Positions 1 through 64,000 of a stretch of DNA of 64,000 nucleotides are shown piece by piece. How positions within the stretch are numbered: the first letter of the stretch is position 1; every line of letters begins with the position of its first letter. The translations under genes were made by a program, and so were the position numbers. Source of the DNA: Pisaster brevispinus (lineage: Eukaryota; Echinodermata; Asteroidea; Forcipulatida; Asteriidae); contig JAMKCF010000003.1 in the NCBI GenBank assembly GCA_023634235.1, positions 8,568,742 through 8,632,741 of the forward strand, written 5' to 3'. The notes beneath the pieces were generated by a model. The model was given only the letters and a program-made list of their open reading frames with translations, was not told where the DNA came from and ran no database searches.

Positions 1-2200
1 AAATATAAGCCGGGCATGTTGTTCTCTCGATATGACATTTCACTGATAGAGCTGACTTGAAGAAGATAATGCTTCCAGCTATGATTAACGGATGATGTGC
101 ATGCAGCTCACTTATAAACCATTATAGAGCAAGGACAAGAACCACTTTCCATGTACAGAGTGGGCGGGGCCATATTATAAACGGCTAAATTACCGCACAG
201 TTGACTTGTTTCAGAAAACTAAAAGCCCAACAAAACAGTTTAACATAGTTTTGTAATGCACTCATTTTCCAATAGATAGAGTCCTCATAAAAACGGAAAA
301 GCCTCAACCTCACGTTAAAATGGTGTTAATGTCATTTTACTTGATACTCTTTCAGAGCGCAAATTTAAACAATGACATCATCGGACATAATTTCTTTTTA
401 CAAACCCCCCCCCCAAAAAAAAACACCCCGATCTGTAAATAAATTTCCAAAGAGGAATTTTTGCGTCAGACAAAAGGTAAAATTCAATACTGTTATGATT
501 GAATATCATCAAAACGAAAAATTCTCTGCAAAAAATGTACAGACCGTATTTTTGAAATGTGACGTAATCGAACGTTTTTATCTTGACAAAAATCGCACAA
601 ACTATGAAGTTGGCTGGAACTAGGCTTGACTAGTACAATGCCAATAATCGTTACAATTATTCTCAAAATATATTTTGCTATTGGAATTGTTATCATATAT
701 TTTTCTGTTGTATTCAACATCTGATTTGAACACGTATTCCAAAAAAAATAAAAAAAATAAAAACCCAGCGGTTTGATGGAAGTTGTATAAGTGTTCAACA
801 ATCGCGGCGTCATGACAACCAATTATGACGTTCCTTTGTATGGAGAATGATCATGATCAAGGTCACGAGTGTATCTAGCAATACACCAGCTCCAGACGTA
901 GTCACACACCTTACTGATATTATCCACTGAACGTACATACGTACATTTATTAATGAACCAATGGGCTCGTCACAGCTAAACAGTAAACTCCTCCGACTAC
1001 AGGTGCAGGCACTTTGCAATAATAAATCTAAAACTATAATGAAATTACAAAAAGTGGGAAATTGCAGCGATAGTGCTGTTAGTCAAATTTACCCTTCGTC
1101 AAATAGTCTCCATCACTTATATTTCTCCGAACAGAGTTCTACCTTTTAAACTATTTAAAATAAAACGACTTAAAAATATATAAATACCCCCTTGCATATG
1201 ACGACACAAGTTCAAACAGCGCCCCACTGAGGTCAAATGAGGAAGACCCATCATTGGCTAGGAGCTGTGCGTGGCGCGTATACACACGTGCACGTTTCCA
1301 TTGTTCGATTGCTACTAGAGGTCTTTTCCTGTTGTAAAAATGTTGTCATCAGTTATTGCCTCAAAATTCATTCTCCCTCTAAACTATTGAGTTTTAGAAT
1401 AATACCAAAATTATATAATGAGTTTATAAACAAGAAAACTCGCGCATACTAATAACATGTTTAATTTAAGTTCACGTGCAACCTAAAATGTTGCAACATG
1501 ATGTCTGTGTAAACTTTCTCACATAAATATGAATCATTTAAAATGTAACCTTAAATCACGTCGTTGAAACTGTTAAACTTAGAAGTATTTAATGTAATGA
1601 CAAATTGTCAACACCATAACTAACACATACATCATCTAAAACAATCATCGATAAAATTGCAATTCATCACAAAATACTTGGCCCTATTGGTAATGTTTTT
1701 AATGTGTTTATTTATCAATGCGTATGCGGGTTTCATTTTGGGCTACGATTTGTACAGCTCTCAGGGGGAGAACTGCACGTTAATCTTGGAAACTGCACCG
1801 TAAGATTTTATCTGCGTTTGATATTATGAAGAATTCATCTCAAACCTTGTTCAGCTGTTACTTTTATACAATTTTAAAGTAGTAACTACACGAGACAAGA
1901 TGACCAATTTATCATATTATGTGACCAGTGCAGCTTAACGCATATGGAATACCTATACTCTTTGTGTAAACCAGGTGTCTAAGAAAGTGTTTAACACACA
2001 ATAAATCTTAAATATATATTAAAACTTAGACACAAAATGCAGAACGGTGGGCATTGGGTTCCAACTATTAAGTGTTGTATATTCACAGCTCTAGAAAAAA
2101 ATATATGAAACAGCCCAAACTTGTTTAGAAGACCAACAATGGAAAAAACCCATGATTACCAAAAGAAAAGTTAGCAGTAGCCATTTGAATACATGACCCT
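1..2200. other. No gene recognised
   Basis: AT-rich sequence downstream of the FReD/discoidin exons. I see only short chance open frames and no tandem repeat of note. The missing last FReD exon could be expected here or beyond, but no SNLNG or MK-R motif was recognised on the minus strand. Confidence 0.5.
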
Positions 2201-2219
2201 AACTACTTAAAGGTACTCC

Positions 2220-2630
2220 AAAAAGTAACACCAAAAACTTAGTGAGAAGCAATGCAGTTGTTGATGGATTTCCTTCGAGGCTAGAATGGTTTAGATAACT
2301 TTTCATCACCAAAAGATTTGAATCTGAGAAACAATTCATGCATGAGTCGTTTCTAAGATATTTGAGGTTTGGTGTCATTTGAGGTTTGGTGTCATTGCGA
2401 TTGGTACCAGCTGTCACCTCGCTAAACGTGGATGAATTCGACGTTCTACAATGACAGTTTAAAAAAAAAAATGTTATGCTGTTTTTCAGCAACACTGTAT
2501 TCAGCTGAAACTTTCACACGTGACTGTTATTGTATCTTTATTTATAATTTTGCATATAAAAAGGGCATCTATAGGTTGACAACAACCAATACAGGCCATT
2601 ATGACCTATATTAAAGACTAACGTGACACG
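2220..2630. repeat. Dispersed MITE-like repeat, copy 1 (AGAAACnATTCATGCATGA core)
   Basis: Shares blocks with 13725-14135: TTGGTGAGAAGC-like start, CTGAGAAACAATTCATGCAT, GCTGTCACCTCGCTAAACGT, ACAATGACAGTTT and GCTGAAACTTTCACACGTGA. It holds a 17-bp tandem duplication (TGAGGTTTGGTGTCATT) at about 2364-2397. The open frame on its minus strand has no protein signal. Confidence 0.8.
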
Positions 2631-2639
2631 ACTACAACA

Positions 2640-4360
2640 CATTGAGCTACAGTCACCAAGTTTGGTGATGCTCGGCCTAAGCTCTGCAAAAACTATTATG
2701 CAGAGGTATAATAAAAATGATAAGATATAACCACTATAAGACAATATATTTTCTGGGTAGGATATAATGAATGTTAAACCCTATTTTTTTTATATATATA
2801 TATTTTTTTATAACCAGTCACTATCTTGTCATTTTACCCACATTCATGATCTATAGTGAATATGTTGAATACATTCCTGCAAAATCCTTATGTACTGGCT
2901 TCTTATTGGGAGTGTTTTTTCCTCATTTCTATTTTTATTGTCATCACAGTCCACTAGAATATAATCGTCCACGACATTATGCATAAGTTTGATGTATTGT
3001 TGTCGTATTAATAATTTGTTTATATTATGGCGTTGATCTATCGATCTTTTCACTCTACAGCCAGCGCATTGACAATGATAATGCTGTTTCTGTAGCTGAA
3101 AAGCACACATGCGTGTCCTGATGCGCATAATCGTCGCGCAAAGAACTCTGGGTGAAATCTGAGTCTAAGCAACACCAGCAACCATCATGGCGCTCTGATT
3201 GTAAAGCAAAGTGGTATACACAACTATAAAACCTGGCAGAGTAACTTGTAAACTACAGCTTGGCGTCCATCTTGGCAGCTTGATTTATTTTTTAACGGTA
3301 CTCGGCTCCAATAAAATGCATAGTGCGGTATATTTTTAAGATGGTGCTTGTACATAATAGACTGTTACTGGCTTCGGCAAAGGTTATGGTCGGAACGTCG
3401 AAAAGTCCTACTCTTCAATAGTGTCGTTGCAGCCAACGGCCAAAGTCGTTATAGCCAAAGTCGCTTGATTCAGACGCAGCATCATACGGGTACCAGGGAA
3501 CCAGACTATTTGTGTGTCCCTCTAACCTAGGGCTGTGCGTCCGAGTTGATGGCTTCAGCACTAGTGAATTGCTGAAAGGGTCTTTTTATTTTATTTTGCC
3601 AGCTGTTGGTCATCGTGACTTAAACTGACGAAACGCATCGCAACAAAATTCAGATGGGTCGCCAAACTATGTCAGAAGGGATAAGATTTATTGTAACACT
3701 TTTGATCATTCCATCAGGAACAAAGATTGCCTCACTATCGATCTATCTTTAAAAACATGGTAAATTTCTTTAACGGTTACTATCAGTTAAATGCTATTAC
3801 TCCTAAAAAACGTATAATAAAAACAAACTGCCTCAACAAATAATTTACTCATGTTAAGCCTGTTTTTTATGACATTACCACTCCAGCAGGGGGTTCAATC
3901 GGCTGGAGATCGACGGGTAGGTCGCAGCCGAGTGCCTTAGATATTCATTTCGCCGGCCTAAAAGTTTGCGGACCGCTGCAGCGCGCTGGTCTAAAGGAAA
4001 ACATTTGCTGCACCTTCACGAGGGCTTGTATGTTTTACGGCAATTCACTGTTTATTGGAGTTGGGTGCAGAAAGTACTGGGAGAACTTGCTGGGAGAAAC
4101 CCTCTTTACCAGTCACTATGATGGGATACTTGTAACATACTCGTACAGATCATACGAGGTAACTTAATATAACTCTAGTTTAAACTGTCTGCTTCTTGGA
4201 CTTCCATTTTAGGGTCGCTTTGTATTTCCAATTGACCTGTGTTTATTTGATCAAAACGATCTACATGTGCATACTCGCCAGCTAACTCTGATACAGTGGT
4301 ATAGCGTTTCCTCATTACGGGAATATTCGTATTTTAAACTCAACTTTCACTATTTGATCA
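2640..4360. other. Downstream intron or 3' flank of the FReD/discoidin gene; repeat debris
   Basis: 3385-3500 (GTCGAAAAGTCCTACTC, then AGCCAACGGCCAAAGTCG) resembles the inverse of 32740-32815, marking a dispersed repeat. No exon recognised. Confidence 0.45.
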
Positions 4361-4367
4361 AATCTAC

Positions 4368-4523
4368 CTACATTCTCGTCAGAATATTCAGTCTGAGAGA
4401 CATTACGGCAGCGATTGTACCACCATCCTTGCTGAGACAAGCTAGCGCAGTTTTTCTCATCTCTATCGCTGTCCTTATCGTAGGCTGAGAATGGTTGCTT
4501 GTCAGCCTTATCAAACATATCGC
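4368..4523 (-). CDS. Exon: FReD C-terminal subdomain (partial)
   Basis: After the acceptor tatgtgcacag the exon reads (G)DMFDKADKQPFSAYDKDSDR, then DEKNCASLSQQGWWYNRC. This is the FReD P-subdomain: F-S-x-YD-x-D-x-D with the calcium-binding acidic residues, NCA, and the GGWWY-x-x-C-like motif (QGWWYNRC). The usual next block (SNLNG... GI-W-W-G... MK-R) is not here. I place the donor at GTAG followed by GTAGAT (exon end 4368). A second possible donor, GCC followed by GTAATG, would end the exon at 4407. Both leave phase 1. No matching last FReD exon was recognised in positions 1-4300, so it is missing, diverged or outside the window. This exon sits 90 bases after discoidin domain B. Confidence 0.82.
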   Translation of the reverse strand, partial: AICLIRLTSNHSQPTIRTAIEMRKTALACLSKDGGTIAAVMSLRLNILTRM

Positions 4524-7500
4524 CTGTGCACATAAAAGGAGTAAATTCAATCATTTTAATATACACTATCAAATTTAGATTCATTTTGAACGTAATAAAG
4601 TTATTATGCTCACCTTTTGTGCCAAGAAGTCCAACTCTCATCACTGGAACGTCACCATCAAACTCAGTTGGGATGATTCGAATATCATGTGCTTTAATGG
4701 GTTCGTAAAAGTTGCTTTCAACTTTCTGGGATTTTTCACCTGTACCATTAAATATCTGTTGAGAGGAAATATGACAGTAGTTTGTGATACATCGTTTCGT
4801 GGTAGAAAACAAGTTCATTTACGTAATTTACAGAAATAAATATGACTAAATGTACCCCACTTTCACATTTAATTCCTACTGATTTATATTGTGTTCTCCG
4901 TTATAGTGATGGCGTACTCGATAACATTTTAACCTTATCAGGGTACGAAGCAAATTTATTCGTTCCATTACTGCTCGTGTGTAAAGGCCCTTATACTATG
5001 TTCTAGAGTAACTGAAATTTACATTCAAATTTTCCTGATCTCAAACATGGTGTGAAGTGTTTTATAATAATGCTAACAATGTCATTGTGAACTTACCTTA
5101 TCTGAACGCGGAGATGCCATAACACTTTGCCACACTGCATCGCGATCACAACACCGGTACTTCACTTGGTACTTCTTCACCCATCCCTTATTGCCTCCCC
5201 TCATAACTACACCCTGAATCTCCACCGTTTTTCCCAAGCCAAACTGAAGCCAGAGGTTTTTGTCATCAGGGGCTGGACACCATCCTTTATTCTGGCGGCT
5301 ATTCAGTCGTACATATCTGGTTAAGCAACCAAGTAAAGAGTAGTTGCCAATGCTGGATGCGTTGATGTTTTCATCTCGAAGGACTCCGTTTTCTGTTCCA
5401 ATATGATTTTCGTACGAAACTGAAAAAGAGGAACAAAGCAAGTATCAAGTTTAATCATGTTGAGAAACCTTGCACGGTTTTATTCTTTGAACCTACCGAT
5501 AAGCTAATTCTCGACAAGTGACAACAAACTTCGCGTAAACCTCGAGTTTTGATGCCATTTTAAATAGTGGACAAAAAGCATACCGATAATTTAGAACAGT
5601 TTTTTACAATTGAAACATCGCGTTCGTTCAGATGAAGCACAACAATCTGAGTATTTTTTTAGACCTATATATTTTTCTTTATCCATCACGAGGGTCAAAC
5701 AAATGCACGCTGAATAGTATGCTCACATAAAGCCTATTCTCTGAAATTTAAGTATAGTTGTTTGGTGTGTGTTTGGGGATTTCTAACCGAGAACTCTAAA
5801 TAATATAGGGATCCAGGGGTTTTGCCAGAATGAGGACGCCCTTGCAACAAAAATTATGCTTATCAGAATAAGAATACCAGCCAAAATACAATTTCACAGT
5901 GTACCACCCGTGACTCATCCTGCTCATTACTGCTTAACAGACTGTTTGAGCAGCTCTATGAAATTGGGCCCTGTATAGAGCCACTGAAGCAGAAAATATT
6001 GTTTAAATTAATTCGATTTTTTTTGCAAAAATGAGCAAGATACCAAGTCACATACGCGACATACTGTTTTGGCTATAGTAATGTAAAACTGGTCAGCATA
6101 GGCCAAATTGGCTTTGTGCTTGGCTACTTTTTGTGCTTTAAGCAACTCTATGTAGGTACCATGGTAGCTAACAAATTTACCTTTGCATCCAATGGGTACA
6201 ATACACACAGATTGACTGAGATTTCCTTCAGGTTGTATACGAACATATCGCATCTTGTTTGTCTTGCCAAACATGTTTGTGACCCCAGTGGTGTTACTCT
6301 TTAGCTTCTACGACAGAAACAGAGGCAATGGAAACCGATTTGATTAAGCATCACCCATTATACTGTTCTTTTTATCAAGTCATTATTGAATATTTTAAGA
6401 ATTTTGTATTATATTTTTTTTCATTTTGTTTTGATACATGTGTATAGGCCTAATTAACTGAGTATATGATCAAAACATGGCTGTGAAGGGTGAAACCATT
6501 GATCTCAATAAAATAGAGATCAATGGGTGAAACCAATAGATAGTATACAAATATTGACTTCTTCGATTGCATGCTATGGTTAAAACTACGACTGATCCCG
6601 AGGTGATCCCCGGAGCGTTCTATTTTCCCGAGGCGCAGCCGAGGGAAAATGGAACGGTCCGGGGATCACCTCGGGAGTCGGAGTTTTAACCATAGCACGA
6701 GTAAAAGCAGTCAATATTTGTTTTATAACACCCCCAACAGACTATTTATCATTCTCGTACACGTAACGTTCGTACGCGCATTTCAGATACATAGATGCAC
6801 AACTGATTGGGTTCGAGGTGGGTAAAAAAGACGTCTGGGTACTGCGCACGCCATGTAATAGTCGACTATTACATGGCAAACGACTATCACACGGCCGCCG
6901 GGTTTCTAGTAAAACTAAGACATATCATGTGACGCGCTCTAAACCAATGAAAAGGCAGAATTTTTGTAAGGGGCGTTATAATTCCCAATATACGCCATCT
7001 TTACGGGCAACTTGCATTTTGGCTTGCAGGCGCGTCAAGCGCTCACGTTATTAACGCAGCCGCGCTGTTTACTAACCATTCGTGCAATGAGTTTTGTGAA
7101 ATGTGCGCGTGCTGCATGCCGTTCTCCCGCGAAACGCATGACTACGGTGGCCCACAACTGCCACGGCAAAATCAAAAGAGCCACGGCAAAACCAAAAGAG
7201 CCACGACAAAACCAAAAGCGCCACGGCAAAACCAAAAGAGCCACGGCAAAACCAAAAGAGCCACGGCAAAACCAAAAGGAATCTACATTTCCACAAAATG
7301 TTCTTATAACAAGTATTGATCTTGTCTCAATGTACACAAACGTCCGTCAAACGGAAGCAATCAACAGTGTCTGCAATGCTCTCGACCAAACCACCCACCC
7401 ATCCACCCTCCAACTACATCCGCGGAGAGTTATTGGAACTGATATCGGGAAGAAATTGCTTCCATTTCGGTAAAAACTACTACCTCCAAAAAATTTGATG

Positions 7501-10500
7501 CGCCATGGGCTCAACAGCAAGCCCCGAAATCTGTGATATTATGTTCTGGAAAAACAAATCCTGGAAAAAGCTGATCTCATCCTTACTTGGTGGCGTTATA
7601 GAGACGACATACTTGTCATCGACAGCAATCTTGACAATTTCAAGAGCCTTATCCACGAAATGAATCAAATACACCCAACCCTCAAATTTACTTTTGAGGC
7701 CTCGGATACTTCTATCAACTACCTTGACTTAACAATCTTCAAAGGTAATAGGTTCAGTGAAACCGGTATTTTGGACACAAAAGTATATACCAAACCCACT
7801 GAAACCTACCAATACCTTCACAAGACATCATCACACCCCCACATGTGTTCAAAGCATTCGTATACGGTGAAACACTCCGCTATGCCAGAAACACAAATAA
7901 CGAAGATGATTTCTTACTCAAAGTCAACAACTTCTCTGAAAAGCTAATTGCAAGAGGCTTTAACAGCTCAGAGATAAACAAAATCACAAGCAAAGTATCA
8001 CACAAAGAACGGTCAAAATTGATTCACAAACAGCAGGAAACAGCGGAAAGCAAAACTCCATTGGTTTTCAGTACGGCACAACCCGTACATCAACCAAAGT
8101 GACCTAAACAAATCCATCAAACAACACTGGTCGTTAATATACAACAATGAAATACTTTTGGAGATCTTTCCAGACCCTCCCTTCATTGCGTATAGAAAAG
8201 ATCAAAACATAAGGGAAAAGTTGATCAGAGCAAAACTAAACCGGAGTCCAACCGACTCGACCCACAAACAGCTCACTCCACCCCCTGATGTTTCGGGTTT
8301 TGAAGACCCGAACGAAACACTAAAAACCCTAATCTCCCTACTGGAAGAACAGGTCACAATCCCATATACTGAAAACTCAACTCAGGATTAAAAATCCGCA
8401 TTCGGATTTATTACATTTTACCTGAACCTGAGCGGAATACAAAAATAATATGTCTCTCATGAGACAATATGAGACCTACGGATTCTATTCGAATCACCCA
8501 CACGCAACTGATGATTGCCAAGGAGGCATGGAAACATGTTATTGCTATACAGAGAGGATCTGAAAAAAATATCCTCGCGGTCTCCCCCCCCCCCCTGACA
8601 CATTTGTCAACAGTTCCTCTGGTCCTCTCTATGTTTGTCAATTACCGCGGTCAATCCGACCAAAACTACAAACAGAATACCAAGACGTAAAACATACCCA
8701 TAAAACATGTAAAGTACAACTGTACAGTTTTATGTAAATCTCGAGTCAACAGTGTTGGAGGGTCACTGAATGGGACAGTGCCATCATTTATCTATCAAAC
8801 CGTGACGCTTTTGGTTTTGCCGTGGCGCATTTGGTTTTGCCGTGGCGCTCTTGGTTTTGCCGTGGCGCTTTTGGTTTTGCCGTGGCGCTTTTGGTTTTGC
8901 GGCGTGGCTCTTTTGGTTTTGCCGTGGTGCTTTTGGTTTTGCCGTGGCGCTTTTGGTTTTGCCGTGGCGCTTTTGGTTTTGCCGTGGCGCTTTTGGTTTT
9001 GCCGTGACAGTCGTGGGCCACCGTACATGACTGTGCGTTCCAATATATTGCAATCTAGAGCAAGTTTGGGTGGCTGACTAGAGTCGATTAGACTTAACCA
9101 TAGTCGATCTAGATGTCACTCGAACGCTGCATGGTTGAACTAGCTATAGTCCAACTGGATCAACCTAGCTCCGGAGCACTGTTTCTCTAGTCAAATAACA
9201 AAGTTATGTCACTTTGTCGAGATGGCGGTTTGGTTTCGTGGCGGAGAACGTTTTTAAAACTTTTGCAATAACACAAAAAGTTGGTTTAACAATAAATGGT
9301 AGGTTTTTGCCAAAAAGATATGTCAAATACTACATTATCATTGCACTGTATTTTGCAAGTAATTGTTTTACGAGCCAATATATGCCTTGCCATATTTGAC
9401 GAATCAGTCGACAAAATGCGTTCGAGTGAACCACAGACCACGCATGCGTGATTTAATGGCAATAAATGGGTTGCACATGACGTCATTGACCGCCATCTTT
9501 GGATATGTGCACACGTGTACGCGCTGCGCACGACTCTCAGCCAATGATAGCCCATCACGCGCGAACGTTGATTCATCAACGATGACGGCCAATGCAAGGG
9601 GTCTATATTGACTAAAAGGTTAGCACCCTTGGGCAAGTTCGGGTGGGCAACTCGAGTGACTAGACTGTGTGACGTAGCTGTCGAATTGACTAGATCGACC
9701 ATGCTCCAGTGCATGGTCGATCTAATCAATCTCCCTGTGCTCTATGGTTTCTGGTAAGTCTAGTCACTCTAGCCGCCCAGCCGAACTTGCTCCTTGCTCC
9801 TATCTATATAGCCTTGTCCAAGGCTCTTTACGCAAGCACCCCGCTTTGAATTCACCAGGTAGCATAACAATACTGGCACGGCACTGCATATAGCATAGTT
9901 TTTCAACCTCGTACCAAAAAACGAAGCCGAAACAGAGCCTTGTTCCCACTGTAAACGGCAGCTTATGTTTGTCTTTATCATTGCGCAGGAATTTCAGCGC
10001 TAATTACGTATGCTGGAATCGGGTATTGAATATTCATTTCCTGTGTACTGGGCGGATAATCGTCCAATCATAAACTCTCGTAGTATTCACCTTGCCACTA
10101 TACATTAACCAATGAGCATACACCTTCGGGAAATATTAGCATAAAGCAACTCCGCCCACAATCTGACCTTTTTACAGTGAGAACAAGGCTCTGTTTCGGC
10201 CTCGTTTTTTGGTACGAGGTTGAAAAACTATGCTTCGACCCCACAGTATACTGTGTATCAAGTACTGCAGTACCGTGCCAGTATTGTTATGCTACCTGGT
10301 GAATTCAAAGCGGGGTGCTTGCGTAAAAGAGCCTTGGACAAGGCTATGGACAAGGCTACATGTGACCACCAACTGTCAAAAGTCAAGCGTTTTGCGTGAG
10401 AACGGCGTGCAGTACGCGCACATTTCACAAAACTCACTGCACGGTTGGTTAAAGCCATGGTCCCAACCCGCCATACTTGCAAAAACGTGGGCAAAATTTG

Positions 10501-13500
10501 GGGATCCGTACGTGGTGAGTACCGCCTCAGTACGGATTTGGGAGCAAGCAGACACGCCGTAGCACTTTTAGTGCACGAGGAACTTTCGCTGCGTTCGGGC
10601 TGCGGTCGGGCTACGGATTCACCCCCACGTTTTCAGAAAAACGTGGCGGCCGTGGCCTCCCCAAAAACGTACGGACTAAAAATACGCACGGTGGGTTGTG
10701 ACCGGGGCTTTAAGCGCTTGACACGCCTGCAAGCCAAAATGCAATTTGCACGCATATAGACCTTATGCACGTGACGTCATTTCAGTAGGGCGCCCTCGCC
10801 TAGACGTCAAAAGGAGGTTGTTCATTGGCCAATCCTGTGCGCCGCGCGCACAAATATGTGCGTTTCGATTGTTTCGTCACCGTTTTACCTCTAAGATGGC
10901 GGTTGAATGACGTCAATGCATAAGGTCTATACTGGAACGGTTGTAATAACACCTACATACTTAAAAAAATACATCCGTTACTAATTAGAATGTTACCATT
11001 GGTTTGTTGCAGGATCCGTTTGCAGTTATATTTTCCCACGTGATATTGTCAAAACTGTACTCCACTTGGTACTCCATTTCTTGTCCCTTTATAAATACAC
11101 CGTTCAACTGAATCTGTTTCCACTCGTCGATCCTAAGCCAAGGTTTTCCATCCTGTAAGTTTGGGCGCCACAATCCCGGTGACTCACTAGCATTACTCGA
11201 TACAGTTATTTTGAAGGCGTTGTTTTTTACTCTAGGCCAATGTTTTTTGCAGACTGAAAAAAGGAACACATAAAAGGAACTAAAACGTACTTTGAAGCGT
11301 AAAACATGACGTATATTCGCAGCAACAGTTCATTATTTTTAATATAAGAAACACAAAAAGAAAGATGCTCATTTCAATTTGATTTGAAAGAAGTGCCAAA
11401 GCGAGGGCAAGCAAGCCATTAAGCACTTTGCTTTCTTCTATATGGCATATTTGATACAAGTAGTAACTTTCGCTTATTAAAATACAAAATCGATGGAACC
11501 AGTCACAAACAGTACACATCACTTTGTATGTTGTTTGGTTTACTTGGAGCCACGAGTAGCAAAACCTGCGCATGCAGCAGATGCGCGCACGTTTGACGTA
11601 ATGACTTACCAACACGATTGACGCGTGCGACGCTTGGCGTGTGTTTCTATTTTTACGCATTGTGTGCGCACCACGCACTATTTCACTCAACGCATCTGGG
11701 CCCAATTTCATAGAGCTGCTAAGCACAAAAATTTGCTTAGCATGAAATTTCTTCCTTGATAAAAACAGGATTACCAACCAAATTTCCACGCGATTTTCAG
11801 GATAAGAAAACAACAGCTGACTACCAGTAACAAGCAATATGCAACACATGGAAATTTGGTTGGTAATCTTGTTTTTATCAAGGAAGAAATTTCATGCTAA
11901 GCAAATTTTTGTGCTTAGCAGCTCTATGAAATTGGGCCCTGGTGCTTGGACTTTTGGCCTTCTTATGTAGAGTTTGACCATAAACCATAGAGTTATATAT
12001 AGGAACTAGAGAGCGCACTAGCCTAGGTACGCGGCCCGACAAGGGCAGCGCGGCGGCCATTTCTTAAGTAGTCAAAAACAACGTCTAAACTATTTGTGCG
12101 TGTTGCAATTAACAATGAAAGGGTTTACTGTGAAATTTATGAATGCCAGTGAAGACCGTTTATAGTACTAAATAATCCCCGAATAAATATAATATTTTAG
12201 AATCTTATTCCATCACTTTGGACAATAAATCGTGATCGTGGCATGTGTGTGTTCATCCTCTACTATTGAAACAAATAACCTAAACCCCACGAAACAACTT
12301 TAATACAGCCGCTTTTTTTTAGACCGCATAATGTGTATTTAGCAAGCACACCGCGTATTCAATGTTGCCATCGTACAAAATGGCGCGCGTGTCTCCTTGC
12401 GGTCCCGTCGCGTTTGTGCACGTAGCATTACCAGTGCGCCCTCTAGTTCCTATATATAACTCTATGCCATAAACACACACTAGAAGAAAACAAACTAACT
12501 ATTGCGAGGATTTCCCACGTGCAGAGTGTAGTTTTTGCCTGAAACGCGGAATGGTTGTTTTTTGTGAGAATACTTCGTGCCATCCTCGTCTTCAAGATCC
12601 ATTCTGACCAACCACTTCTTCCGCTCGTCTTCACCGTTGGTCAGAATCCGAAGTATCTCGTTCCCGAGCCAAAACTCCCCTGTCAGGGTACCGAAGCCGT
12701 CCTTGTACTCAGCCCATGATCGATTGAAACTAAGAGTCCCGTTCATGAACCGTCTCTGGAAAACCTTATTGAGAAAGAAATGAAACCGAGAAGATATTAC
12801 TCATCCAAGCAATGTCGGAACACACTATAGCAGAGATTGTAATTACTTGAGATGCAATAAACTTGCTTTAAAATGGAAGCTAAATTCAAATAATTATTAT
12901 ACAATAAGTGGTATCTTCAAGACGGAAGTGATTTTATCTAAAAAGTAGAATAATCAATCTCAAGGTTGAATCCTGTGTTTATGAAAAACATGTGACAATG
13001 ATCACTTACAGCTTGGGACTTTACAAGCATAATTATGTATACAAATTAACTGCTGTTTCCATGAAGAAAGTTTTGAACAAAACAAAATAATGATTTTTTT
13101 TCATTTGAACGCAAAGAATTTGGTACTCTTACTTAATGTGTACATAGATGATATTTTATTTCTACTTTTGTTCAAAGAATAACATCAAAAGTTTGTTATA
13201 AGTTTTCCGTAAACATTGTTTATCTGTTTATTGTACCGTTAGGCCGATTAGTTTGTTTCTTGTAATTTTGTTTTTGTGTGTTTATTGTGTTTGTGGGTAG
13301 GGGTGTATGTTTGTTTGTTTGTATGTTTTCGTTATGATGTCTAAAGACCAGAGTTCGTGATTTCAGCGTAAAGTTGCATTGGTATTTTAAAGTAAATGAT
13401 AACCAGTGCTTCTGGATGAGTAAATTTAGTTCTGTCTTAATTTCAATAAACAAGTTGCCATATAAAAGACCCTGCAAAATTCCTTAAATCAAATTTGTCA

Positions 13501-16500
13501 CTTTCAAGAAAGCCAGAATAAGGTGTAGGCCTATATCAGGAATTACATTCAGAATAATTCCAGTGCAAGTGACCGGTCTCAAGTTTATAAAATACTCGAC
13601 AAAACATTTATTGGTTTTGTCCACATAATTACTTATGAAAACCTCGACCAAAAGGGCTAGCCTATCCTTTAAAAGGTAGTCTCTGGATTGGTGATTATAC
13701 AAAAAGAAAACAACCAAAAATCTTACTTGGTGAGAAGCACTTCAGCTTTTGATAACTATTTTTGAGAAAGGATTCCCTTTAATGTAATATAATAGTTTGA
13801 ATAAATTTCAACCCTTGAAATATTTGAGTCTGAGAAACGATTCATGCATGAATCGTTTCTGAGTTTTCTGAGGGTTGGTGTCCGTTCGCGAATGCTGTCG
13901 TTAGAGATGCGGTGTGTACCCGCTGTCACCTCGCTTAACGTAAAGAAGAACGACTTTCTTGTAAAAATACAATGACAATTGTTTGCTGTTCTCTCAGCAA
14001 GATAGACACTGTATCTAGCTGAAACTTTCACATCTGATGAATGTTATTGTATCTGTCTTGATAATTTTGTCTGTAAGTATAAATCAGCATAACCTTGACA
14101 AAAACAAATATATGACCCTACCATTAAGACTAACAGTTACAGAAAGTAATGATACTAGAAATGACTTACAATCCAGCCTCTTTGAGTTCCCATTTTGCAA
14201 TACACTCGCAAGCCACCCGTATACTGCGGTGGGTAAATGGTGTAAACACCACTGGAGTTGTAACCAGCTTGCATTTTAGCCTGACAGTCACCTGGGAATG
14301 AAAATGTACAAAACAATACAGTGCGCAGTTCTGGTAACTTTATCTAACCATTATTGAATTTTAATTAGAAGCCTATTGCCGTTTCCCTTTTTAATGAAAA
14401 GCTGTTTACAGTGAACTTCAATCAGAAGACTTCAATCAGAAATAGCGCTTCGAACTACTTAAATTTTGAGATTATATAGTTCAAGGAAGGACCAAGCCAG
14501 CCGCGCTGCCATGTCAGCGCTCCGTATCGATACCTCTCGTCACAGCCTCACTACCATGGGCAGCGCGCCGTAATCGATACCTCTCGTTACCATTAATAGT
14601 CTCTATTATGAGCAAGTTCGGGTGGCTGACTAGAGTCGACTAGACTTAACCATAGTCAATCTAGATGTCACTCGAACGCTGCATGGTTGAACTAGCTAGT
14701 CCAACTGGGTCATAAATGAATAATATTTTTACACGGTCACCCTAAACTGCATACAGTTAGACATATCCCAAGATCAAAGAACATTGAGAGGGGACCAGTC
14801 ATCCTCGTTCCCAGGGGTGATCGATCTCGCCGCGCAATTTTTTCCCAAGCGTGCCTTGCTCGATCAAAATGGGCTAGAATCTAGCACATTTTAATTAGGC
14901 CTGAGGCCGATCCATTCTAACAATAACGCGCGCGCTCAAGTATGGTAACCCATAAAAGAGGCATCAAGTCAAAAAGCAACTGGTCCTCTGTCATTCTTCT
15001 TTGATTTTCGCTATGTCTAACTGTATGCAGTTTAGGTTGACCGTGTAAAAACATGATTCATTTGAAATGGAATCGCGTCAAAATACTTGCACTTTCACAC
15101 GCGCGTACTAAGCGTCCTACAAGCGCTATACATGCGTTCGAAAGTTTTTAACAAGCGTGCACGCAAAGTAGTCACCATTGGGAGCCAATCAGCGTTGTTT
15201 CTCAGTACATCCCTTCCAGGGGTTAGTGACGAGATAGGTATCGATACGGCGCGCTGCCCATGGTAGAGAGGCTGACTTGATGCCTCTTTTGCGGTTAACC
15301 ACACATGAGCGGGCACGTAGAGTGGATCAGCCACAAGCCTAATTAAAATGTGCTAGATTCTGGTACATTTTAATTAACCAGTTCCAGGGGTTATGAGCGA
15401 GCAAGGCATGCTGGGGAAAAATGGCGCGGCGAGATCGATCACCCCTGAGAACGAGGCTTGGACCAAGCGACAATCAGCTCAAAATATACACGCCACTTTG
15501 TTTATTTCTTAGAGTTATGTATAGGAACTAGAGGGTGCACCAACAAGGGCAGCGGTGGCCATTTCGTAAGTAGTCAAAAACAATTCAACATGTTGTCTAA
15601 ATTATTAGTGCGTGTTACAACAGAGCAATGGTTAACAATGAAAGGGTTTACTGTGAAATTTATGAATGCCAGTGAAGACCGTTTGAAGTGTTATATTATA
15701 ATCCCCAAATAAATTTAATATTTTATAATTATATTATACAGAGTCCGGGAAGGGACAGTGGAAGACAAAAAAATATGCAGGGGCTAATTCCTTCGTACGG
15801 TTAAGTAATCCGTTCGAACGAATTAATGATCCGTTCGCACGGTTTAGTAATCCGTTCGAACGAATTAGTAATTCGTTCGATTGGATAACTAAACCGTACG
15901 AACGAATTAGCCCCTACACATTTTGCTTCCGCTGTCTTTTCCCGGGCTTCGTATATTTATCAAGCAAACCGCTTATTTCGTATTCAATGTTGCCCTCGTA
16001 CAAAATGGCGCGCGTGTCTCCTTGCGGTCCCGTCGCGTTTGTGCACGTAGCATTACCAGTGCGCCCTCTAGTTCCTATATAACTCTATGGTTAATTTTTT
16101 TAATATTCCTGCGTGCAAGATATGACCGCGTACGACATTCTCGAGCGTATACTGGGTAGGTTATAAATTTTAGTCATATTTGAATGTCATCATTTACGAG
16201 TATAGAGTTTCAAGTCGTAGTTTATATTTTACCATGGCACTTGAAGTAGTCGCGTAAGACCTCTTGGTTGTCCGTGAAGATTGGATGGTCCGTGTAGTAT
16301 GGTTGAAACGCCCTCTTTGGGATGACCATGTACACGCCCCCTGGTCTGGTCTCCGAGCATGAGCAAAGATCCTGTCGCTCAAGAGGTAGCACCCAGCGGA
16401 GCTTGCCCCGCTGGTCTGGATCCGGTTCTTGTACAAAATAGCACAGCCTCCCCGAAACACACCATAGATTGGCTTTTAAGGAAAGAAACATTACTTATAA

Positions 16501-19500
16501 TAATTGAGTGAGTTTTGTCAGTCTTTTTACAAAAGTTTTGGAATATGAAGTCAACCTTTAAGAACAATTTGACCGATAAAGGCATCAATCCGACTGTAAA
16601 AAACTAACCCTGAACTTTATTTCCCTTAACCTTGTGGTGGGGTTCCAATGGAATGAACCATTGAAAGTAGCCTCATTGAATAAACCGACATCTAAACGAT
16701 TTTGTTGTAAGAGATTGTTTTGTACGGTCTGCTTTATGCATGCCTTTATCAATCTGAGAGCGATTAATTGTAGACAAAGGCAACATCGGCCATTTTAATC
16801 TCTATAAATTCACTAGCCCTTGCGGCCTTTCACTTTTGTATTATACTACAGTGACGTCCAGGATATGAGGGCCCATTTCTCGTACGGAAAATTTTCAAAG
16901 CTTAATAACTCAAACCTTACCTTCACGAAGCCTAGCCCCAGAAACGGGCCCTCAAATCTAGGACTCTGTATCTGTGTATAGCACAGAGGAAGAGTCCTAT
17001 ATAGGGCTATAAATTCACCAACTTTTAAAGGGGCACTGTCGTCGTGGCCGGACATGGATACATGAACTCTGACTCACTCAGTTACTATACACGCACGCGC
17101 GTGAATCGGCGCTTACGGAAGCAAGGAATTCCGCGCTTACGTCAAATGTATTTCATGGGTAAGCAGGGAATTTTCGCTTGTGCGCGTGCGTACTCCACGC
17201 TCCTAAAATTTCTGCGCTTGCAAAGTAAGCGAGGAATGGTGACCGTAAGCCATGAAATTGGGCCCAGCATTTAATGTCTGGCCACAGATTTACCGTGACC
17301 AGGACGACGTCCCAGTGCCCCTTAAAATATGTTGTTTTCTCTCTGTTACATTTCGCCGGGTGACCATTTGCTATGGGGCGCCGTTTGTGACTTTATTACG
17401 AAACTCTTATATATAGAACGAAACCAATATATAAAGAACGAAACAAATATATGTAGAACGAAACCAATATATATAGAACGAAACCAAAATAAATAGAACG
17501 TAACAAAATAACTATAGACCGAATCAAATATATAGAATGAAACCAATATAAATAGAACGAAACAAATATAAATATGCCGAATAAGTATATGGAACGAAAC
17601 AAATAAATATATAGCCCGAATAAAGTATATGGAATGAAACCGATATATATATAACGAAACAAAAATATAAAACAAAAAATATATAGAACGAAACAAAAAT
17701 AATTATATAGAACGAAACAAAAATATATATAACGAAGCGCCGCCGACGACGATTAAGGGCCAGGCCGCAATATTTACAGAACGAAAGCCAAAATATATAG
17801 AACGAAAACTAAAATATATATAACGAAGCGCCGCCCGCGACGATTAGGGGCCAGTCTACTAGACTTGAAATCAAGTCGTTGGATCATAGAGTTGTAGTGG
17901 CATGCATCCAAACCTGTGAAAATAATAAACTAAATAAAACTGAACGCTGGGGGAACCTCACTTTTGCATGCAAAATTCAATTAATCTAAGGCTCGAATAG
18001 GGTCGCACGACGCAAGAAAACGCGTAAATAAAACAAGAATAAATAATTTTTTATATGAAAAAGTAATGACCAAATGCAATAAACAAACAAAATGAATACT
18101 AAACCAGTAACAAAACACATATGCCTATAAACTAAACCCAGTACACGGTGCCATTTAATTTTTAACAGATTACAAATCAAGATGGCTTTAAAACCGAGTC
18201 CATCCATAGCAGTAACTTGAAGCAAGCAAAACTGAAAACATTAAGTACATAAAATCCACGAAATAAGTGATGGGAGAACACATGTGGTGTTACCCTTGCG
18301 CTCTCAATTTTATTAATTCGGCCATTTCTCAACAAACAAACATACAAAATATTACAAAAATATAAAAAAAATCTTTGCCCATATCAAGTTGGCCACGCAG
18401 GATTGACAACAGTGTACTCAAACACTGTGACTCGAAAGTCTGCTAATCCAAAAAATTGGAACACAAGTAAAACATATATATTTATAAATCAATAAAACAT
18501 TAGGAAGTATATATAGTTATTTTACTAAATTAATAAATAAATAACTAAATAAATTAATAATAAATATTTTATAGAAAGACACTAAGGCAAGGAGAGAGAA
18601 AAATATGAATAACTAAATGAATATATAAATACTTAAACAAACAAACAGATAAATGAATAAACATATAAATTCAATATAAATAAATAAAATAAATCATTAA
18701 AAGAAAAGAAGAAACAAAATTAACTAACAAATCAACAAGAAATAAATATGAGTTTTCTCGGTCAAATTCGGCAAATGAGCAGCCAATTAATTTTCGTGCG
18801 TTCGAATTAAAGCTACTTTGCCTCTCCAGTTGTTACTGCGTTTCAAATTCAGAATTCTGCCATTCAATTTCGTTTAGAGGCATTCAAATTCCTTAAGCAC
18901 TGTGTACAATTTAGCATATCGCCATTCTTTTTCGTGACACACAATCATCATTCAATTTAGCAAAGCTGGTTCGACTGGAGATTGTTACTGATTTATTTTT
19001 TTCAATTTCGTAAAGAGGCAATCAATTTCGCTAATTGAGAATTCAAATAAGTAAGATAAAGAAACGCGAATAAACAGATAAACTGTACTCGGCAACTGTT
19101 TCGCATCTTTACTTTAATTCAGGCAAACCTTATTTTGCTTTATGAATATGTTTCCAGTAGATTTTACATTGGGCCCATTAGGTTTTTTCTTCTTCTTTGT
19201 TTTCTTCTTTAATCTTTTCTTGATATTTTTTTTACATTTTATTTTACTTTGGGGGATCTTTATCGGTTACTGACCGAGACCTAATTTTATTCTGTGTTTG
19301 AATGGGGTGTTTCTTTATGTTTTTCCTGGTTTCTTATTGAGCTGCCATTTCTAGAAATATGCGTGTAGTAACGAAAGCTTGTCTTCGAAGGAAACACAAT
19401 TTTAACAGAGCGTTTTTTTAGATTGCACAAATTCCAGAAATGAATGCCAAAAATTAAATTTGAATGACTAAACACACGCCTCAAAAAGCTCCTGCGACTT

Positions 19501-22500
19501 TGAATGCTGGCTTGTTGAATTGTTAAAGTTTAATGATTATTTTGTTAAATCGAATGACGCAACAGTACATTTGACTAATCATAAAACGAAATCGAATGAC
19601 CCTTTTCATTAAATTTATAAGTCATGAAAGTAACGGGACAAGTTATTGGTAAAGCACTTAAATGAGTCCAGTAAAATAGAATTTCTGATGTGTGAGGGCA
19701 AACTGCTCCAGATACGAGGAAATAAGTGACGGGAGTGTTCTTCAGAGAAAGTGTTTTTACAAAGCGATGATAAGTTGTGGGAGGGATATGGTAAGGGGTT
19801 CGGGATGTATTGCAAAATTAGGGAAGTGGTTAGAATGAAAAATGTATTTAATTGAAAGGGGTCAGGGCTGTAGTAGGACATGGGCGTCGATGAGTGGGGA
19901 TGGAACATGTCCCACCGTCTTTTTAGACTGGGGGACAGCATATCAGATATCCCCGCACGTTTTGACTGACTTTGCATTAGAATTATGCAACAAAAATGAG
20001 AAAAATACACGACTGTCTTGATTTAATATTTCCGTTTCTATTTAATACAGCAAAAAGGACAACAATTTTTTGTCCCAGACGTGAAAACGCCCCCGCACGC
20101 ATTGGACGCAAATGCGCCGAATTTTTTCCGTATTTCGCACCGTTAAAAAAAAACACTGTGAAAACGGGCACGCGTGTACTACCTACGCGCTGATTGCACA
20201 GGTCTCAGCCAAATGCGCCTGGACGTTTCATCATCGATGACAGCCCTTGCAAAGGGTCTATAAACCACCATCGGTTGTTGACAATCAGGCAGGATCGAGG
20301 ATTTACGCACACACAAGAACACAATTTGCATCTTATGAAGTAGTTGTCGCATGCATGCTACGAAAGCTCATGCATTTTTTTACAATGTTTTTGTTAGTCT
20401 TTAAGTGCTACCACTACCTTTACTATTTTTACTGAAGAAATTGTTGTAATGTGGTTATAATTAAAAAGGATTGTGAACAAAATGTATTGTATTTGGTGGT
20501 TAGGTGATTGAGTCAGCAGTAACAGAGCTTGAATATTCAAAGCTGCTAGAAAAATGACTAATCATAGACCTTTTTAAAGACACGCCTATTATTTTCTTGT
20601 GGTTTTTATTTTGTACAAAACTTTGGCCCAAACTGACGCCAAAAATGCAGGAGTCAACCTCTTTCTTCACTGCACATTTCCCATCTATATGTATTTAAGA
20701 CATCTATCATTAGTTAAAGCATAGAAAGTGGGATTTAATGTAGTGGTGTGGGCCCCATACAGTGATACTAAATCGTTAGATCTGACTACCTTCCTTCCTC
20801 CATGATGTGACCACCACATGAGCTGAGACTGCCAAATGAGGATTATCACCACAAGAGGGTGTCACACACCACGGAATGAGAAAACACTTGATTTTGGTCT
20901 ACAGACAAACATGAGACAGAGTACAAATGACGTAACTTTTCTTGCAGTAATGAACCTGAGATTTAAGGTGTGTTTCTCCCTGTACCACCACCAGTCAGGT
21001 AGTAGCATTAGTCCCTCATTTGGCTATTGGAATGTGTAGTAGGCCTACACATGATGGATATTGGAAGCTTTTTCAACTACTTTTGTAGATCTGTCAATAA
21101 TTCTGAGAGGCATTTTCATACTGAAAACCTAAATGTTATTGAAGTTATTCGAAGGCGACTTGAGGATTGTTTGGATGTACTGGGTGTTTTGATTTCCCGT
21201 GCTGAAGGCATTGACTATTATGCTGAGGTGATCGTTTCGTTAGTGCAACTTATTAATCGCTGCGGGGAGTTACACGAACATTATGAACGTGCAGCTGCAG
21301 GAGACCATGCAGGCACTCAACAGCGTCATTGCCGTGTGTTGAATACTGGAAACCCAGGTCGACCACAGATAGACCTTCCACAGGACATGTTGGAATCGCT
21401 GTACCGCATACATCGTTCATGGACAGTCAATATATGCGACGAGTAGGCTCGAGTGCGTGTGAGTGCATGCCATGGCCACTACAACTCTATGATCTAACGA
21501 CTTGATTTCAAGTCTAGTGGACTGGCCCCTAATCGTCGCGGGCGGCGCTTCGTTATATATATTTTAGTTTTCGTTCTATATATTTTGGCTTTCGTTCTGT
21601 AAATATTGCGGCCTGGCCCTTAATCGTCGTCGGCGGCGCTTCGTTATATATATTTTTGTTTCGTTCTATATAATTATTTTTGTTTCGTTCTATATATTTT
21701 TTGTTTTATATTTTTGTTTCGTTATATATATATCGGTTTCGTTCAATATACTTTATTCGGGCTATATATTTATTTGTTTCGTTCCATATACCTATTCGGC
21801 ATATATATATTTGTTTCGTTCTATTTATATTGGTTTCATTCTATATATTTGATTCGGTCTATAGTTATTTTGTTACGTTCTATTTATTTTGGTTTCGTTC
21901 TATATTTATTGGTTTCGTTCTATAGATATTGGTTTCGTTCTATATAATTTGGTTTCGTTCTTTATATTTTGGTTTCGTTCTACATATATTTGTTTCGTTC
22001 TTTATATATTGGTTTCGTTCTATATATAAGAGTTTCGTAATAAAGTCATAAACGGCGCCCCATAATTTGCGACGGTTGTATTCTGCATGACAACTTGCGA
22101 AGGGAACTTTATCTGGTACTGGAAAGGTTTATTCTCGTTTCTTCTTCAAATTGAGGCAGAAAGGTGGGGACACCATGAAATTATTAAAAGCGCAAACAAG
22201 CTGTGTAGGTCTACGTGTGAAAGGTGACGGGACTATAAAATACTGTAATTTATTAACGAGCAGTGATCAATATAGCTCTTTGTTATGAGGACAATAGTTG
22301 TCAGTGACTAATTCGCAATAGCATCATTTTTGTGCATAGCTTGAAAACTAATTAAGCCCGTGGAAAATTCATAAAATGTTTGGTTAAGTATGGTCTACAT
22401 CAACTAAAATAATTAAGTGGTCCTTGGTCTCCATAAGGTACCGAAAACGAGCACAACCTTACGCAGGCCCGCGAGAACAAATTTTTGCAAAGGGGTGCTG

Positions 22501-25500
22501 TTTTTTCCAGACAATTGGTGTGCGCAGAGTGCAAAGCCATTACGGCGTGGAGTCCGGGCCCGCTTAAGGGCACCCGAAGCTTTTGGTTCCTAAATGCTCC
22601 ATGGTGCAATCTGAGCCACTGTTTGGCAACTTAGTGGTTCTCTTTGGGGTGGGATATCATTAATATGATTTGCAAAATGATCACCCAACAAAGACCTTTT
22701 TTCACGAGGCGAAGCTGGGTGAAACGAAAAAGCAATATTTCACTGAGGAAATATATTCGACATAATGCATGCACGACGACAAACGGAACGCATTCAATGT
22801 CACACATAAATCTTGTAATTATAAATATTTTCACAATAAACGCAAAACAGACACGAAAACTCGTCAAACCTACCCTCTGAAAATTCTATAACATTTATGG
22901 CTGCTACTACTATATTTATCTTCAAGCAGGCTTGAATATTCGATTCTGATTGGTCGATCCACAGCAACAAGAAGTGTGATATAAACTTATATCGCACGGC
23001 CCATATCACACCCTGGGTATTGTGTGTTCAAACTCCGCGTATTGCGCTTTTATAAGCTAAATGCAAAACTTACAGCTTCTAAGAAGTTAAAGGGGCACAC
23101 CGGCTTCGTTTGGGCTATTTGGGCTACAAAATAGGCTAAAGTATGACTCCAAAGGTCTTCCAGGAATGGAGAAGAACGGTTCCTAAAATAACCATCAAAT
23201 TTTGCCGTTTTCGAGTATTTTTCAAAAAACGAAGGTCACGTGATTTATCCGAACCAAAAAAGTGGTTCAGATAAATCACGTGATCTTCGGAGTTAGTTTT
23301 ACTTTCAGCCGTATAAAAGTAAATTACTGAACCAAATTTAAATCTGTTTTTTAACAATTATTTGTGAGTATTTGACAAAAAAAGACTATGTATTCAGATT
23401 ATTGATACAATTTGTAAATAATGATGAAAAATTGGCGGTCTAGCCGTGAGCTTGGGAGCTTGTCGGAGGGGTAGGGAGCCAGACCAACAATTACGTTTTT
23501 TTACGAGGGTTTTAGTCTGTACCACTAGCTATTATCCCTTTACTATTGTAACGTGTTGCCTGTGCTACACACGTGGGACGACGACTGGGAATGTTTATCC
23601 CATGCAGCTGGTCTACTTCAAAGTTCTATGATAGCTGCACAATGTCCCAGTAATGATTTCAGTGGTCCTTACGGGACGACGTCTTGTGGTCGCGGTGCTG
23701 CTTTTGCTTGCTTTCGCTTTGGATTTATCGTGTTTTTTTTTAACTTTTTACTTTTCGTTGGACCACCTTCTGGGTGTTTTTCTTTGCAATGTTTTTTGTA
23801 CCGAGCGGTGCATCATCCATCTTTACTGCGCGTCAAGTTTGCTTGAAGATAAATTCGTTATCACACGCGCAATCGTGAAGTATGGAAAATATAGCGCGTG
23901 TCCCATTGATCTCTATTATAATTATGTACGCGTGCTGCACGCCGTTGCCACGGGAAACGCATGACTGCGTGTTCCAAATTGCCCGTAAAGATGGCCGATT
24001 TACGTCATGTGGCAACCTATCTATAGTTTTTGATAGCTTTTACTTGGCATCAAATGCTTACTGATTAATTGCTATGTCATAAGTTTGGACAATTTTATTA
24101 TTATGATGATTAAGAACGAAAATACATTAAAAGCTAAACAATTCCATCGTTATTAACATTTTACCGTGAAGGGGGAAATTAATAATAGTCGTTATGATGG
24201 TCAAGTTTCTGGATCAACGCGTATATGTTGACTATCTAGTTTTTATTTGATGTTAAGTTTTGTTTTCTCTACAAGCACAAGCTGGTGAGAGTTTCCTACT
24301 GCATGTTACAGTGTATAGCTTTAAATAACTGGGCTGTCCAGTGGCTAAAAGGTTCCCACTGGACTGCCCAGCCGCCCAAAGCGATTTTTTAGCAAGGTTT
24401 CAAAGTTGTTCTGAAGAATACCTTGTGGGGACCATTGTTCCACTACGTTTTTGACCCCTGAAGGACCCATGAGCATGCCCACAAGTTTGTAAATGGTGTA
24501 AGCCGAGGACTCCCCTTGGTTCTCCCGTTATTGTTTGGACTTGTCCGCATTGGTTTTGTACACGAAAGCAAAGCGAGGACTGTCCAGTATAGGGGCCTAT
24601 GTCATTTTCCTAGATATATTTTGCTCAAGTCCTCGGTTTGATTTATGTTCTCAAGTAAACATCCCATGGAGTAAACATGAAACAACAACAAAATAGTACA
24701 ATAAAATGAAAAGTAAAAATGCGCAACGTCTCATAAGTTGGCATATAGTATCCCTATAGGCATATACACAGCAAAAACGCTGTTTAAAATCTTGCTGTTT
24801 AAAAAAAATTAACAGTCTTTTGATTTATATCTTTTTGTTAGCAAAACAATTTGCCATATTTTGTACTTCAAACTATTATTGCATCATAATATATCAAGTA
24901 AAAATACAAACACCGTTTATTGACAATGCAATACTTCATTATTGGGAAAGCTGACAAAAAAAGGTATATTTGTGGGTCGAGTGGGAATAGTTTAAGTAAG
25001 GGAATACATTTTTGTATCCCTTGTTCCTCAAACCAAGCCGAAAAGACAAATAACTGGAATTTATCCATGTTTAAATTGTTAGCCTAGAAAAATGAGATTG
25101 TTTCGTAAAATCTAGAGCATGATTTTCACAATTTGGAGGAAAAATGGTAGATGACAACTGTTTTGTTTTAAAATCCTGTTTCGATAGCAATTTTTGTACT
25201 ATAATGATAAGTTTTGAGCTGCAAATTTGAAACAAAACTGACAAAATGCAGTTGAAAATTAACCGGTTGAATACGCTATACGTGAATTTACATTCTTTCT
25301 GGAATGTTTTTCTATATAAACGGCAAGCAGGCCGACCCCCCAGACAAACAAAACAAAACAAAGAAGGAACAAACAAACACCCCAATACACAAACGATCAA
25401 ACAAACAAACAAACAAACACCCCAACAAACAAACAAACACCCCAACACCCCAACAAACAAACAAACACCCCAACAACAACAACCCCCCCCAAAAAAAAAA

Positions 25501-26111
25501 AAAAAAAAAAAAAAAAAAACACCACACCGCCGCCAACAACAACAAAAACAATTGTGAAAAGGCAAACAAAATACCACATTTTAATTTTTGTAAAATGTAT
25601 TTGTAAAACACCTCTGAAGTGTCCTAGATTGCACCAATGAGCATTTCATACTGACACATTTTCCCAGGGCACAACAGCGGGCCCGGCCTCCCCGTCGTAC
25701 AGGCTTCGCGTTCTTCTCGCAAAAAGCCTTACGCCTCATGTAATTGCACCCTGACTAGAATTGTGTTTCTATACATAAATGACAAGCATGTGGCCATCTT
25801 CTGTTAATCGACCGATTTTCTCCTACCATCCCACCCGCCCCCACCCACCCCCTAAACAATAATAAATAAAAATAAAATAAAAAAATACATAAAAAAAAAA
25901 AAAAAAACAAAAAAAAAAAAAACAAAAAAAAAAACCTCCTCAAACCCCAAACAAGCACTCAACGAACAAACACTTGTACTGGATGGTGAATTGGTGTTTG
26001 GTAATAACTTTTAACGATAGAGTTTCTCTCATAAACTTCTACAAACAGATAAAAGATTCACTCACCTCCTAATAAAATGAGTAGAAATCGTACACAGCGT
26101 AAGAAACCCAT
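4368..26111 (-). CDS. Secreted FReD/discoidin multidomain protein gene (partial, nine exons)
   Basis: This is an inferred gene model. Nine minus-strand exons run from a signal-peptide exon to a fibrinogen C-terminal exon: 26066-26111, 16233-16472, 14170-14291, 12500-12764, 10997-11253, 6181-6307, 5097-5419, 4614-4755 and 4368-4523. All have AG acceptors and GT donors. Junction phases agree throughout: 1, 1, 0, 1, 0, 1, 0, 1. The joined sequence is 1678 bases, about 559 residues, with no stop. The expected product is an extracellular, probably lectin-like or adhesion protein. FReD and discoidin modules commonly bind glycans, acetylated groups or phospholipids; the ligand here is unknown. The 3' end is missing and more exons may sit in the large introns, which hold several transposons. 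An alternative is that two adjacent or decayed genes are being joined. Transcript data would settle this. Confidence 0.7.
4614..4755 (-). CDS. Exon: discoidin domain B, second part
   Basis: After the acceptor tttcctctcaacag the exon reads IFNGTGEKSQKVESNFYEPI, then KAHDIRIIPTEFDGDVPVMR and VGLLGTK. This is the canonical discoidin ending: F-x-GN/G, K-V-x-x-x-F-x-x-P-(I/V)-x-A-x-x-(I/V)-RI-P, then (L/M)R-V/E-G/L-LG. The donor is ACAAAAG followed by GTGAGC. The exon is 142 bases, phase 0 in and phase 1 out. The position normally holding the terminal Cys (LLGC) is Thr here, consistent with the missing N-terminal Cys of this domain. The following intron is only 90 bases and contains no in-frame stop, so a transcript retaining it would stay open. 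Confidence 0.9.
5097..5419 (-). CDS. Exon: discoidin (F5/8 type C) domain B, first part
   Basis: After the acceptor ctctttttcag the exon encodes 107 complete codons. Motifs include NGVLRDENINASSIGNYSLL, a loop with YVRLNSRQNKGWCPAPDDKN, LWLQFGLGKTVEIQGVVMRG, and GNKGWVKKYQVKY. These match discoidin strands, especially ASS, GWCP, LWLQ(F/V)-LG, V-x-I-QG-V-x-x-(R/Q)GG and W-V-K-x-Y-x-V-x-Y. The donor is GATAAG followed by GTAAGT. The exon is 323 bases, phase 1 in and phase 0 out. Unlike domain A, there is no Cys in the opening segment (VSYENHIG), so the usual terminal disulfide appears absent. Extra cysteines occur instead (GC, GWC, RCC). Confidence 0.9.
6181..6307 (-). CDS. Exon: discoidin domain A, second part
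   Basis: After the acceptor ttctgtcgtag the exon reads KLKSNTTGVTNMFGKTNKMR, then YVRIQPEGNLSQSVCIVP and IGCK. The pattern (hydrophobic strand, short loop, (R/K)YVRI-P, then a final Cys in a G-C-K tail) is the C-terminal part of a discoidin domain. In the usual fold the final Cys pairs with the opening Cys of the first exon. Both are present in this domain. The donor is GCAAAG followed by GTAAAT. The exon is 127 bases, phase 0 in and phase 1 out, which completes a symmetric 1-1 cassette with the exon at 11253. The loop between YVRI and the final strand is slightly irregular, so some degeneration is possible. Confidence 0.8.
6546..6722. mobile_element. Palindromic MITE (GATCCCCGG core), copy 1
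   Basis: The left arm (ACAAATATTGACTTCTTCGA, then GCTATGGTTAAAACTACGAC and GAGGTGATCCCCGGAGCG) is mirrored in the right arm up to about 6722. The apex is CCCGAGGCGCAGCCGAGGG. Each arm is about 85 bp. Copy 2 is at 26830-26990. Confidence 0.85.
6851..6876. repeat. Perfect 26-bp palindrome
   Basis: The arm CCATGTAATAGTC is followed immediately by its reverse complement with no spacer (centre GTCGAC). It lies between repeats and its function is unknown. Confidence 0.95.
6990..7142. repeat. Older host repeat into which FB-A inserted (left part)
   Basis: The sequences CTTGCATTTTGGCTTGCAGG, CGTCAAGCGC and GAGTTTTGTGAAATGTGCGC reappear inverted within 10383-10755. GTGCTGCATGCCGTTCTCCC with AAACGCATGAC is paralleled at 23927-23970. 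So this is a dispersed repeat present at least three times in the window. FB-A splits the first copy, which resumes at 9032. Confidence 0.7.
7161..7280. repeat. Left 20-bp tandem array of FB-A (six units)
   Basis: Six head-to-tail units of 20 bp read CCACGGCAAAACCAAAAGAG with single-base variants (one ATC for ACC, one CCACGACA, one ending AGCG, and the last ending GGAA). The same unit occurs inverted at 8801-9002. Confidence 0.97.
7285..8391 (+). pseudogene. Penelope-like reverse transcriptase fragment, frameshifted, without GIY-YIG endonuclease
   Basis: Successive frames give SIDLVSMYTNV, ELLELI with FHFGKNYYLQ, then AMGS, then WWRYRDDILVIDSN (the RT catalytic motif as YRDD), MNQIHPTLKFTFEASD with INYLDLTIFKG, FSETGILDTKVYTKPTETYQ, then (frame change near 7840) FVYGETLRYARN, and later FPDPPFIAYRKDQNIREKLI before a stop at 8391. 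The order and spacing match the fingers/palm and post-RT region of Penelope-like elements. The N-terminal half is missing and at least two or three frame changes break it. The Cys-rich linker and GIY-YIG endonuclease that follow in canonical members are not seen. The tail after the REKLIRAKL block is unlike them. The fragment starts immediately after the left 20-bp array. Confidence 0.8.
8801..9002. repeat. Right 20-bp tandem array of FB-A (ten units, inverted)
   Basis: Ten units read CGTGGCGCTTTTGGTTTTGC, the reverse complement of the left array. The unit at 8901-8922 carries a 2-bp insertion. The long open frames through this array in several frames are artefacts of the repeat. Confidence 0.97.
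9058..9794. repeat. GCAAGTTCGGGTGG MITE copies (composite)
   Basis: The end sequence GAGCAAGTTTGGGTGGCTGA occurs at 9058. It recurs as GGGCAAGTTCGGGTGGGCAA at about 9631 and inverted at 9775-9794 (CGCCCAGCCGAACTTGCTC). The last two bound a compact ~165-bp copy with a hairpin of GATCGACCATG arms. A further partial copy lies at 14609-14711. A CTAGAGTCGACTAGACT-type motif is shared. Confidence 0.75.
9440..9615. repeat. Diverged relative of the CRE/GATGGCGG MITE, inverted
   Basis: It contains CACATGACGTCATTGACCGC followed by CATCTTTGG, then CAGCCAATGATAG, and GCAAGGGGTCTATATTGAC at its end. The order of motifs is the inverse of 10757-10929. A partial match is also at 20160-20265. Confidence 0.55.
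9798..10360. mobile_element. TIR element with ~165-bp arms (TAGCCTTGTCCAAGGCTC ends)
   Basis: The sequence from TAGCCTTGTCCAAGGCTC (about 9809) to ACAGAGCCTTGTTCCCACTG (about 9953) reappears inverted from about 10180 to 10345. The shared internal stretch includes AAGCACCCCGCTTTGAATTC and TTTTTCAACCTCGTACCAAA. The arms differ by a few small indels. An extra partial end (GACAAGGCTACA) follows at 10348-10360. Confidence 0.8.
10383..10755. repeat. Inverted copy of the older host repeat
   Basis: It includes GAGAACGGCGTGCAGTACGC, ATTTCACAAAACTCACTGCA and AAGCGCTTGACACGCCTGCA, the reverse complement of parts of 6990-7142. The central portion (GTACGTGGTGAGTACCGCC and so on) has no counterpart in the split copy. 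Confidence 0.65.
10757..10929. mobile_element. MITE with TAGACCTTATGCA ends carrying CRE, CCAAT and GATGGCGG motifs, copy 1
   Basis: The ends TAGACCTTATGCACGTGACG and the inverse of GACGTCAATGCATAAGGTCT form an imperfect ~21-bp TIR. Inside are TGACGTCA, ATTGGCCAAT (a CCAAT box on both strands) and AAGATGGCGG, which matches a YY1-type initiator motif. The copy at 58026-58195 is about 90 percent identical by eye. A related, more diverged copy lies inverted at about 9440-9615. Confidence 0.85.
10997..11253 (-). CDS. Exon: discoidin (F5/8 type C) domain A, first part
   Basis: After the acceptor ccttttttcag the exon reads VCKKHWPRVKNNAFKITVSS, then NASESPGLWRPNL, GKPWLRIDEWKQIQLNGVFI, KGQ, EYQVEYSFDNITWEN. 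Recognisable discoidin features are the opening Cys, the I-x-V/A-SSN strand, the W(L/I)-x-(I/V)D motif, the G-V-x-(I/T)-Q-G strand, and Y-x-(V/L)-x-YS-D-x-x-W. The donor is CCAATG followed by GTAACA. The exon is 257 bases, phase 1 in and phase 0 out. Candidate N-glycosylation sites are NAS, NIT and NGS. Its partner exon is at 6181-6307, across a 4.7-kb intron that contains the 7143-9025 transposon. Confidence 0.85.
11698..11939. mobile_element. Near-perfect palindromic MITE, 242 bp
   Basis: The arm at 11698-11787 (starts GGGCCCAATTTCATAGAGCT) is repeated in inverse orientation ending at 11939. Over about 90 bp I count about one mismatch (CAGGAT versus CAAGAT). The central spacer is about 60 bp. 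The same arm end occurs alone near 5947-5974, and a diverged relative forms the element at 27743-28000. The near identity of the arms suggests recent insertion or arm homogenisation. Confidence 0.9.
11986..12466. mobile_element. TIR element with 8-bp TSD, 481 bp, copy 1
   Basis: Both ends read CATAGAGTTATATATAGGAA inward, with the inverted repeat continuing for about 34 bp (ACTAGAGNGCGCACT). A perfect 8-bp direct repeat CCATAAAC flanks it at 11978-11985 and 12467-12474. The interior includes a block around 12115-12163 (GAAAGGGTTTACTGTGAAAT) shared with copy 2. The 8-bp TSD suits hAT-like or related families. No transposase is present. It lies just 3' of the FReD exon at 12500-12764, in the intron. 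Confidence 0.9.
12500..12764 (-). CDS. Exon: FReD central part (subdomain A/B)
   Basis: The exon starts VFQRRF and continues NGTLSFNRSWAEYKDGFGTL, then TGEFWLGNE, a variable loop, VRMDLEDEDGTKY and NYTLHVGNPRN. These are the hallmark FReD motifs: F-R-W-Y-GFG, GEFWLG and the M/V-DLED-G strand. I chose the acceptor ending in caataag because it gives VFQRR exactly as in other FReDs. An AG nine bases further in would drop three conserved residues. The donor is AATA followed by GTTAGT. The exon is 265 bases, phase 0 in and phase 1 out. Joined directly to the exon at 4523 it would give a near-normal FReD (LHVGNPRN-S-DMFDKADKQPFSAYD). In the genome, two discoidin domains lie between them. Confidence 0.88.
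13725..14135. repeat. Dispersed MITE-like repeat, copy 2
   Basis: Same family as 2220-2630. A hairpin AGAAACGATTCATGCATGAA with its inverse TCGTTTCTGAG lies near 13832-13862. It ends just before the FReD exon at 14170. Confidence 0.8.
14170..14291 (-). CDS. Exon: FReD subdomain A (N-terminal part of fibrinogen C domain)
   Basis: This short exon reads, on the minus strand after the acceptor ttcattcccag, as a typical fibrinogen-related domain start: DCQAKMQAGYNSSGVYTIYP, then a PQY-TGG turn, LRVYCKM and GWI. The first Cys and the Cys in VYC form the conserved N-terminal FReD disulfide. The donor is GGATT followed by GTAAGT. The exon is 122 bases, phase 1 in and phase 0 out. The segment that is normally GGGWT reads RGWI here. 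One N-glycosylation site is possible (NSS). It joins in frame to the exon at 12764 to give GWI-VFQRR, the usual FReD sequence at that point. Confidence 0.85.
14515..15470. repeat. Scrambled inverted-repeat cluster (three interleaved pairs)
   Basis: Three inverted pairs overlap. A: 14729-14785 with 14993-15052 (CACGGTCACCCTAAACTGCA). B: 14800-14905 with 15340-15463 (AGGGGTGATCGATCTCGCCG). C: 14526-14592 with 15217-15283 (CCATGGGCAGCGCGCCGTA). The order is C, A, B, A', C', B'. Pairs A and C, taken alone, nest, but B crosses both. Simple nested insertion cannot produce this. Confidence 0.75.
14609..14711. repeat. GCAAGTTCGGGTGG MITE, partial copy
   Basis: The sequence from GAGCAAGTTCGGGTGGCTGA to AGTCCAACTGGGTC matches 9058-9170 with few differences and no right end. 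Confidence 0.8.
15508..16089. mobile_element. TIR element with 8-bp TSD, copy 2, interrupted by a nested MITE
   Basis: It has the same ends as 11986-12466 (TAGAGTTATGTATAGGAACT on the left, inverse ending CCTATATAACTCTATG at 16089). The flanks GTTTATTT (15500-15507) and GTTAATTT (16090-16097) match at 7 of 8 bases. The shared internal block is at 15636-15684. The extra length is due to the insertion at 15737-15955. Confidence 0.85.
15737..15955. mobile_element. Nested MITE with GTTCGAACGAATT-rich interior
   Basis: The inverted ends CCGGGAAGGGACAGTGGAAG (left) and the reverse complement of CTTCCGCTGTCTTTTCCCGG (right) continue inward through GGGGCTAATTCNTTCGTACG. The interior repeats ATCCGTTCGAACGAATTAAT-like units. 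TA flanks both ends. Copy 1 of the host element lacks this insertion. Confidence 0.8.
16233..16472 (-). CDS. Exon: cysteine-bearing module, possibly the second half of an NTR (netrin-like) domain
   Basis: The exon is 240 bases, phase 1 on both sides. The acceptor follows a pyrimidine tract (ttctttccttaaaag) and the donor is ATG followed by GTAAAA. It encodes about 80 residues with five cysteines: near the start (NLWCVSGRLC), a CxC pair in DLCSCSETRPGGVYMV, and one near the end (DYFKC). The run of an LRWV strand, then CxC, then RPGG-Y-hydrophobic resembles the C-terminal half of NTR modules in netrins. There a W-V-P strand is followed by C-x-C, an (R/K)PG turn and a Y-L-hydrophobic strand. This is recognition by eye and not secure. 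The matching N-terminal half was not found upstream. The next exon starts directly with the first cysteine of a FReD. Alternatively it may be a lineage-specific cysteine module. Confidence 0.45.
17028..17328. mobile_element. TIR element starting GGGGCACTG, carrying a nested partial MITE
   Basis: The left arm AAGGGGCACTGTCGTCGTGG at about 17028 is matched by the inverse CGACGTCCCAGTGCCCCTTA ending at about 17328. GGCCGGACAT/ATGTCTGGCCA also pair further in. TTAA touches both outer edges, suggesting a TTAA-targeting (piggyBac/Kolobok) family. The GGGCCCAATTTCATGG-type MITE copy at 17130-17269 lies within it. Confidence 0.65.
18470..18740. repeat. AATA/AAAT-rich low-complexity tract
   Basis: Long run of AAATAAATAACTAAATAAAT-type sequence inside FB-B with no coding signal. 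Confidence 0.8.
18760..19610. repeat. Interspersed ATTCAATTTCG-like motif array
   Basis: Variants of (C)ATTCAATTTCG recur at irregular spacing through 18760-19070 (for example CCATTCAATTTCG near 18860 and AATCAATTTCGC near 19020). They then recur in inverse form (CGAATGA, GAAATCGAATGAC) through 19460-19600. The spacing is not a strict tandem period. It may be a LINE 3' UTR or element-internal sequence. Confidence 0.4.
19615..19960 (-). pseudogene. 3' end of a non-LTR retrotransposon ORF2 (LINE), inside FB-B
   Basis: The frame includes PFQLNTFFILTTSLILQYIP and then PRIWSSLPSHIRNSILLDSF followed by K and a short tail to the stop. The motif IW-SLP-x-x-IR(N)-x-x-x-L-x-x-FK is the usual C-terminus of LINE reverse-transcriptase ORFs. 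No RT catalytic motifs remain upstream. Sequence downstream on this strand (to about 18760) may be its 3' UTR. Confidence 0.7.
21027..21446 (+). pseudogene. Transposon ORF N-terminal fragment resembling integrase-type ORFs, cut off at the FB-B right arm
   Basis: The 139-residue frame has a plausible alpha-helical start (NVIEVIRRRLEDCLDVLGVL, then AEGIDYYAEVIVSLVQLINR and CGELHEHYERA). It then has the phrase NTGNPGRPQIDLPQDMLESL. This GRP-x-x-(I/L)-x-x-x-x-L pattern precedes a helix-turn-helix and rve integrase core in a family of transposon proteins common in invertebrate deuterostomes. Here the protein stops soon after HRSWT, where the HTH would begin, about 20 bases before the inner edge of the right arm. 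It is therefore truncated. The family assignment is from memory of the motif and is moderate. Confidence 0.5.
23229..23287. repeat. Hairpin with TCACGTGA arms
   Basis: The left arm CGAAGGTCACGTGATTTATC plus CGAACCA and its near-perfect inverse are separated by about 5 bases. Each arm holds a palindromic CACGTG E-box. Confidence 0.85.
23900..24020. repeat. Copy of the older host repeat with an uninterrupted CATGAC site
   Basis: It reads GTGCTGCACGCCGTTGCCAC, then GGGAAACGCATGACTGCGTG, then TTCCAAATTG. Aligning to 7108-7142 plus 9032-9045 shows the same order without FB-A between them. Confidence 0.7.
25340..25540. repeat. AAACAAACACCCC microsatellite followed by long poly-A
   Basis: Interrupted AAACAAACACCCCAACA repeats are followed by a C-tract and about 30 A at 25490-25519. 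Open frames across it are low-complexity artefacts. Confidence 0.95.
25858..25937. repeat. A-rich low-complexity tract
   Basis: AATAAATAAAAATAAAATAA followed by long A runs interrupted by single C. Confidence 0.95.
26066..26111 (-). CDS. Exon 1: start codon and signal peptide
   Basis: Reading the minus strand from the ATG at 26111 gives MGFLRCVRFLLILLG followed by a split codon. This is a short basic N-region followed by a leucine/isoleucine-rich core, as in a signal peptide. The exon ends in GGAG followed by GTGAGT, a consensus donor, leaving one base of a codon (phase 1). That phase fits the acceptor of the exon at 16472 and every module boundary of the gene. The signal cleavage site would lie in the next exon. 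It is assigned to the FReD/discoidin gene by strand, phase and lack of another candidate. The distance of about 9.6 kb to the next recognised exon leaves room for missed exons. Confidence 0.55.
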
Positions 26112-26829
26112 CTCGGGAAACAACAACCAGACGCATTCAGTCACTAATGAACAAAGCAAACAAAAACGGAGCTTCACTCCAATATTAACATGTAGTGTTA
26201 CGAAGCATCCGTTTATGTGACCCTGTGCTGAATTGCAATTTATTATAAAGGCCTATAATCGGCTTGCTCATCAGTGTGAGCCCAACCGACGCTAATATGT
26301 ATGAGCACTAATGGCCAATAAAACATTTACATAGCTCAACTGTTTAAATTTGCAATGTTTTACGGGGAAATGATGACAGTCACTAGATTCACTTGATTGA
26401 CACCTGATTGGGTGTTATATAGTTTATTTTTCTTCAAGCAAACTTGAATCCAATATTCTGATTGGTCAACCCATATCAACAAGAGGTTTGAATACCGGTA
26501 ATATACAAATATTATTTAGTGCTTCGAGTGACAAACAGACCGCTCATGAGGATCACCGATGGAGTCGTAGTTTTATTTATCATATATACCTCTTATAAAG
26601 TTTCTGCTTTTTGATTGGTTTAAAGTACGTCAGGTGATTTGGACTATATGAAAGCCGCGCCAACGCGACGCACTGTACACACAACAAGGAAAGTCCTATG
26701 CCCATAGCAAACAATGTACTATTCCATAGCAACTAATGTACTACATCCATAGCAACAGCAGCTTTCTGGTACCTGGACGTCTAGGTAGTCACAATATATG
26801 TACCGGGTGTTGTAAAACAAACATTGACT

Positions 26830-26990
26830 GCTCTTTCTCGTACTATGGTTAAACTCCGTCTCCCTCTGTGATCCCCGGAGTGGTCTGTTTTCCTTCGGCT
26901 TCACCTCGAGAAAATAGAACGCGCCAATGATCTCCTCGGGAGTCGTAGCTTTAACCGTAGCACAAGTAAAAGCAGTCATTGTTTGTGTAA
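26830..26990. mobile_element. Palindromic MITE (GATCCCCGG core), copy 2
   Basis: It contains ACTATGGTTAAACTCCGTCT, GTGATCCCCGGAGTGGTCTG and CTCCTCGGGAGTCGTAGCTT, then AACCGTAGCACAAGTAAAAG. It is recognisably the same foldback family as 6546-6722 but with more mismatches between arms. A further half-copy lies near 26547-26640. Confidence 0.75.
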
Positions 26991-27742
26991 GTTTCTGCCT
27001 TTTGTTTGGTTTAAAGTGGGTCACATGATATGTCTTATTTTGATTACAAAGCCGTGCAAACGCGACTCGCTACACGTAGCAAACAGTGTGCTAATTACCC
27101 GTAGAAACCAATAAACTAAACTTACTATACATTCAATAAGAATAGTGTTTTTATTGTAATTATCTTTTCTTGTATTGGATACTTGTAATGTTGTCACTGA
27201 TCTTCTTTGACAAGAGGTGTTTAACAAATATATAATGGTAAATAAATATACATACAAATAGACTCACTCTTTACGCTTAGTCAAACTCACCCGAGACTTG
27301 ACGGTGAGTTACCTGCCAGCATGGGTGACATTATTGTTCATTCATAGAGAAATCCGTAGTCCTTTCTCTATAGATAAATGTACCAAAATAGACTTAAACA
27401 GTATTCTAGTACTTAAACAGTATTCTATATATGAGGGGGGTGATTGCTGCGTGTGCCTATTAAACTGTTGGTGGAAAAACCGTTATCCCTGAAATTAAAG
27501 ATGCAGTCCCGTGTTTGGATGAAGAGATTAATAAATATTTTTTTACAAGCGACCGAATTTAGCAAGGTTGTTTGTGTAACGAAAATATAAGAACAAGTTA
27601 CAAATTCCGTTGTTGGCAACTGTAGATACCAGCGCTTTTGTTCTCAACGGGGTTCGTTCTGATTCGCTTAATACTGGCAGCTAATCAGAATAATAAGCAA
27701 GTTAATGAATATTAAAGACTCTTGTGACCTCTGCCGTGAACA

Positions 27743-28000
27743 GGGCCCAATTTCATGGCTCTGCTTGCCGGCGGATTTTGCACTTGGGATCACCAATCTT
27801 CGCTTAGAGTGCAAGCGCCGAATTGCTGTGCAGCTGTGTAAGCGAATAATGTATAGTAACGTGGGGTACGCACGCGCACAAGCAGAAAGTCCCTGCTTAC
27901 CTGTGAAATACACTGGACGTAAGCGCTGAATTCACTGCTTCCGCCTATTCAAAAGCGCCGATTCTTAGCTTACGGTCAGCAGAGCCATGAAATTGGGCCC
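27743..28000. mobile_element. MITE with GGGCCCAATTTCATGGCTCTGC inverted ends
   Basis: The left end GGGCCCAATTTCATGGCTCT is mirrored at 27980-28000 (AGAGCCATGAAATTGGGCCC). The interior repeats GCTTAC/CGCTTA motifs. A partial copy ending CCATGAAATTGGGCCCAGC lies at about 17130-17269. Confidence 0.85.
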
Positions 28001-28009
28001 AGGTCACCG

Positions 28010-31000
28010 CAACCGGCAGCCGACGGGCGGTGCCGCTGCAATAATTAATACACATGTACATGTAGGTAACACTACACATTCTCCTCACGCTTTGTGTTTA
28101 CGATTGTGTGTCGTTCGTGTACATTATACATTGCAAATGGCCGTGTTTGGACGTGGGTATGTTTGAAATTATCAAAAAAACAACAACCGTTGTATGAACA
28201 TCAACACATATAAGAAGGCAGGGTCTACTAGTCAAACCATCATCACAAAATTTGGCACAAAACCTTTTTTTACGAGCAGCAAAAGAATCAGGTCGCGATG
28301 TGAAATTTGCATACTTCACGGGAAAGTTCCACTGCGAACGTTTCGAAATTGCAGTGGCCCACTTTTCAAATAATGACGTCAAATTTCGCCTAACACTTGC
28401 ATTTGCATTAGTGTGAACCGAAACATAGCTCTTATTCGAACAAAAGGCAGTGAACGAAACTATACAAGTCAGAGCAACACTATCATAATGCATGTATTAT
28501 AGACACTGTGCATGTTTGTGATAGCGCCCTCTTTGTAATGTGTTTTCCCTCCTTCGCATTGGTAACTAGCTATTGACAATATCCCATGTTTATTTATCTA
28601 GGGGTTATGTTATTACGCGTAATTTATGTGTCAATAGTCATGTGTCGTCTATCAAAAGATAATCTTTAAAATTATTGGTAGGCCTAAACCACTGAAATTT
28701 TTACCGATACAGTATTTGACAGGTTACGGTACCACTTTGTTGTCGTGCAAAGGTTTTAGTTGTAATCCTACGCAAACACCTTGGTTTGAGCTTCGGATTT
28801 ACTTTCCGTTAGTAACCTTTGAAACCCTGAGACCCCTGCAGCCTTCATTATATAATCATAGTTGGATCCACCTCGTCAGCTTCATAAGTGTCGAATTGAG
28901 AAACGAGATAAAGTTTAACACTTAATTACGACATTTCTTCAAACAGGTCTGTTCCGCCCCAATTATTGTCCTAACTCCACGTGGTCCAGCCCAACTATAG
29001 TTAGGCCGATATCTGCAGTTGGGTGTAACAAAGCTATTGATAGTGTCGATGGTTTTTATGTACAACTTTCGACAAAGCCTTTTGACCTGTCACTTAACAG
29101 TTTTTTTTTTATGAAGTAAATATATACTATTGAGCATAATAATGCAACAATATAACGTCTAAAGGAAGATAAACTTGAACCTGGCGACATGTTAACAAAC
29201 AACAAATACAAATATTTTATGCAGTCGATGGAAATCTCACTACATAATTGACCGTAATTTTTGACCACTTGGGGTGCTTTCAAATGCTAATGGGTGCACC
29301 ACACTAAATAAACTCCCATAGCAATCAATGCTAAATGCTCAATATTCCAAAATACTCAAAAAATATTTGTAAGTCTCTCAGCCTCTTGAAAACCAATCAA
29401 ATATATTTTCAGACCACTAAACTCTAGATTTCTTGTCAATTTTTGGCCGGTCAGCCGTTTGGAATTTTTGCTAATTATCTAGAAAAAACACCCCCGAAAT
29501 TGTGTTTTTCCCCAAACCGACTAACTGCCAGTTTTCATGCGGCACTCCTCCAATTCCCAAGCCAAATAGGACCAACATTAAAGCCTAAATTTATCAAATC
29601 TACTCAAAAGTTGAAACACAGAACCCCCCAGGTTGTGATAGATTCTTATAATTACACATTCTATTAATTGCACGGCCCCAAAACGTTATAATAATTAAAA
29701 ATCTGTGGGTACACAAATTATGATAATTAGCTTGGCGCATGAATTTTGTCCTATTTAGTGTGGTGCATCCTAATATCCTTGCATGACAATCTAGTTTCGA
29801 CTACCTGTATGTTTTTTTCTGGTATCAACGGCCAAAAAAAGAAAAATGTGTACACACGCCCTCACACGCTCAAAATTACTGCGGATAGATTACTATGCCC
29901 GTAACTAACTTCACTTAATGGCTGAGGAGGCGTTTAACATGGGAAATAAACATTAGTGCAAACCACTGAGGTGAATACAGGCATGACGTTATTATTTCTA
30001 TGAGGGATTTTTAAACTACAGTTTAAAGGAAGATTACATGGGTATTATTTGCTACTTCAAGTTTTCAATCCAACACAGTACAACCAAACTAAGAATTTCC
30101 ATCAAATGTTGTGGTCACGTTTAACAACAAATGAAAGTTTGTTTTTTGGGGTCAGGAACTTTGTGAATGGTCGTACCATTCTTGTTTCGATTATGGAAAC
30201 CAACAAACACCCATTCGTGATTTGGGATGTCTTGATGAGCTTTATTTTCTCAATTTTGAATGTCTTTCAAGGGTGAATATTTTTCTGGAAGATTGGTAAT
30301 GGTTTGAACTTTGAAGTCAAAGAGCTTTCGGATTGAAGCTAATCAAATTGTCCGCGATATTTGTTAAGTCTTGTACTCTAACAACTTAAATTATTTACCT
30401 ATCGAAACCTGTCACCACTTTTGGTACTCGTGTTTATGAGAAAACAATAAAACGGTTACTTATAGTTAGTTTTTGCTGGTAAATGTTTGCCACTTAACTG
30501 GAAGGCCATTCACTTTCATTTGTACTTTAATACGGAGGAATTCTATTCTGATGATAACAGCTTTGGGATTTTAGGCTTCTATTTATTTTTAAAATCAATC
30601 GTCACGTGCAAGATCTTGACTGTTTTATCCCAAGGCGGATGTTTTCAACATGCGTTTCCATAGCAACGGTAAACAGATCGAGTTGGCCCATGGGTTAAAT
30701 GGGTGAGAGGACAGATTCTGTGATGAAACTGATCTTGGAAATGACGTGCCCTAAGATCTTTCGAGGACTCTTTTGGCAGATCAATACCAGACTGTGAGTT
30801 GCTGACCGCATTGTTGTTTTACACAGGGTTGAACTTGTGGAACAATCGCTGAGCTTGCACCCGGTAGTGTAGCATAACTATTTCCAGGTAACACCACTAT
30901 GTTGGGCCAATGTAGCACCGAAAAAAAAAAGTTTTGTTGAGCCAATGTCGATCACTACCGAAAACCAACACAAGCCGATAATTTGGGTTTTACTATTACA

Positions 31001-31225
31001 TGTACAGTGATTCATACAAAATCTCCCATAGTTTGATCCATGTGACTGTTATAAGGTGAATTTCTTTTGCTCTGGGTTGCTCAAGAATGAGGTTTAATTG
31101 TTTATTCTGTTTAAATGGTTGTTAGCTAATAAATGACAATAAAAACCACCCAACCTGCCAACTGTTTGAACTATTCAACATGATGATCTAAACATGAATA
31201 ATTCGCCGATACAAACAAACAAATA
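28010..31225. other. No gene recognised
   Basis: Upstream of exon 1 of the FReD/discoidin gene. Mostly unique-looking AT-rich sequence with short open frames that show no family. I found no firm promoter. Confidence 0.45.
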
Positions 31226-31229
31226 CAGC

Positions 31230-31660
31230 ATTTACGGTGTGATGGTCAAAACTATAGTGTGTACTTTAACCGTACTAAAAAACATGTTTACAACGTGATG
31301 GTAATAAAATACTTTGTTGTGATAAAACTAAAACAGACCTACAACATTTACAATGTGATGGTCATAACATACGCTGTAGTTAAAACGTTGAAAAACGTGG
31401 CTGTCACAACTTGATGCTACATTTTTTGTAAATACCAAAATACAATGTGATGACAACGTGACTGCCACAACGGAAAATCTACGTTTCAATAATACCGCAT
31501 CACAACATGAATATAACTAACTTTTCCACAACGCTATTGCTTCATCTTAAATACTTGCCTATTTTTTTTGTAATACCAAAATACAATGTTTTAAAAACAT
31601 TACGTTTAAAACTTTTTGGTCACTTTCCAATATGCAACCAATGTACAACATTGATTGCAA
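31230..31660. repeat. Degenerate tandem repeat with ACAACGTGATGGT motif
   Basis: Variants of TTTACAACGTGATGGTNATA recur at 31230-31450 with spacing of roughly 50-80 bp and become unrecognisable after about 31520. Confidence 0.55.
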
Positions 31661-31699
31661 CCCATTTTAAGATCTGACGTTCTTGCAACGTTGATCATT

Positions 31700-32035
31700 C
31701 TTCGTCAGCTACCACCACAATGCCGATATTGCTTTCCGACTTAAAAGGATCGCCAACGTACATGTAACACCAATGTGGTAATACCAACATTGGTCCTCAC
31801 CTACCAACACAATGCTGATATTGCTTTCCGGCTAAAAACAAACGTTGGCATAACACTGATTGCCAACGTAAAACCAATGTGAAACCTCCGACCTAGAGCC
31901 AACATTGGCCCGATGTCGCGGAAACAAACATAATGCCAACACCAATCATAGCGATGTATTGCCAACGTGGGGCCAACGCCAAAAGCTAACACGCCAACGT
32001 TGCCGACCAAAAACCAACGTTGGTCCGTACAGTGT
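31700..32035. repeat. CCAACGTTGG-type repeat block
   Basis: A segment starting TACCACCACAATGCCGATAT is followed by a second, TACCAACACAATGCTGATAT, about 90 bp later. Both are dense in GCCAACGT, CCAACATTGG and CCAACGTTGG palindromes. The open frame on the minus strand reflects the repeat. Confidence 0.7.
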
Positions 32036-32039
32036 ATGA

Positions 32040-34560
32040 ATGTTATCTGGGAACTAATTGGTAATTCCAATGATGTAGGAAACATCCAACAATAATGATT
32101 GATGCGTCGTCAAATATTTGTCACTTACCTGTTACTGTACTCTTGCATACAGTGGCTTCGGAGGGGACAGGTGCCGAAGCCCCCCCCCCCACCCCTCACC
32201 ACACTCAAAACACTTGCCCCCTCTTGGAGTCCACATTAGATCGGCGAAAAATAAACAATTGGAATGTTTGGCCCCCAAAGAAAATGTCTGGTTACGCCAC
32301 TGCACGGGTCACAATATTTTCGGATTCCACTTCAGAAACTTGCATAAAACATTAGCCGCTAGATTTTAACACTTGGGCCCAGGATAAAGCAGATCCCATG
32401 GCTCATTGGTAATTCCCCCACATACGATGCTGGAATTCCCCAAATGAAGAGAGAATACAAATCATTTGATCTAACCCTTTTTTGTTTTCCTGAACTGCTC
32501 GGGGAAAAACAGGCCTGTTGGGTTACGCCCTTGTACTGCTCACTTGTCCTCCACCAACAACATTACGTACTTTCGCAATTCGTAGATTGGTTTGCATGGA
32601 CTATAAGAATTTTCAACTTATGTAGAGTCCTGAAGGCATTCGAAAGAGGTGGACTGATCAGTGAAGTTTTTGAGATTCTGGTAAATTTTAATCCCTTGTG
32701 TGGTGCAAACAAACCAGACTCCATTCCTGACAGTAAGGCGGCGTTCGAATCAAGCGACTTCGGGCCGTTGGCTGCAATGACTGCGTTCACTGGAGAATAT
32801 GACTTTTCGACAGTCCGGCTGTAGCCACTGTCAAAGCCATTTATTTGGACATGGCCTAAACTGTTCACCTTCTGTGTATATGGACATGGGGGGAGGGGGT
32901 TGAAATGTTTAGTAAAAGCCTTAGGACAGGAAAGCGGGCTTTTGTTGTGGAGACGAGATACCGATCAGCAATTACCCGCCCCTTTTACAGGAAAACGTCT
33001 AATACATTAATCCTGCCACAATACTTGAACATTTTCAGTGCAATACTTCAGGCCACTTCCGGTAATAATTAATTAATTACACTGCTAATCCTTATTCAAT
33101 TAACATCACATGTATCCCCTTCGCGATTAATCACGTACATCCGACAATGTAATTTCTTTCACAGTGGAGAAAGTAGCCGGTAGTGTGCAGGTTTTCTCCA
33201 AGGGGTATAGGCTACCCGTCCGGTAACACAAACTGTGATGTTAATTATTTTGCCTTGGTCATACCAATGAACGCGTGTAAAGGAAGCTCCTCAGTGACTC
33301 AGTGGATCAAGACTTGTGTCCATGCTTTGATTATTCAGTGGGGTGATATGCCTGAGCCTCTTTAATAAAAAGGAACAATGTTTAGATTTGCTGAAATCAT
33401 GTCTTGGGGCGTCAGATATTGCAAGTTTAATGCATTGAAAGACCTAACACAAGAGGGGGCAGTTTGGTTCAAGCTCAGAGCGGGATAAACCTCTTGAAAT
33501 AATTATGCTATGTGATTAATTGAAACTGCTGACAGTGTCAAATTTGCAGATGATGCCATCACTCAGTTTCAACTTTGTTTTACTTTAACTTTCAAATGTT
33601 ATTTGTCTAATCCTCTAAAGTACCATGACCGTAGTACCCCTATTGCGGTAAATATTGTTCGAACTGCCTTGTAAAGCTATTGGATACCTTACTTATTTTG
33701 GACATTCTGTTTTTAGATCCTTTTTGCAAACACGACTGACAACATTACCCCTATAAATCACGAATCCCCAAGTGCTCTGCATCATATTTCAAAACCAGAG
33801 CATCACCGCCCTTGGCTTGATTGAGCTTCTTGCACTGCTACCCAAGAAGCAAAGTGCAGCTCTACTGCACCCTTGAGAGGGCCGTCCAATGTGGCATGTC
33901 TATAAGCTAGAGGCACGCATGCGATTTCTCAGGATTTTCTCAAAATCCCTATGAGCCATTTCACATTTTCTTGAAGAAGTAAAGCATTCACCAAAGGGAG
34001 AAAGAAATCATCCACATTGTGTCCGAACCTGTAGTTTTGTCTTTCTGGTGATGCACAGAGTCTGTAAACCTCCTGACTAATAACATCTGAGAGGTTCTGG
34101 GTCTGGAACCCAGGTCTGCAAACCAATTTCCAGGAATGTTCACACTCGTAAAATCTCGTCCTTGTAAAATGGCCCAAGCAGTACGCCCACACTGCTCAGG
34201 ACACGACTCTGAGCTCATAGGGCCACGCTACTGCCATTGACATTATTCTGAGCTTAGGGCCTTACGGATTCGTACCAGTTACTTTGAGCCTCTTCTTACC
34301 GCATTAGACATTTCTATCAACAAAAGGGCCCCTCACGCCTTGCCTCGGGTCCAACTGCCCACAGACTTCATTTAGTACGTTAAGAAAACTTAAGCACCTT
34401 CCTTTTCCTGTGGACAGCTCGATGCAGACGCTCTCTATACATCAGTGCTTCCGCCAATCGGAATTAGTCATCGTGCCTGTAAATTTTCCTGAAGCACTCT
34501 CGTTGGTAGGCTATCTGGAGGGAGAGATAGCTGTCAAAATATCATGAATTCAAAACTCGG
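32040..34560. other. No gene recognised; repeat fragments
   Basis: The 126-codon plus frame at 32444-32824 overlaps an open minus frame and shares sequence with the repeat at 3385-3500, so it is probably repeat-derived. The rest has no recognisable content. Confidence 0.45.
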
Positions 34561-34667
34561 CATAGTTTTGCATGCTTTCAGACCATCGCTTCTTTATACA
34601 GAAATCTCACTGTTCAAAAAGAAGTCAATACCCCCCGATTCGCAAGGTTGTGTGTGTTTGTGTCCTG

Positions 34668-35165
34668 ACAACAATGGAACAATGGACCCCACAAGGTAAT
34701 TTCAATAGGAACAATTGGGCCCCACAAGGGAATTCTTTAGAAAAGGGAATGATAGAACAACAATAGCAGTACCCCCACAAACCGGATCCGTACGGCTGTG
34801 TGTGTAAGTGGGCAAGCGCTACATACGCAGTGTGGACTTGAGAACAAAAGAGGTCCACATAATGTAGGGATCTGAAGCACTATGTGGACTTACACACGTC
34901 CACACAACGTTATTTGCAGTGTTGAGGAATAGGATTTTCCTTAAGTGTACAGAACAAAGGAATGTCCACACAACGACTGCAAAACAAGACTGTGTGCCCT
35001 TACACATGCCAACTTACGGGGTACTTTTAACAATGGAACAATGGACCCCACAAGGCAATTTCAATAGGAACAATAGGGCCCCACAAGGGAATTCTTTAGA
35101 AAAGGGAACACTAGAACAACAATAGCAGTACCCCACAAACCGGATCCGTAAGGTTGTGTGTGTGA
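34668..35165. repeat. Direct duplication, ~140-bp unit, 359-bp period
   Basis: 34672-34805 and 35031-35163 are nearly identical (AATGGAACAATGGACCCCAC, GGGCCCCACAAGGGAATTCT, CCACAAACCGGATCCGTA). The intervening and following DNA is rich in TGTGGAC and TCCCCGG motifs. Confidence 0.85.
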
Positions 35166-35340
35166 GTTTGTTTTCACATTCAAACCGGGGACCTATAACA
35201 AAAGAGGACAATAGGGTCCCCGGTTGGGTAAAGGTCCCCAGTTGGAAATTGTGTACAAAACCAATGGGAGCTGTTGCCAAAAAAGTTAGAGTCCAAACAA
35301 AAGAGGGACAATAGGAGGTCCCCGATTGGAGGTGTTTACA

Positions 35341-35379
35341 CACTTGTGTGTGTGTGTGTGTGTGGGGGGGGGGGGGGTG
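35341..35379. repeat. (TG)n(G)n microsatellite
   Basis: Alternating TG followed by about 12 G. Confidence 0.9.
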
Positions 35380-35569
35380 TCAGTATTTATACTAAACACT
35401 ATTTAAACATTTAATTACCAAAGCGGCCGGAATGTGGATGCCTTTTGTAATTACAAAATGAGTATTTAAACACCATAAAATGTTTTTAGCTAAACTTAAA
35501 CAAGATTGTATTTAAATTGATGGTGTATGCCCTATTACAATAACGTATCAATGCGCTTAACATCAGTGC

Positions 35570-35865
35570 CCTGGTCATTGGGCCAATATTTCCTTCATGT
35601 AATCTTGCTCAGCTCCATGGGTAGTATACAGCCCCAAGCTGCCGTGGCGCTCCGAAGGTTTTTCCAAACACATTATCAACCTCTGCCCTTGCAGGTATAC
35701 CAATGTTTACCATCGAGTGAAGAGAAGCACTTATAATAAAACATCTTGCTCAAGGACACAAGTGTCATGTCATGACCGGGATTCGAACCCACAACCCGAT
35801 GACTTTAAAAACCAGAACTTGAATGTAATGCTCTAAACCTCTCGGCCATAACACCCTAACTAATT
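35570..35865 (-). repeat. SINE-like element with tRNA-type promoter sequence
   Basis: On the minus strand it has GTGGGTTCGAATCCCGG, a pol III B-box-like sequence, in the tRNA-like head, followed by ACACTTGTGTCCTTGAGCAA and a body with GCTGGGGCTGTA-like sequence. The region at 49490-49690 shares TTGCTCAAGGGCACAAGTGT next to ATTCGAACC, so it is a second, diverged member. Confidence 0.65.
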
Positions 35866-36724
35866 GGGGTTTTAAATTCTATATATATTTTTTTAAATGT
35901 CTGCTCGATATGTACTTATGGTAATTTTAGACTTATGGTAAATTTAGACCCAAACTGATCCTTCCCTGCAAAAGACTATTATTGCTAATATTTGTTGTAA
36001 TATTAAAATCATAATTAAATTATGGTCACGAATGACGGTTACAAAAATCATGGTTTGTGACAGACGGAACTTTTCCTTTGAACCTTATGCTGCATCTGTT
36101 CAATGTTATCGGAATTTCTTTGAGATTGCGACCTTCACTACTCTGTGTTCTGTCATCAACAGTCAATGACAGCGGCAATGCAATAAGTCGTCAACCTTCG
36201 TTGCATAATATCATTTCAAAAACTTACATAAATTTGTTTTTCTTCTGCGGCCTCTAATGTCGGTTCCTACCGACTTGATTGATGGGGAGCACATTGCATT
36301 TTTGACGGGGCGGTGCTTACCTCATCATCTGTATCCCCAAGAGCATTAAGTTTAATGTTAAAATGCTTTATATAATATCGAAAACGGACTGACAAAACTG
36401 GAACACTTTGCTGAAGTAGTACTGCAAAACAAGATTAAACATGCATAAAAAATAGATCAGCCCAGACAGTAGAAACGTGTTTTCTTTTAATCTGCGTTTT
36501 AATAAAGCGGCAAGGCTCGTCATCTTTGTGTAGGGACGCACTTTCTCACAAGAATCCTTATAGTAATGTGTTGTGCCTGAACAGAGATGGTGAGACCACA
36601 ATGCATTCTAGAGCAGCTGGTATGTATAAGTAATTATACATTATTCCAGAGTTAATAAGACTATATGAATCGGCAAGGTCCTATATGTTCGGCTTAAAGG
36701 GGGACATTAGCTTCCACAGTCAAG

Positions 36725-36930
36725 CTTCTTTATTGTGTATTGTGAATTGATATGATGTGCATCCTTTCTTTAGTACGTTTAAACGCTGCACCATGATTTG
36801 TCGAAAGTCCCTTGAACACCATAACTTCGGGTGACCGTGTTCTGTTGCACGATCGTAGTGCTGTTCCACAAGATCTGTATTGTGGTTCAGGGCGTTTTCA
36901 AGGTCTGTAAGTCCTCCCCTTGTGCATGTA
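36725..36930 (-). other. Weak candidate exon, no recognised domain
   Basis: The minus strand reads without a stop through LTDLENALNHNTDLVEQHYD, RATEHGHPKLWCSRDFRQIM and VQRLNVLKKG, then a stop shortly after NKEA. Composition is protein-like and an AG acceptor (CTTACAG) precedes DLENAL, but I recognise no family and no linked exon. An AATAAA occurs just before the stop. It could be chance or a transposon fragment. Confidence 0.2.
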
Positions 36931-37254
36931 CACACCATCATGTTTAACCGGCAAACATGAACTTTTATGTTTTCAATTGTGAGGACTTTTTTTTTAAAAA
37001 GACCTCCACATTGGTTTTGTAGACAAACTCAAACCGAGACGTCCTCAATCAGTCAAACCAACTGGGTCCCTTTTGTGAAATTCCTCAACGCAGTCTGTTT
37101 ATAGAATGATCTTCCCGTCAAGGGAACCGTTCGGCAAACTCCCACAAGGGGATCTTAATCTCTCTCATACATCTATGATTACGAATTGCACAAACCAAGG
37201 AATTGTGAAATGGTAACTAGACGACAATACTTATAATTCTATAGTCATTGCGAA

Positions 37255-37330
37255 ATCAGCGGTTTGCTTGGTAGGACTCGAACCCACAACCTTGTAATTG
37301 CAAGTCCTGCAGTCTTTCAGTTCTCGCAGA
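37255..37330 (-). repeat. tRNA-like remnant
   Basis: The minus strand contains GGTTGTGGGTTCGAGTCCTA (T-arm/B-box) preceded by a possible anticodon arm ACTTGCAATTACAAG. The D-arm is eroded and the acceptor stem unpaired. It is likely a SINE or tRNA pseudogene. Confidence 0.45.
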
Positions 37331-39894
37331 GAATAAGGCTTTACATCTTTGTAATTTTGTATACTACACAATTTTCTTAGGATTGTTTGTTCCCAGAAAA
37401 GAAAACATGTTCTATTAAATAACATAGCAGTTTATTGACAAGTATAACATGATCTAGTTTTGCAAAATTTAATGTGAAAAGTTGCCGGAGGACAACTGAA
37501 AATTTCCAGTTGCCTAAGCACAGTTAAACCTTCACAAGTTAGTTCTATAATACATTCCTTGACTCCTGCCGTGAAAATTTGTCCCATTGGCGTTTACCGT
37601 CCTTGCCTTAACCGAAGGTTGCTTTTCTTTAGATCATTTTATTCCCATGATAGTGAAGACAGGTAATTGTGCGTGAAGGATTGTTATACTGCATTTCGAG
37701 GATCACTGTTTACTGGAAAAGAACAATCGGCGTTTACGGCAACGGTTTTAATAGTGAGCAAAAACTGTTTTATTTCATTTCAAAATCCTCAAAATGTATA
37801 AATGGCACAACAGCTGAGATTATTGTGATGATGACGTCAGGTTAGTTTTGTATGCGTAAGAGAAACTTCCCAGAATCATCAGAAGGTTGGAATGTCTGAG
37901 ATTATGATATTTTTGTTGGACTTGACATTACAGTCATGGTAAAGCATCACCATAAATCGGACACTGGGAAGGTCGTGAGGGATTGTGGCATTTTACGCTG
38001 TACCAGCTCCGCTGGCCTTTGATTGAATTGAACAATATAACTCTCAATTGATACATGGTTTCGCTCTTTATTAGTCCATACATAGCGAGTGTTCTTAATG
38101 GGGACAATCGAACATGCTACCAACTTAATGCTTGCACAAACCGTAGCTCTACAGTACGCGTAAATACCCTTTAAATTAAGCCAAAATATTGTTGTTTATG
38201 ACTTGAATGACCTTTTATGAAGGTCACTTTTTTGTGAAGGTCGGCTTGTCTGGGGTAACGACCGGAGCCACCACACGAATTACTTTGGAACAGATGGTTG
38301 AAGTATTACCATATCTCAAAGTTCAATACAATCAATATCATGAACAATGTGTGGAACGTCTCTGCAAGAGAAAAAAACAGGTTTGAAAATCCAATCATTA
38401 AAAGGTTATGCTTATACCACGGTAACAGTTCTCCTGAGTTCCGTCAGAACTAGTAATACACTTTTGCCATCCGACCACCATCTTTGTCAAGTCCCCTGTG
38501 TGCAACTTTAATCACGCATACTCAATCAAATAGGTACCAAAGAGGACCAGACTGTTTGCCCTTCCAACCTCGGTTTCGTTACACTGATTTAAATGGGAAC
38601 AATACAAGATGGATGCCACATGGTAAAGGCCCAAAGCAGTTTACTCATGAAATCAAAGTTGCCTAATTTCGATTGTCGCAACTGAATTATTGCCGAAATA
38701 TACGAACTTGAAAACAAATCCGCTACAACATTTAAAAACCATCCTCCTTGCTCTATTATAACTATCCTTATCACCCACTTTGAAAAAAAGAATTTCAAGT
38801 GGGTTGTATGGTGTATTTATATACCTGTAATATACATTGAATGGGATGTAATATATACATTTCCAAAACTATTAAGTTTACTATATCTTTTCTATAAAGC
38901 AAATATTTATTATGCTCTACGGGTCCAACTTTGTATAAATGAGAGAACAATAATTAAAAAAAATTGTTTTGAAAGTGCTTACAAACAACCTCATGTGTTA
39001 AGCTGTAACGATATGTACAACGCAGGCCTGTAATCTATAACGATTGAAACCATACAACTCCTGATTTTAACAGCTCAAGGGCGCTGCTGTGAATATTACA
39101 ATCTGTTGCCAACTTAGGTAGACCTTGCTTAGTTCATTAACGTAGTCACTACACGTGTTAACATCGCTCAAGGTACAAAGGCCCAACATACTTGCACATC
39201 TCAGTGCCACAATCCAAAATACCACATTCCTCCTGCATTATTTACAAACATGCATTTCAAACGAACACGCTTTCAATTAATCTCAGTTGTCAAGTTTATG
39301 TCAGAGGTCAACGCCAGCCGTGCCAATCAGGAAAATCAGGAACCGGTATATGCTGTTTTGCTTGGTTCCCAACTGAAATTAGATTATGAGTGGAAAATTC
39401 TTCGAATGCGTGCTCAGACGCGGAATGCTTTAACCAGGCAAAGCCGATTGACAACTTGACCCTTCTGGGATGAAATAAAAGTCTATTCATCCTGTCAGCA
39501 AAGTCGTTGCAAAAATCCAGATGTTGGAAGGATTTTCCCATAAAACGCGTTTTCAGAACAATAACAATACTTGACTCCGGCCAGCTGGCAGTTAAACCAT
39601 ACGGGGCCTATTCAAAGTTTATCATCTTCAGTTGAAAATTGTGGAAACTCCGAGGAATGCTTCCTTGTTTTTTTTAAAGAAAAATATAACCCATTGTTTC
39701 ATTCATTTCATTTATTAGTTCTGGTTACGAAGCCAAGGACCCTCAGAAAAGCAAACTTCACTATACTAGCCAAGAACCCCATGGAGAGAAGACGATGAAC
39801 AACTTTTCAGTTTTTGTATGTGGCAGGAAAAACCCCATATAATCATTCCAGGGCAAACCAACACAATTAGGTAGGGACTGAAAACCCAATCCAC

Positions 39895-39975
39895 ATAGTG
39901 CCCCCGATGGGATTTGAACCGGGGTCCCAGAGGTGGAAGGCAAGGCAAGATACCACTTTGCAAACCCGACCACCC
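39895..39975 (-). repeat. tRNA-derived SINE head
   Basis: The minus strand has GGTCGGGTTTGCAAAGTGGT (A-box-like) and CCCCGGTTCAAATCCCATCG (B-box) at tRNA-like spacing of about 45 bp. The acceptor stem does not pair well, so I do not call a functional tRNA. Confidence 0.55.
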
Positions 39976-42900
39976 TGTTTGCATTGAACTCAACATTCTT
40001 GGGTCAGAATTGATTCCGGATTCCGTTGGGCCTGATTTCTGGATCAGTTACCTGGAATCAGTGCGTGTCAAAATAATTCCATGTCTCAACTGGGGTTTCA
40101 TATTTCCCGGGCTTTGCTATTTTGATTGTTTTAAACTTGAATGTTTCTGTCTCTCACTAAATAAATACTGGTACACCATGTCTTTAAGAAGCAATTCTGC
40201 ACTCACAGCGGGATTTTAAAAGAATGTCCCACCGCTGGCATTTGAATTACAAGGATGATCGATAACGATGGATATGCCACTGTTATCTAGAACAGCAACA
40301 ATTCACAAAACATGTGACTTTCATATCAACCTGCCCAGCTAACACGATTCGCTAAATATAGTTTGTGATCTGCTCATGCAGTCGGAAAAGTTTCTCTGGA
40401 TTGGAGTCTTGAAGCATATAAAACAATCCATACTGTTTGCAGCATATTTTTCGAAATGTTAATTAAGCACGCACTGAAATCAAATTTCCTGTAATTTTAC
40501 AGTGATTTGCCAGGCACTACAGGTAACAATTACTGTTAATTGTATAAGTACCATTAAAAATAAGCCTATATTACATGTATTAACAATTTTCTGATATTAT
40601 TGTAATAGCGCACTTAATCTCCATAAAACACGGGTACTGCATTGTCATAATCTTGTATTAGCAATTACCAGTCGATTCCCGTATACGGTAATTTTTTTAA
40701 AAGCTGGTACCCGTAAATTTCAAAGTGATTAACTGATCACTGCCACTGTGATGAAGCTGTCAGGTAGATCGATCACCTTAACATTTTCAAACAAACTGTC
40801 AAAAACGTTGAGGGTGGGGGTGATGTGACTTACCAAACAAAAAAAAAAATAAATAAATAAATGTAGATTTACTGTAACAAATATTTGTCGCAAAAAAAAA
40901 GCCTGACTGACTAGAAAATAGCAGGTTGATCAAGAATAAGGAAGTAAATAAATAAATAATAAAATAAATAAAATAAGTAAAATAAACGTGCACAGCAGAG
41001 ATTATAATGTTATCTTGAAATATAAAAACAAACTAAAACAGTTCCTCATTTTTGAACATAATATGTTATCGAAAGATTCTTTTGATTTATACATGTACAG
41101 ACAAAATGAAGCCCTTTACTCCCTCCGTGTAGGAAAAATAGTTTTGTCATTTGTAATGTTCATCTTCAAACTGCATAGCTTCATCACAAGGGAAAGTATT
41201 TGCATTTATAAATAAATGAATAAATTAATTAATAATTTGGGGGTAGTGCATATTATTATTGCCTTTGGTTATCGTATATGGAGTTGCAGTACTTGTTTCA
41301 CCTTCTGCAATGAAGAATTTTTTGTTTTATTTTCATTTCTGAACCTTTTTCTAGTTTTGGTGGTTTAAAAAACAAATTTTCCTCGGGTTTTCGCATCACG
41401 TGATTTTGTCACGCTAAATTGTATTTACTTTTCTCTGTATTTATTTTATTATTTTGTTTCTCATTGATTTATATATAATAGCAGTATGGACTTTTAATAA
41501 TGTGAGGTTGATGTATTATTGTCTGGTGTTTGTTGTTATTGAATAAATGGAGTTCTATTGGCTTCAAAGCTATAAGAGAAAAAAAATAAAATAAACAAAC
41601 AAAGAAACAAACAAAAGAGGGTATTAAATACATCGATTTCCGTTTAGAGCCACTCTATAATTCTCGGAATGGTTGAAATGAATGGGAAAAGTTGTCAGAT
41701 TATCTTTGTGTTACAAACTGTAATGCTTGGTGTGCGAGGAATTTAGAATTGAACATGATTGTTTAATCGCTACAATAAAACACCCAGTCTTTGTAAGATG
41801 AATGCATGTTCAGTGAAAACCAAACTATGCTGCTTGAACGTCTGACTATATCAATATGTTGGACTGTCTCTGCTTAGTGTCAGCTCACGGTTCCTAATCA
41901 ATATTTTAACACGATGTTCTACTGCAGTAGTTATGACCGTATATATTATCATTATTAGGTTTTTTTAAACAGCCCTATGTATCGTGCCTGTATAATAGCT
42001 GTATGTGTGCTGTTATATTCAACAAGCCGTGGGGATGCATTGTCTAATAATAGAGTATGGTCCAATCTATACAAATTGGTCAACCCAACAATGTTTTATG
42101 TAAGATGTTTTGTGCATTTGGAAAGGCCTGTTTAACAGTATAATCACTGATTGGATTGGATGTGGTTGCGTGTGTACGTTAATGCCAGTGGTAAACCACA
42201 GAAATCATTGTTTACTAGTCATAACCGCTAAAGGAATAACGTGAAATTCGCAGCATACCGTCATGATCCTACGCCTTGCACCCACAGACAGTCGCTCCTG
42301 GCTCCCAACTGATCGTCCTTGTCACCGGCATTAACTGAAATTGAAGTTATTTGTACTGATGGGTGACTAGTAATTTCATTCATCACCTCCTTCCAATTTC
42401 TCGACAAGCATTTTCGCATTAAAGTCAAATTGGCTGGGTTTTTTTCATATTTGGAATATCTAGTATATACCCATGAGGAAATTGTTTCAATACCCTACAA
42501 CGAGGGCAGCAATGTCCATTGTCTGTAACCACATCGTTCGCTCTGTTCAGCTCTTCATCATGATAACCCTCATAACCTTTACTGAAACAGGCCACGTCCA
42601 AGAGGGGGTGTCAATCAACAGGGGTCATGTGACTTTGGTTAAAAGAAAGCAGGGAAAAACTCCTTTGTGCTCAAAATCGGTATGAAGACTGTTGATGGTT
42701 AATGCAACCAAATTATAAAACGTAATTAATTAAATAGACAAACAAGCTTAAGTTAACCCCGGCATCAACTGAATATGCAAACAACACACTACAAAAAATC
42801 GTTGAAAAATGCAAAACAAACCCTCTTAAACCTGTGGAAAAAGCTTGACAGCTTTGTGTTGACAACGTACTGCAGGGACGTTGCAACCAACAAGTCCCTC

Positions 42901-45843
42901 GCTGGAGGGTTTTTAAGTTTACCAAAAAGCATTCAGATTGTTCATCCATGTGTTGTGTTTTTACGTTGGACTCTGATGGGAAACGGTCTTGCTGCCAAAG
43001 ATCCTGGTTTGGCAGAAAGTAACGGACCTGTTTCATCCTGATGTGACCAAACATTCTGCTATAAACAAGAGTTCACTTGGTTCGTTTATTCTTTGTAGTG
43101 TGTCTACCATGGTCTATAGGTCTACTCTGTTTCCATTTTGTAATGTTTCCATCTTGTAATTAAAGAATCCGAAAGAACAACGGGAACGTTTTCTGATTCC
43201 TGATCTTGTGAGTTTAGCTGCTGATTGCTGCTTTCTTGTTTTCTAAATTGCAGTCCCTCTTTTCATTACCGTTGCCCATTTAGTAGTGGTACATGTTATC
43301 GTTGTACTTTCGTTGCTGTTGTTGGTTTTGTTTTCCAATAATCGTACACTTTGAAGGGAAAAACAAGCTATTTAAGGTCATACAAAAAAAACCTGGTTTG
43401 GGGGTTGCTGTCACCTTCCATGAGCAGGCAGAAAGTTCAACCATATGGCTATCGTTCAACCATAGAGAAAGGACTCTAGATGGTTCGACCCACACGTGTA
43501 CACTTGATCGTCACGGGTTGGGATAACTAACGCCTCATGGTGACTAAATACGGTAGACCACGCCCTGATTGTCCAGGAGATAATACTGCAACTCAGTCAA
43601 GCTATCACTTAACGTAGGTGGGATTTAACCCATGATAGACGACTCAGGTGGCAGGGAGATAACGGGGGAGTAAGCTGATGATAAAACATGGAGAAAATCT
43701 GCCTTGCGAGACACGGGGGATACTGTCATAATACACGACTGCCTTTGAAACCCCGCAGTGATGGATCCGGAATAAGGTGCGCAGCCGAATCAAAACCTCT
43801 GGCTGATTAATTCTTTATTTTCACAGGAAGTGGGGCTGTAACTTCTAGGAGCAACCCCCGATCCACAACAACCTTTCCTTCGGTCACATTGATCACAACA
43901 GAAACAATCGATAACTGCTCTAAATAATTCTGCCAAATGAATTAACATTTACAATGTTGTCTGAATGAACAGCTGGTAGTCAATGCCGAAGACGTAGAAT
44001 TCCAGAAGAAGTTTCTTCTTTTTTTCATCCTCGGGTCTTAGGTCAGCCTTCCGTTGCACGATCCATCATTGGCACGCCTGGACAATGTTAAAGGGTGGTG
44101 TAACGAAGTATTCGCCTTTACCTGGATATTAAAGGAGAGTAGATTTGAATAATTTATGGTTTATTATGGAAACTTATATAGGTCAGTTGATTCCAGGACT
44201 AGATCTATTTTACACTATTTTAAATAAACACAGTCCACCGTACTATACAAAAAACTGGTTAAAATGTCCCCCCCCCCTTTTTTTTTTGGGGGGGGGGTTA
44301 AAACAAGGGATAATTTTGTGCGCTCCCATAAAAATCACCTGTCGATTGCGCAGTCGAAATAATACTGCACTTCCTCGTTTTGGATGATCATACTTATAAA
44401 GAGGGGTTCCAAATTCGGTTTTGTGATGCTCTAATTTTTCCAGTAGAGTCCCCGTGAAAGTGGGGTGATAATTTCTAACCTCGCATTAACTTAAACGAAT
44501 GTTTCTTAACCGGTCATGGACTAATTATTACAAATGGAATTCAGATTTTACCATCACCCAGCGGAAGTCGTAAGATTTAATTTAATAAGAAAAGGTACAT
44601 TATACAAACCATGCATTGTTCGTACTACCTAATTCGTGTACGCATAATATTTGTAAGCCACCCTTTAGAGTAAAGTGCATTATGAGAATGTCTTGTGTGC
44701 TTGCCATGATTCGGTTGCTGAAATATACGAAAAGTTAAAAATAATCTGTATTTTCAGACAGTTTAAAATCAACTGTTTACATCTATCGACCACGTGGACA
44801 TTTGTTTTCGGTGCAGAACGCTCTCGTCTTTAAAGCCAATAATTGAAGTGCCACACTTAACAAAATTTGCTTGCTAGACTACTTTCACAAGTATAATAAG
44901 GAACAACAAATTTGAAAGCCATGCGGTTTTCTCAAAAAACCTCAGCCCCCGTTGTGACGAAATGTTCACACGAAGACTTTGCCTTGAAAACTTTACAAGA
45001 CTAACCTTTCAAATTAGAACTTCATAAAAATGACTATCACGATGTCATAAGACAAACCGAACGCTAACAATAAAAAAATGTTTTGGGATAATACTGTTGT
45101 GTGTTTTTGATGTCCATGTTATAATTCTACGTTAACCAATCTCTGCACAACATGTTCCCTACACTAAATGATTTAATGTACGGTGGTCTAATTCTGTGAT
45201 CAAACGTCCGGACAAAATCAATATGTCGGAAGAGATCATCCGTTGAAGAAAACGGAAACATGAGCTTGATTTCCAAAAACCTGGCAGATTTATGACTGAT
45301 ACTTCCCGCAATGAGAAATTGGTAATATAATCTGCATCTGGTCGTCAAACCAATGTTTTGAAGTGTAAATGAATGCATCCAGTTTGTACAAATAATGGGC
45401 CCGAGTGCAGTGCAATCGGACAAACTTGTCTTACGAGTTGAACCCTGAACCTTGCCAAGGATTGTCGAGTGCTTGCTGATAAAATCCACAATTTCTATAC
45501 TATAATTTGTCTTTTACCCTAACTCTTGTTTTAGTACTGCATACACAGTACTTTTATTTTGAAGAAGAAAAAACAGGCAAAAAAACACTGTTCTGTTCCA
45601 CAGAACTCGGGAAAGTAACTGAGTATACAGTGCTTAATACACATCGGTGTAGGGGTAAAAACCACATTATATTCTTTATCCCTGATGCAAAAATTAACAT
45701 GTATTATATTTCTGTATTGTCTTGTGATTACTTTATGTCGATATAAAACTGTGGGTTATAAATCAAACTTATAGCTTGTTTCTTTTGCCCATAAGAAATT
45801 TACCGAAAATTGTTGTTGAGACGATCATTGTACATTAAACAGT

Positions 45844-45845
<2 letters not shown>

Positions 45846-45879
<34 letters not shown>
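45846..45879. repeat. Poly-T tract, about 34 bases
   Basis: An uninterrupted T run. Could be the poly-A tail of a minus-strand retroposed sequence, but no source sequence is recognisable beside it. Confidence 0.95.
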
Positions 45880-45885
<6 letters not shown>

Positions 45886-46574
45886 CACATCTCATAGAGA
45901 GAGTTTTATCATGGTCTCTGCTCAAACTTTACTAGATTGTATTCCCACCATGCAAATTTTCTAATCTTACTTATATACATAAGTAAGGCAATTTCATCAG
46001 CATTTAATATTGACAATTTAAATAATGACTTTATGTTGTACTGTTATCTTTAACGTTGACACCATGAGCCAAAATGTTGTTTTTCCCATGTCACATTTTT
46101 CCGCAACATACTTTGAGCACATGCCAACTTTAACAACTTGTAACCGAATCGAAGGACATAATTTGAAATATCTGCCGCGAGGCAAACTGCAGGTTGTGTT
46201 TCTGTATGAAATGTTTTGCCTAATAGCCCGTGAAGGCATGAGAATTATTCGTACATTTACGGGCTCATAGACAGACACACATGCCCCCGGCTTGCACTGT
46301 CCGTGCACGGCAAGTGGAAATGGTAATTAGAAAGCAGACCGTCTTCGTTATTCAGAAAAACAGCCTTCTCAATGTTTTTATTCTACCCTAGTTTCACACT
46401 GCTCCCCGGTCTAACTAGTCCTGTTTATTTGTTGCCTTGCAATTACTTTTGGGCGGCAGCAGCTATTTTCTGACGAACGGGTACAACAAACTTTGCGAAA
46501 GATCAATATCATAAAACTTTTAAACCATGCATATTATTTTGTTACTGACAGCGCCGAAACTATTTTTATAGGGT

Positions 46575-46915
46575 AAAATTAAAGGGGGCACAAGGGGTGC
46601 ACCAATGGTTCTAGGGGGCACTTCTGGCCAGTTAAAACTGTAGCTTCCGCCTTGCTTTTTGCTTATTTACAAGCCCCTTTTCATCACTCTTGTTGTGCCA
46701 TTTAGCACTTTTTTGTAACATAATCTGACGTGACTGTAAAAACAAACACACTATTTCTATCTGGGTTTTAAAAACATTGCAATTATCACTTTAATTGTTT
46801 TTTTTATAAAATTTAATATTTTACTCTGGTAATTTTGTATCTCAAATGTCAAGACATCAAATGGGGGCACGTGTCCCTGTGCCCCCGCCCCCTTATTTTC
46901 GCCACTGGTCACCGA
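46575..46915. repeat. GGGGGCAC-ended dispersed repeat
   Basis: AAAGGGGGCACAAGGGGTGC at the left and GGGGGCACGTGTCCCTGTGC with CTTATTTTCGCCACTGGTCA at the right resemble the CAGTGGCG-ended repeats also hinted at near 32150-32320 (GGTTACGCCACTG) and 61466 (CAGTGGCGTAG). The class is unresolved. Confidence 0.45.
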
Positions 46916-47384
46916 AGATCCAAAACTGTTTCATAAAATACAGGCAGTGTTCGCTCCCCTCCATTTTTTAACTGGTAATCTTTATGTAGGAACGCATGCG
47001 CTGTGCTGTGATAAATCAGCCTTGTGAAAAAAGTGTCCCTTTTATAGTCTGCCCCCATCAATTACCTACTTACGATGGAACACTCCTACACTTCAAGAAG
47101 CCATGTCTTTTAAAACCTTAATTAGTTAGGGAAATTGAGTTAAGTGTGCACTTTGGCAAAACTTCATTCCCTGTCAGTGTGGCTATATTTTCACTTTGGT
47201 TGGTTTGCACCTTTACTGGTGCATAGTTCCTTTAATGAAAGGGGAACTGTCCCCATGGCTCCCATGATCCATGGTATCCTACATCGGTTTCAAAACAGAT
47301 CAACCTCTAAAAGAGAAAAACTATAGCTAGAATTATCCATATATGTTTATCGATGAAAATGATTTCAACATTTCTGTCTATTCC

Positions 47385-47905
47385 ACACTCTTAAAAACTC
47401 CCGGTTCAGAATTGTCCCGGACTCTGCGTCAAGTGGTCTAAAACTGTGTCAAACTGACGCATAATCCGAGTCTGACCTAGAAATGGGTCAGATACTATAG
47501 GACCCGGGAGTTTTTTAGGTTGATGATAGGTCACAAAACTCTTAACTTTCAAAGCTGTCTAAAGCAGAGAACAATGCTCAATTTGCTAAGAAAAATATAT
47601 AACAGGGAATCAGTCGCGAGTATAGTGCATAGCCCTGGTACTTTACTTGGTACACCATTTCTAATAATATTACTATAAAAATTGACCCAGACTCCGGTCA
47701 AAGTGGGCCTTAAGATCTCTCGGTCAGAGTTGACCCGGACTCCGAGTCAAAGTTGACCTGGCCCATTACTGGTCGACCCAACATCTGTGTCAAGCCGACC
47801 GGAAACTGTATCAAACTGACGCAGAATCCGAGTAAAAAATCCCATCTTTGACACCAGTTTCCGGGTTAGCTTGACCCATAAAGGGGTCAGGACCCAGGAG
47901 TGTAT
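47385..47905. repeat. GACCCGGACTCCG-rich repeat block with inverted ends
   Basis: AAAAACTCCCGGTTCAG (about 47393) and GGACCCGGGAGTTTTTTAG (47501-47519) form a ~125-bp inverted unit. 47690-47905 is a longer relative with repeated TTGACCCGGACTCCGAGTCA and ends GGACCCAGGAGTGTATTTAG. Confidence 0.65.
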
Positions 47906-47909
47906 TTAG

Positions 47910-49480
47910 TATAGCAAGACTTTTCTATGCCTGATTTGCTTGATTGAGGACCACACCTATTTTCTGGTCAGCGTGGCCCGTTTTCAGGCCATGACCATTG
48001 AGTCCAAACACCACGACAGCCCCGGATTCCTGGTCAGTAAGAGGTCTCATGTTAACCCTTCGATTGGTAAATTATTCTGACCCAGGATGTTTAGAGTGCA
48101 GATGGTTGTTCAGTGGCAGCAACATTCACTAGTCGACAACAACATGTATTTCGTCCAAAGCTTTTTACATAAAACAGACATCTTGCAGTAAACAAACAAT
48201 TTTTATCAAGCGCCTCTTGTGCTCTGGATTTAAATGATGCATGACGTCCATGACGTGCCGCGTAGTTTCCCAAATAGTTGGAACTATGTTTAGCTGTTTT
48301 CAAATGTCATGTTTAATCCGTGTTGTGTTATCTAAGTAAGGTTCCGTTTTCTTTATACACGTTTTAATGTTTTTCTACTCTGGCGCCAATATCGATTCAA
48401 ATAATGTGCACAAAGTTTCAATGGTTGCAAGGCATGATACAGTGTTACTTGCAACACTGTCTTACAATGCTACTTGCAACACTACTTGCGTCAATAATTA
48501 ATTTGCGGCTGAAACTTTCAAAGGTCAAATTTAACTCATGCTGTTTTGTCTTCATTATATTCCGAATTTGTAATTAACCTGATCAGCCTTGATGTATGAG
48601 GCGTCCGTGCAACCATCATTATTATCAAGCAGGTGGGATGTGTATGTATGTGTCACCATTATTAAGCAACTTTGCAGGCAATCGAGTTGATCCGGTGCGT
48701 AGATTGATATGCGATGTATTGAAGGGTGGCTAGGAAATGGCTTCTGGTGCTTGCCAGAATACCCCGAGTTGGAACTTCACTTCTCAGTCGTCACTTCTAC
48801 CAAACTTGGTACTTGCCGATCATACATCGAAAACATGTGTACTGCTGACAGGGGCTGAATCATAAAATCACACGCAGAATGTAAATCCACAGACATTATT
48901 CCTTGATTCGTGAAGATCGTGTTTCGGTACGCATTGAAATGTTGATCAGATGGTAGTCATTTCTTGAAGACCATCACACTATCTTGATTGAAACGTTGAG
49001 GTCAGTAACCTTAATAATGCGCTGGCGTGGGTACACCAGCACCATTGGGCTACCTCTATAACTTCAATTTATATTTTAAATCGAATGAATTTATATAAAT
49101 CTTATTGAGGGGGCATATGTCCTCGAAGTCGTTTGGTTCAATTTTACGTTAGAGAAAAAAACAACCTTCCGGTAATTGTTTTGTTTGGCAGCAATTGCAC
49201 GTACCAGACTGTAAACCTAGTTGTTAGAAACCAATGTGCCTTAGGCAAGTTTTCAACAGCATATTTGAGTCCTTGAAATTCATTAAAAAACCTTGTTACT
49301 CAATTGAACATTATGCGTGTGAAAAAAGCTGGTATTTTAGCGTCGCGTTTTTTTTTTAATATATAAAATTAGTCGGGGAGATGGCCTTAGCTTTCGATCC
49401 AAACCGGAGGCATAAACAAGAACAAACACAGACATATCCATTTATGTTTTTTAATGAAATGTCGCCTAACATCACAAGGC
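47910..49480. other. No gene recognised
   Basis: Only short open frames with no family signal and a few CAACACTNCTTGCAAC short repeats near 48440-48490. Confidence 0.45.
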
Positions 49481-49489
49481 CGGACGGCC

Positions 49490-49690
49490 ACTTCAAGGTG
49501 AGGGCTACACTTAACTGATTTGGGCTGTCGACCAAAGTGCACTACCTTGAATTTTCCTAACTTTTACACGAGGCAATAATTGTGAAGTGCCTAACTTGCT
49601 CAAGGGCACAAGTGTCAATACAAGGATTCGAACCAACCCATTGTTAACTGCCATGGGTGCACAGTTGAACTATGGGCTATAACACACTCA
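49490..49690 (-). repeat. SINE-like element, diverged member
   Basis: TTGCTCAAGGGCACAAGTGT and GGATTCGAACCAACCC match the SINE-like element at 35570-35865 at its tRNA-like end. The rest is different. Confidence 0.5.
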
Positions 49691-49904
49691 CGCAGCATAG
49701 CTTCAGTTGAAGAGGCAATGGGTGGTTTCAATCGTGTTCTTATATAGTCCCTCTTCAACACTTTGTAATTCATAATATTCATTTTTTATACACAAATGTT
49801 TATTGTAAATTGTACTGTAGAGATGCGAACCTTTTCCGGTTCTCTCCGTAAAGAGGCTCCGAGATGAGTATTCGTTGCCAAGTTCACAAATCCCTTTTTA
49901 TGGT

Positions 49905-49937
49905 TTTATTTATTTATTTATTTATTTATTTATTTCA
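49905..49937. repeat. (TTTA)n microsatellite
   Basis: About seven tandem TTTA units. Confidence 0.95.
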
Positions 49938-50499
49938 CTTTATGTAGTTTTAATTTCCGGACCATATATATAGGCCTAAACTAAAAATTATTTACATTTA
50001 AAATTGACCGGCTCAAAACAAAAGTAAACAAAATAATAAATAAATAAAATTGCCAAGATATAAAAATCCTTTAAAAATTATTCAAATAAAACCAAATAAC
50101 TACCGGTAGCTTGACAATGTAAACAAACAAATACACAACTGGAGTGCAGTGTCCCAAATCAACCAAATAAACGAAGAGAGCTATTGGTGACAAAACGAAA
50201 TGACAAACTCAGCCATAGTTTGGAGTGATCCCACAATATTTACAGGCACGCAGACGTTTTGTCACGACCCAAGCATAATTCCCGTCATTAGAGCGACGAA
50301 ATATGTGCAGGCTGTAGAATCCTTACAATGTGCCTGGTTCAAAACTCCTGAATCAAAATTTTTCGTCAAATTCAGAAAACTTTTATCCGATGTGGCTAGT
50401 CTATCCAGGGGGGTGAATGTGTAACCGGATGTCCAGGGTATGTTCACTAGATCATCTTTGTCAGTGAATCATTCTATTCCCAGCTCGGGTAATATTTGA

Positions 50500-50906
50500 G
50501 GGGGGAAAATCAACTCTTGTTTACCCCTTGATATACTTTTGGTAGTTGACCAGAATCCTTTCTTGGTGTATCACAACATAATGCGTTTAATTAGACAAAC
50601 CTGTGAAAATTTGAGCTCAATTGATCATCGAAGTAGCAAGAAATAATGAAAGAAAAAACACACTTGTTGCATAGAATTGTGTGTTTTCAGATGCCTGGGA
50701 AAAGATTCATGCCTGAAGCCTTTCTCAGCTTACATTTTGTGTGTATGAAAAATTACCACTTTCTCTAAAACTACATTACTTCAAAGGATGTCGTTTCATT
50801 ATGTTATAATATCAACAGCCCTCCAGTGCTCTTTACCAAGTACTTTTTTATGGTCATACATTTTTGGAGTAATTACCAAAGGTATGTTACCCCCCCCCCC
50901 CTTTAA
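50500..50906. repeat. Related TTAA MITE, left end eroded
   Basis: It contains AAACCTGTGAAAATTTGAGC, CAAGAAATAATGAAAGAAAA and GTAATTACCAAAGGTATG, then a C-tract and TTAA at 50903-50906. I recognise the ordered blocks as a family abundant in echinoderm genomes, from memory and without a search. Confidence 0.6.
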
Positions 50907-51426
50907 GCGAACGACATATTGCCATATTGCCGGGTTGAAATCCAGACTTTTGTTGACAGGCGTGGATTGTCTATAGACCGGTTGTCAATAACCAGTTGCT
51001 TAAAAAAGCCAATTGGTTTCAAACATTATCTCTCTGTGAAACAGTATCTTTCCGAAACTGGATTGCCTCGCAATTGAACATTATCTTGTTCATCACAAAA
51101 GGTGTTAATATTATTTCGCAATTAGAACATTGATACATCTAGGTATTATTGTCATTTTCGCTGTAGCAATTGACCACTACGTTTAAATAAGTTGTCGGCT
51201 CTCGCTACAGCAACATTATCACAGCGTTTATTGTCTTCTTCAAGCAAATTTTAATAAAGCAAACGTTTCGAACAACACCAAATCACACCCTTTCAGAGTC
51301 CATTTCACTAAGAGCTAAGATTGATCTTAAGATGTGTATCTATCTTCCTTTATGAGCAAAGTGTGATGTCACAAAACAAATCAAATATATTGACAATGTT
51401 CAATAGTGCTTTATGAAATCGAGACT

Positions 51427-51600
51427 GGGGCAGGGATTGATTCACAAAGATAAGATTGATCTTAAGGATGCGTTGTCATTAATGACCATGGTGATTTGTA
51501 TTGTGACAAAACACTTTGCTTTAATAGCAGTTGAGATTGAACCTCAGCTCTTTGAAAATCCAGCCCAGGACTTAGAAATCCCCTGACGATGCATTTTGCG
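51427..51600. repeat. GATTGATCTTAAG repeat pair (with 51299-51426 and 57000-57145)
   Basis: AAGATTGATCTTAAG occurs at 51318 and 51451, next to AGCAAAGTGTGATGTCACAA-like sequence. Similar sequence (AGCAAAGTGTGATGCCACAA, then AATTGGCCCCTGC) lies at 57053-57145. It is probably a diverged MITE family. Confidence 0.5.
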
Positions 51601-52544
51601 GGTTTGATATTGCGTGTTTGTAACAGATGGCAAGAACATTTAATGTTCACACTCGCATTATACATTTAAAAGTCAATCATCCGTGTGTTTAACACATTAT
51701 GCCGTCTGCACCAGACACTACTGATGAACATGAAAGTGGCCGATAAGGTAGGTAGAAACCACGGGTGGTTGACGTTTCCTCGACACGAAATGTTGACGTG
51801 GTCTCACAATCTGGTCTCCAGATGGCCCGTGAATGCACTCGGAGGCGGCGATTTGTTATGGCTGGCTGTTAAGGGGCGTAGGGGGAGCGGGACCCATGAC
51901 ACCTACTCAACATCCCTCACTCCTCCGCAAGACTGCAGACGTTGGTGTTTTGTTTTTTTCGCATTGCGGTACGCCCTAATGCCTTAACACTACGACAGTC
52001 GGGCCCCAACTTCATTAGACAACAAGTTTAATTAATCTATTTTGCTGATAGTCTCCGGTCATGGTTATGCATCACTCTAATTGGCGACAGCCCCCTCTGC
52101 CGTTGCGCCCCTCCCTTTTCCACCAACCAATAGCATTACATTCCATAAACTATATTATACGGTAGTCGATTGAGCCATCGACTCTCGTTTTGTTGGCCTT
52201 GCTCCAACCCTCTCAACAAACGGTTGACCCATCCTTGACACGCTGTTCAACTACCCCTCAAACCGATCTATTACAACCACAAGTTCCTATCCTATTTGGC
52301 TACGCCACATCCCTTTAACACACTACACCCTTCTTCATTTCAATCATACTTTACTGTCCTTTATTCCTTCCATTTCGGTCCAGCCCACCCTATCCCAAAG
52401 GGAGAAAGAAGGATGTTAAAAGGGGAGGAACTAAATCATTTTCATTTAGGATGTACGGTCGCCGCTGACTGAGGGGAAAGGGAAGGGTTGCTATCAGCTC
52501 GACCCAGGAAAATGCATGTAACGATTGAATAACAAATTGCAAAG

Positions 52545-53320
52545 AGTTTCAACATACCCCGAGTCATCACTGTGCAGTTACTTTGAGCTTTTTAATTACC
52601 TTGAGTATTTACATCTGAGCATTTTAACTCTCTGAGTAATTAGCATGTACATTGTTATTATACTCTGTGAGCACGTACTTTTATTAGCACTTCTATAACT
52701 TTGAATGCTCCGAGCATTTTTTATTCCTCGACTTGTTACGCTGTGCATTTTTATAAAGCTGGGTACGTTACTCTGAGAGTTTGTATTACTCTGAGCAGTT
52801 AATGTTTGAAACTTTGACTACTCCGAGTTATTACTCGAGTTATATACTCTATTCATTTTTGTGAACCCCGTGGTAACTATAAGAACTTGTATTGCCCTGA
52901 GTGTTTACTTTTGAGTACTCTGAGCATTTCCATTACTCGACTTGTTACTCTGCGCATTTTTGAACCCCAGTAGTGACTTAGATTTTGTATTACTTTGAGT
53001 AATTACTTTGAGCAATTTTTTAACTTTGAGTTTAACTCTTGAGCATTTTCATTACTCGACTTCTCTGTACATTTTTGAACCCCATAACTGACAATTTGTA
53101 TTACTCTGAGTGTTTACTTTGAGCAATTTTATAACTTTGAGCACTCTGAGTGTTTTATTACTCAATTTGTTACGCTGTACATTTTTATGAACCTGCCTGA
53201 GAATTTGTATTTCTCTGAGTCCCGCTGTGACCGTGAGCAATTTTATGTGGGATAGATATTTTGTGCAATTTTATTACTCTGAGTATTTGCTGTGAGCATT
53301 TTTAATACTCAGTGAGTGGT
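52545..53320. repeat. Degenerate minisatellite (TTACTCTGAGCATTTT family)
   Basis: Short motifs such as TTACTTTGAGCAATTTTTAA, CATTACTCGACTTGTTACTC and ATTTTTGAACCCC recur throughout about 770 bp. A higher-order unit of about 120 bp is suggested by the recurring TTTTTGAACCCC-x-x-x-TGAC segments near 52857, 52957 and 53070. Confidence 0.8.
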
Positions 53321-53324
53321 TCAC

Positions 53325-55410
53325 TCTAAACATTATGAAACAAAAACATTGAAACCGTTTGTTATAAAAGTTTTACTTCTGTAAACCCATGTCTCAAAGT
53401 GTAGACCTATTATGTGAAGGCCTACAATATAAATAAAGTTCAATGAAATTCATATTGAGCTATAAATAATATAACAACTTCAATGGACAAAGAGGATCAG
53501 CTGAAACCATGGAGGAAGGACAAAGTTTACCAGATCATTGGAAATTCTCTAGTACTACCGCGGCTCTCAAAACGTGCGTGAAATGGGGTTTACCTTTTCC
53601 GTTTTGTTTGTGTACAATGTTTGTTTCTCATGTAGTTTATTGTATCGTGAACACCCCCATACATGGATCATCAAATGTGTTGGTATGAAATAATAATAGA
53701 GTAACAAGGCACTACTGAGCAGTACCAAGTGAGTCCATTATTTTATATAATGGATTGGTCTTAAGCGACAGTAAGTTTCAGTAAGATTTCCATGCACTAT
53801 TTCAATTAGCCTGTTTGAGATATGGCGAACACCATGTGAGTGCAATGTTGGGTTTTAGTGTATACAGACAGATTTACCCGAGCCAAATAGTGCAGATGTA
53901 AGGTGTCCACCATACATGTATCTCAAAATGAACTTATCAAGAAAGGAACATGTGGGGTTTGATGAAACACAAAACTGTTATTGTATACAAGCCATGTCTT
54001 TCGGTGTGACCTTTGTAAATAATGCCTTTTCATCGAGGTCTGTAGTATGGTACGTTTTGCTATTTAGAAACGAAGGGATAGTGCGTAAAGGTCACTATAT
54101 TTCGGGTCATACATTATTTTCTTTTGTCAAAGTGTTATAAAACAACCATTGAGTGGAGTTTTAGGATACAAATTGGTTGAGTACGCACACAACGCCTTCT
54201 CCAGTACGTCCAACATGGAAACACGTAAAACGTTTCTGACTTTTTTTACCGCCATGGGAATTTTTAAATTCGACATGACGGTTTTAGCGGGGAAACCTAA
54301 ATTAGTAGAGATGCCTACCCAGCACGTGTAGATGCATGTACGTTGCCACGGTCCTTTTATTCAAAAACCTTCTGTAGCCTATAAACTATACTCACATAAT
54401 TATTGCAAACACTTCATTTTGCACCTCGTACAGAAACGGGTAAATATCGGACAAATTGATATTCACCATCAGGGATTTGTTCCCCGCTAAAGTCTACCCA
54501 AGCATTCAAGAAATGGTGAGCAGCGGCCCACTATCAGCTTGAGCTTTTCAAAACCTACAATAAAAACAGAAGTACGCTGAAATTATTAAAAAACAGCCCA
54601 GAAATGAAAATACTTCCAAAACTACATTGTATAAAACATTTCGCGGAAAAATCAGAGTAACATTACTTACATTACAAAAGAATTTACCAGCCAGCAATGC
54701 ATTTTTATTACCCAATAATAACAAGAATTTACATCAGAGTGAAAGACAAAATGGTTTTATAGCGTGAAAGTAATACTTGCGTATAAAAAAATATACAACA
54801 GTGGTTTGTTATGACTATTTGTTATGCTCTCATTGGAATTTTCCTTTAACAATAATAAAATAGCGACAATTAAAGAATAATATTTTGCACACATTATAGC
54901 ATTCACTTTTTCCTATACGAGCAACGTAACTAGTGTAATTCTGTCTTAATGTATACATGTGATTGATGCGTTGTATTATTGTTTCTCCATTAGGCACTTT
55001 TTGTGTAAAAATATAAGACTAAACCTTTGCAAGATTATACTCCTTCTAGCTTCAGTTTTGTACCGTTTATTTGATGAAAAACAATTTATTATAAAAAATG
55101 GTTGAGCAGGTTCAGCTTTTGTGGGAAGTTTAAAATGTCTGAGTTTGACACAAACATTTCACACAACAATTTTGAAAGACATAATTATAGGATTATTTTT
55201 CCCTCAATCATTCATTTATAACCATTAAAAGCAAAAATTAAAACAGTAGGCCCTATCAACTTATAAATTGTGCTATACAGGGAAAAAAAGTCGAAACAAA
55301 AAGCCAAAACATAGGGCAACCTTTAGGGAAAACCAACACATAACTCAGGAAAGATTGCAATCATGAAGTAAGGAATCAATTAACCACCTTAAAATGTCAA
55401 AAGAATATTT
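53325..55410. other. No gene recognised
   Basis: AT-rich sequence between the minisatellite and the TTAA MITE. Short plus-strand frames at 53916-54331 have no recognisable domain. Confidence 0.45.
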
Positions 55411-55417
55411 ATCTTAA

Positions 55418-55794
55418 AGGCAAAGTATACCTTTGGTTTTTGGAACCGTTCGATTGTTGAAATCCTATAAAAAATTTAGGTATAAATACAATAAAACTAA
55501 CCTGTGAAAATTTAATTTCAAAATTCAGTAGCGTTTTGTATTCATTTATTTTTTTATTGCCGAAATCTGAAGCGGTTACGTCCACACAGGATAAATAATC
55601 CTTAATTGGAACACAGAATCTGAGAAACGTGTCATGCAGATGCGTTTCTCAGATTGCACTGTTTTGAATCCCCCTCTCTAAACAGCATTCCTTGGAAGGA
55701 AATTCTGCAGTGCTTCTCACCAAGTAAGTTTTTACATAACTCTCATGAATTTTAGGAGCAACTACCACAAAAAAACCACAGGCATACCCACCCT
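55418..55794. mobile_element. TTAA-flanked MITE, 377 bp
   Basis: TTAA lies at 55414-55417 and 55795-55798. The ends AGGCAAAGTATACCTTTGG and the inverse AGGGTGGGTATGCCTGTGG form an imperfect TIR continuing into GTTTTT. Internally it has a hairpin CTGAGAAACGTGTCATGCAG with GCGTTTCTCAGA (55618-55655). The family is typical of TTAA-targeting elements (piggyBac or Kolobok). No transposase is present. Confidence 0.8.
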
Positions 55795-55799
55795 TTAAG

Positions 55800-58020
55800 G
55801 GTTGAGGAAAATATTTTGGAGCAAACATGTTTGTTTTAAATGTCTCTCACGGTCTTGTCTCCACACACAGTATTCGATAATAACAATTTTTTTTTAAATC
55901 ATACAAATTATGTACATGTTTAAAACGGATCACTGATAATTCAAATTCAGTGCTCACCTTAAGTTCATTCGTTGCCCATAAAAACTAAGATATTTGTGAT
56001 CATAATCCGCATTGATACTATGTCAACATTCAACACTATAAACTGCATTGTATATATACCAAGATAAAGTGTGTGGTCCTTTACATGTATTGTACATGGA
56101 ACTTGCAAAGAGGGGTGCAGCCCATACAAAAGGATTACAGATTGCACAATGAACTTGAGGGAAGGTGCACAATCGGTTCACTTTCTCTATAGTCCAACCG
56201 TACAAAAGGGATGAATGAAATGTAGGGAGCTCCACGCAGGAGTGCCAGATGTACTTATCCAAATGACGAAATATGTTTATCTCGCCAAGATGTCGACTTG
56301 TCCTGTTTATATCTCACCAAGTGCACAATTGTACTCTTGGACTTACTAAGAGCAAGTAGTGTGCAAACCATGGCTCTTGCCTTTTTAAACTTGTTATTAA
56401 ATAAACCCTTGGTCACCTCGTGTTTCAAATTAATATCAATATAAAGTATTCACTCGTTGATCAAACGGGCGGTGTTCTTTGAAAGTCCTGTAAATTGCCT
56501 GAAGTATGCTTATGAGTTTGTTATGTTCTGACAAAGCGTTACTGGCAGAATATTTTCCAGATCACTCAAATTATTTCATATGTACATTTGTATATGGCAT
56601 GTATTTCTTGAAAATGATTATGTGAATAAAAATTGTGGAAAATCACTCAAGGAGCATTTCTACGGAAACGCTTCATTAGCCAGTTATCGATTTCCATAAC
56701 ATACATTCACTTGATTCTTTTACGAAAAACAAATTTTAAGCAGTAATTTCTCAGGATGTTTGGTCCCAATACAATCTTTCATTCAATTAAATCTGTCAGA
56801 CAAGATAATATCTGAAAAGAAACATACTTGGGTAGTGAGCACCAGTGTATAAATGTATATTGCAAATGATGAAATTAATTTTAAAAAATGTTTTGTCCGA
56901 TCTTCCCAGACGTTTGTTTTCAAGTAAGACTGATTGATAGCTTAATCTGTAACAGGTGTCCTAATTATCACATTAGTTTTAAAGGTAAAGTGTAAGAACT
57001 GACCTTGATTTCGCAAAAAGTTTGATCTTAACTACATGTATATTAGTTGCTAAGCAAAGTGTGATGCCACAATACAAACCACTGTGGTAATATTGTCAAC
57101 TCATCTTGAGATGAATCTTAGTGCTTTGTGAAATTGGCCCCTGCACATGTATACATATTTTTCAAGAAACAAAATGTGCTTTTAAAAGTTACATCGCAGT
57201 CTGACAATAGATGTACCGTTCATATTTTGAGGAAAAAAGAAAGGTTTATGAGAATTTAACTTAGATACAGTCATAGTGTTTTTAGCCAGATGGGTGTCTG
57301 GGTGTCTTTTGGAAACCCTGTTTTAAGTTTGGACACCCTGTTTTATCTGTCATATACATGTAAATGTATTGTAAGTGAACAATTTGGACACCCAGTTTTA
57401 AGTTTGAACCCCCTTTACAAAATCCTGGCTAAAACTTCTGGATACAGTTTTATAACAATTGTATGCTAACTTGCAGACAACATGTTACAGAAAACCACAT
57501 CACATGGGAGCACTATGTTTAAGTAGTTATTCAATTTCACACTTGCATGAGCTTAACAGGCTGCTTAAAAAACTTCAAGTAAAACACATCATGAGCTCAG
57601 AATCTGCAAAGAAGTTGTGTTTGTTTTTCAATATCAACTACAAGTACTTCATAGCTTGTATTTCAAAGCATTCTCCAGTGTAGCACATGTTTTACAGCTC
57701 AGGATTTCGACTGGACCAGAATTACTTTTTATAAGTCCAAAGATACATAGTATGTATTTCTCCTCTTTTTAAATTTGCTGAACAAGCACTAGCATGTCTT
57801 TACAAAATTGCGATTTGAAAAACACAGCAAGACTGCAGGACTTGTGAGTTGTTAATTACCAGTACTGGGCTTGATCTGGTGGTCAAGAGGGTATTACAAG
57901 CCCCGTATTTGTAAATTTGTGTACAATGCAAAAACGGGGTGTTTTGACACCACGGGTGTTGCCACATACCGAAGACTCGAAAGAGAGAATCAAAATTCAC
58001 ATCATAGGGTATTAAAATAA
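55800..58020. other. No gene recognised; probable intergenic DNA beyond GXYLT
   Basis: AT-rich DNA with a MITE-like segment at 57000-57145. A short motif, TGGACACCC with TGTTTTA(A/T), repeats at 57293-57410 (GGGTGTCTGGGTGTCTTTTG). No exon recognised. Confidence 0.45.
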
Positions 58021-58025
58021 TGTAA

Positions 58026-58195
58026 TAGACCTTATGCACATGACGTCATTTCAATAGGGCGCCCTCGCCTAGAGGTCAAAAGGAGGTTGTTCATTGGCCA
58101 ATGTGCGCCGCGCATACAAATCTGTGCGTTTCGATTGTTTCGTCACCGTTTTTCCTCAAAGATGGCGGCTGGATGACATCAAAGCAAAAGGTCCA
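58026..58195. mobile_element. CRE/CCAAT/GATGGCGG MITE, copy 2
   Basis: It starts TAGACCTTATGCACATGACG and ends AAAGGTCCA, with ATTGGCCAAT and AAGATGGCGG conserved. It lies about 390 bp beyond the GXYLT stop codon and may be in its 3' UTR. Confidence 0.85.
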
Positions 58196-58582
58196 TTGTT
58201 TTAGCTGAAATTATTGTTATTTACTGCCCTTTGGTGTAAATTTTGATTCTTTTTGGGTATCTACATGTGAAAACACCCATGGTGTCAATTTTAACATCCC
58301 AGTTGTTGCAGTGTACACACACAAAGTATACTTTTCACAAAAGGTCCTTAAATCTTTCAGTGCAAATAAAATGAATACAACCAGCATTGGTCCATTAAAA
58401 AAGGTTAACAAAGAGGACAAATTAGAACATAAATGTAATGAAGCATTGTAAAATATTGACACATTTTCCATCTAACCCCATTTTTTCTATAATTTAAAAC
58501 CCCCTACAAATCTGAAATCATGGCACAGAATTTAGTACCTTTTGATACAAAATTTACACACACATAAGTACTTTTGAGAAAA

Positions 58583-60511
58583 TTAAGGATGGATCTGTTG
58601 CAATGTTGCAATCACAGGATGCTGTAATGCCTTGGTACAGTACATATTCACAACATCTTGTTGCAAAAACCGCTGACGTAACGGCTGGATCAGCCCAGAG
58701 TTTAGATCTGCCCCAAATGGAAAGTCCCTAAATGCCTCATAAATGACTCGAAATGGACGCTGCTTATCATTGTGGTATACGCCCCTGTTACCATGAATTA
58801 CCGCCACACCCTCTTTGGTTATGCGATGGCAATTCAGTGAATACATACAGTGATCAGGACGAATGTTCCACTCACATGGGTAGACGTACACCAACTCCGG
58901 GTGAAAATGAAACAATATATTGATTAGGTCCTGGTCCCCCCAAGTGATTTTAGTTTTGTACTCTCTGTAGATTGGTAGGATCTTTGCAGACCATCCGAAT
59001 GCACGCATCCTCGTTAAGTTCATCAGCATGACGCCTGAGTTAAGTCCTGTGGCACCGTGGTAGGGATGCCTTGCGAAGCGGTTATACCAACCAATGCTGG
59101 TCACTTCATGCTCAGGGGTCAGCGCTGCCAGCTGTGTAGAATTGAACTTTTGGAAAAAACTCCAAATGTGTTGCAATGGCTTGATGAACAAAATGTCGGT
59201 GTCCACATACAGAAGAGCATCCGTGTCAGTCAAGAGGTCTGGTAGAAATAATCTCTGCGTGGCACACTTTTTAAACATTTTCTTCCACTCTTCAAAGTTT
59301 TCACCCGGAGGGAAAGAAATGCTGTGAATGTCAAAAGAAATTCTGCTCTGGAAGGGGGCAGGCCATGATTTGATCCGGCCAGCGATGTTTACTTGTAGTT
59401 GGTCCTCAGCAAAAATGTGAAAGTGCAACGGCAAGGGGGTTGTTATTGCTGCAGATTTGAGCATGACTAATGCTTCATCGGTTCTGTCTCCACATACTAC
59501 TACTGCTATCACCATCTTTCCTTTGACGTTTGGTGCTATGTCACTACCTTGATTATTAATATTTTGAGGGGCAGCAAGCGGGGGTTGTTGTTGCCCCTTG
59601 AAAGCAGGAGGGTGCACACCTTTTGCTGGGGCAAACGGTTGATGCTGGGGTTGATTTGCTTTTGCATTCTGCTGAATATTAACAGCAGGGGGGTGAACTT
59701 CCTGATGCACAGCTTGATGCTTCGCCATTTGAATAACTGCTTTGTTTTCAACTGGCACTGGTGCCTGTTGATTGAAATGGTGTTGCTGTTGAACTTTGTT
59801 TTCAACTGGCACTGGTGCCTGTTGATTGAAATGGTGTTGCTGTTGAACTTTGTTTTCAACTGGCACTGGTGCCTGTGGATTGAAATGTTGTTGCTGTTGA
59901 TTTGGCTGGTTGACATTGTGATTTATCCGACTGTTTTCTTGCAGGGCAGGCGAACCATCATGCATCACTTTAGCAGTAGGCTGTAGACGAATCGGTGCAT
60001 CAAAACCTTTTCGGTGTATAATTTCATGGTGATTATCGCTATCAGTGTTTCCATTTTGGAGGGCGTCACCTTTCAAATGTGAGGCTGCAGGAGACTCGTG
60101 CTTGACATTATGACCATTCACACTCAACTGGTGACCTCCTTTGGGACTATCTTTGTTTACAGTTTCAACATCAGATTTTTTGTTACTGTCAGCAAAACTG
60201 TCTGAACTCCCAATTACCTTTTCCCCAGCCGCTTTATCTTGAAGCACTGGATGCAGTTGCTGCTTTAAATGTAAAGGCTCCCGCAAATGGCCTCCCCTAT
60301 CACCATCACCCATGATGACATTCCTGGATTCAGGTGCCACACGAACTCCGAGAGTGTGGTTGTGACTGGTGGCTGCTTCATAGTAAAATCCACACATCAT
60401 TCCTAAACTGAAGACCGAAACCACAAATATGATGTACAGGAGTTTGCTACACCGGCGACCCCGCATGATGACTGCACTGTGGTAGCACTCACTGCTACAT
60501 TCAGTAGACAC
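58583..60511 (-). CDS. GXYLT: Glucoside xylosyltransferase-type GT8 glycosyltransferase, intact, single exon, 642 aa
   Basis: GXYLT enzymes add xylose from UDP-xylose to O-linked glucose on EGF repeats of proteins such as Notch, in the secretory pathway. The start at 60511 gives a 22-residue cytoplasmic tail and one membrane anchor at about residues 23-44 (YIIFVVSVFSLGMMCGF), so a type II protein. A second Met at residue 16 (60466), before RGRR, is an equally good start. Residues 45-330 are a long polar stem rich in Gln, His, Asn and Pro, with three 18-residue repeats at 205-258. The GT8 domain spans about 332-640: MVIAVVVCGDR, FHIFAEDQLQ, EWKKMFKKCATQRLFLP, the metal-binding DTD at 437-439 in LLYVDTDILF, IGWYNRFARHPY, LNSGV at 490-494, WGDQDLIN at 524-531 and HGNRGVYH at 573-580. 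All the key motifs I looked for are present. The segment between LNSGVMLMN and WGDQD looks shorter than in vertebrate GXYLT1. That gene is multi-exon, so this copy is either a retrogene or has lost its introns. Confidence 0.93.
   Translation of the reverse strand: MSTECSSECYHSAVIMRGRRCSKLLYIIFVVSVFSLGMMCGFYYEAATSHNHTLGVRVAPESRNVIMGDGDRGGHLREPLHLKQQLHPVLQDKAAGEKVIGSSDSFADSNKKSDVETVNKDSPKGGHQLSVNGHNVKHESPAASHLKGDALQNGNTDSDNHHEIIHRKGFDAPIRLQPTAKVMHDGSPALQENSRINHNVNQPNQQQQHFNPQAPVPVENKVQQQHHFNQQAPVPVENKVQQQHHFNQQAPVPVENKAVIQMAKHQAVHQEVHPPAVNIQQNAKANQPQHQPFAPAKGVHPPAFKGQQQPPLAAPQNINNQGSDIAPNVKGKMVIAVVVCGDRTDEALVMLKSAAITTPLPLHFHIFAEDQLQVNIAGRIKSWPAPFQSRISFDIHSISFPPGENFEEWKKMFKKCATQRLFLPDLLTDTDALLYVDTDILFIKPLQHIWSFFQKFNSTQLAALTPEHEVTSIGWYNRFARHPYHGATGLNSGVMLMNLTRMRAFGWSAKILPIYREYKTKITWGDQDLINILFHFHPELVYVYPCEWNIRPDHCMYSLNCHRITKEGVAVIHGNRGVYHNDKQRPFRVIYEAFRDFPFGADLNSGLIQPLRQRFLQQDVVNMYCTKALQHPVIATLQQIHP
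59741..59902 (-). repeat. Three 54-bp tandem repeats coding 18 residues each within the GXYLT stem
   Basis: Units lie at 59741-59794, 59795-59848 and 59849-59902. Each encodes a version of QQQHHFNQQAPVPVENKV. The first two units in plus order are almost identical in DNA, which implies recent duplication or gene conversion. The third differs by a few bases and gives NPQ in place of NQQ. The length is a multiple of three, so copy-number change keeps the reading frame. Confidence 0.95.
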
Positions 60512-61000
60512 TTGTCAGATGAGAAAACTCCAACACTTGTTACTAGCTTGCGTCATGGAAGCCAACTGCCAGCAGTAATGCGTCCTCATCAAACGAGAGT
60601 TACGGTACATATGTATTGTACATACATGTACACCAACACTGCACTGCCATCAATATTGAGTGGTTTGCCGCTGTAAAGCTACCGGATTGCCTGTCGACCT
60701 GACACGTTTACAATAATGTCCTTCAGGGGGATTGGTTCCCCCTATTCATCACACAAAATCGAACTCGGCATTACTTTTAGCCATCCATCCGTAAACATTC
60801 TGATCTCACGTGTGAGAGATAGATAAATACAGCTCACCGTGTGGTGTTACATGAGGAAATGACTGCGGGGCGGGCGCGCAGGGGCAGTGAAAAAATGTAT
60901 GAGATCGTAACGGAGATCAGATTTACCGCCCTCTGTTGACGGATCAGAGCTTTTCCGCACCGGATAATGTACAGACCCGTAGACTATTAAAAACTTAAGA
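60512..61000 (-). promoter_or_regulatory. Probable GXYLT 5' UTR and promoter region
   Basis: This stretch lies upstream of the GXYLT start. It holds a CACGTG E-box within TCTCACGTGTGAGAG near 60807-60821 and a short GC-rich block (GGGGCGGGCGCGCAGGGGC) near 60867-60885, the only one in the neighbourhood. No TATA box is evident. The transcription start cannot be fixed. The assignment rests on position and base composition. Confidence 0.35.
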
Positions 61001-64000
61001 TTTTCTTCTTTCAAAGACAAGCACATTTTTAGAGATTTGGGAGCCAGCGAGAAAGAATACTTTTCTTTTGCCTATTGTATGTTATTAATTGTTGTTATTT
61101 TCGATATTTGTTATTATTTTATTACAATTTATGTTATTTGTTTTATTATTATTTCTAGAAAACCAATCTTGCGAGCATTGACGTTTAGTCACAAACAGGG
61201 GTTCATTTCATCATGATTTCATTGATCTGCTGGTTGTGAAGCCAAGGACTCTCATAACTTAGCGAACTTAAATACTTTTTTTCACTGAAGTGAAAACATC
61301 TATATTTTTATATTAAAAATAACCGACCAAAACAAATGCTATGACATTGTTGCCTGAGTGCAAAATGTTGTTATGATAAAGAGTGACAGTTTATCAATAT
61401 CCTGATTCAATTGGACTCTCGAGGACCCCATACTGGCCAGCTGCACTCCCGCACTTTGGGTTGTACAGTGGCGTAGTAGCGACCGGCGCCGACCAATGCT
61501 AGCGGCGCAACGTGGACCCTGCGAACCACAGATACACCCCAACTTAGGATGCGGGCGGATTTATGAAGGATGCATTATCAGTTCTAACAGGACGTGTGGC
61601 CAGGTGACTCATCAAGGAACGGTTGCGGCCAGTTCCAACGCGGGTGACCACCAGAGAATGGTTTTAAAACTAACTGCCCGTAACGCGAAGGTCTCAAAGG
61701 GGTTGGATTTGTGTGAGTGGTCGATGGGATAACCCATGGATGAAGTGTAGAAGGTTGCACCACCAAAGACCACGTGAAGAGGAGGGTCTAAACTAACCTA
61801 AATATTATTTTACCCAACCCAACTGTTTGCAAGGGGGTACCAGAAGTTCACTGTCTGAGTTATTTATACGTACCTTTTTGATATTAATAAATATGACCTT
61901 TTAATACAACAGGCAAGTGAAAATGGGTCAAATTCATTGACAAAGAGCTGCCAAGCGTGCAGACGACTGCTTCAAAAACACTGATGCAACCATGAGCAAG
62001 ATTGCACATTTTCTCAGGCTGATTTTTTTTACAGGCCTATAATAAGGCCCACTTGGAATTTCAGAGTTAGTCAAAAACAAGGTCATTGAGCCCGTGTGGA
62101 TTTAGAACTTTCACTCAGCACGTGGAGTTCACAGTCCAACTTTGCTGTTGTAAGACGGGAAAACACAAAAGTCTTTTTGGTGAGAACGCACAGGGTGCAC
62201 CCCATCTAGATAATTCATATAGCACCTCGTGTACTACACAAATCTGCATATAAGTTTCACAGCCTTTTGAAATAAAAAGACAACATAAGCAGTGCAATGT
62301 AAACGTCAGTTTTCTTTTCAATTTCATGGGGTCTGTCCATCCTCAGAGCCCTTCGAGCTACGCCCCATCACTGATACAATTTCAAACAGAAAAGCGGCCA
62401 TCTTGGAAACGGGTCCCACGCCTCGAAAAAGGATCTGAGCATAACGAAATACCATCAATATTTATAGAGAAGAGTCAAAATTTATAACCATAATGTGCAC
62501 TATTGGACCATTTCCACAATTCCTAAAATAATGAGGCTTGGTGCATTTATGTCACTCAGTGTGTGCAACCTGCAACTGTCATGGAACGGGAGCATTTGCA
62601 GCCCCAATCTTGAAAGCATTTCGTGATTTGTGGTGGTTTTTTTTCAAAATCAAAGTCGCCAGGGGATACATCACCATCTGGTTGGCCATGCAATACTTGT
62701 TGTTTGTTGAGGTTATAGCTTGTGCGACAGGGAGAATGAATCATATCAATGTCTCAATGTTTTCTACACGCAGATCCTTGGAGCCAATCACCCAAGAAAT
62801 AATTGTATCTATCACTGCATCACTTACAAGTCCCAGCGGTTGGCTGAAGGTGAACATGCATTAGACAACTAAAAACAGGTGAGTTCAGTCATCGCACGGC
62901 AACGATTCGTGTTGGGCGTAAAATAATGTCGTTCTGCGCAGCATAACTTTGCGCAATCTCATGATCTAGGATGTACTGAAATTGCCCGGATATGATTTTC
63001 AATTTGGGAAGTCCAACAAAGAGGTCTTTGGGTTACGGTGAAGCCAGACTGTCTCAATTAACATAGTTCCTCTCGAAGAAACAAAAGATGTGGTCTGAAT
63101 CAAGCCAATGACTTGACTTGGGCTAATTGTTCGACGGCCGGCCCAATTCTGTTTGCACCGCGCTGACGTCAAGGAAGCACCGGCGACCATGCATGCAGTT
63201 ATTTTAGGCTAATTATTTTTGTGGTCTAGATTTCATTCAAATCGGCGAGTGACAACAGAGATTTGAAAAGGAAACGCATACTGTTATCCAGTAGTGATCT
63301 TTGAGAATTTATATGCTCGTTTGTTTTGATCACTCACAGAATCCAGCATAATGGCTGTATTTTATATGTATTATGCTTCAAAATAATAAAATAAATAACA
63401 AATAACATAATAAATAAATAAAAGAATAAATAAATAAAAACGCTGCAGGAACACAAACTTATTCCGACAAGGTATTTCAGTGAGCAGTAACAAAATGCAC
63501 TAGTATTTAGAGCACTGCTTATCTCAAGTGGCATTTCAAATTCCAATTGAATAATAATCAACATCCCAAATCATTATTTTCCGGGACTGAGTTTGCGAAG
63601 TGCATAATGTTTAGCACTTTGCAAAGTGTTTCCAACGTCGGAATTTCGCGCTTCTGCCGGCCCGGGCCCCTTTGAACATTCGATCGGAAAAAACGCACGT
63701 CGAAACAGAAGCTGCAAGTGCAAAACGGCTAACCCGCTCATATGGGTGTTGAGTCAATCGTATTATTTCCGGGCTGAAGACATAAGGAAAAACTGAACAT
63801 GGTAAACTGCATTCTTGCAAATTTCAGCGAGTGTCCGCAGGAGCAAACACCTGCAGCCAATTCACGAAGGGAAATGACAACTTAAAATGATAGACCCGCT
63901 GGGTCAAAGACACAATCCCCACTGGGGCTACTGATCATCCAAGGTTCACTCAAAGTTTACCTTCGCTCGATTCAGCCCAATTAATAAAGTTATCCGCTCT
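61001..64000. other. No gene recognised; one GC-richer repeat-like block
   Basis: 61440-61800 is GC-richer (CAGTGGCGTAGTAGCGACCG, CCCGTAACGCGAAGGTCTCA) and looks like a retroposon or SINE-type fragment, family unknown. The rest shows no supported feature. Confidence 0.4.

What the first reader, a model, noticed from the sequence alone, without database searches (positions are those of the whole stretch)
4368..14291. Two discoidin domains nested inside a split fibrinogen-related domain
FReD exons at 14170-14291 and 12500-12764 end in phase 1 just after LHVGNPRN. The matching C-terminal FReD exon (DMFDKADKQPFSAYD...QGWWYNRC) starts in phase 1 at 4523. Between them, on the same strand, lie two complete discoidin domains, each as a 1-0/0-1 exon pair. 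Splicing FReD exon 2 to FReD exon 3 directly gives a near-normal FReD with normal spacing. Splicing in genomic order gives a FReD with about 283 residues of discoidin inserted at a loop. Domain B is only 90 bp from the FReD C exon, so those two are probably joined. I know of no described protein with this nesting. Alternatively the cassettes could be alternatively spliced, giving FReD with or without discoidins.
Basis: partly seen in the sequence, partly recalled or inferred. Interest (0 to 1): 0.88.

Follow-up and report, generated by a model that had tools for sequence, protein, structure and literature searches.

The report
Discoidin domains nested inside fibrinogen domain
A starfish gene appears to encode a lectin-like protein whose fibrinogen-type domain is interrupted by two discoidin domains, and it belongs to an echinoderm gene family in which one to several discoidins sit inside the same loop.

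Summary
On the minus strand, seven exons (14291 to 4315) with consistent phases and GT/AG junctions encode FReD N-half, discoidin A, discoidin B, FReD C-half. A six-frame HMM scan found no other FReD or discoidin exon in the window. An upstream exon ending at 16233 adds a cysteine-rich module typical of relatives.

The nesting recurs, so it is not a chance juxtaposition. Of 223 listed homologues 16 are nested, all echinoderm: Asterias (1, 2 or 4 discoidins), Patiria (1), the brittle star Amphiura (1). The adjacent paralogue just outside the window has the same order in 2.3 kb. Of 66 matches to the family's C-terminal exon in this genome, 29 have 1, 4 or 5 discoidin exons upstream. An unnested paralogue has a phase-1 intron there with no discoidin.

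Best reading: symmetric discoidin cassettes entered an old FReD intron. No transcript was available, function is inferred, and the window copy is divergent.

The parts
16233..16491 (-). N-terminal cysteine-rich module exon (CYFVQEPDPDQRGKLRW...YFKCHG), phase-1 donor; 5' limit uncertain (in-frame ATG at 16491; conserved part begins at 16446); signal peptide not located
   Evidence: 130 matches in the genome including itself; by eye like the N-termini of P0001, P0002, P0006, P0008
14170..14291 (-). FReD exon 1 (first cysteine pair)
   Evidence: HMM E 1.9e-13
12500..12764 (-). FReD exon 2, ends phase 1 after LHVGNPRN
   Evidence: E 6.2e-29; junction context
10997..11253 (-). Discoidin A, first half (phase 1-0)
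   Evidence: E 1.1e-7
6181..6307 (-). Discoidin A, second half (phase 0-1), divergent
   Evidence: E 0.076; 40% identity to the neighbouring paralogue's exon, E 6e-4
5097..5419 (-). Discoidin B, first half (phase 1-0)
   Evidence: E 9e-18
4614..4755 (-). Discoidin B, second half (phase 0-1)
   Evidence: E 4.3e-9
4315..4523 (-). FReD exon 3 (C-terminal part with DKDSDRD and second cysteine pair), stop at 4315
   Evidence: E 6e-13; C-half alignment

Best explanation
The locus is one gene of a family that is expanded in this starfish genome. It encodes a probably secreted recognition protein: a cysteine-rich N-module followed by a fibrinogen-related domain (FReD) that is interrupted, at an ancestral phase-1 intron, by discoidin (F5/8 type C) cassettes. 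Shown by sequence: exon order, phases, open frames, recurrence in paralogues and other species, and a paralogue whose intron at that place holds no discoidin. Supported by prediction on a one-discoidin homologue: the two FReD halves fold together into one FReD with the discoidin looped out. Inferred: the cassettes arrived by exon shuffling of symmetric 1-1 modules and multiplied by tandem duplication; the product is secreted and binds ligands through the discoidins and, in copies that keep the pocket segment, the FReD, most plausibly as a non-self or surface-recognition lectin. From memory of the fibrinogen gamma structure, the insertion lies near the B/P subdomain boundary, which would explain why it is tolerated.
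Against: No transcript or protein data for this locus. The folded protein is an Asterias homologue with one discoidin, not the window's spliced product; the two-discoidin homologue P0012 gave a poor model (mean pLDDT 49.9), so reassembly with two discoidins is not shown. The window copy is the most divergent member of the nested rows (end branches: FReD 0.87, discoidins 2.41 and 2.06), lacks part of the FReD C half, and synonymous divergence in FReD exons 2 and 3 is saturated, so it could be under relaxed constraint. Secretion and ligand binding are inferred; the signal peptide was not located.
Confidence: 0.82

Rival explanations
1. Alternative splicing: the discoidin cassettes are optional, so the gene makes both a plain FReD (exon 2 to exon 3) and nested forms with one or two discoidins.
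For: Both cassettes are symmetric 1-1 and the skip product is a continuous Fibrinogen_C match. P0012, named isoform X2, has two discoidins that pair with cassettes 3 and 4 of P0004.
Against: No junction reads. Isoform labels are gene-model names. Cassette number also varies between genes by genomic copy number.
Confidence: 0.35
2. Decaying copy: the window gene is a nested-family member under relaxed constraint or becoming a pseudogene, with no functional product.
For: Longest branches among the nested rows; shortened FReD C half; three introns of 1.2, 1.4 and 4.7 kb, the longest with many repeats; discoidin B has lost both terminal cysteines.
Against: 552 codons over eight exons with no stop or frameshift and GT/AG junctions; dN/dS 0.23 against the neighbour, although this averages both lineages and leaves out the discoidins; the Ca-site aspartates and both FReD cysteine pairs are kept.
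Confidence: 0.15
3. Two or three separate genes: a half-FReD gene, a discoidin gene and a C-half remnant lying side by side on one strand.
For: FReDs cut near the same place occur in many predicted sea-cucumber proteins and a few vertebrate ones; reading through FReD exon 2 hits a stop at once; one intron here is 4.7 kb.
Against: Same order and phases in the compact paralogue and in annotated proteins of starfish and brittle star. Separate promoters or start exons for a discoidin gene were not searched for.
Confidence: 0.04

Closest known systems
Uncharacterized nested proteins of Asterias, Patiria and Amphiura (P0002, P0004, P0008, P0012, P0028, P0034 and others; predicted models only)
   Same: Split FReD with discoidins at the same place; Asterias P0002 and P0008 also have the N-module
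   Different: The window copy has two highly diverged discoidins and a shortened FReD C half; identity to P0002 is 36% over 87% of the query
Ficolins, FIBCD1, angiopoietin-type FReD proteins (solved structures 4m7f, 2j0g, 6y41)
   Same: FReD fold, two cysteine pairs, Ca-site aspartates
   Different: Their FReD is continuous; no discoidin
Tandem discoidin-FReD proteins of amphioxus (P0088, P0123) and Amphiura (P0142, P0144)
   Same: The same two domain families in one chain
   Different: Discoidins precede an uninterrupted FReD
Lactadherin/EDIL3-like discoidin proteins (Acanthaster P0224, P0226; Amphiura P0134-P0141)
   Same: Discoidin sequence; P0226 also has an N-module-like start
   Different: No FReD match

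Membership tests
FReD (PF00147) | Profile match over both halves | tested here: met
   133 bits in the nested order (two stretches), 138.6 bits with the cassettes removed
FReD (PF00147) | Two cysteine pairs, one in each half | tested here: met
   Sequence: DC..VYC in exon 1; NCA..WWYNRC in exon 3; the bonds themselves not tested
FReD (PF00147) | Ca-site aspartates FSxxDxDxD (motif recalled) | tested here: met
   FSAYDKDSDRD
FReD (PF00147) | Pocket-side segment NLNGxY..GIxW (motif recalled) | tested here: not met
   Absent in the window copy; full in 4 of the 8 other rows aligned, partial in the other 4
FReD (PF00147) | Continuous domain | tested here: not met
   Interrupted by about 282 residues; a one-discoidin homologue's halves are predicted to reassemble
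F5/8 type C (discoidin, PF00754) | Profile match | tested here: met
   94.2 bits, two stretches
F5/8 type C (discoidin, PF00754) | Cysteines at both ends of the domain (typical, recalled) | tested here: inconclusive
   Kept in discoidin A, both lost in discoidin B
Echinoderm nested FReD family (as defined here) | FReD1, FReD2, (discoidin a/b)n, FReD3 with phase 1 at the split, here with an N-module exon upstream | tested here: met
   the Amphiura members start differently
Tandem discoidin-FReD proteins | Discoidin outside a whole FReD | tested here: not met
   Discoidins lie between FReD exons 2 and 3, and no further FReD exon was found in the window

The most novel reading that the evidence does not exclude
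Discoidin cassettes invaded the same FReD intron independently at least twice, perhaps three times (asteriid starfish, Patiria, Amphiura), making a discontinuous FReD a recurrent architecture; tandem cassette gain (1-5 copies, in up to about 30 loci here) and frame-neutral splicing then give a tunable family of recognition proteins with a constant FReD frame and variable looped-out discoidins.
Probability: 0.5. Interest if true: 0.72.

Novelty: new variant of a known kind. Interest (0 to 1): 0.58.

Why it matters
FReDs are central recognition domains (ficolins, fibrinogen, angiopoietins, snail FREPs; from general knowledge) and are usually treated as indivisible units. A natural family that tolerates whole discoidin domains in one FReD loop would show where the fold can be split, give a natural case of recurrent domain insertion at an ancestral intron, and add a group of candidate immune lectins in echinoderms that annotation now calls uncharacterized, lactadherin-like or coagulation factor VIII-like.

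Tried and rejected
Separate genes: rejected, because the compact paralogue and annotated homologues share the order. Extra FReD exons completing each half: none in the six-frame HMM scan. Signal-peptide exon search on the minus strand, 16.2-45 kb: four weak candidates, none convincing. Pfam on long minus-strand stretches with stops read as X (one frame of 4.8-19.8 kb; two of three frames of 16.2-31.2 kb): one search found a FReD and a discoidin exon, nothing; other frames and the plus strand rest, which used FReD and discoidin HMMs only. Two-discoidin structure model (P0012) too poor to use, so not searched. Foldseek lists the same kind of FReD structures, but its gapped rmsd values are poor (4.5-15 A).

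Single origin of nesting: FReD cores of 20 nested rows held apart from 58 other rows that I chose from the hits are rejected as one clade (AU p 1.2e-54); asteriid + Patiria rejected (7.6e-8); asteriid + Amphiura rejected weakly (0.014); asteriid nested rows alone form one side of a branch with unstarred support 83. Against repeated insertion: the discoidin tree does not reject asteroid plus Amphiura-nested discoidins together (p 0.18), and the rejections count unnested Acanthaster rows as outsiders, so they are no clean test. One old insertion with many losses, or gene conversion, is not excluded. The sub-group tests were chosen after seeing the tree; only quick trees were made; the tool warned of long branches.

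Limits of the counts: searches had 556 and 664 matches but listed 120 each, so '16 of 223' concerns the listed rows; P0028 and P0011 were in the query but not among its listed rows, so the searches are not exhaustive. Left out: P0009 of the 16 nested; P0003, P0009 and P0017, and discoidin matches under about 110 model positions. One search used coordinates typed (37 of 130 N-module matches; 72 of 119 discoidin matches; those left out lie on contigs without a C-exon match, except one on C4 2.9 Mb away from it; all 66); exon-by-exon mapping was done for 5 of the 29 loci only, several C20 loci look duplicated, and the window's own C exon is not among the 66. Literature: ten answered searches; listings only were seen, no paper was opened.
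Full report
What is in the window. The genome G000 is 549.7 Mb in 512 contigs; the window is C3:8568742-8632741. The top-listed protein matches are starfish, and paralogous exons reach 84% and 89% identity to Asterias, so a starfish fairly close to Asterias is likely (inference). Internal junctions are GT/AG, and the join in genomic order is open for 480 codons. Pfam finds Fibrinogen_C in two stretches and F5_F8_type_C in two stretches; the cassette-skipped join gives one Fibrinogen_C match.

More than chance. HMMs built from relatives (window rows excluded) were run on all 2909 six-frame ORFs of at least 15 aa in the 64 kb. At E up to 1 they hit only the ORFs of these seven exons, each with the expected part of the domain. 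The weakest is the second half of discoidin A (E 0.076). Nothing else found in the window could complete either FReD half.

Upstream. An exon ending at 16233 in phase 1 encodes CYFVQEPDPDQRGKLRW...YFKCHG and joins in frame to FReD1. By eye it resembles the N-termini of several asteroid FReD proteins, and it has 130 matches in this genome, itself included. Its 5' end, and so the signal peptide, is unresolved (in-frame ATG at 16491).

Relatives. Searches listed 223 different proteins between them (of 556 and 664 matches). A local scan with a FReD and a discoidin HMM found 20 with both domains: 16 nested (FReD N part, then 1, 2 or 4 discoidin matches, then FReD C part) and 4 with discoidin before a whole FReD (P0088, P0123 amphioxus; P0142, P0144 Amphiura). 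The 16 nested are from Asterias amurensis (P0002-P0005, P0007, P0009, P0011, P0015, P0017), A. rubens (P0008, P0012), Patiria miniata (P0028) and Amphiura filiformis (P0034, P0122, P0126, P0128); in several the last discoidin match is partial. One search added another nested A. amurensis protein (P0225) and a Patiria model with FReD N part plus partial discoidin (P0227). These are predicted models from public annotation.

Same genome. The nearest N-module paralogue lies 1.1 kb before the window start. Fetching it showed N-module, FReD1, FReD2, discoidin a/b, FReD3 in order within C3:8567614-8565298; the family HMMs confirm the FReD and discoidin exons, and the split is in phase 1 as in the window gene. 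Three C3 genes at 4.66, 4.69 and 4.74 Mb have the same order with one discoidin. C20:212116-200162 has N-module, FReD1, FReD2, four a/b discoidin pairs and FReD3, colinear with P0002; exon identities are 57-86% except the fourth discoidin (about 42-64%, P0002's own fourth being partial). From hit lists, 29 of 66 matches to a family C-terminal exon have discoidin exons upstream on the same strand within 25 kb: 15 with one, 13 with four, 1 with five; 37 have none. C20 copies may include duplicated haplotypes. An unnested paralogue, C3:20359583-20363900, has FReD2 and FReD3 separated by a phase-1 intron at the equivalent place, and the discoidin HMM finds nothing in that stretch (227 ORFs): the empty site.

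Origin. FReD cores (discoidins cut out) of 20 nested and 58 chosen other rows: the nested ones do not form a clade (3 changes) and holding them together is rejected (AU p 1.2e-54). Patiria P0028 sits with the plain Patiria protein P0024 (support 100), which has a similar N-terminus; asteriid + Patiria is rejected (7.6e-8), asteriid + Amphiura weakly (0.014). Inserted Amphiura discoidins fall in a weakly supported group with Amphiura lactadherin-like ones, and the Patiria insert is nearest to Acanthaster discoidins, but the cleaner discoidin test does not reject asteroid plus nested Amphiura together (p 0.18). So at least two insertions are likely and three plausible; losses or gene conversion are not excluded.

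State of the window copy. dN/dS against the neighbour is 0.26 (N-module), 0.28 (FReD1), not computable for saturation in FReD2 and FReD3, 0.23 pooled; discoidins were not compared. The copy keeps both FReD cysteine pairs and the aspartates but lacks the SNLNGxY..GIxW part, and its two discoidins are the longest branches of their tree. A derived, still-coding copy is most likely; decay is the main rival.

How it likely works. Inferred: a secreted recognition protein in which the FReD is a frame carrying looped-out discoidins. In the four-discoidin P0002 the Ca-site run is altered (SIHHHTDNNQHD), which suggests that binding has shifted to the discoidins there. The B/P-boundary placement is recalled from fibrinogen gamma structures, not tested.

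Known or new. FReD and discoidin are known kinds; domain insertion is a known process. The nested combination exists in databases without a name, and ten answered literature searches of an open-access library (listings only) showed no paper describing it. I therefore call it a new variant of a known kind.

Noticed in passing
window 16233-16446 versus C3:8567405-8567611: The N-module exon is far more alike between the two neighbours (dS 0.41) than FReD exons 1 (1.53) and 2 and 3 (saturated), which suggests gene conversion or exon exchange.
   Followed up: partly
P0155, P0125, P0056 and many other Holothuria/Apostichopus proteins: Predicted sea-cucumber proteins carry an N-part FReD cut near the same place, followed by other sequence and a further FReD (a few vertebrate models look similar). 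Whether an intron lies there was not checked.
   Followed up: partly
window 5419-4614: Discoidin B has lost both terminal cysteines together, as expected if a disulphide was abandoned as a pair (by eye).
   Followed up: no
window 58583-60514, minus: 643-aa open frame with Glyco_transf_8 (PF01501, E 1.5e-15).
   Followed up: no
window about 11930-11680, 10300-9800, 9000-8800 and 7290-7180: The introns hold palindromic MITE-like repeats and a short tandem repeat (AAAACCAAAAGCGCCACGGC-like) with an inverted copy (seen by eye).
   Followed up: no
C20, 0.007-0.21 Mb and 2.06-3.12 Mb: Several four-discoidin loci come in pairs with identical scores, some in opposite and some in the same orientation: segmental duplication or an assembly haplotype artefact.
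   Followed up: no
P0226, Acanthaster planci: N-module-like start followed by discoidins and no FReD match: the N-module itself seems mobile between architectures.
   Followed up: no
G000: 158 FReD matches were scored in the genome (a lower bound), the best ones nearly full-length in one open frame, many in clusters on C1, C3, C11, C13, C16 and C22.
   Followed up: no
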